A stretch of DNA of 64,000 nucleotides from positions 62,001 through 126,000 of the forward strand of contig JAKAOG010000004.1 of NCBI GenBank assembly GCA_021823325.1, in the 5' to 3' direction. A program made the position numbers and the translations under genes. The notes under the pieces were generated by a model, which ran no database searches, had not been told where the DNA came from, and was given only the letters and a program-made list of their open reading frames with translations. Source of the DNA: an archaeon. Lineage in GTDB: Archaea; Thermoproteota; Nitrososphaeria; Nitrososphaerales; Gagatemarchaeaceae. This document shows positions 1-64,000 of this stretch, piece by piece. Numbering within the stretch: the stretch's first letter is position 1; every line of letters starts with the position of its first letter.

Positions 1-160
1 CCGTAAGGCCGAACAGCGGGGTCGCAGCCATCACAAGATATGCGATCAGGGCGATGCCGGTCCAGACGAACCGCTCGTTGAGCGACGGCTTCTTCTCTGG
101 CTTCGGGATCTCAGGCAGTACCGTGCCTACGCTCTTGATGAAGTCACGCAATGAAGCCAA
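1..160 (-). CDS. secY: Preprotein translocase subunit SecY (5' part only)
   Basis: This is the N-terminal 53 residues of SecY, the channel of the Sec translocon; the rest lies beyond the window edge. The visible peptide has a short cytoplasmic N-terminus (ASLRDFIKSVGTVLPEIPKP), then the first membrane span (FVWTGIALIAYLVMAATPLF). The start is a TTG at 160, 11 bases after the L15 stop, with a GGAG ribosome-binding motif overlapping that stop. The position after L15 is the conserved end of the spc operon. Identification is firm; the exact start is likely rather than proven. Confidence 0.85.
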   Translation of the reverse strand, partial: MASLRDFIKSVGTVLPEIPKPEKKPSLNERFVWTGIALIAYLVMAATPLFGLT

Positions 161-171
161 TGGCTGGGGCT

Positions 172-573
172 TTACTCCTGGACTAGGATTTTTCCGCCCG
201 CGGCCTGTATTTTAGCCTGAGCCTTCTCTGTAAAGGATGCGACCTTCACTTCATAGGCTCCTTTGACCGCGCCGGATCCGAGAAGCTTGTCGACCCCCAT
301 CGATGTGAGGTCCAGTGACTTCACCCCCAACGCTATCCCGTCCAGCTCCCCCACGTTCACCCACCTGGCAGGCTTGATGTATCCCGGTGGCCTGAACGGG
401 TCTCTGCCGAAGTGGTCGGGGTCGTTGATGACGAGCCAGCTCCACTTGTGTTTGTGGAGCCCTGCGTTCCCGTGCCCCCCCTGCTTTCCAGAGTGCCTGT
501 GCTGGCCTATCTGCCCGTACCCGTGGGTCCTCATCCCCCTGTAGCGCCTTCCCTTGCGGGCCCTTGTCGGCAA
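172..573 (-). CDS. rpl15: 50S ribosomal protein L15 (uL15)
   Basis: Large-subunit protein uL15, 133 residues. The N-terminus is basic, with the His/Gly-rich rRNA-binding segment HRHSGKQGGHGNAGLHKHKW at about residues 25-44 that is typical of archaeal L15. The C-terminal half carries the small globular domain (IALGVKSLDLTSMGVDKLLG). It is a short archaeal-type L15 with no extension. The gene lies between L30 and secY in the same transcription unit, with a 1-base gap to L30. Confidence 0.93.
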   Translation of the reverse strand: MPTRARKGRRYRGMRTHGYGQIGQHRHSGKQGGHGNAGLHKHKWSWLVINDPDHFGRDPFRPPGYIKPARWVNVGELDGIALGVKSLDLTSMGVDKLLGSGAVKGAYEVKVASFTEKAQAKIQAAGGKILVQE

Positions 574-574
574 A

Positions 575-1048
575 TCAGAACATCCTCCTCACTATCTCTT
601 CCAGCTTCGGATTCTTCCCTAGCAGCCCCTTCTCACTGAACTGCCTTCTCATGGACCGCCTGAAGCCCCCCTTCGGAGGCGCCAGTCTGAAGTATGGCAG
701 GACCCCTCCCACCGCCGAGAGCCTCGACTGGTCTTTCATCATCTTGGCGGCCAGCTCTTTGTGGCTCTTGAAGCCTAGCCCCTTCAACGCGTCCTTGTCA
801 AGCACCTTCGTCTTGCTCACCATCCCCTTCTTCGAAAGGAGGTCGGCGAGCAGCGGTTCCTCCACCGGGGTCCAAGCGATGTAGTCCTTGCAGAGCCTCA
901 GCATCCCCACGGTAGGCTCGTCGTCTGTGACGACAGAAGCTGAGAACTTCTTTGCCACCCAGAGCTCGTTGAGGGATTTGCGCACCGGTGCTGAGCTGTT
1001 TATCGAGCCGTGGAGGTTTACCACTAGGATTAGTCCCATTTTCACCAT
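575..1048 (-). CDS. rpl30: 50S ribosomal protein L30 (uL30)
   Basis: Large-subunit protein uL30 of the longer archaeal/eukaryotic L7 type, 157 residues from the chosen ATG (MVKMGLILVVNLHGS). The open frame extends 19 codons upstream, but those codons overlap the end of S5, and the L30 fold begins at GLILVVNLHGSINSS. The central segment AWTPVEEPLLADLLSKKGMV and the C-terminal PPKGGFRRSMRRQFSEKGLLG match archaeal L30. The start lies four bases after the S5 stop. Confidence 0.92.
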   Translation of the reverse strand: MVKMGLILVVNLHGSINSSAPVRKSLNELWVAKKFSASVVTDDEPTVGMLRLCKDYIAWTPVEEPLLADLLSKKGMVSKTKVLDKDALKGLGFKSHKELAAKMMKDQSRLSAVGGVLPYFRLAPPKGGFRRSMRRQFSEKGLLGKNPKLEEIVRRMF

Positions 1049-1052
1049 TCTC

Positions 1053-1676
1053 CTATACGTTGAGCCCGTGCGACATCTTGAAGGCGTCGTAGACCGCGTT
1101 CGCAAGCGAAGACATGGTGTTGGTAGAGCCGAACGTCCTGACCCACGCGTCCTTCACCCCGGCCAGCTGGAGCAGGTTCTTCAGTGCCGGACCGGCGACG
1201 AGCCCTAGTGACCTGGGGGCAGGGATGATCTCGACCGTCACGCTCCCCGCCTTGCCTCTGATCTTGTATGGCACCGAGTGGGGCCTTCCGTCTCGGCACT
1301 CCCACGAGCCGCACCCTAGCTTCACAGGGATGATGTTCAGCAGCGCCGCTGTCGTCGCTTTCTCGATGGCTTCTCTAGTCTGCATCGCCTTCCCCTTGCC
1401 TACCCCGAACCACCCCGCGCCGTTGCCTACGGCGACCACCGCGAGGAAGCGGGTGAGCTCGCCGGCGTCGGTCTGCTTCTGCACGACGCTCACGCCCACG
1501 ACCTCGTTCCTGAGGTCGGGCAGGAGCTTCTTGACGATCTCTGCCTCGCGGACCCGCTGTCCGCTACGGAATATGTCGTCCAGCGAGGTGACCTTTCCGT
1601 CGTTGACCTGCTGGCCCAGCTTGGTCCTTGGGAGCCAGACCTGCTCCTCCTCCTGACGCCCGCGCTGATAGCCCAC
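1053..1676 (-). CDS. rps5: 30S ribosomal protein S5 (uS5)
   Basis: Small-subunit decoding-fidelity protein uS5, 207 residues. It has the N-terminal double-stranded-RNA-binding-like fold (ending in FLAVVAVGNGAGWFGVGKGK, about residues 78-97) and the C-terminal S5 domain (KAGSVTVEIIPAPRSLGLVAG). The Arg/Trp/Glu-rich N-terminal tail is usual in archaeal S5. Its ATG overlaps the last base of the L18 stop at 1676, indicating translational coupling. Confidence 0.94.
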   Translation of the reverse strand: MGYQRGRQEEEQVWLPRTKLGQQVNDGKVTSLDDIFRSGQRVREAEIVKKLLPDLRNEVVGVSVVQKQTDAGELTRFLAVVAVGNGAGWFGVGKGKAMQTREAIEKATTAALLNIIPVKLGCGSWECRDGRPHSVPYKIRGKAGSVTVEIIPAPRSLGLVAGPALKNLLQLAGVKDAWVRTFGSTNTMSSLANAVYDAFKMSHGLNV

Positions 1677-2260
1677 TACTTGCCTGCCCCCGTTATGGCG
1701 GCCTTGACCTTTTCGAATTCGGCAGGGTAGTCCTGAGGCTTGAAGCCTCCCTTCGCCAGCTTCCCGAAGCTTCTGGAATAGGCAGTCTTGTCTTCCGCGG
1801 CCAGCTTGGTAGCGTACGCGGCTATCGGCTTACCGGACATCCTGTCCTCGTCAGGGAACGCCTCCTCCCCTACGGGCACCGCCACCCCGGAGTCGACGAC
1901 GCCCTTCAGGAGCGCCGCGATCCTGGAGCCGCGGATGAACGGGACGATGCCGTTGTAGACGACCGCTTCCTTTACCCCCGCTGACAGGGCCTTCTTGCCT
2001 GCGAGCAGACCTAGGAGATAGCAGGCAGGTACAGACTTCGAGGAACCGCGCCATCCCGCTTTCGCGAGCTCCTTGGAGTTCGACGCAGACAGGACCATGT
2101 CCCCCTTTACGGTGGGCTTTACGAACTGGGCAGAGACGTTCTTGTTGGAGACCCTTACCACCAGCAGGGCCATCTGCGAAGTGATCGCCTTCCGCCTTGC
2201 ACGATAGTCGGTCATCCCTTCCCTTCTGCGCCTGAGGAGGTGGACGTGCGTGGACGTCAC
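1676..2260 (-). CDS. rpl18: 50S ribosomal protein L18 (uL18)
   Basis: 5S rRNA-binding protein uL18 of the long archaeal L5e type, 194 residues. The motif RRRREGMTDYRARRKAI near residues 10-26 is the 5S-binding signature; the core follows (MALLVVRVSNKNVSAQF). The start is a GTG at 2260 whose GTGA overlaps the TGA stop of L19e. The later ATG of EGMTDYRARR would remove part of the conserved basic motif, so the GTG is preferred. Confidence 0.92.
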   Translation of the reverse strand: MTSTHVHLLRRRREGMTDYRARRKAITSQMALLVVRVSNKNVSAQFVKPTVKGDMVLSASNSKELAKAGWRGSSKSVPACYLLGLLAGKKALSAGVKEAVVYNGIVPFIRGSRIAALLKGVVDSGVAVPVGEEAFPDEDRMSGKPIAAYATKLAAEDKTAYSRSFGKLAKGGFKPQDYPAEFEKVKAAITGAGK

Positions 2261-2691
2261 TTCTTCGCCTCCTTCAGAAGGTCAAGGATGTGCTTTACCC
2301 CTCTTACCTGGCCCCCCTTTACCTGCTTGTAGAGCCTCTTGTAGTCCTCGTTGCTGATCTCCTTCCTCTCCTTCGCGACCTTGAGCCTCCATCTCAGCGC
2401 TCTGACCTTGGCGATCCAGAGAGCCTTCCTGGGGTTCCTTGCGGTCGCCCGCCCCTCGATGGAGCCAGCGCCGCGCCCTCGCTTTAGCTTCTTCGAGCGT
2501 TCCCTGAACCTCCCTCTGGAGACGCCTTTCTCGGGGGCGACGGTTATGGCGCCGAAGCCCACCAGCCCGCGTATCGTGCTCCTGGTGATTGCGTCCTGAA
2601 TCAAGTCCGAATACTCGTCGTTGAAAGTTATCCTGTCGACCCCCACGCCGAGGACCGAAGCCGCGAGCCGCCTCTTACTCTTTAGGTTCAA
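2257..2691 (-). CDS. rpl19e: 50S ribosomal protein L19e (eL19)
   Basis: Archaeal/eukaryotic-specific large-subunit protein eL19, 144 residues. It shows the N-terminal helical domain (NLKSKRRLAASVLGVGVDRI), the basic linker (GRFRERSKKLKRGRGAGSIEG) and the C-terminal helices (WIAKVRALRWRLK, then DYKRLYKQVKGG). The gene overlaps L32e upstream by 17 bases and L18 downstream by 4 bases, typical of the compact spc operon. Confidence 0.93.
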   Translation of the reverse strand: MNLKSKRRLAASVLGVGVDRITFNDEYSDLIQDAITRSTIRGLVGFGAITVAPEKGVSRGRFRERSKKLKRGRGAGSIEGRATARNPRKALWIAKVRALRWRLKVAKERKEISNEDYKRLYKQVKGGQVRGVKHILDLLKEAKK

Positions 2692-3103
2692 TCACTCTCA
2701 ATCCTGTCGGGTTGACGACCCTGATGCCTAGCTCAGTTGCCCTCGTTATGATAGAAGCCCTCTTCTTCGCTCCGACCGTCCCGCCTATCCTTGCGACGTC
2801 CCTTCCCGGGACGAGCGCGACGAGGTCGGCCGGCCTGTACACCACGACATCCAGATGACCGCTCGGGTGGAGACCTCTGGCTTCCGCCGGGCCGCGGTAT
2901 CCGATCCTGACCAGCGCGGGCCATCCCTTGTCCTGGCGCCTCATCTTGCTATCGATCCCCTTCGGCTTGCGCCATTCAGGGTGTATCCTGACGTAACGCC
3001 AGCTTTCCTGCCGCACGAACGCCGGGCGGTTCTTCGAGACCTCTTTGCGCTTGGCCACGAGCGCTTTCATGCGGTCCTCCTCCGACTGCTTCCCTTTCGG
3101 CAT
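2675..3103 (-). CDS. rpl32e: 50S ribosomal protein L32e (eL32)
   Basis: eL32, 142 residues. The motifs FVRQESWRYVRIHPEWRKPK and GYRGPAEARGLHPSGHLDVV are hallmarks of this archaeal/eukaryotic protein. A short charged N-terminal extension (PKGKQSEEDRMKALVAKRKE) precedes the globular domain. The start lies five bases after the L6 stop. Confidence 0.94.
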   Translation of the reverse strand: MPKGKQSEEDRMKALVAKRKEVSKNRPAFVRQESWRYVRIHPEWRKPKGIDSKMRRQDKGWPALVRIGYRGPAEARGLHPSGHLDVVVYRPADLVALVPGRDVARIGGTVGAKKRASIITRATELGIRVVNPTGLRVIEPKE

Positions 3104-3108
3104 GGTTT

Positions 3109-3654
3109 TTACGAGCCCTCCTCCTTATGGTATATGTAGAGTCCGTCGAGGAATATCCTCTGGTCCTTCCGCTTGACCTTGGTGGCGAGCTCGATGTTGG
3201 CGGCGGTCTGACCCACGTCCTCGACAGACACACCCTTTACGATGACGTCGTCCCCGTCAATCGTGACCTTGCAGTCGCCTACGATGTCAGAAACCCTCGG
3301 GGACCTCTCCCCCACGAAGTTCTCGACGATGACCTGCTTCCCTTTCGTCTTCACCGTTATGGGGAAGTGGGCGTAGACGACCTTCACCTTGTAGGTGTAT
3401 CCTTTGGTCACTCCTGTGACCATGTTGTTCACGATGCTGGTGACCGTGTTGATTATGACGTTGTCCCTCCTCTTGCGCGAGAATGGAGAGAAAACCACTT
3501 TGTTCCCGTCCAACCCTATGTTCACGTTGATCTTCTCGAAGTTCTTCCTCGCTTCCCCGAGTTTCCCTTTGATGGAAAGGTTACGCCCTGTGAGCGTCGC
3601 CGTGACCCCCCCTGGGAGCTCCACGGAGGTGCTCTGGACGGTCTCAGTAGACAT
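3109..3654 (-). CDS. rpl6: 50S ribosomal protein L6 (uL6)
   Basis: uL6, 181 residues, with two repeated alpha/beta domains. The N-terminal domain contains [20 protein letters not shown], the second contains [19 protein letters not shown] and [20 protein letters not shown], which contacts the sarcin-ricin region. The ATG overlaps the 3' end of the S8 gene's upstream neighbour arrangement by 11 bases (S8 stop is at 3644), consistent with coupled translation. Confidence 0.94.
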
Positions 3655-4042
3655 AGCCTATCAGCCTCCCACCTATCTTCTTCTCCTGGGCTTCGACGTG
3701 GGACATGACCCCCTGGGGCGTCGAAACTATCAGGGTACCGACGCCGACAGCCGGGAGGTACCTGTGCTCCCAGTCGACGAGCTTCAAAGACTTCACAGGG
3801 AACCGAGGCGATATCACCCCGCACTTGTTTATCCGCCCCATGAGCTGCACCCTGAGCTTCCCTCCGACCCCGTCGTCGATGTACTCGAACTCCCCGATGT
3901 ACCTGCGCTTCTGGAGGACCCTCAGCACCTCCCCTGCAAGGCCGGACGCGGGGATGACCACGCACTCCTTCTTGTTCCTCATCTCGGCGTTCTGGAGGCT
4001 GGCGAACAGGTTCGCGAGGACGTTTGTTGCTGGCATCTCCAT
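3644..4042 (-). CDS. rps8: 30S ribosomal protein S8 (uS8)
   Basis: uS8, 132 residues, binds the central domain of 16S rRNA. The N-terminus [20 protein letters not shown] and the C-terminal signature around [20 protein letters not shown] are both present. The gene follows S14 by six bases and overlaps the start of L6. Confidence 0.94.
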
Positions 4043-4048
4043 CTACCT

Positions 4049-4210
4049 CTAGTCGTACTTCCTGAAGCCTAGCTTCTCAGCCACTTCCCTGAAACACTGC
4101 CTGCACAGGACAAGGTCGTAAGACCTTATGACCGCGCCGTACTGTCCGCACCGCTTGCAATAGTGGGTCGACTTGCCATACTTCCGCTCCTTTGGATGTC
4201 TCTCCTTCAT
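4049..4210 (-). CDS. rps14: 30S ribosomal protein S14, zinc-binding type (uS14)
   Basis: Very short gene for 53 residues. The translation begins [20 protein letters not shown] and ends [13 protein letters not shown]. Four cysteines (C18, C21, C36, C39) form the zinc-binding C+ type S14 motif. The ATG at 4210 overlaps the TGA stop of L5 (4207-4209), and the stop lies six bases before the S8 start. The location between L5 and S8 is the conserved archaeal place for S14. Confidence 0.94.
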
Positions 4211-4734
4211 TGGACTGTCACCCCGAAATTGTCCTTGAAGTACTGGACGGACTCTTCGCGACTGACCAGATGGGACCTGCCCACCCTCGCCGCGCGCCTG
4301 TTACGCCGTGCAACCCTGAAACCTGGCCTCTCAAGAAGGACCGAGACGTTCATCCCAAGGATGCCTATCGCCGGGTCGTAGCGTATCCCGGGTATCTCTA
4401 TGTGCTCTTTGATGCCGAACGAGACCGACCCTCTCGGGTCGAAGCTCGACTCCTGGAGCTTCTTCTCTCGCGCGGCGAGCAGCTTCGTGATCAGGGGCGC
4501 CGTCCCCTCTCCCCTGACGGTGACCACCACTCCGATGGGCTCCCCCTTGTGGATGCCGAAGTCTCTGACGGACTTCTTCGCCCTCGTCTGGGCAGGAGTC
4601 TGGCCGGTAACCTGCTCGAGGACTTTCTTCCCTCTCTCGATCGCCTCGCCTGACTTGCCTAGACCGATGTTGACCACTACCTTCGCCACCCTGATGCTCT
4701 TCATAGGGTTCTCCTGAACCGTCTTCTGGCTCAT
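4207..4734 (-). CDS. rpl5: 50S ribosomal protein L5 (uL5)
   Basis: uL5, 175 residues from the ATG at 4734; a longer open frame exists upstream but only overlaps S4e. It binds 5S rRNA together with L18. Recognisable segments are [39 protein letters not shown] and [20 protein letters not shown]. The start ATG overlaps the TGA stop of S4e (ATGA), so the two are translationally coupled. Confidence 0.93.
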
Positions 4735-5459
4735 TTCTTGCCCGTCCCCACAGTTATCATAGGAGCTGTCGTCCCGACCGGGAAGACGAGCCTCGAAGGC
4801 ACCTCCGCCTCGCCGCTCGGGAGGGTGAGCCTGACCATCTTTTCTCTGGATATAGTCCCCTTCTTGACGTCTGCTATCTTCCCCATCTGCCCCGCCCTGT
4901 CTCCTGTCAGCACCAGCCCCAGAGAGCCTTTCGCCAGCTTCGACTGGCCGAGCACCTTCTGGGACGGGACCTCGAGGAGCACCGCGTCTCCTGGGGAGAG
5001 GTTCAGGTCGTCGGACACTACCGAGCGTCCGTCGTGCAGCCCGTATTGTATATGCCCCCCGCTTATCTTCGTCTTGGTGCGGATGCTGCACAGCTTGGTC
5101 TTGGCCTCGTCTGAGCCGACCTTGGCAGGGACCAGCCCCTTCGGGGACGGGACCAGCCTGTAATCGGCTCCTTCGACCGGCACGCTTACGACGTTGAACA
5201 ACCCTACGGGGAACCTAGGAGTCTTCCGCTCTCTGCCGTCGACCAGGACCTTCCCTCCCTTCATCATGTACTTCAGCTCCTTCGAGAGGTTGGCCATCGA
5301 CAAAAGGTCCCTTACCACGACCCCGAGAGGGTACGACGAGGCCGTCTGATGAGGACCGGGCATCGGCTTGAACACGAACCTGTCGGACTTTCTGGAGATA
5401 TCCCAGCTGCGCGGCGCCGCAAGCCGCTTCATCTTGTTCCTTCCGCCCTTCTTCCCCAT
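4731..5459 (-). CDS. rps4e: 30S ribosomal protein S4e (eS4)
   Basis: eS4, 242 residues, archaeal/eukaryotic-specific. Domain order: N-terminal segment (MKRLAAPRSWDISRKSDRFV), an S4-type RNA-binding domain (MANLSKELKYMMKGGKVLVD), a central domain and a C-terminal KOW motif (LGLVLTGDRAGQMGKIADVK). It follows L24 with no gap, as in other archaeal spc operons. Confidence 0.94.
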   Translation of the reverse strand: MGKKGGRNKMKRLAAPRSWDISRKSDRFVFKPMPGPHQTASSYPLGVVVRDLLSMANLSKELKYMMKGGKVLVDGRERKTPRFPVGLFNVVSVPVEGADYRLVPSPKGLVPAKVGSDEAKTKLCSIRTKTKISGGHIQYGLHDGRSVVSDDLNLSPGDAVLLEVPSQKVLGQSKLAKGSLGLVLTGDRAGQMGKIADVKKGTISREKMVRLTLPSGEAEVPSRLVFPVGTTAPMITVGTGKK

Positions 5460-5753
5460 CTACGCCGGCCCCTCCAGCTTGCTCTTCCTGATCTTGTCAT
5501 CGAGGATCAACGATGTGATCACAAGGTTCGAGGAGCTTATCGGTACCGACGCGGTCCCTCCCTTGAGCTTCTCTCTCGTGACCCCCTCTACGTTCACGAC
5601 CCCCAGTGACTGGTCCACCTTGGTGACTTTGCCTTCGATATCCTTGAACTCACCACGGACGATCCTGACAGAGTCCCCCACGCGCGGACGCAGGCTCCGC
5701 TTGTGGTGCCTTTCCCTTAGCTCTTCAGACAGCCGAGAACCGAACTTCATCAT
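5460..5753 (-). CDS. rpl24: 50S ribosomal protein L24 (uL24)
   Basis: uL24, 97 residues, one of the assembly-initiating large-subunit proteins. The KOW motif is at RVGDSVRIVRGEFKDIEGKV. The frame is open for 15 codons more, but those codons lie inside L14; the tandem ATG-ATG at 5748-5753, preceded by AGGTGGT and five bases after the L14 stop, is the likely start (MMKFGSRLSEELRERHHKRS). Confidence 0.92.
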   Translation of the reverse strand: MMKFGSRLSEELRERHHKRSLRPRVGDSVRIVRGEFKDIEGKVTKVDQSLGVVNVEGVTREKLKGGTASVPISSSNLVITSLILDDKIRKSKLEGPA

Positions 5754-5758
5754 ACCAC

Positions 5759-6193
5759 CTATACTATTATCGACGCCAAGTTGGCGATCCTGGGCCATTT
5801 TTCAGCGGCCTCGCTAGCGACCGGGCCTTTGATGTCCGTCCCTTTCAGGTCGCCTTCGGGGGTGATTATCACCGCGGCGTTGTCCTCGAAAACAATCCTC
5901 TGCCCGCTCACCCTCCTGACAGGGTACTTCTGCCTCACTATCACCGCGCCGAAAACAGTCTTCTTAAGTTCCGGGGGTCCCTTCTTTACGACACAGACGA
6001 TCGAGTCCCCGACTGAGGCGGCGGGTATCCTGCTGTGCCTCCCTTTCGCCTTCGTGACCTGGACGACCCTCAGGGTCTTGGCTCCCGTGTTGTCGGCGCA
6101 CGTGATGACAGCGTAAAGCGGAATCGACCTGGTGATGTAGTTCTTGAACTCCTCTACGCCCTTCGCAGAGACTGCACGCGATTTGGTTGACAT
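5759..6193 (-). CDS. rpl14: 50S ribosomal protein L14 (uL14)
   Basis: uL14, 144 residues, at the subunit interface. The motifs ADNTGAKTLRVVQVTKAKGR, VGDSIVCVVKKGPPELKKTV and GQRIVFEDNAAVIITPEGDL are typical of archaeal L14. It starts at the last base of the S17 stop codon. Confidence 0.95.
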   Translation of the reverse strand: MSTKSRAVSAKGVEEFKNYITRSIPLYAVITCADNTGAKTLRVVQVTKAKGRHSRIPAASVGDSIVCVVKKGPPELKKTVFGAVIVRQKYPVRRVSGQRIVFEDNAAVIITPEGDLKGTDIKGPVASEAAEKWPRIANLASIIV

Positions 6194-6519
6194 TATGCGC
6201 CTCTCCCGGCCTCAACGACGACGAAAGAGATGGTCTTCGAAAGCGGCCTGCACTCGCCGATGGTGACCGACGCGCCGTCCTTCACCGCGATGCACGGCGG
6301 GACATGGGCGCTGACCCTGCTGCGCCTCCTCTCCCCCCTGTTGAACTTCGGGACCATGTGCAGGTATTCCATTTCGACAACCACGAAGCTCTTTCCCGCA
6401 GTCGAGACAGCCTTCCCCGTAAGGAGCCTCCCCCTTACCTTGATGCTCCCGTGGAACGGGCACCTGTCGTCCTGGCATTTCTTCTTGGGGGCCGCGATGT
6501 CGAGGCCTGCTGAGCTCAT
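6193..6519 (-). CDS. rps17: 30S ribosomal protein S17 (uS17)
   Basis: uS17 of the longer archaeal type, 108 residues, an OB-fold protein that binds 16S rRNA. The segments CPFHGSIKVRGRLLTGKAVS, VVVEMEYLHMVPKFNRGERR and DGASVTIGECRPLSKTISFV identify it. Its ATG overlaps the stop of the RNase P subunit gene upstream. Confidence 0.94.
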   Translation of the reverse strand: MSSAGLDIAAPKKKCQDDRCPFHGSIKVRGRLLTGKAVSTAGKSFVVVEMEYLHMVPKFNRGERRRSRVSAHVPPCIAVKDGASVTIGECRPLSKTISFVVVEAGRGA

Positions 6520-6752
6520 GCGGACTTCCTCCCGAGCCTGTCCTGGAGCCTACCCATGATGTCCAGCCCCGTCACTATCTTTCCCGAACCGACAAGCATG
6601 AACGCTGCCCCCGACTTCGCAACACGGACGTTCCTGCCGAGCGACTGAAGCACGAGGGTGTTGGCCGACTCCAAGACCACGATCCCGGTCTTCCCTGTCA
6701 AGGTGGGATCCTTCGCGCTCAGAATCTTGACGCGCTCGCCTATGACGTTCAT
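6516..6752 (-). CDS. rnp1: Ribonuclease P protein component 1 (Rpp29/Pop4)
   Basis: RNase P protein subunit Rnp1, 78 residues, which helps the catalytic RNA process tRNA 5' ends. It is an Sm-like barrel: NVIGERVKILSAKDPTLTGK, then a GIVVLESANTLVLQ strand pair and SGKIVTGLDIMGRLQDRLGR at the C-terminus. Placement between L29 and S17 is the conserved archaeal location. It overlaps both neighbours by 4 bases. Confidence 0.9.
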   Translation of the reverse strand: MNVIGERVKILSAKDPTLTGKTGIVVLESANTLVLQSLGRNVRVAKSGAAFMLVGSGKIVTGLDIMGRLQDRLGRKSA

Positions 6753-6955
6753 TCCTTGACCCCCTTCTCGTGCATCACGGTAATCACCCTGGCGATGTCC
6801 TTCCTTATCCTGTGTATGTTGCCCACGTCCTTCTTCACGATCCCCCTCTGGGCGCCGCCGGCAAGCTTGGAGAGCTCCGACCTGAGGTCGAAGAGCATCT
6901 GCCTGAGCTTGTCAGCGTCCTGTTCCCTGAGCTCCTTCGGCTTCAGCTGTGGCAT
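6749..6955 (-). CDS. rpl29: 50S ribosomal protein L29 (uL29)
   Basis: uL29, 68 residues, a two-helix protein near the peptide exit tunnel (LKPKELREQDADKLRQMLFD, LRSELSKLAGGAQRG). Its start lies 44 bases inside the S3 gene in another frame. The N-terminal sequence from this ATG fits the family, so the long overlap appears real. Confidence 0.92.
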   Translation of the reverse strand: MPQLKPKELREQDADKLRQMLFDLRSELSKLAGGAQRGIVKKDVGNIHRIRKDIARVITVMHEKGVKE

Positions 6956-7595
6956 CTTCTTTTCTCTCCTCTGTTTCCTGCTTGACGTCCTCCTTCATCA
7001 CGAAGTCCGGTGGAAGGGCGTCTCTCAGCGCTATCTTCACCTTTATCCCATAGAGGCCCATCTTCGTCAGGACGTCAGTCGTGGCCTGGCTGACTGACCG
7101 TTCCGCCGTGTCGCCGCTCTTGGGGACGATCCCGGCCCTGTACTTCTCGCCATGCGACCTGTCGCTCCTCAGCTTTCCTGCGACCGAAATCTCTACCCCA
7201 GCAGCCCCCGCGTTCATCACGTTGTTGACGGACCACTGGGCCGCCCTTCGGAAGGCCGTCCCCCTGGTCACTATCTGACCTATGCGCGCAGCCATTATCC
7301 TCGCGTTAAGCTCTGGGTTCTCTACTTCTGTTACGGCGATCTGAGGGTTTGTAAGATTGAAACGGGCGCCGACCTTGTCAGTGAGGTCCTTGATCCCTGT
7401 CCCCCTGCGGCCGATGGCAAGTCCAGGTCGGGCGACGTAGACCTTCAGGGTTATCCCCACGGGCGACTTTTGTATCTCTAGCCCCCCGTACCCCGCGTCT
7501 CTGAGTTCCTTCTCGAAGAACTCGTCCAGGTCAGCGTACGACTTGCTCGTGATGAGAATCGATTTCACTGTTGTCCGACGCTGCTGGGCTGACAA
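6912..7595 (-). CDS. rps3: 30S ribosomal protein S3 (uS3)
   Basis: uS3, 227 residues, at the mRNA entry tunnel. The KH domain is visible at about residues 45-75 with the GxxG loop in ARPGLAIGRRGTGIKDL; the C-terminal S3 domain contains GTAFRRAAQWSVNNVMNAGA and VSVAGKLR-type residues (EISVAGKLRSDRSHGEKYRA). A Glu/Lys/Ala-rich C-terminal tail of about 25 residues overlaps the L29 start by 44 bases. Confidence 0.95.
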   Translation of the reverse strand: MSAQQRRTTVKSILITSKSYADLDEFFEKELRDAGYGGLEIQKSPVGITLKVYVARPGLAIGRRGTGIKDLTDKVGARFNLTNPQIAVTEVENPELNARIMAARIGQIVTRGTAFRRAAQWSVNNVMNAGAAGVEISVAGKLRSDRSHGEKYRAGIVPKSGDTAERSVSQATTDVLTKMGLYGIKVKIALRDALPPDFVMKEDVKQETEERKEDATAEAEGAQGTGR

Positions 7596-7597
7596 CG

Positions 7598-8059
7598 CTA
7601 TACTTCCTTGCCCACGACTTCGAGATGGACCAGCTGATGGAAGTTGGGAGAGCTTCTGCCGAACGCTCTTGGGGTGTAGTCCTTGAGCGTCCTCCCCGCG
7701 TAGCCGGCGGCATGGATGATCTTCACCCTGTCAGGGTCGAGCCCCTTGAACTCGGTGTTTCCCTGGAGGTTCCTCAGGACTTCGAGGTAAGCCTTCGCCG
7801 CCTTCACAGGGTATGAACCGGTCGGGAACCCTTGCAGCTCGCTCCTGTGGCCGACCTTGAGCTTGTGGCGCCTGAATGCGATCGACATCTTCTTGTCTTC
7901 TACGAGCTCCAGTAGGTCGATCGCCTTCGTAAGAGTCAGTCCCTTTATCGTGACCGCTACTTCACGAGCTGCTTTCGGGGAGACGTTGACCTCCCTCGCG
8001 CTAGCCCGGACATGTACCGACGGGTCGAACCCCTCGAAACTGTAACCGTAATGAGGCAC
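7598..8059 (-). CDS. rpl22: 50S ribosomal protein L22 (uL22)
   Basis: uL22, lining the exit tunnel, 153 residues from the chosen GTG (…PHYGYSFEGFDPSVHVRASA). The L22 core VSPKAAREVAVTIKGLTLTK and the basic beta-hairpin region are present. The open frame reaches an ATG at 8128, but a TATA box (minus-strand TTTATAA, 8098-8104) lies inside that extension and GAGAGGG precedes the GTG at 8059, so the shorter form is preferred. It is the first gene of the cluster here: S19, L2, L23, L4 and L3, which usually precede L22, are absent. Confidence 0.88.
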   Translation of the reverse strand: MPHYGYSFEGFDPSVHVRASAREVNVSPKAAREVAVTIKGLTLTKAIDLLELVEDKKMSIAFRRHKLKVGHRSELQGFPTGSYPVKAAKAYLEVLRNLQGNTEFKGLDPDRVKIIHAAGYAGRTLKDYTPRAFGRSSPNFHQLVHLEVVGKEV

Positions 8060-8097
8060 TTTATCCCTCTCGTAATGCGGGCCGATTGCTGATGCGG

Positions 8098-8104
8098 TTA
8101 TAAA
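8098..8104 (-). promoter_or_regulatory. TATA box of the ribosomal protein cluster
   Basis: Minus-strand TTTATAA about 25 nt before a predicted transcription start near 8075. That leaves a leader of roughly 16 nt containing GAGAGGG before the L22 GTG. It is the only strong TATA element between L22 and sdhA, and suggests that the whole L22-to-SecY cluster is transcribed from here. Confidence 0.6.
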
Positions 8105-8238
8105 CGTGTCCTTAATGAAACGAGCCAAATTTCTTGCGAAAACGTCTGTTTGCTCGCGTTATCGGCCGTTTCCATGTCCTTACCCCCAGACAGGGAAAGG
8201 CCTAAGAAAACACTTCTGGGCACGTCTAGTGGGGAAGC

Positions 8239-9954
8239 ATGGTCGAGACCCTCAAACACGACGTCGTGATAGTCGGGTCGGGACTAGCGGGACTGAGGGC
8301 TGCCATCGAGGCGGCGAGAGCGAGCGGAGGGAAGTCAGACATCGCCGTCGTCACCAAGGTCCAGGCCATGAGGTCGCACTCAGTGAGCGCAGAAGGAGGG
8401 ACAGCGGCGGTCCTCTACCCAGAACTCGGGGACTCGCTCGAGTCGCATGAGTTCGACACCGTAAAGGGGTCGGATTACCTCGCCGACCAGGACGCGGTTG
8501 AGAGGTTCGTGAAGGCGATGCCGGGAGAGATCTACCAACTAGATCACTGGGGGCTCCCTTGGAGCCGGAAGGAGGACGGGAGGATAGCCCAGAGGTGGTT
8601 CGGAGGGTACAGCTATCCGCGCGCGACCTATGCTGAAGACAAGGTAGGGTTCTTCGAGATGCAGACCCTCTACGACACGGCCACCAAGTACGACAACATT
8701 CATTTCTACCAGGAATGGTTCGTTACTTCAATCATCGCCGAAGGAGGGGAGTTCAGGGGCTTCACCGCCATCGAGATGAAGACAGGGGGGTTCGCCCAGA
8801 TCCTTGGAAAGGCAGGGATACTTGCGACAGGAGGGTCGGGGAGGCTCTACAGCTTCGCGACATACGGATACAGCTCCACCCCCGACGGAATGGCCACGGC
8901 TTACCGAGCGGGGATCCCTCTGAAGGACATGGAGTTCATCCAGTTCCATCCGTCGGGGCTGATTCCGTCCGGGATCCTCATCACCGAGGCGGTGAGGGGG
9001 GAGGGGGGCGTCCTGGTCAACAACCAGGGGGAGCGGTTCATGAAGAGATACGCCCCAAACAAGCTCGACCTTGCCTCCAGAGACGTCGTGTCAAGGGCCA
9101 TGATGACCGAGATCGAAGAAGGGAGAGGGTTCAAGGACGAAGCGACAGGCCTCGACTACATTCACCTGGACTTCTCCCCCATAGGAGCGGAGAAGATCAA
9201 GGCCCGTCTCACCCAGATCAGAGAGATCGCGATAAAGTTCCGAGGGATAGACCCGGTTGAGAAGCCTCTTCCCGTCAAACCTGTCTGCCACTACGTCATG
9301 GGGGGGATCGACACGAACATCGACGGCGCGACGAAGCTGAAGGGGCTCTGGGCGGCAGGGGAGGCGGCCTGCGTGAGCATCAACGGGTCCAACAGGCTAG
9401 GCGCCAACTCCACAGCCGAGTGCCTGGTGTGGGGGAAGATAACCGGGGCTGAAGCGGCGAAGTACGCGGAAGGCAAGTCAAAGCCTTCGCCGACGGGGGA
9501 GTCGGCGCAGCTGGAGGAGAAGAGGATCTTCGACGGCATATTCCACGGAAAGGGGGGGACGAACCCCTACGAGGTCAGGGATACGATCCAGAAAGAGATG
9601 GACAAGAACGTCTTCGTATACAGGACGGGGGAAGGCCTGGGGAACGCGCTGAGAAAGATCCGGGAGCTCAAGGCCAAGGACTTCCTGCACTGCGAAGACA
9701 AGAGCCGTGTGTACAACACCAACCTCAGCGATGTCCTGGAAGTGGAGAGCATGCTCACCGTTGCAGAGGTGGTGATAGCTGGGGCGCTCGCACGGACAGA
9801 ATCCCGTGGAGCCCACGCCAGGAGGGACTTCCCTGAGAGGGACGACAAGAACTGGCTCAAGCACACCCTCGCGTTCCCGGGCCCGGACGGTCCCAGGCTC
9901 GACTACTCTGCGGTCACGATAACAAAATACCAGCCGGCGGAGAGGCACTACTGA
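8239..9954 (+). CDS. sdhA: Succinate dehydrogenase flavoprotein subunit
   Basis: SdhA, 571 residues, oxidises succinate to fumarate and passes electrons to the Fe-S subunit. The FAD-binding Rossmann motif is VVIVGSGLAGLRAAIEA (about 9-25). His47 in the context RSHSVSAEGG is the expected covalent FAD attachment residue. Substrate-site residues are seen in FHPSGLIPSG, TEAVRGEGGVL, SRDVVSRAM and CHYVMGGI. The C-terminal helical domain (ESRGAHARRDFPERDDKNWL) is complete. It leads an operon with sdhC, sdhD and sdhB, divergent from the ribosomal cluster. Confidence 0.96.
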   Translation: MVETLKHDVVIVGSGLAGLRAAIEAARASGGKSDIAVVTKVQAMRSHSVSAEGGTAAVLYPELGDSLESHEFDTVKGSDYLADQDAVERFVKAMPGEIYQLDHWGLPWSRKEDGRIAQRWFGGYSYPRATYAEDKVGFFEMQTLYDTATKYDNIHFYQEWFVTSIIAEGGEFRGFTAIEMKTGGFAQILGKAGILATGGSGRLYSFATYGYSSTPDGMATAYRAGIPLKDMEFIQFHPSGLIPSGILITEAVRGEGGVLVNNQGERFMKRYAPNKLDLASRDVVSRAMMTEIEEGRGFKDEATGLDYIHLDFSPIGAEKIKARLTQIREIAIKFRGIDPVEKPLPVKPVCHYVMGGIDTNIDGATKLKGLWAAGEAACVSINGSNRLGANSTAECLVWGKITGAEAAKYAEGKSKPSPTGESAQLEEKRIFDGIFHGKGGTNPYEVRDTIQKEMDKNVFVYRTGEGLGNALRKIRELKAKDFLHCEDKSRVYNTNLSDVLEVESMLTVAEVVIAGALARTESRGAHARRDFPERDDKNWLKHTLAFPGPDGPRLDYSAVTITKYQPAERHY

Positions 9955-9964
9955 CGGGAACCGA

Positions 9965-10453
9965 GTGGGTCGTGTAGTAGAAGTGAGCGTCGGAGAGGAG
10001 AAGGCGAAGAACAGGCGCGGGCTGTCGGGATGGCTGAACCCATACCACTACAACCTCGAACGGTGGGCCTACGTCTTCCAGCGCGTGACCGGGCTAGGGA
10101 TTCTCGCGTACGTGGTAGGCCACCTGGGCGATACGAGCTTCTTCGTCGGCGGACCGACCGGGACGGGCCCGAGCTCGTCCACCTGGGCGTTCATGTCCAA
10201 TCTGGTGGAGAACTCCTTCGGTCACCTGATACTCGTCCTCGTGGTCCTCATACTGGTGTTCCACGGAACCAACGGCATCAGACTGATCGTTTCAGAGCTG
10301 GGGCTGGTTCTCGGGAAGCCCGGCGCCATCGAATACCCGTACAAGGCGAAGTCCCTGGGGGCTGTGCAGAAGGCGGCCATCGGCCTCGCGATAGCCCTGG
10401 CGCTCGTCGCGATGGTCTGGACGTACCTGATACTCTTTGGAGGGACGATATGA
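9965..10453 (+). CDS. sdhC: Succinate dehydrogenase cytochrome b subunit (SdhC)
   Basis: Membrane anchor, 162 residues with three predicted membrane spans (around 36-54, 85-104 and 135-158). The signature RWAYVFQRVTGLGILAYVVG in helix 1 matches SdhC quinone-site sequences; histidines in VGHLGD and LVFHGTNGIR are candidate haem b ligands. The start is a GTG eleven bases after sdhA. Its TGA stop overlaps the ATG of sdhD. The exact start is uncertain because a second GTG lies seven codons downstream. Confidence 0.88.
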   Translation: MGRVVEVSVGEEKAKNRRGLSGWLNPYHYNLERWAYVFQRVTGLGILAYVVGHLGDTSFFVGGPTGTGPSSSTWAFMSNLVENSFGHLILVLVVLILVFHGTNGIRLIVSELGLVLGKPGAIEYPYKAKSLGAVQKAAIGLAIALALVAMVWTYLILFGGTI

Positions 10454-10803
10454 GAGAGTCCCGGCTGATGCTGATACAATACACCACGGCGGTGCTGGCG
10501 GTTGCGCTTGTGGCCGTGCATCTTCTGATGCAGGGGATAATCACGCCCTACTCGACCGCGATCTCTTTCTCCACGATACTCTCCATCTACAGGAGCTGGT
10601 TCTACGCCATCTTCCTCGAGGCGCTCCTCGTGGTGGTGCTGGTGCATGGGTTCAACGGGCTCAGGATAATCCTCCACGAGTGGAAGCAGACGGCCCCGTG
10701 GTCGAGGTGGACGGACATCGGTACGCTCGTCGCGATCGTCGCGACGGTCGCATACGGCACTAGAACAGTAATACTGGCCATCTTCGGGGGCGTGTCAGGT
10801 TGA
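10450..10803 (+). CDS. sdhD: Succinate dehydrogenase membrane anchor subunit (SdhD)
   Basis: Second membrane anchor, 117 residues, three predicted spans (about 10-30, 46-68 and 89-113). Histidines in AVALVAVHLLMQG and VLVHGFNGLRIILHEW are placed as expected for haem/quinone binding, and the HGFNGLR motif mirrors the HGTNGIR motif of SdhC. The ATG overlaps the sdhC stop, and its own TGA overlaps the TTG start of sdhB. Confidence 0.86.
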   Translation: MRESRLMLIQYTTAVLAVALVAVHLLMQGIITPYSTAISFSTILSIYRSWFYAIFLEALLVVVLVHGFNGLRIILHEWKQTAPWSRWTDIGTLVAIVATVAYGTRTVILAIFGGVSG

Positions 10804-11570
10804 CCGACCTCAGGCTGGCGATACAGCGGTTCGACCCGTCCCGGGACCCGAAGCCCCGGATGGTCGAGTACACCGTCCCCAGACGGCAAGGGATGACGGT
10901 CCTCGAGGCGCTGCTCTTCGCCCGAGACTACATGGACCACTCCATCGGGGTCAGGTTCTCATGCAGACAGGCGTCGTGCGGCTCGTGCGGGATGAAGATC
11001 AACGGGAGGCCGCGGCTCGCCTGCTACACCCAGGTGGACGAGCTGGGAGGAGACAGCGTGGTGGCCCAGCCCATGGACAACTACGCGATAATCAAGGACC
11101 TCGTTACCGACCTGGGGTCGTTCTTCCAGAAGCACGCCCAGGTCACCCCCCGGCTTGTGAGGTCCGACGCCCGAGAGCAGGACAACCCTACGAAGGAGTA
11201 TCTGATTAAGCCTGACGAGCTGTCGAAGGTCCTCCAGTTCACCTACTGCATAAAGTGCGGGCTATGCACCTCTGCGTGCCCTACGGTGGCGACTGACTCG
11301 AAGTTCCCCGGGCCACAGGCGCTTGCGCAGGCATACAGATACACCGCAGACGTCAGAGACCAGGGAGGGGCCGAGCGCATCGAGTCTCTCGACTCCGAGC
11401 ATGGGATATGGAGGTGCCATTTCGCAGGGAGCTGCTCCTACGTGTGCCCGAAGGGGGTCGACCCCGCGCTAGGGGTGCAGCTGCTGAAGCGGCACGTCAT
11501 GTCGGGGAAGCCTCCGCATCTGGCGGAAGAAGCGTCGAAGGAGTATCGGGCCCCGCAGACGCAGACGTAG
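10800..11570 (+). CDS. sdhB: Succinate dehydrogenase iron-sulfur subunit
   Basis: SdhB, 256 residues, relays electrons to quinone. The N-terminal plant-ferredoxin domain carries the 2Fe-2S ligands in SCRQASCGSCGMKINGRPRL plus the following AC. The C-terminal domain has CIKCGLCTSACP (4Fe-4S plus one 3Fe-4S ligand) and CHFAGSCSYVCP, giving the usual C-x5-C-x3-C pattern for the 3Fe-4S and 4Fe-4S clusters. The start is a TTG whose TTGA overlaps the sdhD stop. Gene order A-C-D-B places both anchors between the catalytic subunits. Confidence 0.95.
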   Translation: MTDLRLAIQRFDPSRDPKPRMVEYTVPRRQGMTVLEALLFARDYMDHSIGVRFSCRQASCGSCGMKINGRPRLACYTQVDELGGDSVVAQPMDNYAIIKDLVTDLGSFFQKHAQVTPRLVRSDAREQDNPTKEYLIKPDELSKVLQFTYCIKCGLCTSACPTVATDSKFPGPQALAQAYRYTADVRDQGGAERIESLDSEHGIWRCHFAGSCSYVCPKGVDPALGVQLLKRHVMSGKPPHLAEEASKEYRAPQTQT

Positions 11571-11622
11571 AGAGCCTCTGATACGATTATATCTCACTCG
11601 GGCCGATTGGAGGAGGCCAGAG

Positions 11623-11817
11623 ATGAAAGTGTCGAACCCGGCTGCATGGTTGAAGACGCACGTCCCCAGGAACGTCCCTCAGCTGCAATCCGAAGCGCAG
11701 GGCGTCCTGAAGCTCGTGCTCTGGCTCGCGCTCCTGGCTCCCGTGGTGATCGTCCCAGTTTACTATCTGCTCGTTACCTTCGGGGTCCTGCCCCAGATAC
11801 ACCTGCCGCCCGGCTGA
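11623..11817 (+). CDS. Small single-span membrane protein, unknown function
   Basis: 64 residues with a basic, amphipathic N-terminus (KVSNPAAWLKTHVPRNVPQL) and one strong hydrophobic helix (VLKLVLWLALLAPVVIVPVY, about 28-50). I do not recognise the family. It has a good ribosome-binding site (GGAGGAGG) before the ATG and an AT-rich element (GATTATATC, 11585-11593) about 30-40 bases upstream, so it is probably expressed separately from sdhB. A respiratory accessory role is possible from position only. Confidence 0.6.
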   Translation: MKVSNPAAWLKTHVPRNVPQLQSEAQGVLKLVLWLALLAPVVIVPVYYLLVTFGVLPQIHLPPG

Positions 11818-11818
11818 C

Positions 11819-12232
11819 CTAGGTTCCCGGTTCTGGGTCTTCGTAGTGCGCCCCGAGATATCCATAGACCCCGGTCTTCAGGACCTTCATGCCGAGAAGG
11901 GCGCATTTGACCCTCGACGGCCCTAGCTCGGGGTCGCCGAGCATCTTGAAGACGTCTTCCTTTGCCACGAGCTTGACCCACTCCAGAGGCTTCCCCTTCG
12001 CGAGTTCGGTGAGCATGGAAGCTGAAGCCTGGCTTATGGCACACCCCCTCCCGCTGAACTTTATCTCTTCGATCTTGCTGTTCTCTCCGACCCGGATCTG
12101 CATCTCGATCTCGTCTCCGCAAAGCGGGTTCGTGTCATGGGCGGAGATGTCGAACTTTTCCAGCTTTCCGAAGTTCCGTGGGTTTCTGTAGTAGTCCAGT
12201 ATCAGCTCCCTGTAGATGTCTGCGCTGCTCAT
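11819..12232 (-). CDS. sufU: Fe-S cluster assembly scaffold SufU/IscU family
   Basis: NifU-N/IscU-like protein, 137 residues. The three conserved cysteines lie in DTNPLCGDEIEMQI, FSGRGCAISQASASML and SRVKCALLGMKVLK; Asp in CGDE is also kept, as in SufU. It probably receives sulfur from SufS, encoded just upstream with a 4-base overlap (ATGA). It lies at the 3' end of the suf cluster, convergent with the small membrane protein gene. Confidence 0.93.
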   Translation of the reverse strand: MSSADIYRELILDYYRNPRNFGKLEKFDISAHDTNPLCGDEIEMQIRVGENSKIEEIKFSGRGCAISQASASMLTELAKGKPLEWVKLVAKEDVFKMLGDPELGPSRVKCALLGMKVLKTGVYGYLGAHYEDPEPGT

Positions 12233-13467
12233 ACTTTGAATATGGCCCCCGCCTTCATGATCCCCTGCTTTAGGGCGTCGATGTCGTCATAAGAGTTGTA
12301 GACATGGAAGCTGGCCCTGCTCGTAGCGGAGACGTTGAGGCAGCGCATCAGGGGCTGAGCGCAGTGATGCCCCGAGCGTATTGCGATCCCCTCTTCGTCG
12401 AGTATGGTCGCCAGGTCGTGGGGGTGAACGTCGGCGTAGTTGAACGCGATCAGCCCGCTCCTTTCCTTCGAGTCCTCGGGGCCGTATACATGGAGCCCCT
12501 TCACCTTGGAGAGCGTCTCTCGCGCGTAATCAAGGAGGCGGATTTCGTGTTCTCTCACCTTGTCCATCCCGATTGACGTCAGGTAGTCGACCGCCGCTCC
12601 CAGCCCGATGGCGTCGGCTATGTTCACCGTCCCCGCCTCGAACTTGTAAGGGACGTCGTTCCACGTGGAGTGGTCATCGAACACTTCACGTATCATCTCC
12701 CCGCCTCCTTCGTACGGGTCCATGTCTTCAAGGAGCGCCTTCCTACCGATCAGCGCGCCTATCCCCGTAGGACCCAGCATCTTGTGCCCCGAGAAGGCGT
12801 AGAAGTCCACGTCAAGAGCCGAAAGGTCCACCGGGAAGTGAGGGACCGACTGGGCCCCGTCGACGACCGTCGTCGCCCCTGCTTTGTGCGCTTTCCTGCT
12901 CACGTTCGCCACGTCGTTGATCGTCCCCAGCACGTTCGAGCAGTGGGTGAAGGCAAGGAGCTTCGGAGATTCCCCAAGGAGGCGGTCCAGCTCCTCCATG
13001 TCGAGGTTGCCGTCAGGGGTGATCCCGACGAACTTCAGGGTCGCCCCCTTGCTCTTGGCAAGGAGCTGCCACGGGACGATGTTGCTGTGGTGTTCCATCC
13101 TGGTGGCGAGGAGCAGGTCACCCTTCTTGACCTGTTTCTCACCCCACGCGAACCTCACGAGGTTCGTCGCCTCCGTCGTCCCCCTTACGAAGACCGTCTC
13201 GTTCGCCCTGGCGCCTACGAACCTCGCGACCTTCCCTCTCGCGCCCTCGTACGCCGCCGTGGCCTCTTCGCCGAGGGTGTGGACGGACCGATGGACGTTC
13301 GAGTTGTACCGCGAATAGTAGTCGACGAGCGAGTCTATCACGGCCTGGGGCTTCTGGGTCGTCGCCGCATTGTCAAGGTAGACGAGCCTCTTTCCGTGGA
13401 CCGTCCGCTTCAGGATGGGGAAGTCCCGGCGGATCCTTTCCACGTCGACGGCCTCGGTCTTTAGCAA
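12229..13467 (-). CDS. sufS: Cysteine desulfurase SufS
   Basis: PLP-dependent class V aminotransferase-fold enzyme, 412 residues, mobilises sulfur from cysteine as persulfide. The Schiff-base lysine is in YAFSGHKMLGPTGIG, the PLP-contact segment is LAFTHCSNVLGTIND, and the catalytic cysteine is in IAIRSGHHCAQPLM near residue 365, with the short group II/SufS-type loop. N-terminal YLDNAATTQKPQAVI is typical. It is followed directly by sufU. Confidence 0.95.
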   Translation of the reverse strand: MLKTEAVDVERIRRDFPILKRTVHGKRLVYLDNAATTQKPQAVIDSLVDYYSRYNSNVHRSVHTLGEEATAAYEGARGKVARFVGARANETVFVRGTTEATNLVRFAWGEKQVKKGDLLLATRMEHHSNIVPWQLLAKSKGATLKFVGITPDGNLDMEELDRLLGESPKLLAFTHCSNVLGTINDVANVSRKAHKAGATTVVDGAQSVPHFPVDLSALDVDFYAFSGHKMLGPTGIGALIGRKALLEDMDPYEGGGEMIREVFDDHSTWNDVPYKFEAGTVNIADAIGLGAAVDYLTSIGMDKVREHEIRLLDYARETLSKVKGLHVYGPEDSKERSGLIAFNYADVHPHDLATILDEEGIAIRSGHHCAQPLMRCLNVSATSRASFHVYNSYDDIDALKQGIMKAGAIFKV

Positions 13468-13482
13468 GCTCGACTGAACCCC

Positions 13483-13827
13483 CTATACCTCGATAAAAAT
13501 CGTGTCCCCAATCTCCTTTGCCTTGAAGCTCTTCAGGGGGACGGTCGCCGGAGGGTTGACGGCCACCCCGGTCTTGAGCTCGAACTGCGAAAGGTGGAGC
13601 GGACAGACCACCCTGTCTTCTAGCACGACCCCGAGCCCCAGGTCGGTCTCTTCGTGCGTGCACGTCCCGCTGACCGCGTATACCTCTCCCCCAATCCTCG
13701 ACAGGAGGAGGTGGTTCCCGTTCAAGTCGACGGTCGAGATGTGCCCTTCCTCGAGCTCAGAGGCCTTCATGGCGGAGACCCACTCTGTCGACGAAGACCA
13801 CCTATCGGTACTTGTAGTGGCGCTCAA
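13483..13827 (-). CDS. Rieske-type 2Fe-2S ferredoxin in the suf operon
   Basis: 114 residues with a Rieske domain. Cluster ligands are in GTCTHEETDLG (C-x-H) and VVCPLHLSQF (C-x-x-H), 17 residues apart, followed by the usual PATVPLKSF strand. It lacks a signal peptide and membrane anchor, so it is a soluble Rieske ferredoxin rather than a bc1 subunit. The ATG at 13827 overlaps the end of sufD by 26 bases; another ATG at 13770 lies after the sufD stop but would cut off the EWVSAMKASELEEG strand. Context suggests electron supply to, or maturation by, the SUF system. Confidence 0.88.
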   Translation of the reverse strand: MSATTSTDRWSSSTEWVSAMKASELEEGHISTVDLNGNHLLLSRIGGEVYAVSGTCTHEETDLGLGVVLEDRVVCPLHLSQFELKTGVAVNPPATVPLKSFKAKEIGDTIFIEV

Positions 13828-15211
13828 AGATGTCCTCCGTCTCTTTGACCTCGGGAGTGAGCTCGCCGGTCTGCGCGAGGAGGGTCTCCCTGTCCGCCAG
13901 GCGCCTCTTCTCTCCCTGCCACTTGCCTTCGATCATGAAGCGCGCGCCTTCGCGAGTCTTTTCTATGGGGACCCGTGAGAGGACAGGCTCGAAGAAGCCC
14001 AGGACCACCATCCTCTTCGACTCGTCGGGCGAGAGCCCTCTCGCCATCAGGTAGAACAGCTGCTCCTCGTCTATCTGGGCGACGGACGCTGAGTGCGTGG
14101 CGCGTACTTCGTTGTTGTCGATCTCCAAGCTTGGGACCCCGTCGGACTTCGCTGTCCTCTCGAGGAGCATGGCGTGGTGCGCGAGGTATGACCTGGAGTT
14201 CTTGGCGGCGTTGACGATCTTGATCATCCCCTTGAATATCGTCTGTGACTCTCCCTTGAGGACGCCGCGCGCGTGGGTCGAACCCGTGGAGTCCGGAGAG
14301 TTGTGGACCAGGTTCGTCTCGAAGTCGAACCTCTGCCTGGCGTCGGTGAAGAAGATCTCGAACCCCTCCGCCTGGGACCCTCTGCCGTTGAGAAGGAAGT
14401 TCATCCTCGAGCGTGAGACGGCCGAGCCGAGGGAGAGGGAGCTCACCGTCGCCCTGGCGTCGTTGGATATGTCTACGGCCCGGTTGGAGATATGGGTCGC
14501 CTGCTCGCCCAGAAGCTGGATCGTGGAGAAGTCCACGTGGGATCCCGCCCTCGCCACCAGCTCGACGTTGGATGCTGCCAGGGAGGGGACAGACGGCCCC
14601 TTCGAGTACAGCTCCTCAAGGAAGACGAGCTTCGACTCCTCTTCGGCGATGACGAACAGCTGCTCCACCACCGGGGTCTTGGGAGAGTCGAGAAGGAGCA
14701 TCCTCCGGAGCGGCTCTTCTAGCTTCACCCCGCGGGGGACGCGGATGAACAAGCCCCCGTTGAAGAAGGCGTTGACGAAAGCCCCGTAACGGTCTCCGGA
14801 CGACTTCACGTTCCTGCGTTCCATCAGCGACCTCACCTTGGACTCCTCGGCCTTCAGCGCCTCGTGGAAAGGCATGAGATTGACCCCCTGAGAGGCGAGA
14901 CTGTCGGACAGCTCGGCGTGGACCTGGGTCTCGTTCCCCTGGAGGACGATGTTGCTCTCCTTACCAGTCAGGAAGTCGCCGAAGAAAGTGCGGAAGTCGA
15001 CCTCGGACTTGCCTGTGGTCATCTTGAACTGGTCGACCTGAAACCCGAAGGTGCTGACGTACTTGGTGTACAGCGGGTTGAGCTCAGGCGGGAGCTGAGA
15101 GAACGACCTGAAAGCCTCGAGGCGGGATGCGGTGAGCCAGTCGGGCTCGTCTAACGACTTCGACAGCGATCTGACGAGCTCCTCCCCGAACGAAACGGCG
15201 GCCTGAGACAT
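13802..15211 (-). CDS. sufD: Fe-S assembly protein SufD
   Basis: 469 residues, SufB/SufD family with the right-handed beta-helix core; partner of SufB and SufC in the scaffold complex. The C-terminal part shows LEIDNNEVRATHSASVAQID, with the conserved His of the SufBCD cluster site, and LFYLMARGLSPDESKRMVVL. The N-terminal region is SufD-like and lacks the Cys-rich segment typical of SufB. The start is 20 bases after the sufB stop. Confidence 0.94.
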   Translation of the reverse strand: MSQAAVSFGEELVRSLSKSLDEPDWLTASRLEAFRSFSQLPPELNPLYTKYVSTFGFQVDQFKMTTGKSEVDFRTFFGDFLTGKESNIVLQGNETQVHAELSDSLASQGVNLMPFHEALKAEESKVRSLMERRNVKSSGDRYGAFVNAFFNGGLFIRVPRGVKLEEPLRRMLLLDSPKTPVVEQLFVIAEEESKLVFLEELYSKGPSVPSLAASNVELVARAGSHVDFSTIQLLGEQATHISNRAVDISNDARATVSSLSLGSAVSRSRMNFLLNGRGSQAEGFEIFFTDARQRFDFETNLVHNSPDSTGSTHARGVLKGESQTIFKGMIKIVNAAKNSRSYLAHHAMLLERTAKSDGVPSLEIDNNEVRATHSASVAQIDEEQLFYLMARGLSPDESKRMVVLGFFEPVLSRVPIEKTREGARFMIEGKWQGEKRRLADRETLLAQTGELTPEVKETEDIFERHYKYR

Positions 15212-15231
15212 GCCCCACCTTCTCGTCGGAC

Positions 15232-16638
15232 CTAACCGACAGCGTTCGTCATTTCTAGGGACATCAATCGGTTGAACTCCACCGCGTAGGTCATGGGGAG
15301 TTCCTTTGCGAACGGCTCCATGAACCCGTTGACTACCATGCTGAGGGCGTCACCCTCGGAGATGCCCCTCGCCATCAGGTAGAACAGCTGCTCTTCGCCT
15401 ACCTTGCCCACGCTCGCTTCGTGCGTCACCGTGGCGTCGTCTTCCTGGATCTCCATGTAGGGGTACGTCGCAGTGGTGCTCTGCTGGTCGACGAGGAGGG
15501 CATCGCACCTGACCGTGGATTTCACGTTCTTGGCGCCCTTCGCTATGTGCAGCAGGCCGCGATATGCGGTATGCCCGCCTCCCTTCGACACAGACCTAGA
15601 GATGATCTTCGAGGTGGTGTCCTTCGCGAGGTGGATCGCCTTCCCTCCCGTGTCCTGGACCTGACCCGGCCCTGCATATGCCACCGAGATTATGTCAGCC
15701 TTCGCCCTCGGACCGAGCAGATAGATCGACGGGTACTTCCTTGTCAGCCTTGAGCCGCCGTTGAAGTCCACCCAGGAGACGGTCGCCTCCTCGTACGCAT
15801 GCGCGCGCTTGGTAACAAGGTTGAGGACGTCTCTGGACCAGTTCTGGAGGGTGGTGTATTTCACAAGGGACGCTTTCTTTGCGACTATCTCCACTATGGC
15901 CGAGTGGAGGGACTGGGAGGAGTAGACGGGAGCGCTGCACCCTTCTATGTACCCGACCTCGCTGTAGGGCTCGGCGACGATGAGGGTCCTCTCGAACTGC
16001 CCCATGTTCCTCTCGTTGATCCTGAAGTACGCCTGCAGAGGCATCGTGACCTTCACCCCTTCTGGGACGTAGACGAAGGAGCCTGCGCTCCATACCGCCG
16101 TCTGGAGGGCGGCGATGAAATTATCCTGATACGGGACGACGGTCCCGAAGTATTTCTTCATCAGTTCGGGATACTCCTTGAGGGCGGAGACGGTGTCGCT
16201 GAAGACGACCCCCTGCTTCTGCAGTTCGCCCTGGATGCTGTGGTAGACCGCTTCGCTTTCATAGATTGCGCCTACCCCGGCCAGGAACTTCTTCTCTGCC
16301 TCGGTGATCCCGAGCTTATCGTAGGTCCTCTTGATGTATTCAGGGAGCTGGTCCCAAGACTCTGCTGCCTTCTTTGTGGGGTTGGCGTAGTAATAGAAGC
16401 TCTGGTAGTCTATCTCTCCCAGCTCAGGAGCCCAGGTGGGCGCCTTCCTGTCGAGGAAGTTCTTCAGCGCCTTCATCCTGATCTGCTCCATCCATGCCGG
16501 TTCGTCGTGGATCCTGACTATCTCCTGGACGACCCTCTCGCTGAGCCCTTTGGTCCCCTGCACGGCGTAGGACTCGACCGGGTCACTGAACCCGTACTTC
16601 TCCTTGTAGTCGTCGGTTATGATGTCAGTCTTGGCCAA
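15232..16638 (-). CDS. sufB: Fe-S assembly protein SufB
   Basis: 468 residues, the scaffold protein of the SufBCD complex. Typical segments are PEYIKRTYDKLGITEAEKKF, VYHSIQGELQKQGVVFSDTV and EGCSAPVYSSQSLHSAIVEI, which includes the conserved cysteine. The C-terminal ATVTHEASVGKVGEEQLFYL is shared with SufD. Separated from sufC by 206 bases that hold a promoter-like inverted repeat, so it may be transcribed independently of sufC. Confidence 0.95.
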   Translation of the reverse strand: MAKTDIITDDYKEKYGFSDPVESYAVQGTKGLSERVVQEIVRIHDEPAWMEQIRMKALKNFLDRKAPTWAPELGEIDYQSFYYYANPTKKAAESWDQLPEYIKRTYDKLGITEAEKKFLAGVGAIYESEAVYHSIQGELQKQGVVFSDTVSALKEYPELMKKYFGTVVPYQDNFIAALQTAVWSAGSFVYVPEGVKVTMPLQAYFRINERNMGQFERTLIVAEPYSEVGYIEGCSAPVYSSQSLHSAIVEIVAKKASLVKYTTLQNWSRDVLNLVTKRAHAYEEATVSWVDFNGGSRLTRKYPSIYLLGPRAKADIISVAYAGPGQVQDTGGKAIHLAKDTTSKIISRSVSKGGGHTAYRGLLHIAKGAKNVKSTVRCDALLVDQQSTTATYPYMEIQEDDATVTHEASVGKVGEEQLFYLMARGISEGDALSMVVNGFMEPFAKELPMTYAVEFNRLMSLEMTNAVG

Positions 16639-16737
16639 TGAGTTTCACTTTTGAAAGGGTCGAGGCAACGCACGACTCCGCTCCTAGGCTTCGCACTTTA
16701 CTCCCGGGCCCCTTGGACGTCCCTTGCCTACCCTCCC

Positions 16738-16756
16738 TATAAAACATATGTTATAT
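16738..16756 (-). promoter_or_regulatory. AT-rich promoter/operator-like element upstream of sufB
   Basis: TATAAAACATATGTTATAT in the sufC-sufB gap. It combines a minus-strand TATA-like stretch (GTTTTATAG, reading toward sufB) with the near-palindrome AACATATGTT. It shares TATGTTATA with the inverted repeat before sufC at 17661-17678. The predicted transcription start would be near 16712, leaving a leader of about 75 nt before the sufB ATG at 16638. The remaining bases of the 206-base gap show nothing else I can name. Confidence 0.5.
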
Positions 16757-16844
16757 TCGCATCTCAACTGGAAGGGACTCCGCATAGCCGCTGGGTCAAC
16801 GGCAGCCAAGGGCGGGCGCCGGACATGCGAAGGGGCCCTTGTCA

Positions 16845-17624
16845 TCACTGAGGGGATGGGGCTGCAGCCTGGTCTTCTTCCTGATATCCCGTAATCCAAG
16901 TGTACCCTTTCTCCTCTAAGAGCCTCGAGAGGTCCTCCCCTCCAGACTCGATTATCCTCCCCTGATACATGACATGGACGAACTGGGGCTTCACGTACTT
17001 CAGGATCCTTTGGTAGTGCGTGATTAGCAGCGAACCGGTCTGCGGCCCCGACACCTTGTTGATGCCTTCCGCGACTATGCGCAGGGCATCGATGTCCAGT
17101 CCAGAGTCGGTCTCGTCTAGGACGGCGAACTTCGGCTGCATCAGAGCCATCTGAAGGATCTCGGCTCGCTTCTTCTCTCCGCCTGAGAAGCCCTCGTTAA
17201 GGTACCTGTTTAGGAACGAGTCGTCCATGCTGAGCATCTTGAGCTTCTCCGCCACGACCTCCTTGAACTCGAAGATCGTGGGAGCCTCAGACCCTGCTGG
17301 CCTCGAGTTGTTGTAAGCGGCCCTCAGAAATGAAAACATGCTCACTCCCTGGACGCTGACAGGATACTGGAACGCGAGGAACAGCCCCTTCTTGACTCGC
17401 TTGTCTGGCGTGAGCCCGACGATGCTCTCCCCGTCTATCAGGACCTGGCCCGAGGTGACCTGGTATTTTGGGTGCCCCATCAGGGTGTATGCGAGGGTGC
17501 TCTTCCCTGAGCCGTTTGGCCCCATCAGGGCATGTGTCTCTCCCTGGCCGATCGACAGGTTGACACCCTTCAGAATCGCCTTTCCGTCGACTGAAGCGTG
17601 GAGGTCCTTGATTTCGAGCTTCAT
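16845..17624 (-). CDS. sufC: Fe-S assembly ATPase SufC
   Basis: ABC-type ATPase, 259 residues, powers conformational change of SufBD. Walker A is ALMGPNGSGKSTLAY (about 34-48), the Q-loop region is FLAFQYPVSV, the ABC signature is FSGGEKKRAEILQ and Walker B is FAVLDETDSGLD, with the SufC-typical DETDSGLDIDAL. The C-terminus adds a short Ala/Pro tail. A TATA box (17651-17657) about 30 bases before the ATG implies a leaderless or nearly leaderless transcript. Confidence 0.96.
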   Translation of the reverse strand: MKLEIKDLHASVDGKAILKGVNLSIGQGETHALMGPNGSGKSTLAYTLMGHPKYQVTSGQVLIDGESIVGLTPDKRVKKGLFLAFQYPVSVQGVSMFSFLRAAYNNSRPAGSEAPTIFEFKEVVAEKLKMLSMDDSFLNRYLNEGFSGGEKKRAEILQMALMQPKFAVLDETDSGLDIDALRIVAEGINKVSGPQTGSLLITHYQRILKYVKPQFVHVMYQGRIIESGGEDLSRLLEEKGYTWITGYQEEDQAAAPSPQ

Positions 17625-17650
17625 TCAGTAGGGAACGGCTAGGGGAGGCG

Positions 17651-17678
17651 TATATAATTCTTATAACCTATGTTATAA
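17651..17678 (-). promoter_or_regulatory. sufC promoter with upstream inverted repeat
   Basis: Reading on the minus strand toward sufC: a perfect inverted repeat TTATAAC-CTAT-GTTATAA (17661-17678), then a TATA box TTATATA (17651-17657), then the sufC ATG at 17624. The repeat abuts the TATA box where BRE and activator or repressor sites sit. The matching TATGTTATA before sufB suggests a shared regulator, perhaps responsive to Fe-S or oxidative status; that role is inference. Confidence 0.6.
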
Positions 17679-17736
17679 TCAGAAGACGGGCCGCCTAGAG
17701 GAGGCATCGTCCCAGACAGGCTTCTTCTCTCTGACT

Positions 17737-18225
17737 TCAGTCCCAGACTGAGCCCGTCTTCCGGGCTACCGCCTCGAGGAACTCCCTGTCCAGTGATGAG
17801 AAAGCGTCCAGCTGCTCGCTGTCGATGTCGATCTCGCCCACGACCTTGCCTCCTCTGGAGATGGGAACTACGATCTCTGACTTCGTCGAAAGGAAGCATT
17901 GTAGGTATCGGGGGTCCTTGCTGACATCAGAGACTATCTCCGTCTTGCCCGCCTTGGCAGCGAAGCCGCAAACGCCCTTCCCCAGGGGTATCCTTGTGTG
18001 CTCGGTCGCCGCGGGTCCAGACCATGAGTCGAGGACGAGGTCTGACCCCTCCACGGCATAGATCCCGACCCAAGAATAAGAAGGCACCACCGAGTTGAGG
18101 AGTTTCACCGTCGCGTCCCTGGCGGAGCGTCCGCTGGATGAACCGATCGCAGACTCGAGTTTAACGAGGACCTCCTTCGCCTGCTCCCTGCTCAGCCTGG
18201 TAGACGCGGCTTTCAAAGACGACAC
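17737..18225 (-). CDS. GAF-domain protein, free methionine-R-sulfoxide reductase-like
   Basis: 162 residues, a single GAF domain. It shows the fRMsr pattern: cysteine in GKGVCGFAAKAG, second cysteine in DPRYLQCFLSTKSEIVVPIS, and the closing strand VVGEIDIDSEQLDAFSSLD. These match the redox cysteines used by free Met-R-SO reductases to reduce oxidised methionine, though a third resolving cysteine is not evident. It could alternatively be a small GAF sensor. Its neighbours (SUF genes) fit an oxidative-stress role. Confidence 0.75.
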   Translation of the reverse strand: MSSLKAASTRLSREQAKEVLVKLESAIGSSSGRSARDATVKLLNSVVPSYSWVGIYAVEGSDLVLDSWSGPAATEHTRIPLGKGVCGFAAKAGKTEIVSDVSKDPRYLQCFLSTKSEIVVPISRGGKVVGEIDIDSEQLDAFSSLDREFLEAVARKTGSVWD

Positions 18226-18260
18226 ACCCTCGCCAGGAGTTATTTATCCGCGCCTCTCCT

Positions 18261-18989
18261 TTACGCGGGCTGCTCTATCAGGTAGCGGTAGACTAGGCCC
18301 GCGATTATGGCGCCGACCACCGGACCTATCAGGTAGACATACCAGTATGCGGGGTAGAACCCTGCCGCGAGCATGGGCCCGAACGCCCTCGCCGGATTCA
18401 TCGCTGCCCCGGTAAGGTTGCCCGCTACAAGCACGTCCGCCACCACGGCTAGGCCGATCCCCAGACCCCCGATCTTCGGGGCCCTTGGATCGACGGCGGT
18501 CCCGTACACAGCGATGACGAGGAAGAAGGTGAGCATCGCCTCGATCGCGATCCCCTGGCCCGAGCTGATGATCCCGTTAAGTGAGGGAGACCCCCAGTTC
18601 ACCGGGTCGCCCAGCACAGAAGGGAACGACAGGACTAGCGCGAAACCTGCAGCGGCGGCTCCGACGAGCTCTGCCACGATGTACGGGATCACGTCCTTCG
18701 CCTTCAGCTTGTTGCCAACCAACAGCCCGAGGGCGACGGCAGGATTGAGCACACCGCCAGAGATGCTCATCGTCGCGCTCACGGCCACCGCAAGGCCGAT
18801 CCCGTTCCCAAGAGCGGCGATCAGGAGCGCCGCGCCGGAGTTGGGGCCCGCCAGGCTCTCTGTCCCGATGGCTGAACCGGCCCCGACGAGGACGAACACG
18901 AAGGTTCCTATGGCCTCAGCGGCTAGCCTCTTCGCGATAGAGGGGGTTGACGACAAGTCGGTTAGGCGGGCTACCGAAATGTAGCCCAC
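18261..18989 (-). CDS. Aquaporin / MIP family channel
   Basis: 242 residues, six predicted membrane spans in two repeats. Both NPA boxes are present: SGGVLNPAVALGLLVGN (about residue 85) and LTGAAMNPARAFGPMLAAGF (about residue 200), the latter with the conserved selectivity Arg. The first box reads SGGVLNP where many aquaporins have SGGHLNP, so the conserved His is missing. Water versus glycerol preference cannot be decided here. Divergent from the thermosome gene. Confidence 0.92.
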   Translation of the reverse strand: MGYISVARLTDLSSTPSIAKRLAAEAIGTFVFVLVGAGSAIGTESLAGPNSGAALLIAALGNGIGLAVAVSATMSISGGVLNPAVALGLLVGNKLKAKDVIPYIVAELVGAAAAGFALVLSFPSVLGDPVNWGSPSLNGIISSGQGIAIEAMLTFFLVIAVYGTAVDPRAPKIGGLGIGLAVVADVLVAGNLTGAAMNPARAFGPMLAAGFYPAYWYVYLIGPVVGAIIAGLVYRYLIEQPA

Positions 18990-19042
18990 TTAAGATTTGC
19001 TTGGAGCGCCGGCGCGCTGAAGTGTCTCATGGCACGGCAACA

Positions 19043-19069
19043 CTTATAGCCCAACGGTTGTATACCGTT
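19043..19069 (+). promoter_or_regulatory. Thermosome promoter with inverted repeat between TATA and start
   Basis: A TATA-like CTTATAGC (19043-19050) lies 27-34 bases before the thermosome ATG at 19077. Between them is a perfect 6-bp inverted repeat AACGGT-TGTAT-ACCGTT (19053-19069). A site between TATA and transcription start is where archaeal repressors commonly block transcription, so this is a candidate heat-shock operator. Function is inferred. Confidence 0.5.
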
Positions 19070-19076
19070 TTTTGCA

Positions 19077-20714
19077 ATGTCTGCAAACGGACAGCCAGTA
19101 ATCATTCTGAAAGAGGGTTCCGGGGAGTCCAGAGGGAGAGAGGCTCAGAGGAACAACATTTCCGCCGCGAAGCTCATCGCTGAAGTCGTAAGGACCTCGC
19201 TCGGTCCACGAGGCATGGACAAGATGCTCGTCGACTCTATGGGAGACGTCACTATCACCAACGACGGGGCGACCATGCTCAAGGAGCTCGACGTCCAGCA
19301 CCCGGCGGCGAAGATGATGGTAGAGATAAGCAAGGCCACCGACAACGAAGTCGGAGACGGGACCACCTCTGCGGTGGTGGTCGCAGGCGCCCTGCTTGAG
19401 AAGGCCGAGGATCTGATCAACAAGGACGTCCATCCGGTCGTGGTCGTAGACGGGTACTCCAGGGCCCAGGAGAAGGCCCAGCAGATCCTTGAGGAGATCG
19501 CAGTGAAGGTCAACCCTGAGAGCAGGGCGGACCTCCTGAAGGTCGCCAACACGAGCATGCTGACAAAGCTGGTCAACGAGGACGCCCCCCACTTGGCCGG
19601 GGTCGTAGTCGACGCGGTCTTGCAGGTCGCAGAAAAGCGCGATACGGGGTACAAGGTAGACATCGACAACATAAAGGTCGAGAAGAAGCCCGGAGGCTCG
19701 ATCACCGACACCCAGATCATAAAGGGGATCGTGCTCGACAAAGAGGTGGTCCACTCGGGGATGCCGCGAAGGATCGACGAGGCGAAGATAGCCCTGGTGA
19801 ACTCCGCCCTCGAGATCGAGAAGACCGAGTTTTCGGCCGAGATAAGGATCAACGACCCACAGCAGATGCAGCAGTTCATGGACGAAGAGACGAGCATCTT
19901 GAAGGGGATGGTCGACAAGATCAGCGACGCTGGCGCCAACGTCGTGATCTGCCAGAAGGGGATCGACGACCTCGCCCAGCACTTCCTCGCGAAGGCCGGA
20001 GTGCTCACCGTGCGCCGGGTCAAGGAGAGCGACGTGACCAAGCTCGCGAAGGCCACGGGTGCGAGGATAGTCACCAATCTGGACGACCTCAACAGCAAGG
20101 ACCTCGGTTATGCCAAGCTGGTGGAGGAGAGGAAGCTCGAAGACGACAAATGGGTCTTCGTCGAAGGCGCGAAGAACCCGAAGGCGGTCAGCATCCTCGT
20201 AAGGGGCGGGACACAGAGAGTCGTAGACGAAGCCGAGAGGGCGCTCCATGATGCGATCATGGTCACGAAGGACGTGGTGGAACTCCCTGCAGTGGTGGGA
20301 GGAGGAGGCGCGCCTGAAGAGGAGGTATCGTTCCAGCTCCGCAACTGGGCGCAGAAGCTCTCAGGGAGAGAGCAGCTCGCTGCCCTGAAGTTCGCAGACG
20401 CCATGGAGAGCATCCCCATGACGCTAGCTGAGAACGCGGGGATGGACCCGATCGACACCCAGGTTGACCTCAGAGCGAGGCACGGAAAAGAGGGAGTGTG
20501 GTACGGAGTAGACGCGATGAGCGGCAAGGTAGCAGACATGTATGCGAAGTCTGTATGGGAGCCGTTGGCGGTCAAGCTCCAGATCCTTCGCGCAGCCACC
20601 GAAGCGGCGTCCATGATCCTGAGGATCGACGACGTCATCGCCGCCAGCAAGATGAGGGCACCCCCAGGCCCTCCAGGAGGGATGGGTGGCATGGGCGGCA
20701 TGCCTCCGATGTAG
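19077..20714 (+). CDS. Thermosome subunit (group II chaperonin)
   Basis: 545 residues, subunit of the archaeal ATP-driven folding chamber. ATP-site motifs: SLGPRGMDKMLVD, ITNDGATMLKELD and EVGDGTTSAVVVAGALLEKA (equatorial domain, first half), and NAGMDPIDTQVDLRARHG and late GVDAMSGKVADM (second half). The C-terminus ends in the Gly/Met-rich tail GGMGGMGGMPPM that lines the cavity. Full length for the family. Confidence 0.97.
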   Translation: MSANGQPVIILKEGSGESRGREAQRNNISAAKLIAEVVRTSLGPRGMDKMLVDSMGDVTITNDGATMLKELDVQHPAAKMMVEISKATDNEVGDGTTSAVVVAGALLEKAEDLINKDVHPVVVVDGYSRAQEKAQQILEEIAVKVNPESRADLLKVANTSMLTKLVNEDAPHLAGVVVDAVLQVAEKRDTGYKVDIDNIKVEKKPGGSITDTQIIKGIVLDKEVVHSGMPRRIDEAKIALVNSALEIEKTEFSAEIRINDPQQMQQFMDEETSILKGMVDKISDAGANVVICQKGIDDLAQHFLAKAGVLTVRRVKESDVTKLAKATGARIVTNLDDLNSKDLGYAKLVEERKLEDDKWVFVEGAKNPKAVSILVRGGTQRVVDEAERALHDAIMVTKDVVELPAVVGGGGAPEEEVSFQLRNWAQKLSGREQLAALKFADAMESIPMTLAENAGMDPIDTQVDLRARHGKEGVWYGVDAMSGKVADMYAKSVWEPLAVKLQILRAATEAASMILRIDDVIAASKMRAPPGPPGGMGGMGGMPPM

Positions 20715-20715
20715 G

Positions 20716-21657
20716 TCAGAAGAAACTGAAATCCACGTAATGCCCGTGCGACCTGGCCTTTTCGTAAACCAGGTTCGCTACGGCGACGTCCTCCAGCGCG
20801 GCTCCTCCTGATTTGAAAAGCGTCTTTCCCGTCTGCTCTTTGCTCCCAGCTACCACGGATCCGAGCTCCACGGCGGAATCCCAGCTGAAGGAGCCCGCCC
20901 TTGCGGCCTGAATCAGGTCTCCGTATTCGGCCTTCGCCTGAGCGAGGTCGTCCACCACGATGGCGTCGAAGCACCCCACGCCGCCCGCGGTGATCTCGGC
21001 GTGCTCCGGGACGTTCCCCCCGCAAAGGTTGACGTGCGCGACGGAGTCGAGCATCTTCTCGTCCAGGAAGGGAGCCTTTGATGACGTGACCGTGCTGACG
21101 ACGTCGGCCCCCTTCGAGGCTTCCCAAGGGGAGTCCGCCGCGGTCGCTTGGAGCCCCCTGTCCTCCAGCGACTTCGTGAAGGCTCTCCTGTGGTCTCTGT
21201 TAGGGCTCCAGACCCGGAACCCCTGGACGTCCATGACCGAGTCGAGGGCGAGGGCCTGGGTGAGCGCCTGCCTCCCCGTCCCGCAGATCGCCACGCTGCC
21301 GGTCGACTTCCTGTAGAGGTGCTTGGTCGCGACTCCCGACGCGGCCCCCGTCCTGTACCTCCCGAGCATGTCAGCGCCCATCACGGCGAGAGGGGCTGAG
21401 TCAGCCTCGTCGAACAGCACCACGAGGAATTTTGTGCCGGACCTCGACGACATGTAGGCCTTCAGTCCTCCTCTGGAGAGATACGGCGAGGTCGCATGCA
21501 TGACGTTCAACACCGATGAGGCGCTCCTCGTCCTGGTACGCATGTGGTTCACGGCCCCGCCCATCCCTTCTTGTCTGAAGGCTTCCTCCACCGCACGGAT
21601 GACCTCGTCCATGTCGAGGAGCGCTGCGACGTCGCTTTCAGACAGGAAGATGGTCAA
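20716..21657 (-). CDS. Ornithine cyclodeaminase / mu-crystallin family protein
   Basis: 313 residues. The NAD-binding region contains VAICGTGRQALTQALALDSV (about 125-145) and the family segment RTGAASGVATKHLYRKS precedes it. Members include ornithine cyclodeaminase, archaeal alanine dehydrogenase and pyrroline-2-carboxylate or ketimine reductases; the substrate cannot be assigned from sequence alone. The Rossmann motif is GTGRQA rather than the common GxGxQA. Convergent with the thermosome gene, one base apart. Confidence 0.85.
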   Translation of the reverse strand: MTIFLSESDVAALLDMDEVIRAVEEAFRQEGMGGAVNHMRTRTRSASSVLNVMHATSPYLSRGGLKAYMSSRSGTKFLVVLFDEADSAPLAVMGADMLGRYRTGAASGVATKHLYRKSTGSVAICGTGRQALTQALALDSVMDVQGFRVWSPNRDHRRAFTKSLEDRGLQATAADSPWEASKGADVVSTVTSSKAPFLDEKMLDSVAHVNLCGGNVPEHAEITAGGVGCFDAIVVDDLAQAKAEYGDLIQAARAGSFSWDSAVELGSVVAGSKEQTGKTLFKSGGAALEDVAVANLVYEKARSHGHYVDFSFF

Positions 21658-21665
21658 ATCAAGCG

Positions 21666-21911
21666 CTAGGCTTCTTCTTCTTTCTTCTCTTCAGTCTCTT
21701 CTTTGCCCCACCGGCCAACCTTCGGCAGGGACTTCGTCCTGAACAGGGCCATCCCCTGCTGGTAGCGCTGAAGCTCCACTTCGAGGAACCTTATGTCCTT
21801 CGCGAGCGAAGTGGCCGCCTTCTCGGTCCCCTTCTTTCCCATGAGCTCGGCAAGCTTCGCCTTCTTTTCGCCCACCATCTGGGAGAGCAGGTCCTCATAC
21901 TCGGTGGTCAT
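21666..21911 (-). CDS. Small coiled-coil protein, unknown function
   Basis: 81 residues, almost entirely helical and charged (LLSQMVGEKKAKLAELMGKK, DIRFLEVELQRYQQGMALFR), with an acidic tail of Glu and Lys. I do not recognise a family. It is preceded by its own short intergenic region and lies 8 bases before the cyclodeaminase-family gene start, so the two may be co-transcribed. Confidence 0.6.
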   Translation of the reverse strand: MTTEYEDLLSQMVGEKKAKLAELMGKKGTEKAATSLAKDIRFLEVELQRYQQGMALFRTKSLPKVGRWGKEETEEKKEEEA

Positions 21912-21969
21912 TGAGACGCTGACCCGCGCCTCTTCGAAACTATAAAGGCGTTATCGGGAAGCCGGACGT

Positions 21970-22239
21970 ATGCGTCCGCAGCTGTTCGGCGGAGGGATTA
22001 TTGTCGTCCTCATCGGCGCCGTGTTTTACCTCTTCGCCGTTCCCCTGGCCTACTTCTGGGGCATACCATTCGTCGTCGGCGGGGCGATAATGGTGGGGGT
22101 AAGCTTCTTCCTCTCCGAGGGCCCCGCCCCAATCGCGCCCCCCGAGGGCTACAAGTTCTGCATCTTCTGCTCGACGCCGGTCGCGCTGGAGGCAGAGAGA
22201 TGCCCTCACTGCAACGGCTCCCAGCCGAGGCTGAACTGA
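21970..22239 (+). CDS. Membrane protein with C-terminal zinc ribbon
   Basis: 89 residues: two predicted membrane spans (about 6-29 and 31-49), then a short Pro-rich linker and a zinc ribbon formed by CIFC and CPHC (about residues 63-79). Function unknown. It precedes the DUF371 gene by one base, so the pair are likely co-transcribed. Confidence 0.7.
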   Translation: MRPQLFGGGIIVVLIGAVFYLFAVPLAYFWGIPFVVGGAIMVGVSFFLSEGPAPIAPPEGYKFCIFCSTPVALEAERCPHCNGSQPRLN

Positions 22240-22240
22240 G

Positions 22241-22690
22241 ATGGCCCAGGAGGAGGCTTTGCGCCCCCGTTGGGCAAAGGACTTGGTCACGTTCAGGGGG
22301 CACGCCATGGTGCGCTCCGCCCATCCCACCACCATCGAAGTGACCACCGAAGAGTATCTCACCGAAAACGGGGACTGCATAGTCGGGGTCGGGGCATCCA
22401 AAGGATGCCAGGGCCTGGACGAATCGGTGAAAGAGGGGCTAAGGAGAGCAGGTTCGAGGGTGACCATCAGGTTGTCTGCGGGAGGAGAGACGTTTGTCGT
22501 CAACGCGAGGGGAGACCCTCGGCTCGAGCTTTCACACCCCCACGACATGGTGATCAGGAAGAGCGACTTCGTGAGCGAAAGGACCCTCGCGGTCGGCGCG
22601 GACCGCTCCGCCAGGGACATCCCTAGAGAGATGGTCCGTCTCCTCAAGGACCCTAAGACGACGGGCACGCTGGAGATAGAGGTGGAGTAG
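22241..22690 (+). CDS. DUF371 family archaeal protein
   Basis: 149 residues. The sequence VTFRGHAMVRSAHPTTIEVT and the C-terminal motif RSDF-type stretch SHPHDMVIRKSDFVSERTLA with GADRSARDIPREMV identify the archaeal DUF371 family, whose biochemical role I do not know. It lies immediately before a mevalonate-pathway GHMP gene (TTG start three bases after this stop). Confidence 0.8.
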   Translation: MAQEEALRPRWAKDLVTFRGHAMVRSAHPTTIEVTTEEYLTENGDCIVGVGASKGCQGLDESVKEGLRRAGSRVTIRLSAGGETFVVNARGDPRLELSHPHDMVIRKSDFVSERTLAVGADRSARDIPREMVRLLKDPKTTGTLEIEVE

Positions 22691-22692
22691 CG

Positions 22693-23637
22693 TTGGTCCA
22701 GCACAGAGCCGTAGCGTATACCATGCAGGCGCTGGTAAAGTACCACGGGCTCAAGGATTGGAAGCTCAGGCTCCCATACCACGACAGTATCTCGGTGAAC
22801 ACCACGTCGATGAAGACAGAGGCGGCCATAGACGACTCCAGGAAAGGCGGGGTCTTCATAGAAGGGAAGCCGAACGACTCGGCCAACTCGAGGCTGCAGG
22901 CTGTCGTCTCAAGGCTGTCCCCGTCGGCCAGGGTGACCGACTTCAGGATCGACAGCAGGAACATACCGTCCGGCAAGGCGAAGGGCATCGGGTACTCTTC
23001 CTCCGCTGGTGCAGCGCTCACCCTCCTCAGCCACAGGGTGCTCGTCGGAAGCAAACCAGACCTGCCTCAGCTTTCGAAGACCGCACGTCTGTTCGCCGCG
23101 TCTGCTTCTAGGTCTCTGGTGGGGGGGTTCTCGCGCCTCTACGCAGGCAAGGACGACGACTCCACCTACGCAGAGAGGTTCGCGGACGCCAGGGAGCTCG
23201 ACCTCCGGATGGTCATCGTCCCCCTCGCTTCGCGGGTGAAGACCGAGGACGCCCACAAGGAGGTCCTTAGCTCGCCCTTCTTCGCGGCGAGGGTCGAGTC
23301 GGCCCAGAAGAGGTGCGACCTCATGCAGAAAGCGATCCACGGCAACGACCTTGACGAGGTCGGGAGGCTGGCCGAGAGGGACACTCTTGAGCTGCACGCG
23401 CTCACCATGACCGGGGAAAGCGGGATGGTCATCATGACCGAAGACACGATCAGGATCATCCGCAGGGTCAGGGAGCTGAGGAACGAGGGGGTCAGAGCTT
23501 ACTTCTCTATGCAGACCGGACCGTCGGTCTTCATCAACACGTCGGAACAGGACCAAGACAACGTCAAGAAGGCCATCGAGAAGCTCGGCTACAAGGCCTA
23601 CCCCTCGGGCGTCGGGGGGGAGGCGACGATACTTTGA
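22693..23637 (+). CDS. Mevalonate-pathway decarboxylase-like GHMP protein, altered active site
   Basis: 314 residues, GHMP kinase superfamily, related to (di)phosphomevalonate decarboxylases. Family features: ALVKYHG (residues 13-19) and LPYHDSIS (27-34), which I associate with the archaeal phosphomevalonate decarboxylase branch; the ATP-binding GKAKGIGYSSSAGAALTLL; and ASRSLVGGFSRLYAG. However, the C-terminal motif reads YFSMQTGPSVFINT, with Gln (about 274) where decarboxylases carry the catalytic Asp of an MDAGP/VDTG-type motif. Substrate and activity are therefore uncertain. Start TTG at 22693. Confidence 0.78.
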   Translation: MVQHRAVAYTMQALVKYHGLKDWKLRLPYHDSISVNTTSMKTEAAIDDSRKGGVFIEGKPNDSANSRLQAVVSRLSPSARVTDFRIDSRNIPSGKAKGIGYSSSAGAALTLLSHRVLVGSKPDLPQLSKTARLFAASASRSLVGGFSRLYAGKDDDSTYAERFADARELDLRMVIVPLASRVKTEDAHKEVLSSPFFAARVESAQKRCDLMQKAIHGNDLDEVGRLAERDTLELHALTMTGESGMVIMTEDTIRIIRRVRELRNEGVRAYFSMQTGPSVFINTSEQDQDNVKKAIEKLGYKAYPSGVGGEATIL

Positions 23638-23846
23638 GCCGTCCGAGGCTCGTAAGCGATTACTTGGAGGACCTACAGAAGAACCTGACGAACAGAGACC
23701 CCCAGGTGAAGGAGGGCCTGGAGCTCTATCTCGGCCTATGGAACAAAGCGGTGGAGAAGGGGATAGTGAGCCGTACGGACGACGTCGACCATGCCCTTGC
23801 GAAGCTGGAGGAAAAGGGAGGATTGGTCAAGGCAGCGGAAGGCTAG
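23634..23846 (+). CDS. Small hypothetical protein
   Basis: 70 residues, predicted helical and charged (SDYLEDLQKNLTNRDPQVKE, LYLGLWNKAVEKGIVSRTDD). No recognised family. Its TTG start overlaps the stop of the upstream GHMP gene (TTGA), pointing to translational coupling, and its 3' end overlaps the convergent SDR gene by 4 bases. Confidence 0.55.
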   Translation: MSRPRLVSDYLEDLQKNLTNRDPQVKEGLELYLGLWNKAVEKGIVSRTDDVDHALAKLEEKGGLVKAAEG

Positions 23847-24592
23847 CGGGGAGCCTCTCCCCCGTCCAGAGCCACCACCTGACCGGTCATGAAACTCGAC
23901 TCGTCAGAAGCGAGGAACACCGCGAGCGCCGCCGCCTCCGAGGGTTTGCCGAACCTCCCCAGCGGGATCGCCGACCTGTAACCTTCGGCCTGTTTCGCAT
24001 CCAGCCAGTCTACCCACGTGGTAGACATCGAACCAAAAGCCATGCAGTTGACCCGGATGCGCGGAGCGAGCATCTTGGCGAGCATCCTGGTCATGGATAT
24101 CACGGCTCCCTTGGCCGAAGCGTAGACCAGCCCGTCTGTGTCTCCCACCAAGGCCGGAGTGGACGCGACGTTGACCACCGAAGACCCGCGCTTCATCAGC
24201 CGGGCGGCACCCTGCGTGCAAAGGAACGTCCCGAACGTGTCCACGCTGAAGACCCGCTGCCACATGTCGAGGGTCGTCTTCTCGAGGGGGAGGTTCCACA
24301 TCTTCCTGTCAGCGAGTCCGGCGACGTTCACGAGTATGTCAAGGCCGCCCAGCTCGCTCCCTATCTCGCGGAACATCCCTTTCACGCTCTCGGGGTCGGA
24401 TACGTCGGCGTGCACGACGATCGCCCTTCCTCCCGACCTTCTGATTGAAGCGAGGACCGGCTCACGGTGCGACCCTGCGGAGCGGTGGTTGACCACCACA
24501 GTGGCTCCTTCCCTTGAGAATCTCTTCGCTATCTCAGCGCCGATGCCCTGCGAAGAACCGGTCACCAGGGCTCGCTTGCCCTTCAGCCTCAA
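23843..24592 (-). CDS. Short-chain dehydrogenase/reductase
   Basis: 249 residues, classical SDR. Cofactor motif ALVTGSSQGIGAEIAKRFSR at the N-terminus; NNAG-type motif as LDILVNVAGLADR; catalytic Ser-Tyr-Lys in VASTPALVGDTDG followed by VYASAKGAVISMTR; C-terminal GQVVALDGGEAPR. The basic residue after beta-strand 2 (VVNHRSAGSHRE) favours NADP(H). It resembles 3-oxoacyl-ACP/acyl-CoA reductases but the substrate is unknown. Confidence 0.88.
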   Translation of the reverse strand: MRLKGKRALVTGSSQGIGAEIAKRFSREGATVVVNHRSAGSHREPVLASIRRSGGRAIVVHADVSDPESVKGMFREIGSELGGLDILVNVAGLADRKMWNLPLEKTTLDMWQRVFSVDTFGTFLCTQGAARLMKRGSSVVNVASTPALVGDTDGLVYASAKGAVISMTRMLAKMLAPRIRVNCMAFGSMSTTWVDWLDAKQAEGYRSAIPLGRFGKPSEAAALAVFLASDESSFMTGQVVALDGGEAPR

Positions 24593-24633
24593 ACGGTGTT
24601 CCGGCCACTGTTTCGGCTCTTAAGCGTTGGTAG

Positions 24634-25146
24634 CTACGGACGGGGGGCTCTGTCCCGGGCGGTCGACCCAGCCGAGTATTGCTTCAGGAACCTGATGTTG
24701 AAGAGCGAAGCCTTGGCCGAGTTCCTTACCATTTCGTCAGAGTCTGACAGCGCCTCTGTCAACACGTGCTCGGAGTCCGCGCTCCCGACCGAGCCGAGCG
24801 CTGCGGCAGACTCGTGTCTTACGATGGGGTCCTTGTCGTTTATGACCGCGTCTGCAAGCGCGCGGTTGCCTTCGGCGAGCCCGATCTGCCCGAGAGAGAA
24901 GGCTGCCTCATGCCGTACTAGCGGGTCAGGGTCGTTGTGGAGCACGTCCGCGAGAGTCGAGACCGCCTTGTGCCCTCCGACTTCGGCGAGGATGCACACC
25001 GCGTGCACTCGCAGGACCAGGCTCGGCTCTTCCTTGAGCACCTTGATGAAATACGACTCGTCCTTCTTCTCCCATGCCTCTTCCATCCCCTTCATGACCT
25101 TCAAGGCGTAGGCTTCGTCGTCGACCACCGTCGTGGTGTACATCAT
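24634..25146 (-). CDS. HEAT-repeat protein
   Basis: 170 residues, built from about four HEAT repeats of the PBS-lyase type (TLADVLHNDPDPLVRHEAAF, ALADAVINDKDPIVRHESAA, VLTEALSDSDEMVRNSAKAS), each with the DPxVRxEAA core. Such proteins act as protein-binding scaffolds; the partner is unknown. It resembles the archaeal relatives of deoxyhypusine hydroxylase but lacks the repeated HE metal-binding pairs, so it is unlikely to be that enzyme. Confidence 0.75.
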   Translation of the reverse strand: MMYTTTVVDDEAYALKVMKGMEEAWEKKDESYFIKVLKEEPSLVLRVHAVCILAEVGGHKAVSTLADVLHNDPDPLVRHEAAFSLGQIGLAEGNRALADAVINDKDPIVRHESAAALGSVGSADSEHVLTEALSDSDEMVRNSAKASLFNIRFLKQYSAGSTARDRAPRP

Positions 25147-25196
25147 CGTACAGCCAGCCTCTTAGGGCCTATAAACGAAGCGCAGTGAGGAGGCGC

Positions 25197-26216
25197 TCAG
25201 GGCAACAGCAGGATCTTCCCCTGCACTTCGCGGGACTCGATGATTTCGTGCGCTTCCTTTGCCGAGCTGAGAGGCAGCTTCCTGAAGATCGATGGACTCA
25301 GGCGGCCGGTCTTTGCCAACTGCAGCACGGCTTTGAGGTCTTCGCTGGTCTGGCCATAGGCACCCAGAATCTCCAATTCGTCCTGGTACACGCGGCGGAC
25401 GTCGACCTCTGACTTCGGCCCCGACGTGAGGCCGAGCACTACCATCCTCCCTCCCCTTGCCAGGCAGTCGATGCTCGCCGTCCAAGTGTCACCCCCTACG
25501 TGGTCGAAGACGACCGAAGCGCCGAGCCCTTCAGTGATAGAGCGGACCTGTTCCACGAAGTCACGGGAACGGGAGTCCACCACGTAGTCTGCGCCGAGAG
25601 CCTTCACAAAATCTCCCTTCCTTGCGTCGCCTACGGCTGCTATGACTTTGGCCCCTCGGTGCTTGGCCACCTGGACCGCGGCATGCCCAAGGCCTCCCGC
25701 GGCGCCCCACACAAGGACCGTGTCCTGCTCCCCAACCGAGGCCTTGGATACGAGGGCGTTCCATACGGTCGCGAAGTTCACCGGGAGGGCTGCGGCGACC
25801 TCGGCGTCGACTCCATCGAGCGGCAGGAGGCTCGCGGCTGGTACTCTAACCAGTTCAGCGTACCCCCCGTCGGTCGCGACCCCGACGAACCCTCTATTGA
25901 CGCAGAGGTTCGGCCTGCCGCGACGACAGTAGATGCAAGTTCCGTCGCTTAGGATCGGTCTTACCAAGACCTTCGTCCCCTTCTCGGGCCCTTCCGCGCC
26001 CGGACCCAACGACACGACCTCGCCGGCGATGTCCGTGCCGAGAATGTGGGGGAGCGTCGTCTTGTATCTACCGCCTCTGGCCCAGACGTCGATCCTGTTT
26101 ACTCCGCACGCGATAACTCTGACCAGGGCTTCCCCTTCCACAGGCTTCGGCTCGGGAATATCGTCCTCCACAAGGACGTCTGGTCCGCCCGTACTGTGAT
26201 ACCTTGCAGCTTTCAA
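25197..26216 (-). CDS. Medium-chain alcohol dehydrogenase/quinone reductase family
   Basis: 339 residues, MDR superfamily. GroES-like N-terminal domain (GVNRIDVWARGGRY, HILGTDIAGEVVSLGPGAEG), a partial structural-zinc loop (CIYCRRGRPNLC), and the NADP-binding segment VLVWGAAGGLGHAAVQVAKH. The order of motifs suggests a zinc-type alcohol dehydrogenase or acryloyl/crotonyl-CoA reductase-like enzyme; the catalytic zinc Cys at the first position is not evident. Substrate not assignable. Confidence 0.82.
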   Translation of the reverse strand: MKAARYHSTGGPDVLVEDDIPEPKPVEGEALVRVIACGVNRIDVWARGGRYKTTLPHILGTDIAGEVVSLGPGAEGPEKGTKVLVRPILSDGTCIYCRRGRPNLCVNRGFVGVATDGGYAELVRVPAASLLPLDGVDAEVAAALPVNFATVWNALVSKASVGEQDTVLVWGAAGGLGHAAVQVAKHRGAKVIAAVGDARKGDFVKALGADYVVDSRSRDFVEQVRSITEGLGASVVFDHVGGDTWTASIDCLARGGRMVVLGLTSGPKSEVDVRRVYQDELEILGAYGQTSEDLKAVLQLAKTGRLSPSIFRKLPLSSAKEAHEIIESREVQGKILLLP

Positions 26217-26249
26217 ACTCTGTGGGTCAGACGAACGGAATACTTAGGG

Positions 26250-27824
26250 CTACGCGTGGGACGCGGCATCGCGCTTAGGCGGCAAGACGAGGCTCCATAC
26301 TGCCACGATCGCCAGGTTGACCGCCAGCGCTATCAGACCGATGTAGAGGATACCGAAAGGCGAGGGGAGGGCATAGGTCGAATAGTGCCAGATTGAGAAG
26401 TTGTTCTTCAGTTCCATCAGATAGACGCCGACTACCTCGCCTACGAGCAACCCCGTGATGAGTGAATGCTTGTTCAACCTGCTGGTGAAGAGCCCCAGGA
26501 ATACGGCGGGAAGTGTCTGGACGATCATGATGCCGCCGAAGAGCTGCAGCTGGATGGCGTACGTCGACACGACTACGAAGACGAACCCGAGCGCGATGAA
26601 CTTGAACACCACGGAAGCCCATTTCGAAAGGGTGGTTTCCCCCTGAGGGGTAATGTTCGGCCTGAACTCCTTCACGATGTTCCTAGTGAGCAGGTTGGCC
26701 TGGGCTATGGCCATGATGGCTGCGGGCACAAGACCACCAATGAAGACGCCAAGCAGGGCAACCCCTGCGAACCAGCTCGGTAGCGTGGTCAGTATCAAAG
26801 CAGGGACGACGAGCACTCCCTGTGTGACACCAGTGCCCGACAACGGATAACCATGGAGGAAAGACATCGCCGCGCTGCTGCCGTAGACGAGGACCCCGAA
26901 CATCGCGAGGACACCCAGCCCCAGACCATAGAAAGGCAGCAGGGAAGTGCTTTTCCTGACCTTCTCTGGATCCTGAGCGCTAAGGACGCCGTTCACCGCG
27001 TGCGGGTAGAGATAGAGCGCCAGGGCGCTGATCAGGAAGGTGCTCCAGTATGCGTTGGTAAGAGTGACCGGCAGCGTCGGCAGGACTGCGATCGTATGCT
27101 GAGTTCCCGTGTTGTAAGGAGAAAGCGTCTTCGAAGCTGCTGAGAACGCCCCCCCGAACCCGCCAGAAGACGCGATGACAGCCAGAACTGCGATAACTCC
27201 GAGGAAGATGAGCAGGTCCTTCATCACAGCGGTGAGCGTCGCTCCCCTGAGACCGCTGGTGTAAGTGAAAGCGGCGAGGACTACGAAAGCTAGCACCAGC
27301 GCGACCTCTGAGATCGTCGTCACGTCCCCGACCCCGTTCAACATCGCCGCCAAGACCGCCTGCATCCCAACAATCTGTAGGGCGATGTACGGAAGTTCGG
27401 CTATTATTCCGACTATGGCCACCAACATGGCGAGCGTCCTGCTGTTGAAGGTGCCCTTCACGAAATCGGCAGTGGTGATGTATCCTTTCTCGTGGGACAC
27501 CTTCCATAGCTTGGGCATCACCACGATGGCTACCCCGAAGGTAAGCGCGACGTACGGGACTGCGAAGAAGTAGAAAGCTCCCGACCCAGGGACGCCGAAG
27601 ATGCCTGCGTATACCCCAGATGGCACAGAGATGAAAGTGTAGGCAGTGTACAGGTCTGCCCCCACCAAGAACCAGACCAAGACGGTCCCTAGCCGTCTCC
27701 CAGCCAGCGCCCACTCCCCGAGGTCGCTCATGTCGCCCCGCCTCCATCTGCCTCCCCAGAAGCCGAGGAATACGAAGACCACGAACAGGGCCAAGAACGC
27801 GACGATGCCTTCGATGGCTAGCAT
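26250..27824 (-). CDS. Sodium:solute symporter (SSS family)
   Basis: 524 residues with about 13 predicted membrane spans. The segments GEWALAGRRLGTVLVWFLVG, GVYAGIFGVPGSGAFYFFAV and KGYITTADFVKGTF match the SSS family, and overall resemblance is to monocarboxylate/organic-acid transporters of the MctP type. It is preceded by a DUF3311 gene one base away, the usual small partner of such transporters, which supports this subgroup. Confidence 0.88.
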   Translation of the reverse strand: MLAIEGIVAFLALFVVFVFLGFWGGRWRRGDMSDLGEWALAGRRLGTVLVWFLVGADLYTAYTFISVPSGVYAGIFGVPGSGAFYFFAVPYVALTFGVAIVVMPKLWKVSHEKGYITTADFVKGTFNSRTLAMLVAIVGIIAELPYIALQIVGMQAVLAAMLNGVGDVTTISEVALVLAFVVLAAFTYTSGLRGATLTAVMKDLLIFLGVIAVLAVIASSGGFGGAFSAASKTLSPYNTGTQHTIAVLPTLPVTLTNAYWSTFLISALALYLYPHAVNGVLSAQDPEKVRKSTSLLPFYGLGLGVLAMFGVLVYGSSAAMSFLHGYPLSGTGVTQGVLVVPALILTTLPSWFAGVALLGVFIGGLVPAAIMAIAQANLLTRNIVKEFRPNITPQGETTLSKWASVVFKFIALGFVFVVVSTYAIQLQLFGGIMIVQTLPAVFLGLFTSRLNKHSLITGLLVGEVVGVYLMELKNNFSIWHYSTYALPSPFGILYIGLIALAVNLAIVAVWSLVLPPKRDAASHA

Positions 27825-27825
27825 G

Positions 27826-28020
27826 TCACGACTTGCTCCCCAACAGGTTGGCTGCGACGAAGAACAGAACCCCGCATAAGACGAGCCAGATCATCTGATA
27901 CCACCAGAAGAAGGGGACCCCCGCCCACTCTGGGTTCACGACGTTATAGAAAGGGACGTCGAACAGGAACAGGAACGGGATGACAATCAAGACAGCCGCG
28001 ATTGCTTCTCTTGACTTCAC
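27826..28020 (-). CDS. DUF3311 small membrane protein, symporter partner
   Basis: 64 residues with two predicted membrane spans (about 7-24 and 39-59) and the central signature VPFYNVVNPEWAGVPFFWWY, characteristic of DUF3311. These proteins are encoded directly before SSS-family symporters, as here (stop one base before the symporter ATG). Probably a transporter accessory subunit. Confidence 0.85.
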   Translation of the reverse strand: MKSREAIAAVLIVIPFLFLFDVPFYNVVNPEWAGVPFFWWYQMIWLVLCGVLFFVAANLLGSKS

Positions 28021-28267
28021 GCGCGCCGAATAGTTAGCATATTCTGAATATAAGATTGAGGGAAATTCAGACAGAAGACCTCAAGTTAGCCGATTGTCGA
28101 ATTTCTTCAGCCACGCAAGCATCCGTACCAGGGAGGGGTTGCCGGGAGGCAACATAGAACGAAGGTCAAAGGAAGAAACCAGCTCTGACACCCTTTCGCC
28201 ATGGTCGCTGCTCCAATCGGCTCTGGTGAAATCCAGGCAAGACGAACCACGCGAGCAGGACTGAAGG
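28021..28267. other. Intergenic stretch with no recognised gene
   Basis: The 247 bases between the DUF3311 start and the tRNA 3' end. The first part holds AT-rich sequence (TTAGCATATTCTGAATATAAG, trimmed: TTCTGAATATAA, about 28041-28055) that probably contains the promoter of the DUF3311/symporter operon. Short open frames here show no protein-like pattern and run into the tRNA gene. Confidence 0.5.
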
Positions 28268-28399
28268 CGGGCCCTGTGGGATTCGAATTCGTGGGCGCTG
28301 TCGCGCCTCCCACGGCATGCTGGTGACTCCCACAGACTAGCTAAGAGCCAGCCGCTGACAGTGAGACGTTTCTCACTAACCTGGCTGAGCCAAGGGCCC
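28268..28399 (-). tRNA. tRNA-Lys(CUU) containing three non-canonical insertions
   Basis: On the minus strand, GGGCCCT at 28399-28393 pairs perfectly with AGGGCCC at 28275-28269. Between them I read TG, D-stem GCTC, loop AGCCAGGTTA, D-stem GAGC interrupted after its first G by 19 nt (28357-28375), anticodon arm GCTGG-CTCTTAG-CTAGT with anticodon CTT at 28343-28345, a variable loop enlarged by 17 nt (within 28314-28335), T-stem GTGGG, a 21-nt insertion (28288-28308), then TTCGAAT-CCCAC and discriminator G. Removing all three gives a 75-nt tRNA. The T-arm insertion has a clean bulge-helix-bulge: helix CGTG/CACG flanked by 3-nt bulges GGA and AAT, each cut after its second base to restore GTGGG-TTCGAAT-CCCAC. 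The other two insertions have less regular splice motifs. CCA is not encoded. Confidence 0.75.
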
Positions 28400-28423
28400 G
28401 CATTCCTTGGCGGGATTGGTGAG

Positions 28424-28431
28424 CGATTAAA
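28424..28431 (-). promoter_or_regulatory. Box A/TATA element of the tRNA gene
   Basis: Minus-strand CTTTAATC lies about 26-30 bases before the tRNA 5' end at 28399, the normal archaeal promoter spacing. It supports transcription of the tRNA from this strand. Confidence 0.5.
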
Positions 28432-28552
28432 GCGTTTGTTCCGAGGTTCTGCGTTTCGAGCCTCGTCTTTGCTTTCGAGAAGGCTCTCGGCAGGCCCTCT
28501 GGGCACCGCAGATTTTCACTGTTGATATACCGGAGCCGGGTTCCGGGGCTCG

Positions 28553-29593
28553 TTGGGTCGTCTCAGTTTCGTGGGCCTGGGCCTGGGGCCCAAAGGGATA
28601 ACGTTGGAGGGGGTAGACGAGCTCAAGGCGGCAGACGTGGTATACCTAGAGTACTACACCACCCCGCATGAGCCTAGCCTGATCAGAGAGCTGGCAAGAG
28701 CGATAGGAAAGGACCCGACCGTAGTGGACAGGGAGTTTGTCGAAAACGGGAGCGTGATACTATCGGGAGCTGAGAAGAAGAGGGTAGCCCTCGCCGTTCT
28801 CGGAGACCCGATGATAGCGACCACCCACAACGAGCTCAGGGCAAGGGCGATCAAGCAGGGAACAGAGACGCGGGTGATCCACTCAGCCACCATCGGATCC
28901 GCAGCCGCGAGCGTGTCAGGACTCCAGTCCTACAAGTTCTCCAGGACCGTGACAGTCACCAGAGAGTCGGTGGGGAAGCTCGCACAGGCGTACCACATCC
29001 TGCACGATAACCTCCTCGAAGGGGCGCACACGCTGCTGCTGCTCGAGTATGACCTGAAGAGCGGCGAGGGGGTATCTCCTCCCGGCGCGATCGCAGGGCT
29101 CTTTCTCGCCGAGGGGAACTTCAAGAGAGGAGTGGTCGGAGAGAAGACTTTCGCGCTAGTGCTGTCAAGGGTGGGACGGGGGGATGCGGCGCGCAAGGCG
29201 GGAGAATTGGGCGCGCTTTCGAAACTAGACTACGGGGAGCCGCCTCACTGCATCGTCATCCCAGGAAAGTTGCACTTCTCGGAGACGGAAGCGCTGGCAG
29301 CGATATTTTCCATTCCCGAGGGCTTGGTCAGGGGCAACTCCGACGCCGTGCTTCGGACCGCACAATCCCTCGTCCCGAAATACGTGACGAAGACGAGAAG
29401 GGCGCTGGACTCCGTGAGGGACAAGCTGGGCCCCCAGTATGAGCACTTGCTCGAGAACGCGGAGCTGTACATGAAAGACGCGGAAACCTTCCTGGCCAAT
29501 GGCGAAGACGAGATGGCCATGCTGAGCATAGGCTACGCCGAAGGGCTTTTGGACTCGCTGTCGTTCGCCGGAGTCGTCAAGATAGACTGGTAG
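28553..29593 (+). CDS. dphB: Diphthine synthase fused to a DUF357 domain
   Basis: 346 residues. Residues 1 to about 255 are diphthine synthase (DphB), which methylates the modified histidine of elongation factor 2 using SAM: LSFVGLGLGPKGITLEGVDE, VVYLEYYTT, VAVLGDPM-type VALAVLGDPMIATTH and LLLLEYDLKSGEGVSPPGAI. Residues about 265-346 match the helical DUF357 domain (ENAELYMKDAETFLANGEDE, SIGYAEGLLDSLSFAG), which is more often a separate small protein. TTG start; TATA-like GATATAC about 25 bases upstream implies a leaderless mRNA. Confidence 0.9.
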   Translation: MGRLSFVGLGLGPKGITLEGVDELKAADVVYLEYYTTPHEPSLIRELARAIGKDPTVVDREFVENGSVILSGAEKKRVALAVLGDPMIATTHNELRARAIKQGTETRVIHSATIGSAAASVSGLQSYKFSRTVTVTRESVGKLAQAYHILHDNLLEGAHTLLLLEYDLKSGEGVSPPGAIAGLFLAEGNFKRGVVGEKTFALVLSRVGRGDAARKAGELGALSKLDYGEPPHCIVIPGKLHFSETEALAAIFSIPEGLVRGNSDAVLRTAQSLVPKYVTKTRRALDSVRDKLGPQYEHLLENAELYMKDAETFLANGEDEMAMLSIGYAEGLLDSLSFAGVVKIDW

Positions 29594-29596
29594 CAG

Positions 29597-30196
29597 ATGA
29601 AAAGCAAACGCTTGCTCGCCGCCGTCTTCGCCATGGGCCTCGAAGGGAAGAAGGTAGGAGCCGCGTCTCTCGCGGCAGGGCTCGGGCTTACGAAAGCCGA
29701 GGCAGAGACCGAAGTCAAGGGTCTGTCTGAGAGGGGACTGGTGGAGAGATCCGGAGGCTCGATCGTCACCACTCCCAAGGGACGGAAGGAGATCAAAGTG
29801 GTCTTCATCGGGGGAGGCTTCGAGATAATCCACTACGGCCACGTCTACACGATAGGGAAGGCAAAGGGATTGGGCGACGTGCTCGTGGTGTCCGTCGCCA
29901 GAGACACCACTATCAGGCGGAGAAAGAAGAGGGAGCCGGTCGTAGGTGAAAACGACCGGGTGAAGCTACTTTCGGCCCTGAAGGACGTCGACGCCGCCAT
30001 ACTCGGGGTGAAGGGAGACATCTATGTCACGCTTCAGAAGGTCTCGCCTGACATCGTGGCCCTCGGTTACGACCAGTACCACATGGAAGGTGAGATCAAG
30101 AGGGAGGCGGCGAAACGCGGACTGAATGTCAGGGTAGTGAGACTCGGTTCACCCTATCCGGAGATAAAGACGACCAGGCTCCTTAACGAGCTCTAA
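29597..30196 (+). CDS. ribL: Archaeal FAD synthetase (RibL) with N-terminal winged helix
   Basis: 199 residues. The C-terminal domain (about 67-199) is a cytidylyltransferase-like nucleotidyltransferase with GGGFEIIHYGHVYTI (HxGH) and the RRRKKREPVVGENDRVKLLS segment, making FAD from FMN. The N-terminal 65 residues form a winged-helix-like region (LAAGLGLTKAEAETEVKGLS, LVERSGGSIVTTPKGR). It starts 3 bases after dphB-DUF357, so they are co-transcribed. Confidence 0.88.
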   Translation: MKSKRLLAAVFAMGLEGKKVGAASLAAGLGLTKAEAETEVKGLSERGLVERSGGSIVTTPKGRKEIKVVFIGGGFEIIHYGHVYTIGKAKGLGDVLVVSVARDTTIRRRKKREPVVGENDRVKLLSALKDVDAAILGVKGDIYVTLQKVSPDIVALGYDQYHMEGEIKREAAKRGLNVRVVRLGSPYPEIKTTRLLNEL

Positions 30197-30858
30197 GACT
30201 TCAGCTTCTTCTCGAGACGGGCCATGGACGCGCTTATGGAGTCTCTTCCGATCTCCTCGGCCAACAGCCCCCTTGTGTCTTCGACGAGCATGCGCGCGAC
30301 GTCTATCTTGCGGCGTGCCCCGTTAGCGACATGGTCGAAGACGGCGAGAGGAGAGCATATCGAGTAGAGAGCTTCCATCGTCTCGAAATACTTCTTCGCC
30401 TTCGAGAGCTTTCGCTGGAGGATAGAGTCGAGGACGAGGCGTTTGAGCTCTCCTACAGAGTCGAGCAGCCCCAGCAGGTAAGCCTCCGGAGAGGCACCAA
30501 GCGCTTCCATGGAAGGGATGGGTTTGCCTTTGGCTAGAGAGATGATGGTGCTAGCTTCCACCACCTCAGTCTCAGGCGAGACGATGTACCTCGAAACTGA
30601 GCTGTCAGACGACGTCTTGAGCCCTCTCAGGAGCGCCTTCGCCTTCTCGAGCTCCCGCTCCCCTTCCTTCAGCTTCCCAGTGTGCACATCGATGATTGCG
30701 CGAGAGGAGGCGGCGATTACGTCCCTGCTGTCTTTTATCACTCGGTCCCGCCGGGAAAGCTGCTCGGCGAATCGGGTCTCCATGGCCTTGATCGAGCGTC
30801 TGACTTCTTCCAAACTATTCCCACGCACCAATCCGGGTGATGATAAGTCTACTCGCAC
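30193..30858 (-). CDS. Translin family RNA/DNA-binding protein
   Basis: 221 residues, all-helical. The segments RDRVIKDSRDVIAASSRAII, AYLLGLLDSVGELKRLVLDS and AKKYFETMEALYSICSP match archaeal translin homologues, single-stranded nucleic-acid-binding octamers. Convergent with ribL, overlapping by 4 bases. The role in archaea is not established; RNA processing is likely. Confidence 0.8.
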   Translation of the reverse strand: MRVDLSSPGLVRGNSLEEVRRSIKAMETRFAEQLSRRDRVIKDSRDVIAASSRAIIDVHTGKLKEGERELEKAKALLRGLKTSSDSSVSRYIVSPETEVVEASTIISLAKGKPIPSMEALGASPEAYLLGLLDSVGELKRLVLDSILQRKLSKAKKYFETMEALYSICSPLAVFDHVANGARRKIDVARMLVEDTRGLLAEEIGRDSISASMARLEKKLKS

Positions 30859-31140
30859 AAAGCGGGCCGAGGCGGCACTTTCAGAGAGCGGTCACCGCCG
30901 ACGATGGCATCCAGAAGGCACCTTATCTTAGCAGTCCCTCCCTGCTGCTAAAGAGAGCCCGGCATGGTGAAACGAACGAGCCATGTTGCGTCGCGCGCGG
31001 CGCGGAAGACGGGGCCGTGGCTCGCCTTGGATCTGTCAAAGACATGGGGAGTCCCGTCCTTAGAGTGTTTATCAAACCAGATTTTGCTGGCTGCACGGTT
31101 CGCAATGCCTTCGATGCGGGGGCGGTTTTCTTGAGGCTGG
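30859..31140. other. Intergenic stretch, no convincing gene
   Basis: About 280 bases between the translin and nuclease genes. Open frames here lack protein-like composition. A 7-bp hairpin TTAGCAG/CTGCTAA (30928-30951) is the only clear structure; it is not followed by a T-run. A small untranslated RNA cannot be excluded. Confidence 0.4.
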
Positions 31141-31197
31141 TGAAGCGACTTCCCCAATAAGCGATACATCTCAGGCCGGGCGAAGGAGTACGCCGCC

Positions 31198-31458
31198 ATG
31201 AATTCACTGAAGAAGGACGGGTGGGTCGTCGCCAGGAGCGCAGCTTCGCACGGGGCGGTCGACGTGTTCGCAGCAAAAGAAGGCAGGCTGCTCTTGCTCC
31301 AGGTGAAAAGCGGGAGCGCGAGGACCACGAAGGAGGAGCTCGAGGAGTTGGTCGAGTGGGGCAAGAGTTCAAACGGGGACGCCGAGGTCTGGTACTACAA
31401 GGGGAGAGGCAAGCTGGTCAGGAGAAGGGTGCATGCGGCGGAGAGGATCAAAAGATGA
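31198..31458 (+). CDS. Hjc/Hje-like PD-(D/E)XK nuclease; coding sense extends upstream of the ATG
   Basis: From the ATG the product is 86 residues (NSLKKDGWVVARSAASHGAV, DVFAAKEGRLLLLQVKSGSA), matching the archaeal Holliday-junction-resolvase-like nuclease fold with catalytic D in GAVDVFA and the Q-x-K of LLQVKSG. The same frame stays open back to 31144 and encodes NKRYISGRAKEYAAM, which contains the expected N-terminal catalytic Glu, but there is no ATG, GTG or TTG between the stop at 31141 and 31198. The real start may be unconventional, or there is a sequence error. Confidence 0.7.
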   Translation: MNSLKKDGWVVARSAASHGAVDVFAAKEGRLLLLQVKSGSARTTKEELEELVEWGKSSNGDAEVWYYKGRGKLVRRRVHAAERIKR

Positions 31459-31613
31459 AGGCAAGCTGTTTCTTCTGTGACGCTGAGCTCGAAGTGGTCC
31501 TGCACACCTTCAAGGTCGGACCAAGAGAAGAGCCCGTATGCGAAGAGTGTCACGTCAAAACAACCAACAGGCTGAGGTCGAAAGCCGAAGAAGAGAAAGG
31601 AGCGTCAGGCTGA
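31455..31613 (+). CDS. Small zinc-finger protein
   Basis: 52 residues with two Cys pairs (CFFC at residues 5-8 and CEEC near 29-32) forming a likely zinc knuckle, and a Lys/Glu-rich C-terminus. Its ATG overlaps the stop of the nuclease gene (ATGA), indicating coupling with it. No known family assigned; it may bind nucleic acid alongside the nuclease. Confidence 0.65.
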   Translation: MKASCFFCDAELEVVLHTFKVGPREEPVCEECHVKTTNRLRSKAEEEKGASG

Positions 31614-31964
31614 GGCGCACGCGCGCTTCAGTTCACGGATCAGCGTCGAACACTCAGTGAACTTCTCCTCGTCGTCGTCCTTCCTGTAGCAATCCAGGGC
31701 CCTCTCGTAGTCTTCAAGCGCGCTCAGCGCCTTGAGCTGCGGCGTGATGGTCGGCTCGGACAAGATGAGCCTCCCGGCTGTTTCATACCAGCCGGCCGCA
31801 TCCTCGTACTGTTCGAGCTGATAGAAGCAGCTGGCGATGGACTCGCAGGCGTCCACCTTGTGGGGAGAGGTGGAGAACTTCTCGAACTGTTCCTTCAGGG
31901 CATAGACGGCCGCGTTTCCGCTCCGCATCTTCTCCACGCTGAACCTTTCGGAAAAGTCATGCAA
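31605..31964 (-). CDS. TPR-like helical protein, unknown function
   Basis: 119 residues, helical, with a TPR-like pattern (SIASCFYQLEQYEDAAGWYE, ALEDYERALDCYRKDDDEEK). Probably a protein-interaction module. It is convergent with the small zinc-finger gene, overlapping it by 9 bases. No partner can be named. Confidence 0.6.
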   Translation of the reverse strand: MHDFSERFSVEKMRSGNAAVYALKEQFEKFSTSPHKVDACESIASCFYQLEQYEDAAGWYETAGRLILSEPTITPQLKALSALEDYERALDCYRKDDDEEKFTECSTLIRELKRACASA

Positions 31965-32038
31965 CGCCCACGAGCATGCTGGTATTGGCGCTTTCTGCCC
32001 CGTGGTCTGGTTTTGTTGAGCCGAGGGTCGAGGTTGGG

Positions 32039-32527
32039 TCAGTCAGCCTTCAGGACGGCGTCCTCGGCCTCCCTCAGCTTTCTCCTCGCCATTGCCTCCT
32101 TGAACCGCCTCTTCTCGGCCGGCGTGGTGAGGATCAGCGGAGGGATGGGCGTCGGCCTGCCCTTCTCGTCGAGCGCGACGTAGGTAAGGTAGCAAGACCC
32201 CGTGTGCGTCCCCTCGCGGTTCCTCGGGTCGAGGGCCTCGATGCGGACGCCTATCTCCATGGAGGTATGCCCTACGAAGTTGACCGCCGCCTTCATGGTG
32301 AGCAGGTCGCCGACGTAGACAGGGGCGTAGAAGTTCATCCTGTCGATCGAGGCGGTGACCACGTTCTTTCCCGCGTGCCTCCATGCCACGATGGCCGCCA
32401 CCTCGTCCATGTATTTCATGATCGAGCCTCCGAATACGTTCCCCAGGACGTTGGCATCGGTAGGCATCATCAGCCTCGCCGTGGTCAGTTCTGACTCGGA
32501 TGGTTTCTTCCCCTTGAGCTTGGCCAA
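32039..32527 (-). CDS. Acyl-CoA thioesterase (hotdog fold)
   Basis: 162 residues from a TTG start at 32527. It has the acyl-CoA hydrolase pattern TARLMMPTDANVLGNVFGGS (the conserved Asn-His-x-G-x-x-GG-type region of YciA/BACH enzymes), then IMKYMDEVAAIVAWRHAGKN and TASIDRMNFYAPVYVGDLLT. A longer frame reaches 32659 but crosses the shared promoter. Minus-strand TTTATC at 32557-32562 sits about 30 bases upstream. Likely removes CoA from fatty acyl-CoA. Confidence 0.86.
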   Translation of the reverse strand: MAKLKGKKPSESELTTARLMMPTDANVLGNVFGGSIMKYMDEVAAIVAWRHAGKNVVTASIDRMNFYAPVYVGDLLTMKAAVNFVGHTSMEIGVRIEALDPRNREGTHTGSCYLTYVALDEKGRPTPIPPLILTTPAEKRRFKEAMARRKLREAEDAVLKAD

Positions 32528-32556
32528 GAGCAGGCAGCTCTGCCAGGGCGGAACTT

Positions 32557-32562
32557 GATAAA
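32557..32562. promoter_or_regulatory. Shared TATA element between thioesterase and metallo-hydrolase genes
   Basis: GATAAA on the plus strand (TTTATC on the minus strand) lies 28 bases before the ATG at 32588 and about 33 bases before the TTG at 32527 of the divergent gene. One AT-rich element appears to serve both leaderless or near-leaderless transcripts. Confidence 0.45.
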
Positions 32563-32587
32563 TGTGAACCGAAGAGGAACCGTGCCG

Positions 32588-33187
32588 ATGCTGGTCAGGC
32601 AGATGAAGGTTGGACCGATGGAGAACTTCGTCTACATTGTGAAAGATGAAGCGAGCCACGATGCCCTCATAGTAGATTCAGGGTGGGAGACAGGCCCGAT
32701 CCTGCGGGCGATGGAGGAAGCGAAGGCCAGGCCGAAATACGTCGTGGCGACCCACGAGCACTTCGACCATGTCTCCACGATAGACGAGCTCGCGGACAAA
32801 GTGGGCGCCGACGTGGTCGCTTACAAGGGCTCCCCGGTCAGGTGCGACATCGAAGCGGCGGATATGTACGAATTGAAGCTGGGCGGGTCAGCCGCAAAAG
32901 TGATCCACACCCCGGGCCACACCTATGACAGCCTCTGCCTCTACGATGGGAGGAACGTGTTCACTGGGGACACCCTCTTCGTGGGCACCATCGGGAAGTT
33001 CGAGCGCTCCAACGCCGCTGAAATCTACCAGAGCCTTAGATCCATCATGGGGCTCCCCGGCGACACGGTCATGTATCCTGGGCACGACTACGGAGACGTC
33101 CCCAGCAGGACACTGGCGGAAGAGAGGAGGTCGAACCCGTACCTAGGTTTTAGCGACCTTGACTCGTTCCTTTCTGCTTTTTCGTGA
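32588..33187 (+). CDS. Metallo-beta-lactamase-fold hydrolase (glyoxalase II-like)
   Basis: 199 residues. The metal motif is VVATHEHFDHVSTID, followed by HTPGHTYDSLCLYD, FTGDTLFVGTIGKFE and PGHDYGD, the glyoxalase II/hydroxyacylglutathione-hydrolase arrangement. Start at ATG 32588 rather than the in-frame TTG at 32555 because the TATA element overlaps that TTG. The substrate in an archaeon without glutathione is unclear. Confidence 0.87.
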   Translation: MLVRQMKVGPMENFVYIVKDEASHDALIVDSGWETGPILRAMEEAKARPKYVVATHEHFDHVSTIDELADKVGADVVAYKGSPVRCDIEAADMYELKLGGSAAKVIHTPGHTYDSLCLYDGRNVFTGDTLFVGTIGKFERSNAAEIYQSLRSIMGLPGDTVMYPGHDYGDVPSRTLAEERRSNPYLGFSDLDSFLSAFS

Positions 33188-34154
33188 GGATGTCCCTAAG
33201 GAGGTCGACGGAGATGTTCCCGCCGCTTATGACGAGAGCTAGCTTTCCTCCAGGCTCGTCTCTTAGCGGGCCCTTCATGACGGCGAGAGGGGACGCTCCG
33301 GCGGGCTCGGCCAGCACCCTTGCGAGAGTCAGGAGCTCGTATATCGCGTCTTCGAGAGCCAGATCGTCGACCAGGCCGACCTTGTCGACGTATCTCTTCG
33401 CAGCTTCGAAGGTCAGCTCTCCAGGGATTGCCGCCTGCATGCCGTCGGCGATTGTTGGACGGGGGTCGACCCTGAGCCTCCTGCCGCTCTTCATCGACTC
33501 GTACATCGACGGTATCGCGACGGTCTCTGCGCCGTAGACGCGGATCCTCGGAGAAGTCTCTTTCAGAGCTATCCCGATGCCTGATATCAGCCCGCCGCCC
33601 CCTATCGCCACCGCCGCCGCCTCGATCCCTGGGAGCTGGCGCAGCATCTCCAGTCCGCAGGTGCCTTGTCCGGCGATAACGTCCCTGTCGTTGAACGCGT
33701 GGACGAACGTCAGGCCGCGCTTCTTTGCGGTTGCTATCGCGTATTCGTATGCCTGGTCGTACCCGGACCCGCCCTTGTTGACCTCTGCCCCCTGTTCCTC
33801 GATGGCCATGAGCTTCTGCGGGTTGACCGCTTCAGGTACGCAGATGGTCGCGCGGATGCCGAAGAGCTTCGAAGCGTAGGCGATCGCCAGGCCGTGGTTT
33901 CCGGAAGAGGCGGTCACGACCCCCTTCTTCAGGTCCGACTCGGGGAGAGACAGGAGCTTGTTCATGGCGCCTCTCATCTTGAAGACGTGGATGGGAAGCG
34001 ACGTCTCGAGCTTGAGGTAGACCTCCCTCCCGAGCAGCTCGGAGATGCCTTTGGAGTATTCGAGAGGCGTCTGGGGGATGTATTTCCGGATCCTCGCCTC
34101 TGCGCCTTCGATTTCACTGATCGAAGGCAGTTCGCCTTGGCTCAACCGAACCAC
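33150..34154 (-). CDS. Threonine dehydratase / serine-threonine deaminase (PLP)
   Basis: 334 residues, fold type II PLP enzyme. Lys in HVFKMRGAMNKL binds PLP; SSGNHGLAIAYAS and GGGGLISGI (phosphate loop) are present; NISVDLL ends the core. There is no C-terminal ACT regulatory domain, so it is a short, catabolic-type threonine dehydratase or a serine racemase-like enzyme. It overlaps the 3' end of the metallo-hydrolase gene by 38 bases. Confidence 0.88.
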   Translation of the reverse strand: MVRLSQGELPSISEIEGAEARIRKYIPQTPLEYSKGISELLGREVYLKLETSLPIHVFKMRGAMNKLLSLPESDLKKGVVTASSGNHGLAIAYASKLFGIRATICVPEAVNPQKLMAIEEQGAEVNKGGSGYDQAYEYAIATAKKRGLTFVHAFNDRDVIAGQGTCGLEMLRQLPGIEAAAVAIGGGGLISGIGIALKETSPRIRVYGAETVAIPSMYESMKSGRRLRVDPRPTIADGMQAAIPGELTFEAAKRYVDKVGLVDDLALEDAIYELLTLARVLAEPAGASPLAVMKGPLRDEPGGKLALVISGGNISVDLLRDILTKKQKGTSQGR

Positions 34155-35167
34155 TTCTCCAAGGTCTCGGACTGGGAGTTCTTCGTCGCCTGCACCCTCG
34201 AGATGGCCGCCTCGACCCTGTCCCTGGAAAACGAATGCTCACCCACCAGGTAGGATATCACGCTCTGCCTGTCGAGGGGCTTCCATTCGGGTTTTATCCC
34301 CTTGTTCGCGGGAGCATCCATGTACAGCTTCCTGATTTCGCCGTAGTTCACCTCCGAGAGCGGCCCTGCGAGCTCCTTGACTTCTTCCAGCCTGCCGTAC
34401 TTCTTGAGATACTTCAGGGCGGTCGCGGGGCCCACCCCTTCGAACCCATCCGGGTTGAAATCAGTTCCCAAGAGGATCGCGTAATCCACGAGCTGCTCCC
34501 TCGAGAGGCCGGTAGTGGCGAGCACGGAAGAGAGCACGATCCTCTCCGGGACGACGTTGATCACGATCCCCTTGCTCGGAAGTCGCCTCTTCCCGGATAT
34601 CGTTACGTTCCTGACTAGCACAGGAGCGCCGAAGACGAGTGAATCATGATCTTGAGAAGCCACGGCGTTGACGGTGCCTTCCATGGCCATGACCGAGGCT
34701 TGCGCCTCGCCTTCCGACGGAGCGTCGACCCACGGTATTCCCATCGCATCGAGCAGCGCCTTCGCGTCCGCGACCATGTCCCTCCTCAGAACGGTCGAAG
34801 CCTCAGCGAACTTCCTCGCTTGCGCCATATCGCCCGTCTGAAGCGCGCGAAGGTACTGGTCCTTCGCCTCCCGCCTTTGCTCTGACCTGCGCCTGATCTC
34901 CTCCATCTTGAGCTCTGGAGGCTTGCCATCGAAGACGTAGACGAGCTTCATCCCTAGCTCGAGCAGGTTGACGTTTCTGTAGAACAGCCCCGAAATATGC
35001 GAAGTCACGCGCCCCTGCGAGTCTTTGAGATGCCCCCCGTCCATCCCGCGGATGATGGCTAGGAACTGGTAGAGCGTGTTGTAACCGTCGACCGCAAGAG
35101 TCCATCCCGAAATGTCCTCGAGCTGGATCTTCTCTCTGGGTATGGAGTCGCCGAAGTCTACGCCCAT
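34142..35167 (-). CDS. fen: Flap endonuclease 1 (FEN1)
   Basis: 341 residues, structure-specific nuclease for Okazaki-fragment maturation. N-domain (AVDGYNTLYQFLAIIRGMDG, RVTSHISGLFYRNVNLLE, YVFDGKPPELK) and I-domain (MDAMGIPWVDAPSEGEAQAS, AVASQDHDSLVFGAPVLVRN) hold the acidic metal ligands. The helix-hairpin-helix region is LLGTDFNPDGFEGVGPATAL. The C-terminus ends SQSETLEKWFG, a PCNA-binding PIP box. Confidence 0.96.
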   Translation of the reverse strand: MGVDFGDSIPREKIQLEDISGWTLAVDGYNTLYQFLAIIRGMDGGHLKDSQGRVTSHISGLFYRNVNLLELGMKLVYVFDGKPPELKMEEIRRRSEQRREAKDQYLRALQTGDMAQARKFAEASTVLRRDMVADAKALLDAMGIPWVDAPSEGEAQASVMAMEGTVNAVASQDHDSLVFGAPVLVRNVTISGKRRLPSKGIVINVVPERIVLSSVLATTGLSREQLVDYAILLGTDFNPDGFEGVGPATALKYLKKYGRLEEVKELAGPLSEVNYGEIRKLYMDAPANKGIKPEWKPLDRQSVISYLVGEHSFSRDRVEAAISRVQATKNSQSETLEKWFG

Positions 35168-35207
35168 GCTAGCTGGCTCCCGACCCCTGCTCGATTTATC
35201 GGTTCGG

Positions 35208-35465
35208 TCACTCGCTTATGCGAGGGAGCCGCGTCTCCTCGAGCGGCTTCTCCTGGAACTCCAGGCGTCTCTTGTCCTTGGAGACCCATCTGATCGTTAT
35301 CAGGCCGAGTATCTCGAGCTGCATGAGTACCTTGTTGAGCTCGTCAGGGGAGCACTTGTTGCCGTTTTTGTTCAGCGCCTCGATCAGGTCGTCGTCCGTG
35401 ACGCTCTTCTTTTCTTTAATCCATTCGAAGGCAGTGTATCTTAGGGGATATCGCATTGGGTTCAC
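35208..35465 (-). CDS. Small winged-helix-like protein
   Basis: 85 residues. Predicted winged-helix pattern: FEWIKEKKSVTDDDLIEALN, SPDELNKVLMQLEILGLITI, then a beta-wing RWVSKDKRRLEFQEK. Likely DNA- or RNA-binding; no specific family recognised. A downstream ATG at 35456 is an alternative start. It precedes FEN1 on the same strand by about 40 bases. Confidence 0.65.
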   Translation of the reverse strand: MNPMRYPLRYTAFEWIKEKKSVTDDDLIEALNKNGNKCSPDELNKVLMQLEILGLITIRWVSKDKRRLEFQEKPLEETRLPRISE

Positions 35466-35531
35466 TACAGGCGAGAAACGGCGAGATATCGGCGGGGCGC
35501 GGAGGTATAAAAGGTATCCAGGGCTGTCGAG

Positions 35532-35819
35532 CTACTGGGGAGGGAGCCTGCTGGACATGCGGCTCACGCCCGTCACTTCGTACTGACTGACGAGAGGAGA
35601 CTTTGAAACGGCCTCCTCTATCTTGTCCACCATCCCTTCCTCCTCCGGCGCGACGACATCGACTATCACAGCGGAGAGCCCGAAAGCGATAGGTTCGATC
35701 TTCTGCCCCCTTATCTGGGCCGGCTTCGGCAACAGCGTCGCGACTGAGTCTACCAGTTTCTGGTGGTCGGTGGTGGTGTCTTGCGGAAGAAGCTTGATCC
35801 TGATTACGTAAGACCCCAT
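35532..35819 (-). CDS. ef1b: Elongation factor 1-beta (aEF-1beta)
   Basis: 95 residues, guanine-nucleotide-exchange factor for aEF-1alpha. The start GSYVIRIKLLPQDTTTDHQK and the core IEPIAFGLSAVIVDVVAPEE, ending DKIEEAVSKSPLVSQYEVTG, match archaeal EF-1beta. It follows a zinc-ribbon gene on the same strand, a frequent archaeal arrangement. Confidence 0.93.
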   Translation of the reverse strand: MGSYVIRIKLLPQDTTTDHQKLVDSVATLLPKPAQIRGQKIEPIAFGLSAVIVDVVAPEEEGMVDKIEEAVSKSPLVSQYEVTGVSRMSSRLPPQ

Positions 35820-35829
35820 GGAGAAACCC

Positions 35830-36012
35830 CTAAGGCCCTTCGAAGCCGCAGTTGACGCACTTGTAACGCCTCGAGAACTTCCTGCACTTCTCTGACCTCC
35901 ATATCACCGTCTCATGGCAGTTGGGGCAACTGAAGTGCACTGCCCTCTCCGCCGGCTTGATGGGCCTGTTGCAAGAATTGCACAGAGGAAGCGTGACGGT
36001 GCCCTGAGACAT
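35830..36012 (-). CDS. Zinc-ribbon protein (DUF1610-like), EF-1beta partner gene
   Basis: 60 residues with three Cys pairs (CNSC, CPNC, CVNC) plus a further Cys, giving a double zinc ribbon. Archaeal homologues of this type occur directly before EF-1beta and are thought to bind RNA or act at the ribosome. The stop lies 10 bases before the EF-1beta ATG. Confidence 0.85.
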   Translation of the reverse strand: MSQGTVTLPLCNSCNRPIKPAERAVHFSCPNCHETVIWRSEKCRKFSRRYKCVNCGFEGP

Positions 36013-36067
36013 TTCTCTGGAACCCCACTTGGGCCGGCTGATATACGTTGCTGGGGCCGGACCCCTG

Positions 36068-37216
36068 TCACCCCTCCATGAGGAGGGAACGGAGCTCTGC
36101 CGAAGCGACGACCTTCGCCACCCGAAGGAGGCCGGTCACCCCTAGCGCCCCAAGGAGGGCGCTGGCGTGGAAGTCGAAGTCTGTCTGTGAGAGTTTCATG
36201 ACCAGTTTCGGGGTGGCTACGGCCGAGAATACCGAGTCGAGGTCGGAGTTGGACATGTTCTCGAACGCGCTCCTGAGCCTGAGCATCGTCTTCATCTCCT
36301 TGAGGAAAGCAGACTCCCACTCCCTCTGATACCTGCCGAGGAGCGAGTAGTCCCCTTTGCGAACGCTTTCGCACGCCCATTTCGCAGCGGCGACGGCGCC
36401 GGCTATCGAAGTCATGATCCCGCCTGCCGTTGTAGGCTTGACCTGACCCGCGGACTCGCCGACCAAGACATGGCCGCCGACGGTGAAGCTTGGCGCGGGC
36501 CCCCCGACATAGATCGGCGCCGAGACCTTCCTGATCACGCTGTAGTCCTTTCCGTCCAGGAAGGAGTCGAGGGCCTTGAAGGGGCTGACTCCGTGCCCTG
36601 CGGCGCCCACCTTCGCCCGGTTCTTGCCGTATGGGATCACCCAGGCGAAGAACCCTGGATACTTCGCAGCGTCAAGGAACACTTCGACCACATGCTCCTT
36701 GATCCAGTTCCCCTCGATTTCGTACTTCGCGGCCGGGAGTATCCCCTGCCGAGGGCTAGACGCCGGACCTGTGGCGTCGACGTACAGCTTTGCCTTCACC
36801 TCCACGTCTCCCACCGCCGCCTCCACGGCGCTACCCTTCCTGACCGGTCGTCCCACCCTGCACCCGGTGCGCACCACCGCCCCGTTGGACGCGGCCCTGG
36901 CTGCGGCCTGTTTGTCGAAAGCGCTCCTGTCGAGCACCACTACGTCCAGTGCCGACGCGTTGACGGCGAAGTGCCGCCCCGACGGCGAGTGGATGACGGC
37001 GGAACTGATCTTGTTCTGGACGACTTCAGGGTCAGGGGGGTAGCCGTACCTTATGAGCCCCCTCATGCTCACAAGGCCGTCGCACTTTTCGGGCTCGCCG
37101 ATTTCTTCGTGCTCTTCGGCAACGAGGACAGAGGCCCCCCTAGCGGCTGCCTCGGACGCGAAGGCTAGCCCCGCGATGCTCCCACCGGCCACCAGTATGT
37201 CGAAGCTTTCCGTCAA
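36068..37216 (-). CDS. Geranylgeranyl reductase family flavoprotein
   Basis: 382 residues. FAD-binding motif FDILVAGGSIAGLAFASEAA, then EEHEEIGEPEKCDGLVS, and the C-terminal GHVLVGESAGQVKPTTAGGI motif are those of the archaeal geranylgeranyl reductase family, which saturates isoprenoid chains of membrane lipids. The C-terminal helical tail (EWESAFLKEMKTMLRLRSAF) is typical. Likely digeranylgeranylglycerophospholipid reductase, though other isoprenoid substrates are possible. Confidence 0.88.
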   Translation of the reverse strand: MTESFDILVAGGSIAGLAFASEAAARGASVLVAEEHEEIGEPEKCDGLVSMRGLIRYGYPPDPEVVQNKISSAVIHSPSGRHFAVNASALDVVVLDRSAFDKQAAARAASNGAVVRTGCRVGRPVRKGSAVEAAVGDVEVKAKLYVDATGPASSPRQGILPAAKYEIEGNWIKEHVVEVFLDAAKYPGFFAWVIPYGKNRAKVGAAGHGVSPFKALDSFLDGKDYSVIRKVSAPIYVGGPAPSFTVGGHVLVGESAGQVKPTTAGGIMTSIAGAVAAAKWACESVRKGDYSLLGRYQREWESAFLKEMKTMLRLRSAFENMSNSDLDSVFSAVATPKLVMKLSQTDFDFHASALLGALGVTGLLRVAKVVASAELRSLLMEG

Positions 37217-37261
37217 GTTCGGAGACTTGCTGCAAAGGCTTAACCGGACTCGTAATAACCG

Positions 37262-37624
37262 TTGAAAGCAATTCTCTTGAAACAGGCGATCGTCGTGAGG
37301 TCAGACCTGGGGATGGGGAAGGGGAAGATTGCCGCCCAGGCGGCTCATGCCTCGCTTTCTGCCGCAGAGGCCTCGCGGTCGAAGCGGGACGAGTGGTATT
37401 CCACCTGGAAAGAGGAAGGTCAGGCGAAGGTGGTCCTGAAGGTGGGGTCGGAAGCCGACCTGAGAGAGATATTCCAGAAGGCCAGGAAGGCAGGCCTCCC
37501 CGCGTCGCTCATCGAAGACAGGGGGCTCACGCAGGTGGAGCCGGGTACAGCTACATGCGTCGGGATCGGTCCCGCCCCCGACTCTGCCATAGACGGGATC
37601 ACCGGGAACCTAAAGCTGCTTTGA
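37262..37624 (+). CDS. pth: Peptidyl-tRNA hydrolase, archaeal type (Pth2)
   Basis: 120 residues. Pth2 signature: KQAIVVRSDLGMGKGKIAAQ, AAHASLSAAE, and AGLPASLIEDRGLTQVEPGT followed by CVGIGPAP. It recycles peptidyl-tRNAs. TTG start; divergent from the geranylgeranyl reductase by 45 bases. Its TGA stop overlaps the TTG start of truD. Confidence 0.94.
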   Translation: MKAILLKQAIVVRSDLGMGKGKIAAQAAHASLSAAEASRSKRDEWYSTWKEEGQAKVVLKVGSEADLREIFQKARKAGLPASLIEDRGLTQVEPGTATCVGIGPAPDSAIDGITGNLKLL

Positions 37625-38823
37625 CCGAGGCGGGTCCCCTCGACCGCTCAGTGGGAATGGAGGCGTACGCTACCACGGGGGAGCGCTGCCCAGGGAGGGC
37701 GAAGTCGTCTCCTGAAGACTTCAGGGTGGAGGAGCTCGTTTCAGGGATAGCCGCGGCGAAGGAGCCGCTTCCAGGATACCTGCCGCTCTACAGGGTAGAG
37801 AAGCGAGGCATCGACACCATGCACATGGCAGAAGAGATCTCTGACGTGCTGAAGAGCAGGGTTAGCTACGGTGGGCTGAAGGACAGCGTCGCGACCGCCT
37901 CCCAGTACGTCACCCCGACGAGCGTGAAGTCAGAGAGGCCTGAGCGGATCAGCAGGGAGAAGTTCAGCGCAGAGCTTGTGGGGTACGTGCCGAAGCCGCT
38001 CACAAGGGGATCGGTGGTCGGCAACAGGTTTGAGATCGTGCTGAGAGACTGCTGCGACGAAATAGGCGCGCGGGCAGAAGAAGCGCTCGACGCGGCCCGA
38101 CGAAGGAGGGTGCCGAACTACTTCGGCCTGCAGAGGTTCGGGGCAGGCGGGGCGGGCACCCATGTCGTAGGCAAGGCGCTCGTCAAAAGGGACTTCGAAG
38201 GCGCGGTAAAGCTGCTCATGGGGGCAGGGGAGGGGCGACGCCACCCCTCGCCCGAAGACGCCGAACGGTCCGTAGCGCGAGAGCTCGACCGTCACCCTGG
38301 CGAGTGGATCAGGGCGATGAGGGCTGTCTCCGTCAGGTTGAGGCGTCTTTACGTCCAGGCTTACCAGTCATACATCTTCAACAAGACTCTCAGCCTCTCC
38401 CTGTCCGGAGGCGAGGACGTTTCGGAATATCAGGAAGGAGACAACTGGGCGGTTCCGTCCGAGGACTGGCTGACGACTTCGTACCCTAAGAGCGCAAGGG
38501 AGAGACCAGCGGGTAGAGCGGTCCCCCTGGTCCAGCTGGCTGGCTTCGCCTACAGGAACTACGGGTCTAGGTTCGACCGATACGTGGAACTGGTCATGGA
38601 ATCGGAAGGGGTGTCTCCCAGGGAGTTCTTCGTCGATGAGATGCAGGAGGTGTCGGCCGAAGGCGGATTCAGGCGCCCCCACATTGCGATGGTCGACGGG
38701 TCTGTCGACATCGCAGGGCAGACTGCGACGCTGAGGTTCGCGCTTGCAAAGGGGCAGTACGCGACAGTGCTTCTGCGCGAGATAATGAAGCCCGAAGACC
38801 CGCTGGGCTCGGGGCTGGCATGA
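37621..38823 (+). CDS. truD: tRNA pseudouridine(13) synthase TruD
   Basis: 400 residues. TruD motif SYGGLKDSVATASQYVT with the catalytic Asp in GLKD, plus RRVPNYFGLQRFGAGG and YVQAYQSYIFNKTLSLS. N-terminal SSPEDFRVEELVSGI is the usual TruD opening. The start is the TTG of the TTGA overlap with pth; the in-frame ATG at VGMEAYATTG is an alternative. Confidence 0.94.
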   Translation: MTEAGPLDRSVGMEAYATTGERCPGRAKSSPEDFRVEELVSGIAAAKEPLPGYLPLYRVEKRGIDTMHMAEEISDVLKSRVSYGGLKDSVATASQYVTPTSVKSERPERISREKFSAELVGYVPKPLTRGSVVGNRFEIVLRDCCDEIGARAEEALDAARRRRVPNYFGLQRFGAGGAGTHVVGKALVKRDFEGAVKLLMGAGEGRRHPSPEDAERSVARELDRHPGEWIRAMRAVSVRLRRLYVQAYQSYIFNKTLSLSLSGGEDVSEYQEGDNWAVPSEDWLTTSYPKSARERPAGRAVPLVQLAGFAYRNYGSRFDRYVELVMESEGVSPREFFVDEMQEVSAEGGFRRPHIAMVDGSVDIAGQTATLRFALAKGQYATVLLREIMKPEDPLGSGLA

Positions 38824-38871
38824 GCCGGGAACGCTTATACATGGTTTGACGGTGGCCGGGCAGAGACCCTC

Positions 38872-39867
38872 TTGTCTTCTGAAGTCTTTGACCTGACCAT
38901 TATCGGGGCGGGTCCGAGCGGGCTCTTCGCGACGTTCTATGCCGGCCTCAGGCAGATGAAGACCAAGGTCATCGACGCGCTTGAGGAGCCAGGCGGCCAG
39001 GTGGCGGTCCTTTATCCCGAGAAGTACGTCTTCGACGTCCCAGGCTACACCAGGATACTGGCCAAAGACCTCGTAAAAGCCCTGGTCGACCAGGCCTTCC
39101 AATACCAGGCGACAGTGGTCCTCGGCGAGAGGGTGACTTCGCTCCACAGGAACGACGGCGTCATCGAGCTCACCACCGACAAGGGGACAAAGCACCTCTC
39201 GAAGGCGGTCCTCATCGCTGCGGGGGTAGGGGCGTTTTCGCCCAACAGGCTGGAAGCCAAGGGTGCTTCCGACTACGAGGGGAAGGGCGTCTATTACTTC
39301 GTAAAAGACAAGAGCGCGTTCAGCGGCAAGAGCATCCTCATAGTGGGGGGAGGCGACTCAGCGGTCGACTGGGCGCTCAACATGAAAGACATCGCCAAGA
39401 AGATCACCCTGGTGCACAGGAGAGACGTCTTCAGAGCGCATGAAGGAAGCGTCAAGGAGCTCATGAGCTCGACCGTCGATGTAAAGCTGTTCTACGAAGT
39501 CGCCAGTGTCGTCGGGGACGGGTCGGGCGTCACGGGGGCTGTGATATTCGACAACAGGACGAAGGCCGAGACCACCATCGACGTGGACGCCATCCTCGTG
39601 AACATCGGCTTCAGGGCGGACCTCGGACCGATCAAGGACTGGGGGCTCCAGATAGACGGGAGAGAGATCAGGTCAAACGGCAAGATGGAGACCAACATCC
39701 CGGGCGTGTATGTAGCAGGGGACATCGCCGGTCCCCTCGACGGGGTAAAGCTGAACTTGATCGCGACGGGTTATGCCCAGGCCGCGATGGCGGTGAACGT
39801 TGCTAAGGCTTACGTCGACCCGAACTCCAAGATATTTCCGGGCCACAGCAGTGAAATGAAGAAGTAG
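38872..39867 (+). CDS. Ferredoxin-NADP reductase, thioredoxin-reductase-like
   Basis: 331 residues. FAD motif LTIIGAGPSGLFATFYAGLR and NADP motif SILIVGGGDSAVDWALNMKD, ending with GVYVAGDIAG near the C-terminus. It lacks the CxxC of thioredoxin reductase, which together with length fits the type 2 ferredoxin-NADP reductases. TTG start, with TTATAC at 38835-38840 about 32 bases upstream. Confidence 0.88.
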   Translation: MSSEVFDLTIIGAGPSGLFATFYAGLRQMKTKVIDALEEPGGQVAVLYPEKYVFDVPGYTRILAKDLVKALVDQAFQYQATVVLGERVTSLHRNDGVIELTTDKGTKHLSKAVLIAAGVGAFSPNRLEAKGASDYEGKGVYYFVKDKSAFSGKSILIVGGGDSAVDWALNMKDIAKKITLVHRRDVFRAHEGSVKELMSSTVDVKLFYEVASVVGDGSGVTGAVIFDNRTKAETTIDVDAILVNIGFRADLGPIKDWGLQIDGREIRSNGKMETNIPGVYVAGDIAGPLDGVKLNLIATGYAQAAMAVNVAKAYVDPNSKIFPGHSSEMKK

Positions 39868-39868
39868 A

Positions 39869-40330
39869 TCAGACGGTGACGCCGAGGATCCGTCTGTAGT
39901 TGTAGTCCTTCCTGATCGCAGGGTGCGCCGGATCGATGAGCACGCACTCATACCACGCGTGGATCCCATCCTGCCACACCGGATATGAGCCCAAGAGCTT
40001 CATGTTCGGGTGCCGTTCACCGACTCTCCGTTCGGCGACCTGCTGGGAAGATACCGCGGACTTTATCTTGAGAACACCCATGTGTTTCGGCCTGCGCCCT
40101 GACGTGGGCCTCTGCTTCCTCATGCCTCCCCTGGATACCCGCATTCGTACGACGACCACGCCCTCCTTGGCCTTGTAGCCGATGGCCCTCGCCCTGTCCA
40201 GGCGCCACGGGTGGTCCACCCTGAGCATGGCTGGCTGCTTACGCAGCTCTACCGCCCTGGTCCTCATGTCCCCTCCCTTCTCATGCAGGATCTGCTGCCA
40301 GGTCCCGGAAATCTGGCTGTACATCGGCAT
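39869..40330 (-). CDS. rpl15e: 50S ribosomal protein L15e (eL15)
   Basis: eL15, 153 residues, archaeal/eukaryotic-specific. Signature segments: RKQPAMLRVDHPWRLDRARA, GVVVVRMRVSRGGMRKQRPT, SGRRPKHMGVLKI and ERHPNMKLLGSYPVWQDGIH. Convergent with the reductase gene, with no gap (stops at 39867 and 39869). Confidence 0.95.
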   Translation of the reverse strand: MPMYSQISGTWQQILHEKGGDMRTRAVELRKQPAMLRVDHPWRLDRARAIGYKAKEGVVVVRMRVSRGGMRKQRPTSGRRPKHMGVLKIKSAVSSQQVAERRVGERHPNMKLLGSYPVWQDGIHAWYECVLIDPAHPAIRKDYNYRRILGVTV

Positions 40331-40373
40331 TTGGGCGCCTCGTTTCGAGTCGGCAGATAAACGTTCGGCTGAG

Positions 40374-41285
40374 TCAGCCCGAGGCGAAGAAGGAGCGGAC
40401 CTTGTCGCCTATCACGGTTATCGCGTTCACCTGGGCCTCCTCCGTCTGGCCCCCGATGTGAGGCGTGAGGATGGTGTTTGGAGCGGCCACTATCGCCCCG
40501 GTCGGAGGCTCAGTCTCGAAGACATCGAGGGCGGCCCCGCCTATCCTCCCTTCTTTCAGGGCGGCCGCGAGCGCGTCTTCGTCAACCACCCCTCCGCGCG
40601 AGGTGTTCACGAGGACCGCCCCCCGTCTCATGCGGGAGATGCGGGCGAGACCGACGAGGTGCGAGGTCTCTGGGGTAAACGGCACGTGGAGGGTGATGTA
40701 ATCTGATCCCTCGAAGAGCTCGTCGAGGCCCACCGAGCGGGCGCCGATCGCATCCAGGACGGGCTGCGATATGGGGACGACGTCGTAGACCAGTATCTGC
40801 ATGCCCATGACCTTCGCGACCTCTCCGATCCTTCTTCCGATCCTTCCGACGCCGACTATTCCGAGGACTTTTCCCTTCAGCTCCCGGCCCGTCAGCGAGT
40901 TCTTCTCCCACTTCCCGGCCTTTATCCCCGCGTCTGACTGTACCAGCTTCCGGCTTACGCCTATCATTAGCCCGAGCACATGCTCAGCGACCGCTTCTAC
41001 CAGCGATTCAGGGCTGTTCACGACAGCCACCCCTTTCGACTTCGCGTACTCTACGTCTACGTTGTCCAGCCCCGTCCCCGGCCTCGCGACGAGCCTTAGT
41101 TTGGCGGCCCTGTCCAATACGGCCCTGTCGACCTTGGTCCTGCTCCTGACGATGAGGGCGTCGTAACCCCCCGCCGCTTCGAGGAGCTCGTCTTTCGTGA
41201 TGTTCGGCCTGTAGTCGACCGTGAAGCCTGGGCCCAGCGCCAACTGCTCGACCTCAACGTGGTCGCAGATCAATATCTTGACCAT
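40374..41285 (-). CDS. serA: D-3-phosphoglycerate dehydrogenase-like 2-hydroxyacid dehydrogenase
   Basis: 303 residues. NAD motif LGIVGVGRIGRRIGEVAKVM, catalytic Arg in LVNTSRGGVVDEDAL, and Glu/His in ILTPHIGGQTEEAQ. It lacks the C-terminal ACT domain of many SerA proteins, matching short archaeal phosphoglycerate dehydrogenases of serine synthesis. Another D-2-hydroxyacid substrate is possible. Its start overlaps the flavoprotein gene upstream by 16 bases. Confidence 0.88.
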   Translation of the reverse strand: MVKILICDHVEVEQLALGPGFTVDYRPNITKDELLEAAGGYDALIVRSRTKVDRAVLDRAAKLRLVARPGTGLDNVDVEYAKSKGVAVVNSPESLVEAVAEHVLGLMIGVSRKLVQSDAGIKAGKWEKNSLTGRELKGKVLGIVGVGRIGRRIGEVAKVMGMQILVYDVVPISQPVLDAIGARSVGLDELFEGSDYITLHVPFTPETSHLVGLARISRMRRGAVLVNTSRGGVVDEDALAAALKEGRIGGAALDVFETEPPTGAIVAAPNTILTPHIGGQTEEAQVNAITVIGDKVRSFFASG

Positions 41286-42472
41286 GCTTTCAGCCCCATC
41301 CTCGCGGTCTCCGAGACCATCGATATATCGGTTGAACCTGATGACCCGTCGTATGCGAGCGATTTCAGTGTGGGAGTCCGACCGCCCGACGGGATCAGGA
41401 AGGGCGGGCGCCTGCTCGACTCGACCGTCTCGATCCCGAGCACTGTCCCGCTTCTCCGCTCATACACGATGCTGCAGCTCGTCAGCTCGTCCCAGCGCTC
41501 GCCGAAGGTAGCCGCTTCGGTCGATGGCGCCCCTGCTCCCTGCGCCGGCTCTCCGATGCGAGTCCAGGTAAGCCCGAAGGCTGAGAAGCGCCTCGCCCGG
41601 AGACGAGGAAGGGTGAACGAAGCTCCGGTGGCATTGGCGCCGGCGACCCTCCCTGATGCTCCCTCTTCCTGGTCAAGACTGGAACGCTTCGGAAGGCCGC
41701 CGCACGCTTCCGCGCACCCTCCGGCAGCGAGGACGTCGCGACGGGAGCTCCTGGTGTCGAGGCCCACCCGCACCCCGCCTGAAGGCTCTGACACGCCGGG
41801 GAGAGGGCGCGGCCGGAGCCGTGGGACGTATGCGAGCAGGCCCGCAGGGAACACCCTGCCTCCGGCGAGTATCGCTTCCAGCCTCTCCGCGCCCAGGGCC
41901 CGTTCCAGAATCCCTGAGGCGAAGGTGACGCCTGCGGAAGCTGCCGCATCGGCGAGGACCGACAACGACTGGGCGGTAGGGGGACAGCTCTGCCACGAGG
42001 TGACGAGGAGCCGGGCGGTGCGCGCGACGAGCTTCCCGGCCAGCTGGAACCCTCGCTCCCCTTCGCCTGCGACGACGACCCGCTCCGAGTCCGCCGCACC
42101 GACCTCCTCATATCTGGCGGCGGAGTCCATCACCGTCACTCCACGCTTTCGCCATCCAGGGAAGGGAGCGCTCTCGAGGACCGAACCGACCGCGATGACG
42201 AAGGCATCGGCCTGTACACGGGTCCCGTCGGACGTCACTGCGGACCCTTCCGACACCGCGACCACCCTCTTGCGGGTCTCTACATCCACTTCGTCTGGAA
42301 GGGATGGGACCCAGGGTGCCCGGTCGTCACCCAGAGGAGCGCGAGTCCTGAGCCTCTCTCCGAAAGGTTGGGCTCCCTTGGCATCGAGGACCGTAACTGA
42401 CGCCCCGCGTAAGCACGCTTCCCTCGCCGCTTCCGCTCCTGCTTTCCCCGCACCCACGATGCAGACCCTCAA
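41270..42472 (-). CDS. Divergent FAD/NAD(P)-dependent pyridine nucleotide-disulfide oxidoreductase family protein
   Basis: 400 residues. N-terminal Rossmann motif MRVCIVGAGKAGAEAAREAC and a DAFVIAVGS-type segment place it in the two-dinucleotide-binding flavoprotein family. The second nucleotide motif is weak (VVVAGEGERGFQLAGKL) and there is no redox-active CxxxxC near the N-terminus. The C-terminal third is unusually rich in Ser, Arg and Gly. I cannot name the substrate. It ends inside serA, with which it is probably co-transcribed. Confidence 0.65.
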   Translation of the reverse strand: MRVCIVGAGKAGAEAAREACLRGASVTVLDAKGAQPFGERLRTRAPLGDDRAPWVPSLPDEVDVETRKRVVAVSEGSAVTSDGTRVQADAFVIAVGSVLESAPFPGWRKRGVTVMDSAARYEEVGAADSERVVVAGEGERGFQLAGKLVARTARLLVTSWQSCPPTAQSLSVLADAAASAGVTFASGILERALGAERLEAILAGGRVFPAGLLAYVPRLRPRPLPGVSEPSGGVRVGLDTRSSRRDVLAAGGCAEACGGLPKRSSLDQEEGASGRVAGANATGASFTLPRLRARRFSAFGLTWTRIGEPAQGAGAPSTEAATFGERWDELTSCSIVYERRSGTVLGIETVESSRRPPFLIPSGGRTPTLKSLAYDGSSGSTDISMVSETARMGLKAWSRY

Positions 42473-42496
42473 TGTCGCCTTCCGATGGTGCGAGGG

Positions 42497-42502
42497 TTAT
42501 AA
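42497..42502. promoter_or_regulatory. Symmetric TTATAA serving two divergent genes
   Basis: TTATAA is its own reverse complement. It sits about 26 bases before the GTG at 42526 (plus-strand YchF-type GTPase) and about 27 bases before the ATG at 42472 (minus-strand flavoprotein). This spacing on both sides suggests one TATA box firing in both directions with leaderless messages. Confidence 0.5.
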
Positions 42503-42525
42503 CGACCGGAGAATCCGGCCGGCAC

Positions 42526-43731
42526 GTGCTAGTGGGGGTCGTCGGAAAACCTAATGTCGGAAAGTCCACTTTCTTCGCGGCGGCGACACTGAAGGACGTC
42601 CCCATCGCCGACTATCCGTTCACTACGATAAAGCCCAACGTCGGGGTCGCCCACCTCGTGAGCGAATGCGTGTGCAAGGAGATGGGGGTCACAGACGCGC
42701 CGAGGAACTCCTCGTGCGTGAACGGGACGAGGCACATACCTGTGAGGATAGTAGACGTCGCCGGGCTCGTCGAGGGGGCATCGGCAGGCAAAGGGCTCGG
42801 GAACCAGTTTCTGGACGATCTAAGGCAGGCCGACGCGCTGATTCACGTGGTCGATGCTTCAGGCTCCACCGACATAGAGGGGAAGAAGGTGGCCGCAGGA
42901 TCCCACGACCCGATCGAAGACATTCAGATGGTCGAGAGGGAGTTCGACCTCTGGATGTTCGGCATACTGAAGCGGGATTGGGAGAAGGCGACGAGGTCGT
43001 TAGAGCAGACAGGAGGGAAGATCATAGATCATCTAGCTGAAAGACTTTCAGGGCTGTCTGTTTCTCCGGCCGACGTCGAGCAGGTGCTGCTCCGCATGCG
43101 CCTGAGGACCGAAAAGCCGAGCCTCTGGACAGACGAGCAGCTGATGCAGTTCGTCGCGGAGACCAGGAAGCTCACGAAGCCGTCTCTGCTGGCGGCCAAC
43201 AAGGCGGACCTTCCGACGTCCCCGCAGTACATAGAGATGCTCAGGAAGACCGGAAAGGAGGTCGTCCCTTGCGCCTCGGAGGCAGAGCTCCTGCTTCGGA
43301 GGGCCGCGGAGCACGGGCTGGTGGACTACATCCCTGGGTCCGCCGGCTTCACGGTCAGGGACGGCGCCAAGCTCACCTCCGCTCAAGCCGGGGCCCTCAA
43401 GATGGTGGAGGAGAAGGTGATGAAAGCATACGGAGGCACGGGCGTGCAGGACGCCATCAACAGGTCATTCTTCGACCTGCTCAAGGCGATAGTCGTGTAC
43501 CCTGTGGAAGACGAGACAAAACTTACGGACAAGGAGGGAAGGGTGCTACCGGACGCGTTCGTGATGCGCGGAGGCTCTACCGCCCTGGACCTGGCGAGGA
43601 CGGTCCACAGCGAGCTCGCCGAAGGCTTCCTTTACGCCATCGACGCGAGGACGGGCAAGAGGCTCGCCGCAGACCACCTTCTCAGGAACAGGGAGATCGT
43701 TAAGATCGTCTCAAGCGGTAAGCGGGGGTAG
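42526..43731 (+). CDS. YchF/OLA1-type GTPase with TGS domain
   Basis: 401 residues from the GTG chosen by its distance from the TATA box; an ATG at 42472 is open but would place the TATA box inside the gene. GTPase motifs: VGVVGKPNVGKSTFF, YPFTTIKPNVGV, DVAGLVEGASAGKGLGNQFL and NKAD. The C-terminal TGS domain contains GRVLPDAFVMRGGSTALDLA. It belongs to the archaeal YchF group and probably acts on ribosomes. Its 3' end overlaps the convergent S3Ae gene by 21 bases. Confidence 0.9.
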   Translation: MLVGVVGKPNVGKSTFFAAATLKDVPIADYPFTTIKPNVGVAHLVSECVCKEMGVTDAPRNSSCVNGTRHIPVRIVDVAGLVEGASAGKGLGNQFLDDLRQADALIHVVDASGSTDIEGKKVAAGSHDPIEDIQMVEREFDLWMFGILKRDWEKATRSLEQTGGKIIDHLAERLSGLSVSPADVEQVLLRMRLRTEKPSLWTDEQLMQFVAETRKLTKPSLLAANKADLPTSPQYIEMLRKTGKEVVPCASEAELLLRRAAEHGLVDYIPGSAGFTVRDGAKLTSAQAGALKMVEEKVMKAYGGTGVQDAINRSFFDLLKAIVVYPVEDETKLTDKEGRVLPDAFVMRGGSTALDLARTVHSELAEGFLYAIDARTGKRLAADHLLRNREIVKIVSSGKRG

Positions 43732-44334
43732 CTGTTCAGCCTTCCTCGGCTCTGGACGAGCTATGAGCTTGCTCTTCCGGACCCCTACGTGCCTCAGGTG
43801 AGTCACCTTCTTCGCCTCGTTGTAGACGTCTGAAGCGACCTTCTGGAGCACCAGCTCCTGGACGAACCCTTCATAGTTCATCCCCGCTGCCTTCGCGGCG
43901 ATGACCTGGTCCATTATGATCCTCAGGTCGTGCTTCTTGGAGCTGTTCATCTTCCCCTGCGAAAGCGCGGTGCAATAGACCCTTACGACGTACCCGTCCT
44001 TTGTGGTGTAGTCGCGGATGAAGTCTGACATGGAAGAGCCCCTTCGGATCAGGCTCCTCAGGAACTCCCGGGAGTACTCGTGCCCCTTGAAGATGGTGTA
44101 GGCGGTCTCCCCTTCGACCCTGTCGATCTGGAAGAAGAGCTTGAACGCATAATGCTGCGGGTCCTGCTTCAGAATGTCGTAGAGGGTCGTCTCTATGACC
44201 CTCCCTTCGGGCTTCTGGACGTCAGTCAGGGGGACCCTAGCTATGGGCGCGTTGCCGAATGAAGGGGACGCGGTCACTGTGACCCAGGCCTTCAGCTTCC
44301 ACTTGTCCCTTACCTTCGCTACCTTCTTTGGCAA
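43711..44334 (-). CDS. rps3ae: 30S ribosomal protein S3Ae (eS1)
   Basis: eS1, 207 residues, archaeal/eukaryotic-specific. Matches include KWKLKAWVTVTASPSFGNAP, ETTLYDILKQDPQHYAFKLF, KGHEYSREFLRSLIRRGSSM and DLRIIMDQVIAAKAAGMNYE. It is the last gene of the KEOPS/translation superoperon on the minus strand. Confidence 0.95.
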   Translation of the reverse strand: MPKKVAKVRDKWKLKAWVTVTASPSFGNAPIARVPLTDVQKPEGRVIETTLYDILKQDPQHYAFKLFFQIDRVEGETAYTIFKGHEYSREFLRSLIRRGSSMSDFIRDYTTKDGYVVRVYCTALSQGKMNSSKKHDLRIIMDQVIAAKAAGMNYEGFVQELVLQKVASDVYNEAKKVTHLRHVGVRKSKLIARPEPRKAEQLPPLTA

Positions 44335-44368
44335 TTGAAGTCGCCCCGTCGGTCTCGCGCTTATAACT

Positions 44369-45649
44369 TCAGCGTCGCCTGAGGGCGTCTATCCCCCCCA
44401 TGTAGGGGGCTAGCGCACTCGGGACCCTCACCGACCCGTCCTTCTGCTGGAAGTTCTCCACGATGGCGACCAGGACCCTCGTCGTGACGGCTGTCGAGTT
44501 GAGAGTATGCACGAGTCTCGTAGCTTCGCTCTGCTTGTCCCTGTACCTGATCTTCAGCCGCCTCGCCTGGTAGTCCGTGCAGTTGCTGCACGAGACCATC
44601 TCCCTGTACTTGCGCTGGACGGGCATCCATGCCTCCAGGTCATACTTCTTGGCGGCCACGGTGCCCATGTCTCCTGTGCAGACGTTGACGACGCGGTAGC
44701 GGAGCCCCAGGCTCTGGAAGATCGCTTCAGCGTTGGCTATCAGCTGCTCGTGGAGGGCCCAGCTCTCCTCCGGCCTCGCGAACGCTATCTGCTCTACCTT
44801 GTAGAACTGGTGCGTCCGGAAGATCCCCTTTGTGTCTTTGCCGTGCGCACCGGCCTCTACCCTGAAGCAGGGAGAGAACCCGCAGTACTTCACCGGAAGG
44901 TCTACGCCTGCCATGATCTCATCCATGTGCATGGCGACCAACGGGTGCTCTGAAGTCGCGATCATGTACAGGTCCTCCCCTTCCACTTTGTAGATCACCG
45001 GCCCGAAGTCGTTCATGTCGGTGACCCCCGAGTAGGGGTCGCGGCGCATCATGAACGGAGGCTCCACCGGGACGAAACCCTTGGACGAGAGCGTGTCCAT
45101 GGCGTACCTCATGATGGCGTGCTCCAGTTTGACAGCGTCCCCTTTGAGGAAGAAGAAGCGAGCCCCGGATACCTTCGCAGCTCTCTCCATGTCGACCATG
45201 CCGAGGTTGGACAGGACGTCGATGTGGTCCTTCGGCTCGAAGTCGTATTTCTGCTCCGTCCCCCAGGTCCTCACCGTGACGTTCTCAGTGTCGTCCTTTC
45301 CGACTGGGACGCTCTGATGGAGTATGTTGGGGAGGCTCATCATTATCCCCTCGAGGACGGCTTCTTGCTCGACCTGCACCTTCGCAAACGCGTCCAGTCT
45401 CTGCGCGAATTCCGCCACCCTCTTCTGCTCCGCCTGGATGGGCTGCTTCTTCCTCGCGAGGTCGGCTATCACCCTGTTCGCCTCGTTCAGCTCGTGCCGC
45501 AGGGCCTCCGCCTGAGCCTTTGCCCCTCTCCACTCGGTGTCAGCACCTATCGCGTCTTCCACGAGGTGGAGCTTGTCCACCATCCCTCTCTTCTTGAGGT
45601 CGGACCTGATGACATCCGGCGTCTCTCTCAGGAGCTTAATGTCCAACAT
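44369..45649 (-). CDS. serS: Seryl-tRNA synthetase
   Basis: 426 residues, standard (not methanogen-type) SerRS. The N-terminal coiled-coil arm spans roughly residues 28-100 (EALRHELNEANRVIADLARK and following). Class II motifs: motif 2 FSPCFRVEAGAHGKDTKGIF-type sequence and HQFYKVEQIAFARPEES; motif 3 TLNSTAVTTRVLVAIVENFQ. It charges tRNA-Ser and supplies serine for selenocysteine pathways if present; none is seen here. Confidence 0.96.
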   Translation of the reverse strand: MLDIKLLRETPDVIRSDLKKRGMVDKLHLVEDAIGADTEWRGAKAQAEALRHELNEANRVIADLARKKQPIQAEQKRVAEFAQRLDAFAKVQVEQEAVLEGIMMSLPNILHQSVPVGKDDTENVTVRTWGTEQKYDFEPKDHIDVLSNLGMVDMERAAKVSGARFFFLKGDAVKLEHAIMRYAMDTLSSKGFVPVEPPFMMRRDPYSGVTDMNDFGPVIYKVEGEDLYMIATSEHPLVAMHMDEIMAGVDLPVKYCGFSPCFRVEAGAHGKDTKGIFRTHQFYKVEQIAFARPEESWALHEQLIANAEAIFQSLGLRYRVVNVCTGDMGTVAAKKYDLEAWMPVQRKYREMVSCSNCTDYQARRLKIRYRDKQSEATRLVHTLNSTAVTTRVLVAIVENFQQKDGSVRVPSALAPYMGGIDALRRR

Positions 45650-45658
45650 CTTGCGGCG

Positions 45659-45913
45659 TCAGCCTTGTCCGGTTCGCGATAAAAGCCATACTTCCCGGAA
45701 CAGAGAGACGTCCCTCAGAAAGGCGAGGCAGGTGGAGACGAGGGTCGTGGGAGAGTCTGCCGCCACCTGGATCACCAGGTCGTCCCCCTTCGCCGAGGCG
45801 GTTATGCCGAGTCCTCTAGGCCCCCCTTCGTTGTCAGGCGCAAGGACTGACATCAGAGCTCTGACCGCCTCGGCGTCACCGCATGAAATCACAAGCTCGG
45901 CGCGGGGCTTCAT
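45659..45913 (-). CDS. pcc1: KEOPS complex subunit Pcc1
   Basis: 84 residues. The pattern ISCGDAEAVRALMSVLAPDN, the TASAKGDDLVIQVAADSPTT strand pair and a C-terminal helix (LVSTCLAFLRDVSLF) match Pcc1, the dimerising subunit of KEOPS, which makes t6A37 in tRNA. The ATG overlaps the stop of the RecJ-like gene, and kae1 and bud32 lie in the same operon. Confidence 0.85.
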   Translation of the reverse strand: MKPRAELVISCGDAEAVRALMSVLAPDNEGGPRGLGITASAKGDDLVIQVAADSPTTLVSTCLAFLRDVSLFREVWLLSRTGQG

Positions 45914-47262
45914 CCTAGGACCTTCCCGACGACAGACTTTGAGAACGCCTCCGAACTGGACGCCGGGATTCTGGCCCCCGCGGCCATCGCGTGTCCACCC
46001 CCCACGCCGTCCACCTCCTGTGCTGCCTCGCGCATGATCAATCCTAGGTTGACCTGCCCGTCGAAAGAGTCGCCCACCCTAGAGGAGATTTTGAGGAAGC
46101 CTCCCTTGCTGGCGGCGCTGCCTACCACCACTTTGTCTTTGAACGGGGGTGACGAGGTGAGTATGGAGATCACCGGGCCCAGGAGCCTCTCGTCCACCGC
46201 CCCCTCTCCCTTGATCACGATGACCCTGTCATGCTGCTCCGTTCTGGTCGGGTCAGAGTTGACGGCCTCCAGTGCTTTGTTGATCCCCTGGCGATACTCA
46301 GACAGAATCCTCATTGCGTCCTTGAGCGCCCGGGACCTGTCACCGAGGCAGATTGAGATCCCAACGCTGGCAGCCCCCATCCGTCCGCATGAGTTCAGCA
46401 GAGTGCCGAATTCTCTGGCGTCCCTCAGGGGGGTGAAGGGGTCCTCAAACTGCAGGGTGTACACCTCGCCGAAGAGGCTTGTCAGCGCCTCGGTCGCTCC
46501 CTCCTGGGCGCCGAGCGACCCCGCCAGGACCTCGACCAGTCTTCTCTTCTCGTCTTGGGACAAGGACGAAACAGTCCTCCAGACTCCTCCGTCTTTCAGC
46601 TCGAACCCAGACTGGTGCAGGATCGAAAGGACCGCGTCCTTGCTCCCGGTCATCCCCTTGAGGAAGGGGACGGAGGTCAGCGCGATCGCTTCGTGGATGG
46701 GTCTGGTCTCGCGCCCCGTGAAGGCAAGGTCGCTGGTAGCTGTGAGGAGCCCCCTTCCTTGGGAGTCCTCGAGCGCCGACCTGTTCAGCCCCGTCAGCGA
46801 CCTCCCTGGACCGGAGTCCTGCCTGTCGGCCAGCGCCCCTACCACGGCCAGCGGAGCCAGGTCGCTGTTCGCCGGGTCGAGGGAGGCGGCGAAGAAGTAC
46901 GCCATTGCGGAAGAACACGCCTCTTTCCCGCCGTCGTAGCCGTATCTCCATGCGTTGACCACCGAAGGATTGTTCATGTCCGCCTCGGAGATCTCGTGGT
47001 GGTCTATGACCAGATATCTTCCCGCCAGGGCGGCTTCCAGCTCAGTCACCAGGGTCGAGGCGAGGTCGACGAAGACGTAGAAGTCGTAGTTCTGGGACGA
47101 GAGGTCCTTGATGGTGGCCGGGTCCAGGTCGGGGACGGTCCGCAGGTTCACGTTCGCCCCTTTCCGCATCAATGATGCGAATACGACAGAGCCGCTGCAC
47201 AGTCCGTCCGCGTCTATGTGAGTCACGACGAGGATGCGCTTGCCTCCGCGGACGACCTGCAT
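45910..47262 (-). CDS. RecJ-like DHH-family phosphoesterase
   Basis: 450 residues. DHH motifs ILVVTHIDADGLCSGSVV, FVDLASTL and VIDHHEIS; the DHHA1 domain ends with VDGVGGGHAMAAGARI. It belongs to the archaeal RecJ/GAN-like group of 5'-exonucleases or single-strand nucleases. Before the ATG the frame stays open for over 20 codons reading KFLADLEGLAQRYRSIIPGI, which looks like protein; the true start may be an earlier non-standard codon. Encoded between S15 and Pcc1. Confidence 0.88.
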   Translation of the reverse strand: MQVVRGGKRILVVTHIDADGLCSGSVVFASLMRKGANVNLRTVPDLDPATIKDLSSQNYDFYVFVDLASTLVTELEAALAGRYLVIDHHEISEADMNNPSVVNAWRYGYDGGKEACSSAMAYFFAASLDPANSDLAPLAVVGALADRQDSGPGRSLTGLNRSALEDSQGRGLLTATSDLAFTGRETRPIHEAIALTSVPFLKGMTGSKDAVLSILHQSGFELKDGGVWRTVSSLSQDEKRRLVEVLAGSLGAQEGATEALTSLFGEVYTLQFEDPFTPLRDAREFGTLLNSCGRMGAASVGISICLGDRSRALKDAMRILSEYRQGINKALEAVNSDPTRTEQHDRVIVIKGEGAVDERLLGPVISILTSSPPFKDKVVVGSAASKGGFLKISSRVGDSFDGQVNLGLIMREAAQEVDGVGGGHAMAAGARIPASSSEAFSKSVVGKVLG

Positions 47263-47330
47263 AATCCCCGGGATGATGCTTCTGTATCTCTGGGCAAGGC
47301 CTTCCAGGTCGGCCAGGAACTTCCCCTCTG

Positions 47331-47780
47331 CTAGGCCAGCTGGGCGACCACGGCGGTGTACTTGAAGTCGCTCGAAAGTATGCCTTTCTTCTTGTAGTAC
47401 TTCGACAGCCTGTAGATCTTAGCTTCCACCAGCTCCAGAGAATGGACGTTCTTTCTGTCGCTCTTGTGCGTCCCCAAGTGCCTTTGCACGCGCTGAGCTC
47501 TGTCGATCAGGTCCTGCAGGTCCTGTGGGACCTTGGGGGCTGCCTTCCCTTCAGAGAGTATCTTCACAAGCGGCTTCCCCAACAGAGGCTTCACCAGAGG
47601 TACGCCGTAGTCATCCCTCAGCGACTGGCCTATCTTGCTCGGGGTGACCCCCTCTTTTGCGAGCTTCAGCGCGGCCGTCTTCGCCTCCTCCGGGGACGTG
47701 GTCACCCAGCTGGGGTTGCTTTTGCTGGTCGGCCTGGTCTGGTGCGACTTGCCGTGCCTGTGGGAGTGTATGCGCGCCAT
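47331..47780 (-). CDS. rps15: 30S ribosomal protein S15 (uS15)
   Basis: uS15 of the long archaeal type (S13e), 149 residues from the ATG at 47780 (ARIHSHRHGKSHQTRPTSKS). The N-terminal HSHRHGKSHQTRP, the helical GVTPSKIGQSLRDDYGVPLV and the C-terminal HLGTHKSDRKNVHSLELVEA are diagnostic. A longer frame to 47861 overlaps bud32 and lacks family similarity. Confidence 0.95.
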   Translation of the reverse strand: MARIHSHRHGKSHQTRPTSKSNPSWVTTSPEEAKTAALKLAKEGVTPSKIGQSLRDDYGVPLVKPLLGKPLVKILSEGKAAPKVPQDLQDLIDRAQRVQRHLGTHKSDRKNVHSLELVEAKIYRLSKYYKKKGILSSDFKYTAVVAQLA

Positions 47781-47844
47781 GGTGAAACGGTTCAGGCGAG
47801 TCCTTCCGATTAGGCTGATAAACGTTGCCCGGCTCCCGGACATC

Positions 47845-48519
47845 TCATGTGACCCGGGCATACCTCCCCCGGCGCTCGATGCTCCTGAGCTGCCTCTGGA
47901 CGGCTCTCAGCTTCACCGCGCCAGATGCCTTCGAATATCCGCGGAAGAGCTCCTCCAGCGCCAAGCGAGAGACCTCCGGATGGGCGCCTACCAAGGTCTC
48001 CTTGATCAGCCTGAGGTCAACCGCCTGGTCTTCAAGCCTCGTCGTCCGGAAGGCAAGGCCGAAGTCGATGAAGACGAGCCCCCTGTCCCTGACGACGACG
48101 TTCGCCGTGGTTAGGTCCCCGTGGACTATCCCCGCCCTGTGCAGCCTGGCGGTTGCCTCCCCAAATTCCTGGAAGGCCTGCGCAGCCTCGTCTTCCCCCA
48201 TGGCACCCGTCAGGTCCCTGAGCCTCGTCCCCTCGATGTACTCCATCACCAGGGTGGACGACCGGACGTCCACGTCATACAGGAATGGTGCCGGGACCCC
48301 AGCCTTCTTCGCGAGGTGCAGCATCTCCGCCTCCCTGACGGTCCGCTGCCTTCTGATGGCGTCGTCCAGGACGGGCAGCCTGTAGGCAAGCGGCTTCCTC
48401 ACCTTGTACACCGCGTCGAGCCCCTGCCACTCCCCCCGGACTATGTCGGCCTCCGCGCCCCTGTAGAGGAGACCCGACCCCGGGACGTCAGCTTCGCCAG
48501 AGGATGTCGACGCCGTCAA
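47845..48519 (-). CDS. bud32: KEOPS kinase/ATPase Bud32
   Basis: 224 residues, minimal RIO-like kinase of KEOPS. Motifs: AVYKVRKPLAYRLP (ATP Lys and the KxRxxKxYR-like segment), LVMEYIEGTRL, HRAGIVHGDLTTANVVV (catalytic Asp and Asn) and VFIDFGLAFRT (DFG). The C-terminal tail RSIERRGRYARV is the usual Bud32 ending that contacts tRNA or Kae1. It overlaps kae1 by 32 bases; the two are separate genes here, not fused. Confidence 0.94.
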   Translation of the reverse strand: MTASTSSGEADVPGSGLLYRGAEADIVRGEWQGLDAVYKVRKPLAYRLPVLDDAIRRQRTVREAEMLHLAKKAGVPAPFLYDVDVRSSTLVMEYIEGTRLRDLTGAMGEDEAAQAFQEFGEATARLHRAGIVHGDLTTANVVVRDRGLVFIDFGLAFRTTRLEDQAVDLRLIKETLVGAHPEVSRLALEELFRGYSKASGAVKLRAVQRQLRSIERRGRYARVT

Positions 48520-49480
48520 GCCTCCACGACTGTGTCACTTCAGAATCAGCCACAGGCACGGTGATGCCGCTGTTGTATGCCAGCCATCCGGTCCACGCGA
48601 TTTGGGCGCCGCAGTCGCCGCTGTACTCGAGTGGCGATGCGGTCAGCTTGGCGGAGTGCCTCTCGGCCATCGTCGACATCATCGAAGAGAGCCGCCTGTT
48701 CGCCGCCACGCCTCCCACGATCATCACTTCGCTCTTCCCCGTGAAAGCAAGGGCCCTTTCGGTCACTTCGGTGACCATCGCGAACGCCGTCTCCTGTATC
48801 GAATAAGACACGTCTGTGAACGGCTTTCCGCTGTCGAGCATCTGCTTGGACGCCGTCAGGAGCCCCGAGAAGGAGACGTCGTTCCCCTTCACGACGTAGG
48901 GGAGCCTGAGATAGCTGTTCGAGCCTGCTGCGGCCTCTTCGATGGCCCGCCCACATGGAGACGAGAGGCCGTGGTGCCTTCCGAACTGGTCGAGGAGCTG
49001 GCCGAGGGTCAGGTCGAGGGACTCTCCGAGTATGCGCCATCGCTTCCCGGCGTAGGCGATGATCATGGTGTGCCCCCCGGAAACCAGCAGGACCACGGGG
49101 TCTTTCGAACCCGTGAGGAGGCACCCCAGTTCGATGTGACCGACAGCGTGGTTGACGGGGACCAGAGGGATCCCTAGAGACGAAGCCAGGGTCCTGGCGA
49201 CGACCGCCCCTACTCTGAGGCACGGCCCAAGTCCGGGCCCCTTGGCGAAGGCGACCGCGGAGACGTCTTTCAGCTGCAGGCCGGAGAGCGTCAGCGCCTG
49301 CGAGAGGACAGAAGGCGCAGAGGCGATGTGGCTCTGCGAGGCCTCGAACGGGTGTATCCCGCTCCCCTCAGGGGGCTTGTAGATCGATTTCGTGTTGGAG
49401 AGAATCTCGCCGTCCGAGGATACCACGGAAACTGAGAAGGTATGGGCTGTGCTTTCCACTCCTAGGATGTGTTTCTTCAA
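48488..49480 (-). CDS. kae1: KEOPS subunit Kae1, tRNA t6A threonylcarbamoyltransferase
   Basis: 330 residues, ASKHA fold. Metal/nucleotide motifs: ILGVESTAHTFSVSVVSSDG, VPVNHAVGHIELGCLL (HxxxH), VVLLVSGGHTMIIAYAG and VMIVGGVAANRRLSSMM; the C-terminus has SGDCGAQIAWTGWLAY. It transfers threonylcarbamoyl to A37 of ANN-decoding tRNAs. First clear gene of the superoperon, six bases after the hypothetical upstream gene. Confidence 0.96.
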   Translation of the reverse strand: MKKHILGVESTAHTFSVSVVSSDGEILSNTKSIYKPPEGSGIHPFEASQSHIASAPSVLSQALTLSGLQLKDVSAVAFAKGPGLGPCLRVGAVVARTLASSLGIPLVPVNHAVGHIELGCLLTGSKDPVVLLVSGGHTMIIAYAGKRWRILGESLDLTLGQLLDQFGRHHGLSSPCGRAIEEAAAGSNSYLRLPYVVKGNDVSFSGLLTASKQMLDSGKPFTDVSYSIQETAFAMVTEVTERALAFTGKSEVMIVGGVAANRRLSSMMSTMAERHSAKLTASPLEYSGDCGAQIAWTGWLAYNSGITVPVADSEVTQSWRLDGVDILWRS

Positions 49481-49486
49481 GGCGGC

Positions 49487-50023
49487 CTACATCTTTCGCG
49501 TCTGACGATAGAGGTCCCCGAGAAGGTTGACGTATGGTTTTACCTCCACCAGGAAGTCGCTGAACTTTCCCCTCTCGAACGTCGCCTTGGGCTTGTCCCC
49601 CTCGACCACTATCTTGGCCGCGAGCACGATGCCTCCACTCCTGTCAGGGTCGGGCTTCAGCTTCGGGAAGTGGATGAGCGCGCCGTAGCCGATCTTCCGC
49701 TTGCCTTTGGTGAAGACGACGTTGTAGTACATGCTGAGCGTCTTCGTGAACTGCGCCATCTGCTTCCTTCTGCTCTCGCTCCGCTTCACATGGTCGAAGT
49801 CAGCGGATGCGAGCGTGTCGATCATCTCCCTGAGGAGCTTCATTTCAGACACCCTGTTGGTGTAGCCTGCGTATTCGATTGGGAGCTGGTACACGCTGTT
49901 CATCACTGAGTCCCAGTCGTCGATGACCGCAAAGGTGTCGGTATCCATGTTCATCTCCCGCTTGAGCTCGTCAGAGAGTATGTCCTCTACCGTTATCTTC
50001 TTCGGCACGAAGGACGCCGACAC
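49487..50023 (-). CDS. Hypothetical protein upstream of kae1
   Basis: 178 residues, mixed alpha/beta (SVYQLPIEYAGYTNRVSEMK, FTKTLSMYYNVVFTKGKRKI, GALIHFPKLKPDPD, GGIVLAAKIVVEGDKPK). No family recognised; no signal peptide or membrane span. It probably shares the kae1 promoter. Divergent from the exosome-associated gene at 50079. Confidence 0.65.
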   Translation of the reverse strand: MSASFVPKKITVEDILSDELKREMNMDTDTFAVIDDWDSVMNSVYQLPIEYAGYTNRVSEMKLLREMIDTLASADFDHVKRSESRRKQMAQFTKTLSMYYNVVFTKGKRKIGYGALIHFPKLKPDPDRSGGIVLAAKIVVEGDKPKATFERGKFSDFLVEVKPYVNLLGDLYRQTRKM

Positions 50024-50078
50024 CCCCTTCTAGTTATGGTTAACTCTCGAACAAGCCTCCCCTTCGAGGCGGTCGTCC

Positions 50079-50519
50079 ATGAAAAGCGAGATCCAGTCCG
50101 TTGAGGTGGATCTCTTCGTCCACGCCACCGAAGACCCCGGGAAGCTTGTGAGGGCGGTCGCGGACCTGCTGGGGTCGGACAGGGCGCCGGTCGAAGAGAG
50201 GCTAGACGGGCACTTCGGCAATGCCATCGTCAGCATGAAGCTGCACCTGACGGGCGAAGAGGCGGAGCGGGCAGTGAAGAGGATCTTTTCATCCCTCCCC
50301 AAGGAGCTGAAGGGCGTCCTCGGCGCGGACATGGAAAAGTTCGTGGACGAGCATGCGGCCCTCTTCCTCAGGTTCGACAAGCAGCGGCTGGTCCTCGGCA
50401 GGCTGGTCCTTGGGGGAGGAGACGCGCTCCGCGTCAAAGTGAAACCGAGGAAGTTCCAGATGCGGTCAGGGGGACCGCAGTTCTACAGGCGTCTCCTGGA
50501 GGAGAGCGGTGTCGTCTAA
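50079..50519 (+). CDS. Exosome-associated RNA-binding protein (COG1325 type)
   Basis: 146 residues. The pattern VEVDLFVHATEDPGKLVRAV, GHFGNAIVSMKLHLTGEEAE and the C-terminal LRFDKQRLVLGRLVLGGGDA, ending in VKVKPRKF, matches the archaeal RNA-binding family linked with exosome and RNase P genes. Function is inferred from that association. An ATG start; the next gene begins within its last codons. Confidence 0.8.
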   Translation: MKSEIQSVEVDLFVHATEDPGKLVRAVADLLGSDRAPVEERLDGHFGNAIVSMKLHLTGEEAERAVKRIFSSLPKELKGVLGADMEKFVDEHAALFLRFDKQRLVLGRLVLGGGDALRVKVKPRKFQMRSGGPQFYRRLLEESGVV

Positions 50520-50802
50520 GAGGTACGTGCTCCTCGAGTCGGCGTCTGACGTCTCTGAAAGCGCGAAGGAGTTCGAGGAGTTCTTCAGCCAGAGGTTCGG
50601 AAGAGCCAAGGTCATAGCCGTCCAGGGGAACCCGCGCGCTCTGATAGTGAAGACCACCGGCGACGTCGCCCTCCTGCTCCGGGAGATGCGCGACGGGGTC
50701 GTCTTCAAGGGAGCCAGGCTCGTCCCTGTCCTGACCTCCGGCGCCGTAGGTAACCTCAAAAAGAGAGCGGCCGAGGCGAGCGTGCAATGGCGAAGTTCAT
50801 GA
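50509..50802 (+). CDS. rnp2: Ribonuclease P protein component 2-like (Pop5)
   Basis: 97 residues from a GTG that overlaps the previous gene. It resembles Pop5: N-terminal RYVLLESASDVSESAKEFEE, a strand ALIVKTTGDVALLLREM, then GARLVPVLTSGAVGNLKKRA, which corresponds to the GxxxxGxSGTIKRLKRK-like end of Pop5. Similarity is modest, so the assignment rests partly on position after the COG1325 gene. Rnp1 of the same enzyme is at 6516-6752. Confidence 0.6.
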   Translation: MSSKRYVLLESASDVSESAKEFEEFFSQRFGRAKVIAVQGNPRALIVKTTGDVALLLREMRDGVVFKGARLVPVLTSGAVGNLKKRAAEASVQWRSS

Positions 50803-51164
50803 GCGAGGAGTATGTCATGCAGGTCCAGGCGGCTCTTTCACAGGACCAGAAGTGGTCGGAGGCCACGAAGAGCCTGAAGACGAGCATAGCCTTCAACGTG
50901 ACAGACTCAGGCGAGAGCTACGTGATGACCGTTGAAAACGGCGCAACGACCTTCCAGAAGGTCCCCCCCGTCGCCTCAGGGGAGTTCTCCTTCGACGGGA
51001 GCTACGATTCGTGGTCCAAGGTGGCGAAGGGAGAGGTCGACATCCAGTCGGCGGTGTTGAAGGGGCAGCTCAAGTTCAAAGGGTCCCTGACAAAGGTCCT
51101 GATGTACAAAGACAGGTTCATCAGGGTCGCCGAGATAATGCGAGACGTCCCCAAGGAATTCTAG
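50787..51164 (+). CDS. SCP2 sterol-carrier-domain protein
   Basis: 125 residues, single SCP2-like domain: SIAFNVTDSGESYVMTVENG, FSFDGSYDSWSKVAKGEVDI, SAVLKGQLKFKGSLTKVLMY. SCP2 domains bind lipids or acyl-CoA. It overlaps the Pop5-like gene by 16 bases, but functionally fits the neighbouring CoA/lipid genes. Its stop overlaps the end of the DUF35 gene. Confidence 0.85.
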   Translation: MAKFMSEEYVMQVQAALSQDQKWSEATKSLKTSIAFNVTDSGESYVMTVENGATTFQKVPPVASGEFSFDGSYDSWSKVAKGEVDIQSAVLKGQLKFKGSLTKVLMYKDRFIRVAEIMRDVPKEF

Positions 51165-51592
51165 GCCGGGACAAACACGTAGTAGGGGTTCCCGTCTCCG
51201 CTGGCCCGGGCTTCCACGCGGACTTTCAACCCTGGCTTCGCCTTCTCGGCATCGACCCCTTCGAGCCAGGCCAGGACCTTCAGGCCGTCCTTCAGCTCGG
51301 CTATCGCTATGGTGTACGGCCCCTTCCCTTCGAAGCTCGCTGGGGTCACCCGGACATGGGTGAAAGTCACCAGGGTCGCTTCAGTCCCCAGCTCCACCCA
51401 TTCAGTTTCGCTGCTCATGCACCTTGGACAGTCAGCCTGGGGAGGGAAAGTGATGTTCCCGCACTTCGAGCACTTCGTCGTCACCAGCTTCCCGCGCTTC
51501 AGCGCGTCCCAGAACTCCTTCGTCTTGGATATCGGTATGTCGAAGCGCAGGTTCAGCGTCCGCCTTGAATGAAGCTGCGGTGGCTCCGACAT
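51161..51592 (-). CDS. DUF35 OB-fold/zinc-ribbon acyl-CoA-binding protein
   Basis: 143 residues from the ATG at 51592. An N-terminal zinc ribbon (CSKC and CPRC, about residues 35-52) precedes an OB fold (LVTFTHVRVTPASFEGKGPY, TIAIAELKDGLKVLAWLEGV). DUF35 proteins partner with thiolase-fold enzymes and help transfer acyl-CoA intermediates; the adjacent thiolase gene ends two bases upstream, so the two products probably form a complex. Confidence 0.9.
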   Translation of the reverse strand: MSEPPQLHSRRTLNLRFDIPISKTKEFWDALKRGKLVTTKCSKCGNITFPPQADCPRCMSSETEWVELGTEATLVTFTHVRVTPASFEGKGPYTIAIAELKDGLKVLAWLEGVDAEKAKPGLKVRVEARASGDGNPYYVFVPA

Positions 51593-51593
51593 A

Positions 51594-52754
51594 TCAGTCC
51601 CTCGAAAGCACGGTGACGTAGGCATAGTGACCCGTCCCCCCGATGTTATGGACCAGCCCGACCCCGTTCTTGATCGGCGCCTGCCGCCTCCCAGCTTCGC
51701 CTCTCAGCTGCTTGGTGATCTCTACCGCCATCGAAACGCCGGTCGCGCCTATGGGGTGCCCCTTCGCCTTGAGGCCGCCGTCCAGGTTCACAGGGATCTT
51801 CCCCCCTATCTCCGTCTGGCCGTCCCTGATCATCTTCGCCGCCTCCCCCTTCTTGCAGAAGCCAAGGTCCTCGTATGCCATCAGCTCGGCGATGGTGAAG
51901 CAGTCGTGGGCTGTGGCGACGTCTATGTCTCCTGGTCCGACCCCCGCCATGGCGTAAGCCTTCTTCGCCGCCGTCACCGCGGCGCGCAAGCCGACGTAGT
52001 CGTCTCTCCTGCTCAGGTTCGCGGTGTCGGATGAGTACCCCACGCCTTTGATCCATATCGGCGTGTCCGTGAGCTTCTTGGCTGTCTCTTCTGAGGCAAG
52101 AACGACCGAGGCGGAGCCGTCTGAAAGAGGACAGGCGTCGTAGAGCTTGAGCGGCCAGGACACGACTTGGGACCCCAGCGCCTTCTCCAGGGAGATCTCC
52201 TTCTGGAACTGGGCGAGCGGGTTGAGCGCGCCGTAGTGGTGCGCCTTCACCGACACCCGGGAGAGGTCCTCTTCGGTGGTGCCGAACCTGTTCATGTGGG
52301 AGACGGCGTACATGGCGTAGTACGCCGGAAACGTCATGCCATAGTTTTCGAACTCCCATGTGTATGAGCCCGCCCTCCCTATGAGCTCCACTGAAGTCGA
52401 GGTGTCCACCTCGGTCATCTTCTCCACCCCCACGGCCATCGCTACGTCAGTCTCACCGCTGGCGATGCTGTTGTATGCGGCTTTCACCGCCGCGCTCCCG
52501 CTCGCGCATGCGGCCTCCACCCGCATTGTACCGGCGCCGCTGAGTCCGGCGTACTCGTCTACCACTACGGCTGGGAGCGACTCTTCATACCAGATCCCGG
52601 CCGAGCCCACCACGACGTTCCCGATGTCTTTCTTGTCCACCCCAGCGTCGTCGATGGCCTGCTTGATCGATTCGAAAGCGAGCTCGCCAAGATTGACGTC
52701 AGTCCTTCTTCCGAACCTGCTATGCCCTATGCCTACGATTGCTACGCGGCTCAA
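51594..52754 (-). CDS. Thiolase, SCP-x / archaeal acetyl-CoA acetyltransferase type
   Basis: 386 residues, TTG start. Acyl-accepting Cys in RVEAACASGSAAVKA (about residue 85), His in ATAHDCFTIAELMAYE, and the C-terminal GGLKAKGHPIGATGVSMAVE. The AHDCF motif is typical of the archaeal/SCP-x branch that needs a DUF35 partner. Role: acetoacetyl-CoA formation or ketoacyl-CoA cleavage. No HMG-CoA synthase gene is adjacent. Confidence 0.92.
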   Translation of the reverse strand: MSRVAIVGIGHSRFGRRTDVNLGELAFESIKQAIDDAGVDKKDIGNVVVGSAGIWYEESLPAVVVDEYAGLSGAGTMRVEAACASGSAAVKAAYNSIASGETDVAMAVGVEKMTEVDTSTSVELIGRAGSYTWEFENYGMTFPAYYAMYAVSHMNRFGTTEEDLSRVSVKAHHYGALNPLAQFQKEISLEKALGSQVVSWPLKLYDACPLSDGSASVVLASEETAKKLTDTPIWIKGVGYSSDTANLSRRDDYVGLRAAVTAAKKAYAMAGVGPGDIDVATAHDCFTIAELMAYEDLGFCKKGEAAKMIRDGQTEIGGKIPVNLDGGLKAKGHPIGATGVSMAVEITKQLRGEAGRRQAPIKNGVGLVHNIGGTGHYAYVTVLSRD

Positions 52755-52798
52755 CTGTAAGCCCCGAGAAAGACCAGCTTGTGCTTCAATTCCCGGGC

Positions 52799-53992
52799 CT
52801 AGCCGACGACTCCCATCTCTTTCGCGACTTCTTTCATGATGGTCAGCCTCTGGATGTCGTTGGTCCCCTCGTAGGTCTTGATTATCTGCGAGTCCCTGAG
52901 CATCCTCTCCACCTGGCTGTCCGTCGAGACGCCGTATGCGCCCATGATGAGCATGGCCATGTGGGCGTTCTTCTCTGCCGCCTCCGTTGCGGTTATCTTC
53001 GCGATGGACGACGCCTTGATGAAGTCTTTCCCCTTCTTCGTGAGGGTCGCCGCCCAGTAGGTCAGCAACCGTGCGGTGTGGACGGCTGCGGCCATTTCGG
53101 CGATCTTGAACTGGACCTGCTGGTAGCTCAAGAGATAGTTGTCGAACGTCTGCCTCTGGGTAGAGTAGTTCAGAGCGGCCTCGAGCGCCGCCTGGGCGAT
53201 CCCGGTCCCCTGGGCCGCGACGCCTACCCGCCCATGGTCATAACACGTCAGCGCTATCCTCACGCCCCTCCCGACCTCTCCGACGATGTTCGCCTCGGGG
53301 ACCTCGAGGTTCTCGAACACGAGCTCTACCGGCTGGTCACCCCTCAGCCCGATGACGTCTGTCCTCTGGCCCACTTTCAGCCCTGGCATCCCCTTCTCGG
53401 CGACGAAGGCTGTGATTCCATGGTGCCGCTTCGCGTCCTCCTTAGGACTCGTCCTCGCGAAGATCAGGAACGTGTCCGCTTTGTCTCCGTTGGTGATGAA
53501 CATCTTCTTGCCGTTGATCACGTACCTGTCGCCCACTTTCTTCGCGTTCGTCGTGATCGCAGACACGTCTGAGCCCGTCCCGGGCTCTGTCATGGCGTGG
53601 GCGGCTATCTTTTCGCCCTTCGCTATGGGGACCAGATACTTCCTCTTCTGCTCCTCGGTCCCGAACAGGAACAAGGGGGTCGAGACCAGGTAGGTCGCTC
53701 CGACCACGGCGGAAAAGGCCGCCGAGAACCTGGCGATCTCTTCAGTGGCTATAACAAGCGAAAGGTCGTCACCGCCTCCGCCGCCGTACTCCTCGGGGAA
53801 CGGCACGCCGAATAGCCCCAGCTCGGCCGCCCTTTTGACGAGGCGCATGTCCATCTGGTTCTCTCTGTCGATCTTCTGAGTGACCGGGGCGAGCTCCTTC
53901 TCGGCGAACTCCCTGACGGCAAGCCGGAACGCCTCCTGCTCTTCGGACACCGATATCACGTAGTCAGAGGACGTTGGCGAGAGGGTGCTCAT
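52799..53992 (-). CDS. Acyl-CoA dehydrogenase
   Basis: 397 residues. FAD-enzyme signature AHAMTEPGTGSDVSAITTNA and GDRYVINGKKMFITNGDKAD; the C-terminal domain has LRDSQIIKTYEGTNDIQRL, where the Glu of YEGT is the expected catalytic base. It oxidises acyl-CoA to enoyl-CoA; an electron-transferring flavoprotein is not encoded in this window. Divergent from the bifunctional dehydrogenase/hydratase. Confidence 0.95.
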   Translation of the reverse strand: MSTLSPTSSDYVISVSEEQEAFRLAVREFAEKELAPVTQKIDRENQMDMRLVKRAAELGLFGVPFPEEYGGGGGDDLSLVIATEEIARFSAAFSAVVGATYLVSTPLFLFGTEEQKRKYLVPIAKGEKIAAHAMTEPGTGSDVSAITTNAKKVGDRYVINGKKMFITNGDKADTFLIFARTSPKEDAKRHHGITAFVAEKGMPGLKVGQRTDVIGLRGDQPVELVFENLEVPEANIVGEVGRGVRIALTCYDHGRVGVAAQGTGIAQAALEAALNYSTQRQTFDNYLLSYQQVQFKIAEMAAAVHTARLLTYWAATLTKKGKDFIKASSIAKITATEAAEKNAHMAMLIMGAYGVSTDSQVERMLRDSQIIKTYEGTNDIQRLTIMKEVAKEMGVVG

Positions 53993-54117
53993 GGGGCCGC
54001 GGCAAAGCGAGGGAGTATTTAGACGAAATCCCTCATAAGCAGACTGGGTTGAAATCGACCATCGTTTCCGGTGGAAAGAGAATTAAGAGGGGTGGGGCCG
54101 GCGGGTCGCAGATAGCG

Positions 54118-56106
54118 ATGGAGAATCGCAAGATAGCGGTAGTCGGCGCAGGAGACATGGGGCACGGCATAGCAGAGCTCTTCGCCGTGAGCGGGTTTCA
54201 GGTCACACTGATGGACAAGTTCCCCCAGGCCATAGAGAAAGCGAAGGCGAGGGTCTCGGCGAGCCTTGCGAAGATGGTCGAGAGGGGGAAGCTGACCAGG
54301 GAACAGGCGGACTCGGCCTTTGCGAGGATGAGCTTCACAGGTGACATGGGCGCGGCGATGTCCGGAGCCGGACTGGTCGTGGAAGCGGTTCCAGAGTCGC
54401 TGGAACTCAAGAAGTCTGTGTTCAAGGAGATCGACTCTCTTGCCCCCAGGGACGCGATCCTTGCATCGAACACCTCCAACATCAAGATAACCGACCTTGC
54501 TGCGGCGACTTCGCGCCCCGAAAGGGTGGTGGGGATGCATTTCTTCAACCCCCCCATGGTGATGAAGCTAGTCGAGGTGATACCGGGGGAACAGACTCAC
54601 CCTGAAGTGGCCCGCGAGGTAGTGGAGGTATGCGGGGCCCTCGGCAGGACCCCGGTAAGGGTCCAGAAGGACAGCCCCGGGTTCATCGTGAACAGGATCA
54701 ACGCGGCAGACACTCTCTTCTTCTGTCTGCTGCTGGACAGACAGGTCGCGACCCCTCCCCAGATCGACAGCTTCGCGAAGAGCCAGGGACTCCCGATGGG
54801 GCCCTACGAGCTGCTCGACTTCGTGGGGGTAGACATAGGCGCCGACTCCCTCGCTTACTTCTCGAAGGCTCTCTCGCCGGAGTATGGGAAGGGGAAGACG
54901 TTCGCTTCGATGGTCAAGGAGGGCCGGTTGGGGAAGAAGACAGGGCGCGGATTCTATGACTGGTCGACAGGGAGGGCGGACATACCGAAGGTCGACCCTA
55001 CCGACAAGGTTTCGATCATGGACATCTTCGCGCTCGAGATCAACGAGTCAGTCAAGCTGATAGAGGAAGGGGTCGCCTCCCCCGAGGACATCGAGAAGGG
55101 GGTGGTGCTAGGGATGAACAGGCCCTTCGGCCCCATAACGGTCGCCAAGGACCTCAGCAACGCAGAGGTGAAGTCGAAGCTCGAAGAGCTCGCATCCAAG
55201 TTCGACTGCGCGGTCTTCGCGCCGGCGAGGGCCATAGCCGAAGGCAAGCTTAGGGACGCGGTGGACGGGAGGCTTGCAAAGGCGGAGGACGCGCCGGCCA
55301 AACAGGCGCCGAAGGACCAGACGGCGGCGTCAGGTGAAGAGGTCGTCAAGCTGGAGAAGCTCGCAGGGGGAGTGGCGAGGGTCACCATCAGCAGGCCGAA
55401 GCTGAACCTCATAAGCGCCCAGGTGCTCGACCGGCTAGACTCCATCGTAGCGGAACTTACCGCAGACCGCGAAGTGAGGGCAGTGGTGGTCACTGGAGCG
55501 GGACCCGTGTTCTGCGCCGGAGCCGATCTGTCCCAGTTCTTCGGCACCCCGGCTGCCTTCATGGACTTCGCCAGGAAGGGAGCCAGGACGCTGAGGAAGC
55601 TGTCCGAGATGCCGAAGATCACCATAGCCGTGATGAAGGGATATGCGCTCGGCGGCGGGCTGGAGCTTGCCCTTTCATGCGACGTCAGGGTCGCCGCTGA
55701 AGACGTCGAGGTCGGGTTCCCCGAGCTGAGCCGGGGGCTGGTCCCTGCCTGGTCAGGGAGCCAGAGGCTTCCCAGGCTCCTCGGAGTATCACAGGCTTCT
55801 TTCTTGATACTCACAAGTCAGAGGATCAAGGGGAAGCGGGCCCACGAGATAGGGATCGTAAACCAGCTCGCCCAGGGAGACCCCGATGAGTTCGCGGTGA
55901 AGCTTGCAGGGGAGCTGGCTTCCAACCAAGCCCCCGTCGCCGCGATGCTGGCGAAGTCCCTGATCAATAAGGGGAGCGAGGCATCCATGGACGAAGGGCT
56001 CGAGATGGAGGCCATGGCCGCCGGGATACTCTTCGCGACAGAAGACCTGAAGGAAGGGATCTCGGCTTTTCTGGGGAAGAGGAAGCCGGAGTTCAAGGGC
56101 AGGTGA
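54118..56106 (+). CDS. Bifunctional 3-hydroxyacyl-CoA dehydrogenase / enoyl-CoA hydratase
   Basis: 662 residues from the ATG at 54118; AATTAAGA-type sequence about 30 bases upstream may be the promoter. N-terminal half: NAD motif IAVVGAGDMGHGIAELFAVS, GMHFFNPPMVMKLVEVIPGE (catalytic His) and DSPGFIVNRINAADTLFFCL. C-terminal part (from about 420): enoyl-CoA hydratase with VVTGAGPVFCAGADLSQFFG and MKGYALGGGLELALSCDVRV. The order (dehydrogenase then hydratase) equals the archaeal crotonyl-CoA hydratase/3-hydroxybutyryl-CoA dehydrogenase. It supplies the two middle steps of beta-oxidation. Confidence 0.94.
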   Translation: MENRKIAVVGAGDMGHGIAELFAVSGFQVTLMDKFPQAIEKAKARVSASLAKMVERGKLTREQADSAFARMSFTGDMGAAMSGAGLVVEAVPESLELKKSVFKEIDSLAPRDAILASNTSNIKITDLAAATSRPERVVGMHFFNPPMVMKLVEVIPGEQTHPEVAREVVEVCGALGRTPVRVQKDSPGFIVNRINAADTLFFCLLLDRQVATPPQIDSFAKSQGLPMGPYELLDFVGVDIGADSLAYFSKALSPEYGKGKTFASMVKEGRLGKKTGRGFYDWSTGRADIPKVDPTDKVSIMDIFALEINESVKLIEEGVASPEDIEKGVVLGMNRPFGPITVAKDLSNAEVKSKLEELASKFDCAVFAPARAIAEGKLRDAVDGRLAKAEDAPAKQAPKDQTAASGEEVVKLEKLAGGVARVTISRPKLNLISAQVLDRLDSIVAELTADREVRAVVVTGAGPVFCAGADLSQFFGTPAAFMDFARKGARTLRKLSEMPKITIAVMKGYALGGGLELALSCDVRVAAEDVEVGFPELSRGLVPAWSGSQRLPRLLGVSQASFLILTSQRIKGKRAHEIGIVNQLAQGDPDEFAVKLAGELASNQAPVAAMLAKSLINKGSEASMDEGLEMEAMAAGILFATEDLKEGISAFLGKRKPEFKGR

Positions 56107-56110
56107 GCGG

Positions 56111-57304
56111 ATGCCCGAGTTAAAGGAAGCCTACGTCGCCGACTACCTCCGCATACCGTTTTCGAGGTCCAGGCCCTCTCAGCCTGAAAGGGACGTCTAC
56201 AACTCGCTCAGGATGGACCAGGCGCTGGCGGGGCTGATACGGAAGGTCCTGGAAAGGACGAGGTTCAAGCCCGAGGAGATCGGAGACGTCGTCACTGGGT
56301 GTGCGTTCCAGACGGGAGAGAACTGGCTCTACGGAGGGAGGCACCCTGTCCTCTTGGCAGGGCTCCCGGTGTCTGTCCCCGCGTTGGCCATGGACAGGGC
56401 ATGCGCGTCTTCGATGAATGCGAGCGCCGAGGGGGCTATGGAGATAATGACAGGGAACTCAGAGATCGTCCTCGCCGGGGGGATGGAGCACCTCACCCAC
56501 GTCCCCATCGCGAACAACCCGGCCCTCGCGCCCAACACCAGGCTGCTCACCCGCCCCGAGTACATGAAGTACCAGATGAACACAGGCTATTCCATGGGGC
56601 TCACAGCGGAGAAGCTGGCTGAGCAGGAGAAGTTCGGAAGGGAAGAGATGGACAGGTTCTCAGTCGAATCGCACTTGAAGGCCGCGAAGTCGGTCGGCGA
56701 AGGGTGGTTCAGGGGCGAGCTGATGGACATGAAGGTCGAGGTTTCGGGAGAGGAGAAGGTCATAGATGTGGACCAGAGCATAAGGAGGGACACGACCCTC
56801 GAGCAGCTCGCGGGGCTTCAGCCTTCTTTCAAGTCAGGTGGTCTGATCACAGCGGGGAACTCATCCCCCCTGAACGCGGGGGCGACCCTGGTTGCGCTCG
56901 CATCGAAGGAGAAGCTGAACGAGTACGGCGCGAAGCCTCTGGCGAAAGTGGTCTCCATGGGCTGGGCCGGAGTGGACCCCAGCGTCATGGGCAAGGGGCC
57001 GGTCCCCGCGTCGCAGAAGGCGCTCGCTAAAGCCGGTCTCAAGGCCGACGACATCGACCTGTGGGAGATCAACGAGGCATTCGCCGTGGTCGTGCTTTAC
57101 GCGATCCGGGAGCTCGGCCTCGACCCGGGGAAGGTGAACATACACGGAGGTGCCATCGCGCTTGGGCACCCTCTCGGTGCGTCGGGGGCGAGGCTGATCG
57201 GGACCCTTTCCAGGGAGCTCCAGGAGACAAGGAAGGAGTACGGCGTCGCGACGCTCTGCGTCGGAGGAGGGCAGGGGTTCGCCGTGGTCCTGCAGCGGGC
57301 CTAG
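56111..57304 (+). CDS. Acetyl-CoA C-acyltransferase (thiolase, degradative type)
   Basis: 397 residues. Active-site Cys in [20 protein letters not shown] (about residue 98), the [12 protein letters not shown] segment, NEAFAVV at [36 protein letters not shown] and the second Cys in [17 protein letters not shown]. These are the FadA/AtoB-type motifs (Cys-His-Cys), unlike the SCP-x thiolase at 51594. It starts four bases after the bifunctional gene and completes beta-oxidation. Confidence 0.95.
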
Positions 57305-57305
57305 G

Positions 57306-58448
57306 TCACTCGACCGAGCCTTTCTTCCGGAGCCTCAGTGTCTCTGCGCTGGAATAGCCGAGCGACTTCATCAATGCGCGGGTGTTCTCTCCGAGCTCAG
57401 GCGCCTTCGTGAAGCGCCTGGAGCGCATCGGGGGGGTCGACCTCGCCGGCTCGTTGACCACGGTATCGTCGCCGATCTTCGCAAGCATTCCCATCTCCTT
57501 CGCCCAGCGGCTCGTGAGCGCTTCCTCGACTGACAGGACGGGCGTCGCACACGTGTCCTTGTGCATCAAGATGTCAGCCCACTGGTCCCTGGTCTTCGTC
57601 GCGAAGACCCTCTTGAGCTCGTCCGTCACGTGCGCCCTCTCTTCAGGAGATCCGAAACGCAGGCTCTCAAGCTCGGGGACGCCGAGGGCGACCACCAGGT
57701 TCCTCCAGAACTCGTCCTCTATCGCAGCCACAGCGACATACTTGCCGTCCGAAGTCGCGTAGACGTTGTAATACGGAGTCGAGCCGAAGACGAGGCTGTG
57801 CCCTTCCTTCGGAGGGTGCCCCGTCGCCAGATACGCGGCCGCAGGGATGACCATCCAAGAGATCAGAGAGCCCACTATCGGGACGTCGATCCGGACAGCG
57901 TTCTTCCTCTTGACGAGGGCTCCGGCTATGGCGAGCGCCGCGTACGTCCCGGAAGTCATGTCCCCGAGCTGTAGCTGGGGGACCTCGGAACGGGAAGAGT
58001 AGCCCATGGTCCCTGCCATCGCCTGGAAGTTGATGTCGTGCCCTGGCATCGAGCTCAGCTTCTCCGACTGCCCGTAGGCGGAGATCGAGCAGTAGACTAT
58101 CTTCGGGTTGAGTTTCCTGACGGCCTCGAAGGAAAACCCGAGCCTAGACATCGCGCCTGGCCTGAAACCTTCGATGAAGACGTCCGCCGTCTTCAGGAGC
58201 CGCTCCATCACCTTCTTGCCGTCGCTGGACTTCAGGTCGATGCCTATGCTCAGCTTGTTCCGGTTGACGCTTGCGTGTATCGGGCTCCTGCCGTTCTTGG
58301 TCGGAGGGGTAGACCGCATGTAGTCCCCTAGGCGCGGCTGCTCGACCTTGATCACCTCGGCTCCCATGTCCGAAAGGAGCATCGTGCAGAAGCCTCCGGG
58401 GAGGAGGCGGGTCGCGTCCACCACCCTGACACCGTCGAGGAAGCCCAC
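57306..58448 (-). CDS. Class III CoA-transferase (CaiB/BaiF family)
   Basis: 380 residues. N-terminal GVRVVDATRLLPGGFCTMLL and MGAEVIKVEQPRLGDYMR, catalytic Asp region GHDINFQAMAGTMGYSS, typical of formyl-CoA transferase, alpha-methylacyl-CoA racemase and similar enzymes. The substrate is unknown; a racemase role for branched acyl-CoA would suit the beta-oxidation genes beside it. Minus-strand CTTTATTTG at about 58469-58477 is a plausible TATA box. Confidence 0.9.
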   Translation of the reverse strand: MGFLDGVRVVDATRLLPGGFCTMLLSDMGAEVIKVEQPRLGDYMRSTPPTKNGRSPIHASVNRNKLSIGIDLKSSDGKKVMERLLKTADVFIEGFRPGAMSRLGFSFEAVRKLNPKIVYCSISAYGQSEKLSSMPGHDINFQAMAGTMGYSSRSEVPQLQLGDMTSGTYAALAIAGALVKRKNAVRIDVPIVGSLISWMVIPAAAYLATGHPPKEGHSLVFGSTPYYNVYATSDGKYVAVAAIEDEFWRNLVVALGVPELESLRFGSPEERAHVTDELKRVFATKTRDQWADILMHKDTCATPVLSVEEALTSRWAKEMGMLAKIGDDTVVNEPARSTPPMRSRRFTKAPELGENTRALMKSLGYSSAETLRLRKKGSVE

Positions 58449-58566
58449 GCCGGCTGCTCGGGATGGCGCAAATAAAGCCTAAAATCTGGGAAATCGTCGA
58501 CCGCACCGACGATGAGGTGAACGTAAGCGCGGCGTAGAGCCGCGTACAGGGGTAGACACGTTCGCC
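58449..58566. other. Junction between core chromosome and the integrated element
   Basis: Holds the CoA-transferase promoter, a 7-bp inverted repeat ATCGTCG/CGACGAT (58493-58513) and a strong 6-bp hairpin CGCGGC-GTAGA-GCCGCG (58528-58544). From about 58516 the reading frame and codon usage of the recombinase begin. The repeats are candidate recombinase-binding or attachment-site sequences; no tRNA gene is detectable here. Confidence 0.4.
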
Positions 58567-59682
58567 ATTAAGCCAACAAGACACAGATTTACTCAGGAAC
58601 AACTAGCCAAGGGCAGACAACGAGGGAACATCACCCGTTGGGGAGCGAACCAACTGCTAAACCCCATTCTAAGAGACGACCCAGCAATCAAGCGTTATCT
58701 GTCCCATATTGCTGCGAGAAGAGGGAACGCAGGAAAGGTATCGAGAACAAGTCAGATAGTCTCGTGCTCTGCGCCAAGAGCGTTCCTCGAATATCTCGGA
58801 CTCCCCATAGAATCGGACTCGGTAACGAGACTGATAGAACGAACTCGTGCAGAACATAGAGCCGACAACTACCAGACAGACGAGCAACCACTGGCGTTCG
58901 CCCTGATCCCACCGAGCAAAGGGAGATACAACAAAGCAGCGACGCTAAAGGGGATTTTCAAAGCCAGTCACTGCCCGCTAACAGTCTCCCTTCCTACGCC
59001 AGAACCCACAGAGCGAACGAAGAAGATTAGCCCAGAAGTGCTGAAGGCGATCTATCAAGCCCTGCCTCGGGACGAACTCCGAGCAATAATCGACTTCCAA
59101 GCATACGCAGGAGAGCGAGTAGCGGCCCTATGCTCACTGACCCCAGTGTCCGACTGGACGGACCACAGGAAGTACACTTTCATCCACATAGCCAGCCAGA
59201 ACACCAAAGCGCGTTACGCCCATATCAGCATCATACCGAGACCACTAGCCGACTACCTACGGGCCTATGCGAAAGCCCTCGGAAGAACGTCGCCCTTCCC
59301 GAACTTCGAAACCCAATGGCGCGAGATAAGACAACTCGGAATGAGCCAATTCGGGATCAGACTAACCTCACACTACCTACGGAAGCGGTTCGCGACAATA
59401 GCCAGCAAGACAGCAATGCCAGTAAACTCGTGGGACTACCTCATGGGAGACAAACCAAGCCTCGGACACCACGCGGAAGCCTACGCACTAGAGGACTATT
59501 CCGGCCTCGCAGAAGAATACGACCGATACCTAGCGCCCTACCTCAGCATATCAGACATCCACGAACCGGACGCACCAAAGGAAGCAAACAAAGACGTGGA
59601 CGCACTTCTCGAAACCATCAAGACGCTTCAGGAAACAATCAACCTCCTCAAAACACAACTGGCAGAGGCACGAGCACACTAA
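58567..59682 (+). CDS. Tyrosine recombinase/integrase, frame lacks a standard start
   Basis: The frame is open from 58516 to 59682 (about 388 codons) and reads as protein throughout, for instance KPTRHRFTQEQLAKGRQRGN and GRYNKAATLKGIFKASHCPL. No ATG, GTG or TTG occurs before the GTG at 59038, which would remove the whole DNA-binding domain; ATT at 58567 is the best unconventional choice. The catalytic domain has Arg in YAGERVAALCSL, Lys region TKARYAHISIIP, HxxR in SHYLRKRFATIA, GH in SLGHHAEAY and Tyr in the C-terminal EYDRYLAPYL. A coiled coil ends the protein. Possibly a C-terminal int fragment left by integration. Confidence 0.75.
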   Translation: MKPTRHRFTQEQLAKGRQRGNITRWGANQLLNPILRDDPAIKRYLSHIAARRGNAGKVSRTSQIVSCSAPRAFLEYLGLPIESDSVTRLIERTRAEHRADNYQTDEQPLAFALIPPSKGRYNKAATLKGIFKASHCPLTVSLPTPEPTERTKKISPEVLKAIYQALPRDELRAIIDFQAYAGERVAALCSLTPVSDWTDHRKYTFIHIASQNTKARYAHISIIPRPLADYLRAYAKALGRTSPFPNFETQWREIRQLGMSQFGIRLTSHYLRKRFATIASKTAMPVNSWDYLMGDKPSLGHHAEAYALEDYSGLAEEYDRYLAPYLSISDIHEPDAPKEANKDVDALLETIKTLQETINLLKTQLAEARAH

Positions 59683-59821
59683 GCCCGCGCTTCTGCTTTC
59701 ACTATTTTTGGTCAGACTGGGACGGCGTTATCTTCATCTGGTTTCCGCTTCGTCGCGAGGTCATCATCCCACTCAACCTCCGCCTTAGTCCTTTATAATC
59801 AGCCCGCCAATGGTTCTCCCT
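59683..59821. promoter_or_regulatory. Gap with T-run and TATA box of the DUF5343-HEPN unit
   Basis: A short T-run (CTATTTTTGG, about 59701-59710) may end the integrase transcript. CTTTATAATC (59791-59800) is a strong TATA box about 26 bases before the ATG at 59822, so the DUF5343-HEPN pair seems to have its own promoter and a leaderless message. Confidence 0.55.
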
Positions 59822-60430
59822 ATGGCTGAAAACCCGCCGTACGTCATGGCATACGGAAAACTCTCGTCCCTTTTTGCAAAGATCATAGAGGCATCACCTC
59901 CACCCAAATTCAACCGCGACTTTGTTAACACCGTCTTGGGGTTCAAGTCTTCTAGTGACCAAGCGTATCCCCCTTTCCTGAAACGCTTGGGGTTCATCGA
60001 CGACGCAAACGTTCCAACTCAAGACTACAAGGATTACCGAGAAGGGGGGACCCTCGCCAAAACAATCATGGCGAAAAGAATCCGAGCATCTTATCCCACA
60101 ATATTTCAAGCGAAGGAATACGCCTGGCGACTGAACAAGCAAGAACTAACTGCAACGGTAAAACGCGTCCATGGCCTAGCAGATGAGTCGCAAGCGCTTG
60201 AAGCTATCGTTGGTACCTTTTCCGCACTTTGTGGTCTGGCCGACTTTGAGGCCGAACCAACGAAGAAAGAGGCAAAAGTCAAAGAACCTGAGGAACCAAA
60301 GGAGGCCGCAAGCAGTCCGGCCCGACTTGGATTATCCTATACAGTAGTCCTAAACCTTCCCGCTACCACCGACATTGAAGTCTTCAACGCGATATTCAAG
60401 AGCCTCAAAGAGAACATCTTGAATGAGTAA
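59822..60430 (+). CDS. DUF5343 family protein, HEPN partner
   Basis: 202 residues. It shows the DUF5343 pattern YVMAYGKLSSLFAKIIEASP, FVNTVLGFKSSSDQAYPPFL, KRLGFIDDANVPTQDYKDYR (about residues 6-70) and a helix-rich middle (FSALCGLADFEA). A charged linker (Lys/Glu/Pro, about 138-165) leads to a C-terminal segment LSYTVVLNLPATTDIEVFNA. The winged-helix-like N-terminus suggests nucleic-acid binding. Its stop overlaps the start of the HEPN gene by 8 bases. An ATG at 59810 is an alternative start. The biochemical role is unknown. Confidence 0.8.
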   Translation: MAENPPYVMAYGKLSSLFAKIIEASPPPKFNRDFVNTVLGFKSSSDQAYPPFLKRLGFIDDANVPTQDYKDYREGGTLAKTIMAKRIRASYPTIFQAKEYAWRLNKQELTATVKRVHGLADESQALEAIVGTFSALCGLADFEAEPTKKEAKVKEPEEPKEAASSPARLGLSYTVVLNLPATTDIEVFNAIFKSLKENILNE

Positions 60431-61007
60431 TCAAGAGATCCTGAACCGCCTGAAGTTGTTCGGGATGAACAACCTTACGCTCGAAAAGGAGCTTCTCAAG
60501 CTCGAAAAGTCGGGAATAAACATCGGCCGCTCCACTTCAATCAAGAGCGAAGAGGTTGTTGATACAGACCTATTCGAATCGGAACTCCTTGCAAGAGGTC
60601 AGAAGATGGCTGACTTCTACGTACTGTACTATTGCATCGAAAACACTATTCGGGCGTTAATCTTGGAACGAATGGTCGAAAAACATGGAGCCACATGGTG
60701 GGATACGAAGGTGCCAACGAAGGTCAAAGATGAAGTGAGAGATCGCCAAGAAAGGGAGAAAGACACGCCGATGGCAATCAGATCAACTGACCCACTTGCC
60801 TACACGACTTTTGGAGAATTAATTGTCATATTGGACGCCAACTGGACCGACTTTGCGGACACCATTCGAAGCCAGAAGGCCATGCAAAAGATACTATCTG
60901 AGCTCAACTCCCTTAGAGGAGTCGTAGCCCACAGCGCAGATCTCAGCGACGACGACATCGACAGATTCAAACTCCTAATCAGAGACTGGCTTAGAATACA
61001 GACTTGA
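60423..61007 (+). CDS. Swt1-like HEPN domain protein (putative RNase)
   Basis: 194 residues. The C-terminal two-thirds match the Swt1-type HEPN domain: YYCIENTIRALILERMVEKH, then a loop with GATWWDTKVPTKVKDEVRDR, and SLRGVVAHSADLSDDDIDRF. The catalytic R-x4-H motif is RGVVAH (R165, H170), although the usual polar residue after Arg is Gly here. HEPN RNases act in toxin-antitoxin and antiviral systems. The 8-base overlap with DUF5343 marks an operon of two proteins likely made in step. Confidence 0.82.
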   Translation: MSNQEILNRLKLFGMNNLTLEKELLKLEKSGINIGRSTSIKSEEVVDTDLFESELLARGQKMADFYVLYYCIENTIRALILERMVEKHGATWWDTKVPTKVKDEVRDRQEREKDTPMAIRSTDPLAYTTFGELIVILDANWTDFADTIRSQKAMQKILSELNSLRGVVAHSADLSDDDIDRFKLLIRDWLRIQT

Positions 61008-61184
61008 CTTTTCGGCCTAGCGACCGAACTTGTTGCGCCGAGCGTAAGCTGGCGCGCCGTGCTTCGCCCGGCGCTCCCCTGCTGGGGACACATCGTAAGG
61101 ATGTTTTCCCAAGCCCTTTCAGAACCCCTCCTCGGACCCGACAAACGAGACACGCAAGGCTTAAGCCACGTGTTTGGTAGAGCC
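61008..61184. promoter_or_regulatory. Gap with promoter of the HNH gene
   Basis: GC-rich first half without a recognised gene; CTTAAG (61160-61165) about 25 bases before the ATG at 61185 is the likely TATA-type element of a leaderless HNH mRNA. Confidence 0.4.
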
Positions 61185-61721
61185 ATGAACCAGCAAACAT
61201 TGTTCTCTGACGAAGAAAGGAGGACAAAGCCGACCGCCGCACTGAAGCGCCTTGTCTACAGTCGGGACAAGGGCATCTGTAGGCTCTGCAATGAAAAAGT
61301 AGACCCATTCGACTTCGACATTGGCCACAATACGGCCTTCGCTAGAGGAGGGAAGCTCAATTTCAAGAACGCCATACTCCTGCATCCGAAATGCAACAGG
61401 TCGATGCAGAAGCTGAATCTGAAACAGGCAAGAGAGGCGCTGGGGATGCCAGAGTCCCAAGAGGAAACCAGCAAGCGCATCCTGAAGACTTTGGGCACGA
61501 ATCAACTAAAGAGACTCGCCAAGGACAATTTCATCAAACTGAAACCCAAAGTGGAAAAGGGATGGTTCTCAAACGATGTCGTCCAACCATCAAAACTGCA
61601 ATATGTGAACGCGCTTGCGAAGGTGCTAAACCCCGAACAAATCAAGACCAAGCTCGCCTCCTCACCAAAACCTCAGAAGAGAAGACGCGCGCCCAAGAAG
61701 AAGAGCTTCTGGTCATTCTAG
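61185..61721 (+). CDS. HNH endonuclease family protein
   Basis: 178 residues from the ATG at 61185; a longer frame to 61059 is unlikely because it crosses the promoter. HNH core: LVYSRDKGICRLCNEK (C32, C35), FDFDIGHNTAFARGGKLNFK (D45, H48), NAILLHPKCNRSMQKLN (H67, C70). This CxxC/HPxC arrangement is a zinc-stabilised HNH fold like those of the HNH/McrA type. The C-terminal half is helical with a strongly basic tail (KPQKRRRAPKKKSF), suited to DNA binding. Its position after the HEPN pair suggests a defence role. Confidence 0.82.
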   Translation: MNQQTLFSDEERRTKPTAALKRLVYSRDKGICRLCNEKVDPFDFDIGHNTAFARGGKLNFKNAILLHPKCNRSMQKLNLKQAREALGMPESQEETSKRILKTLGTNQLKRLAKDNFIKLKPKVEKGWFSNDVVQPSKLQYVNALAKVLNPEQIKTKLASSPKPQKRRRAPKKKSFWSF

Positions 61722-61866
61722 GTGGGGACGCATCGAGATTAGAGCGACCAGCAAAGATGAGGTCGTCTTCCTAGTCAGCATACAAGAGATTGAAAGTGAA
61801 ATTTCACGTGGAACTTCATACAGGGGAATCAATCAATTCTCGCCATCAAAGCACTTCAAGGGAACC

Positions 61867-62118
61867 ATGAAGGCCGACTCCAAAACGCGAATCTCATGGA
61901 AAAGAGTCGTAGGGACTTTGCGTGCCTCACCACTCCGAACGAGAATCGGGGAGCAGGACTGGCGTGTAGCAAAGTCGCTAGGGTATCTGCCACTCGACCT
62001 CGAAATAGATCTCGACCTCCATCCGGAGTTCAGGGGTAAGAATGAGAAAGACATCTTAGCACTAGTTAGCCAGACTCTTGCTATTGCCAAAGCGACGAAA
62101 GCCTGGTGGGAGTTGTGA
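61867..62118 (+). CDS. Small hypothetical protein; coding-like sequence extends upstream
   Basis: 83 residues from the ATG (SWKRVVGTLRASPLRTRIGE, PLDLEIDLDLHPEFRGKNEK). The same frame upstream, from about 61737, also looks coding (TSKDEVVFLVSIQEIESEIS, RGTSYRGINQFSPSKHFKG) and continues without a stop back into the HNH gene, but has no ordinary start codon. The real protein may be near 130 residues. No family recognised. Confidence 0.5.
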   Translation: MKADSKTRISWKRVVGTLRASPLRTRIGEQDWRVAKSLGYLPLDLEIDLDLHPEFRGKNEKDILALVSQTLAIAKATKAWWEL

Positions 62119-62148
62119 AGGTCGATCACGACGCCACGCCCTGGCCCT

Positions 62149-62451
62149 TTGCTTCTTCCACGACCTAGTGGACATGCGGAACAGGAATGGGATGCCATCC
62201 TTGACAGCGTCTTCAAGTGGCCGGACGCTCGACATATCAACATCCAGCTTCTCTCCGTCCTTAGGGCAACGGGCCTGGCGCATCACACGCTCAAACCGCT
62301 GACGAGTTGGAAGCTGGAGGCCAAGGAACTTCATCCAGGTTCACGCTTCCTCCTCGCCCTCTAGGAACGCCATTACTTTCGGGCCAACTGCCCCAGGTGC
62401 AACTTGGAGGGGAAACACGACACCTGCAAGGACGTCAAACCCATCATCTGA
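62149..62451 (+). pseudogene. Possible remnant of a zinc-finger gene with in-frame TAG
   Basis: A TTG-started frame (GHAEQEWDAILDSVFKWPDA) runs to a TAG at 62362-62364 and continues in the same frame with ERHYFRANCPRCNLEGKHDT followed by CKDVKPII and a TGA at 62449. The second part carries a convincing CxxC...C zinc motif but has no start of its own. A decayed gene is the simplest reading. The remaining 62452-62554 holds nothing I recognise. Confidence 0.35.
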
Positions 62452-62554
62452 AGCCGCCCACGGCGTCGCAGGCGGCGGAGAATAGCCCATTCAGTGATGA
62501 GTGCAGGGATTCGGGGCCGCACGCATCGCAAGGCCGCTGCGGTGGTGTATGCCT

Positions 62555-63079
62555 CTAACTCCAAGTCCTGCTTTCTGTGATTTCAGACTTTGACTTTGCC
62601 ACCGCATTGCAGGCTTTGCACACCCGATTGTAGTAGACGGCGTATTCGGCGTAGTGACGGTCAACTGCATCAGTGCTGTCCCTCACCATTCGGTCTGTGC
62701 TATCATTGACTATCTCTCGGTGCTGTGTGATAACATAATCCGTACTGACGCGGGTACGTCCTGTCGGCACGGACGATACCCTCTCCCAACGAAGCTTCCA
62801 CCTTGCACCGCAACTAGGACACGCCTTGCTAGAGTCGTATACCCTGTATCCAGTGTAACTGACGAGAGCGATAGGCGACAGAAGAGCCAACCCGAACTCG
62901 ATGTATACAGTAGAACAGTTTCCCCAATTGGTGCATGCCTGAGTGTTTTGCCCAAAGTAAGCACCGTAAGGTTGGGTGTATGGCTGGGTCCCTGACGCTA
63001 TCATTTGCCATAGACCCTGAAGGGCAAAGTACGAAATCAAGCTAAAGATGAACAATCCGGCAAAGGCCAGTTTGCTCAC
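62555..63079 (-). CDS. Membrane protein with cytoplasmic zinc ribbon
   Basis: 174 residues: a membrane span near the N-terminus (LAFAGLFIFSLISYFALQGL), a loop with CTNWGNC, a second span (IEFGLALLSPIALVSYTGYR), then CPSC (about residue 90) and CKAC (about 157) forming a split zinc ribbon with an acidic/polar segment between. The loop Cys pair could form a disulfide outside the cell. Function unknown. Confidence 0.65.
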   Translation of the reverse strand: MSKLAFAGLFIFSLISYFALQGLWQMIASGTQPYTQPYGAYFGQNTQACTNWGNCSTVYIEFGLALLSPIALVSYTGYRVYDSSKACPSCGARWKLRWERVSSVPTGRTRVSTDYVITQHREIVNDSTDRMVRDSTDAVDRHYAEYAVYYNRVCKACNAVAKSKSEITESRTWS

Positions 63080-63313
63080 GGTCGTTGTTGACTGCCTCCG
63101 TCACATAAGGCTTTAAGGCGTAAGCACGTTGAGAAGAGAGATTATGATGACCACACTCAACCGAGCCTACGACTCGCGCTGGTTGCCTTCCGGGCTAGAC
63201 TCACCTTATCCTACGGAGCTTTCCTTAATGCCACAGAGGCAGCACGTCGCATCGCACTAAAGAAGATGTAAGATTTTCAATGTTCCGCATTGCATATTAC
63301 GAACCCCATCCGT
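63080..63313. other. Intergenic stretch in the element
   Basis: About 230 bases between divergent genes. A 37-codon open frame from 63144 lacks a protein-like pattern. TGCATATTA (63291-63299) is a plausible TATA box about 27 bases before the ATG at 63323. Confidence 0.4.
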
Positions 63314-63322
63314 ATGAGCCAC

Positions 63323-63613
63323 ATGCCTGCTTATGCGATTGCAGATGTTGAGTGGCACGATGAAACCCAGCATGCGAAGGAGGCCGAGAACTTTTTCCAG
63401 ATACTCGAGAAGTATGGTGGAGAGTTTCTAGTCGCCAGCAATGACGTAAAAGTCTTCGAGGGACGATGGAAGCCCCGCACACTCATCATCATCAAGTTTC
63501 CGGACATGAAAGCGTTGCAGGCCTGGTACGACTCCAAGGAGTATGCCCCTCTGCTCGCCATGCGCCTGAAGTATGCAGATAGTAATGCGGTGGCCGTCGA
63601 GACAAAGGAATAG
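63323..63613 (+). CDS. DUF1330 family protein
   Basis: 96 residues from the ATG at 63323 (PAYAIADVEWHDETQHAKEA). The stretch EKYGGEFLVASNDVKVFEGR and KPRTLIIIKFPDMKALQAWY matches the DUF1330 family of dimeric ferredoxin-like alpha/beta proteins. Earlier ATGs at 63314 and 63290 are possible but the TATA box position favours 63323. Function unknown; possibly an acquired metabolic gene rather than part of the defence module. Confidence 0.8.
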   Translation: MPAYAIADVEWHDETQHAKEAENFFQILEKYGGEFLVASNDVKVFEGRWKPRTLIIIKFPDMKALQAWYDSKEYAPLLAMRLKYADSNAVAVETKE

Positions 63614-63659
63614 CCGAACCGCGCTTCTCATCCGGCTTGTTCGAACGCAGTCACGTGGC

Positions 63660-63673
63660 GTAATACGTATTAC
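63660..63673. repeat. 14-bp perfect palindrome
   Basis: GTAATACGTATTAC lies between two convergent genes (stops at 63613 and 63688), so it is not a promoter operator for either. It may be a protein-binding site, a terminator element or part of an attachment site. Confidence 0.5.
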
Positions 63674-63687
63674 AAACCCCGTCCCAG

Positions 63688-64000
63688 TCAGGGAGAGACC
63701 TTAGACAAAAGCCAAGTATACAGATCAGTCTTAAGCGTGCGGTTCCGCGGATTCTCGAAAATTATGAGAGGCCCGTCTTTTCCCTTGAGTTGGATGTGCA
63801 TTCTGGTGTATGGGTCGAAGAACGAGAGTTTCTTGACCATCAACACTTGAGCCATGTCGGCATATCTGAAGACAGCACTATCGTTTCTTCCCGTAAGCTC
63901 AGCGTGGTCGTCGTAGAAAAGACCTCTATTTACTGAGTGGAACCTAGGACGGATGAAAAGGACGAAGAAATACCCTGTGAGGACCACAAACCAAGCTAAG
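63688..64000 (-). CDS. Membrane-anchored PH-like protein, 5' part outside the window
   Basis: The frame enters from the right edge; 103 residues are visible. A hydrophobic segment (LAWFVVLTGYFFVLFI) is followed by an all-beta-like region (RGLFYDDHAELTGRNDSAVF, VLMVKKLSFFDPYTRMHIQL) resembling bacterial PH-domain membrane proteins. A GTG at 63987 could be a start, but the upstream codons also look coding. The function is unknown. Confidence 0.5.
   Translation of the reverse strand, partial: LAWFVVLTGYFFVLFIRPRFHSVNRGLFYDDHAELTGRNDSAVFRYADMAQVLMVKKLSFFDPYTRMHIQLKGKDGPLIIFENPRNRTLKTDLYTWLLSKVSP

Follow-up and report, generated by a model that had tools for sequence, protein, structure and literature searches.

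The DUF5343 gene and the Swt1-type HEPN gene carried by the window (the whole stretch of 64,000 nt that was analysed, which comes from a 0.92-Mb archaeal MAG) form a pair that is, by its match to both protein models, a member of the already catalogued candidate defence system PDC-M34. Among the relatives of this pair the same DUF5343 precedes different nucleases, so that it resembles a fixed controller to which one nuclease effector or another can be attached. The DUF5343 protein matches the PADLOC-DB 2.0.0 model PDC-M34A (PDLC04589, E-value = 2.8e-49, residues 4-198 of 201), the HEPN protein matches PDC-M34B (PDLC04592, E-value = 2.1e-45, residues 8-191 of 194), and the two genes are adjacent on the same strand. 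The window copy agrees with PDC-M34 in both protein models, in gene order and in adjacency, and differs in sitting on an archaeal integrated element. The sequence-only reading knew of no described mechanism for such a pair; our literature search likewise found no paper naming PDC-M34 or DUF5343 and none on the mechanism of PDC-M34 or on experiments with it, but the pair itself is not undescribed, as both proteins match the PDC-M34 models. PDCs stem from a guilt-by-embedding screen and most of them await validation (PMC12988326).

Both genes are read on the forward strand. The first (59822..60430) encodes a 202 aa protein with the Pfam domain PF17278 (E-value = 5.6e-41), and its start is placed at the ATG at 59822 rather than at 59810, a choice favoured by the homologous N-termini (..ENPPYV) and by the distance to the TATA-like box. 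The second (60423..61007) encodes a 194 aa protein, the predicted RNase effector, which harbors the HEPN_Swt1 domain (PF18731, E-value = 5.7e-14). The stop of DUF5343 and the start of the HEPN gene share 8 bp (ATGAGTAA, 60423..60430), exactly the overlap that had been read beforehand, and the same overlap recurs in the homologous loci L037, L038 and L045. The strong TATA box claimed for the pair corresponds to a TATA-like TTTATAA at 59792-59798 (forward strand), ~28 bp 5' of the ATG; the string has two copies in the 64-kb window vs 0.5 expected, and the transcript is predicted to be nearly leaderless. DUF5343 consists of a predicted helical N-domain followed, in alignments, by an acidic variable linker and a conserved C-terminal tail (..LNLPATTDIEVFNAIFKSLKENIL). 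A second MAG, Thaumarchaeota archaeon clean525, is 99.96% identical over 12 kb, and since the two are near-identical they are not treated as independent.

DUF5343 is a rare protein, detected in 2 of 300 genomes of a phylum sample, in 4 of 257 genomes of another class and in 8 of 400 genomes of its own class. Searches of PLSDB plasmids (tblastn) and INPHARED phages yielded no DUF5343 homologues, and a scan of genome contigs returned only the near-identical MAG. Conserved adjacency elsewhere, a check proposed by the sequence-only reading, was found: the ordered DUF5343-Swt1 HEPN pair occurs at seven independent loci including the window, in one of which (G787) the contig ends within DUF5343, and the six others are four archaeal loci and two phage contigs. 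The genes overlap by 8 bp in G711 and G830 and by 1 bp in G734, while the phage contigs of IMG/VR have a 1-bp overlap (UViG_3300044737_000123) and an 8-bp overlap (UViG_3300001199_000129), the latter pair adjoining the genes of the large and small terminase subunits; spacing within pairs is 8-bp, 1-bp or near-zero. A near-copy of the G830 locus in G781 has a frameshifted HEPN gene, and on contig C3 of G781 a decayed DUF5343 is adjoined by a decayed HEPN. A model search of 400 genomes of the class placed every standalone M34B-type HEPN of ~190 aa directly 3' of DUF5343; the longer Swt1-HEPN proteins that were looked at (270-402 aa) do not directly follow it. One of the long proteins, of 270 aa in G509 (L070 1495-2307), combines an N-terminus that is winged-helix-like by eye with a Swt1 HEPN domain (RNVVAH) and may be a single-gene equivalent of the pair. 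Weakly DUF5343-like proteins of 340 aa are encoded in G826 and G737 (E-values = 2e-7 and 3e-4), which belong to another family of the order; their genes (L041 2111-3130 and L042 9125-10129) adjoin topoisomerase-like and NUDIX-like genes with no effector gene, and we excluded both as distant chromosomal homologues that lack an effector.

At four archaeal loci the gene directly 3' of DUF5343 is not a Swt1-HEPN. The partner in G374 and G357 is a DpnII/MboI-type nuclease (PF18742, E-values = 1.4e-46 and 2.7e-54) with conserved D, E and K of the PD-(D/E)xK site, and both partners resemble the short-Argonaute-associated AgaN (PADLOC Aga_Helical-REase, E-value = 1e-27; PDB 23wq, E-value = 1.3e-4). 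There the two genes overlap by 50-62 bases (L022 9126-9175, L023 10024-10085), and the conserved tail is read in two frames. The partner in G271 and G526 is a protein of ~175 aa with the motif RNQCAH or RNECAH and with no Pfam or PADLOC family match; from this motif we infer a HEPN protein, as AbiF of C. difficile has RNQCAH for its RNase motif and loses toxicity when R and H are mutated (PMC12373285). Homology between the Swt1-HEPN and this other HEPN-like partner was not detectable (hhalign). The M34B models match the Swt1-type partner only and miss both the DpnII/MboI-type and the other HEPN-like partners. A tree of ten DUF5343 proteins places the Swt1-partnered ones in one clade (98/95), with the HEPN-like and DpnII/MboI-type partners interleaved on the other side, the topology that a role of DUF5343 as common controller would predict. 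Apart from the distant G826 and G737, every intact DUF5343 locus with downstream sequence has a nuclease-type second gene. These loci raise the possibility, to which we give slightly less than even odds, that DUF5343 is the hub of an unrecognised two-gene immune family, with swappable nucleases (Swt1 HEPN RNases, AbiF-motif HEPN-like RNases and DpnII/MboI-type DNases related to short-Argonaute effectors), with archaeal integrating elements and bacterial phages as its vehicles. If so, PDC-M34 would be one branch only, and detection rules that require M34B would miss the others.

Other defence genes lie near four of the eight well-covered archaeal DUF5343 loci, a raw count with no background rate that makes enrichment suggestive only. 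A type I R-M set adjoins the pair in G711 (HsdR by comparison; HsdM and HsdS by eye) and type I R-M is located within 3-9 kb in G271; in G526 a type IIG R-M enzyme and PDC-S18 follow immediately downstream, and in G830 a Cas1 gene (L038 7190-8422, E-value = 4e-60) is established beside the pair. Integrases were found near five of the eight loci (the window, G271, G374, G357 and, by eye, G734). Proteins with an H-x-H motif (HFHVLGF/HVHILGF) are also encoded near DUF5343 and an integrase (L036 10076-11110, L022 7098-8003); they look like rolling-circle replication proteins, with no Pfam or PHROG match. The HNH nuclease gene of the window (61185..61721, forward strand; PF01844, E-value = 1.4e-4) is separated from the HEPN gene by a 177-bp gap. 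It had been read as following the pair under its own promoter and as part of the unit: the gene is there, but its proposed promoter is a weak TTAAG-like match only, and membership was rejected, as 44 of the 46 family genomes lack the gene, its other carrier is the near-identical G537 only, and it is regarded as neighbouring cargo because no other DUF5343 locus has it. An RNA antitoxin in the gap or nearby found no support either, with no significant RNA fold in the 177 bp (z = -1.7) and no Rfam match to an ncRNA in the 14 kb around the HEPN gene. The earlier proposal of an antiviral or toxin-antitoxin unit on mobile DNA was consequently kept in part: adjacency, mobile location and the listing by PADLOC as a defence candidate stood, while membership of HNH, an effect of the active-site glycine (see below) and the undescribed status of the pair did not.

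The reading that we prefer, with a probability of roughly 55%, is a defence role in which DUF5343 would restrain the HEPN RNase until infection and then permit abortive infection. We infer this control, along with the binding behind it, its trigger, the RNase activity and the resulting protection; the sequence-only reading had already proposed sensing or restraint of the HEPN by DUF5343, and effector swapping strengthens this proposal. DUF5343 is taken as the controller and HEPN as the effector because of the controller-first overlap, the exclusive pairing of the Swt1 branch, the unrelated nucleases on the same DUF5343 and the linker-plus-tail shape, a variable linker with a conserved C-terminal tail being common in tail-neutralising antitoxins (PMC10440598). 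DUF5343 would be made first, from the same message and by overlapping translation, and would bind the HEPN protein, probably via the conserved tail that follows the flexible acidic linker, thereby keeping it inactive. Its helical, possibly winged-helix, N-domain would detect a competing virus or plasmid, directly or indirectly, upon which the HEPN effector would be released or activated, cleave RNA with the Arg and His of its Rx4H motif, and stop growth or kill the cell.

That motif is R165-GVVA-H170 (RGVVAH, residues 165-170, 60915..60932, forward strand), and it is conserved in the homologues. The glycine after the Arg had been suspected of altering activity, but this position varies naturally, being G in the window, A in G711, S in G830, I in both G734 and G787, and G and N in the two UViGs, so that a phage homologue shares the Gly; loss of HEPN activity through this residue was rejected as a candidate, since Gly is normal family variation. 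R165, H170 and the upstream N162 are invariant in the aligned archaeal and phage homologues (33-54% identity), an observation that also weighs against a catalytically inactive HEPN, with the pair serving the element as an RNA-binding or regulatory complex that controls replication or copy number. Some Swt1 HEPN domains are indeed inactive (PMC3710099), yet we consider such a role very improbable here. Sequence similarity of the HEPN protein to PDB chains was not detectable. Its AF2 model is all-helical and of low confidence (pLDDT 65.5), and the top PDB match by Foldseek is the HEPN RNase PbAbiF (8vz6), with a probability of 0.87 but an E-value of 0.7. DUF5343 had no match in the PDB by sequence or fold; its AF2 model is weak (pLDDT 61, from an alignment of three sequences), and the Foldseek result for its fold was discarded as meaningless for that reason.

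An ordinary type II toxin-antitoxin addiction unit of the mobile element would account for much of the same anatomy. DUF5343 would then be a promiscuous antitoxin like Panacea or HTH antitoxins, which does not sense infection, and any antiviral effect would be incidental. The antitoxin-first order, the overlapping genes, the carriage on small elements and phages and the swapping among unrelated nucleases all agree with this explanation, and both partner swapping and antitoxins built of an HTH plus a tail are typical of type II systems (PMC10440598). We nevertheless hold it to be unlikely, given that defence genes (R-M, PDC-S18, Cas1) adjoin two Swt1 loci and half of the four non-Swt1 loci and that the pair figures among the defence candidates of PADLOC, although these points are not decisive because TA and Abi overlap. 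More doubtful still is DUF5343 as an activating or targeting subunit that would identify the nucleic acid of an invader and then recruit or activate the attached nuclease, as in short Argonautes. The alternation of RNase-type and DNase-type effectors on one DUF5343 lineage would suit such a subunit, as would the resemblance of the DpnII/MboI-type effectors to AgaN and the SPARDA nuclease, which is described as target-activated and collateral (PMC12205087); however, DUF5343 is without a demonstrated nucleic-acid-binding domain, and the gene order and overlap suit an inhibitor equally.

Comparison with known systems places the pair beside several of them. The Abi2/AbiD/AbiF HEPN RNases are alike in Rx4H and supply the best fold match (PbAbiF, with the E-value of 0.7 given above), and AbiF-type proteins are carried by prophages. 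The RNQCAH of AbiF of C. difficile is identical to the string in the swapped HEPN-like partner of G271, whereas the control of AbiF involves a repeated ncRNA antitoxin and the window pair has a protein partner, DUF5343, with no ncRNA found by Rfam. HEPN-MNT (PDC-M05) is similarly a two-gene unit of a small HEPN and a protein partner, but of different families, since the partner in the window is DUF5343 and not a nucleotidyltransferase. SPARDA and short Argonautes with AgaN share the arrangement of a constant partner with swappable effectors, and the effectors of G374 and G357 are AgaN-related; they differ in that no Argonaute gene is present in the DUF5343 loci that were read and in that the window effector is a HEPN. 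By analogy, Panacea-type antitoxins may be alike in that a single protein partners toxic effectors of unrelated kinds. What exceeds the sequence-only reading is the exchange of effectors around DUF5343 and the distribution of this protein over archaeal elements and phage contigs, and a DUF5343 that stays fixed while RNase- and DNase-type effectors change indicates where sensing or control has to lie. Carried by an archaeal mobile element and, on a phage contig, adjoining terminase genes, the pair may serve in conflicts among mobile elements. Since archaeal antiviral systems have been little characterised (PMC12988326), a pair common to archaea and phages is useful; PDC-M34 is named but mechanistically blank, the window locus and its relatives offer a testable handle on it, and both proteins, short (about 200 aa each) and well-bounded, suit work on toxicity, binding and structure.

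The placement of the pair on an integrated element was borne out by a precise empty site in relatives. In six relatives of the genus, homology breaks off at 58523 or slightly before it and is picked up again at 64368 (window frame), which bounds the element at 58524-64367 (5844 bp), its right end lying beyond the end of the window in L020. With the attachment cores at its two ends it spans L020 2518-8373; a CoA-transferase gene and the proteasome-beta region flank it, and it has a G+C content of about 48-57% vs about 61% in its surroundings. The attachment core TGAACG is a direct repeat, with its left copy at 58518..58523 and its right copy at 64368-64373 (window frame, L020). The insertion splits a conserved sequence of ~75 nt with TGATGA and CTGA boxes, which resembles a gene for a C/D-box small RNA and has no Rfam match; a tRNA as integration site was rejected, as ARAGORN found none. 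The integrase that had been noticed beside the pair is represented by its catalytic part at 59038-59682. This belongs to Int(C), the C-terminal part of a tyrosine integrase (58525..59682, forward strand; PHROG integrase, E-value = 9.2e-10; PF00589, E-value = 3.9e-4), whose frame stays open for 385 codons counted from the left junction but lacks any start codon upstream of 59038. Int(N), a piece of 35 codons with its ATG at 64270, is located at the right end (64270-64373, window frame, L020) and joins Int(C) in frame. The integrase gene was apparently split by integration, which is the anatomy of the 'suicidal' SSV-type integrase (PMC8371274), seen here in a Thaumarchaeota-type genome; the attachment site appears to lie inside int, which is divided between the two ends as in SSV-type integrative elements. 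Membership in the SSV/pTN3/pT26-2 integrase superfamily (PF16795) is not claimed, as the matches are to PF00589 and PHROG_1 only; PF16795 was not matched in a Pfam scan that covered the 59038-59682 part only. Inside the element, copies of the right attachment sequence TATTAnGAACgCCGTCCCAGTC also occur at 63668-63698 and, in the window frame of L020, at 64236 and 64363, with an inverted copy at 59715-59729, which suggests that integration took place at this site repeatedly or in layers.
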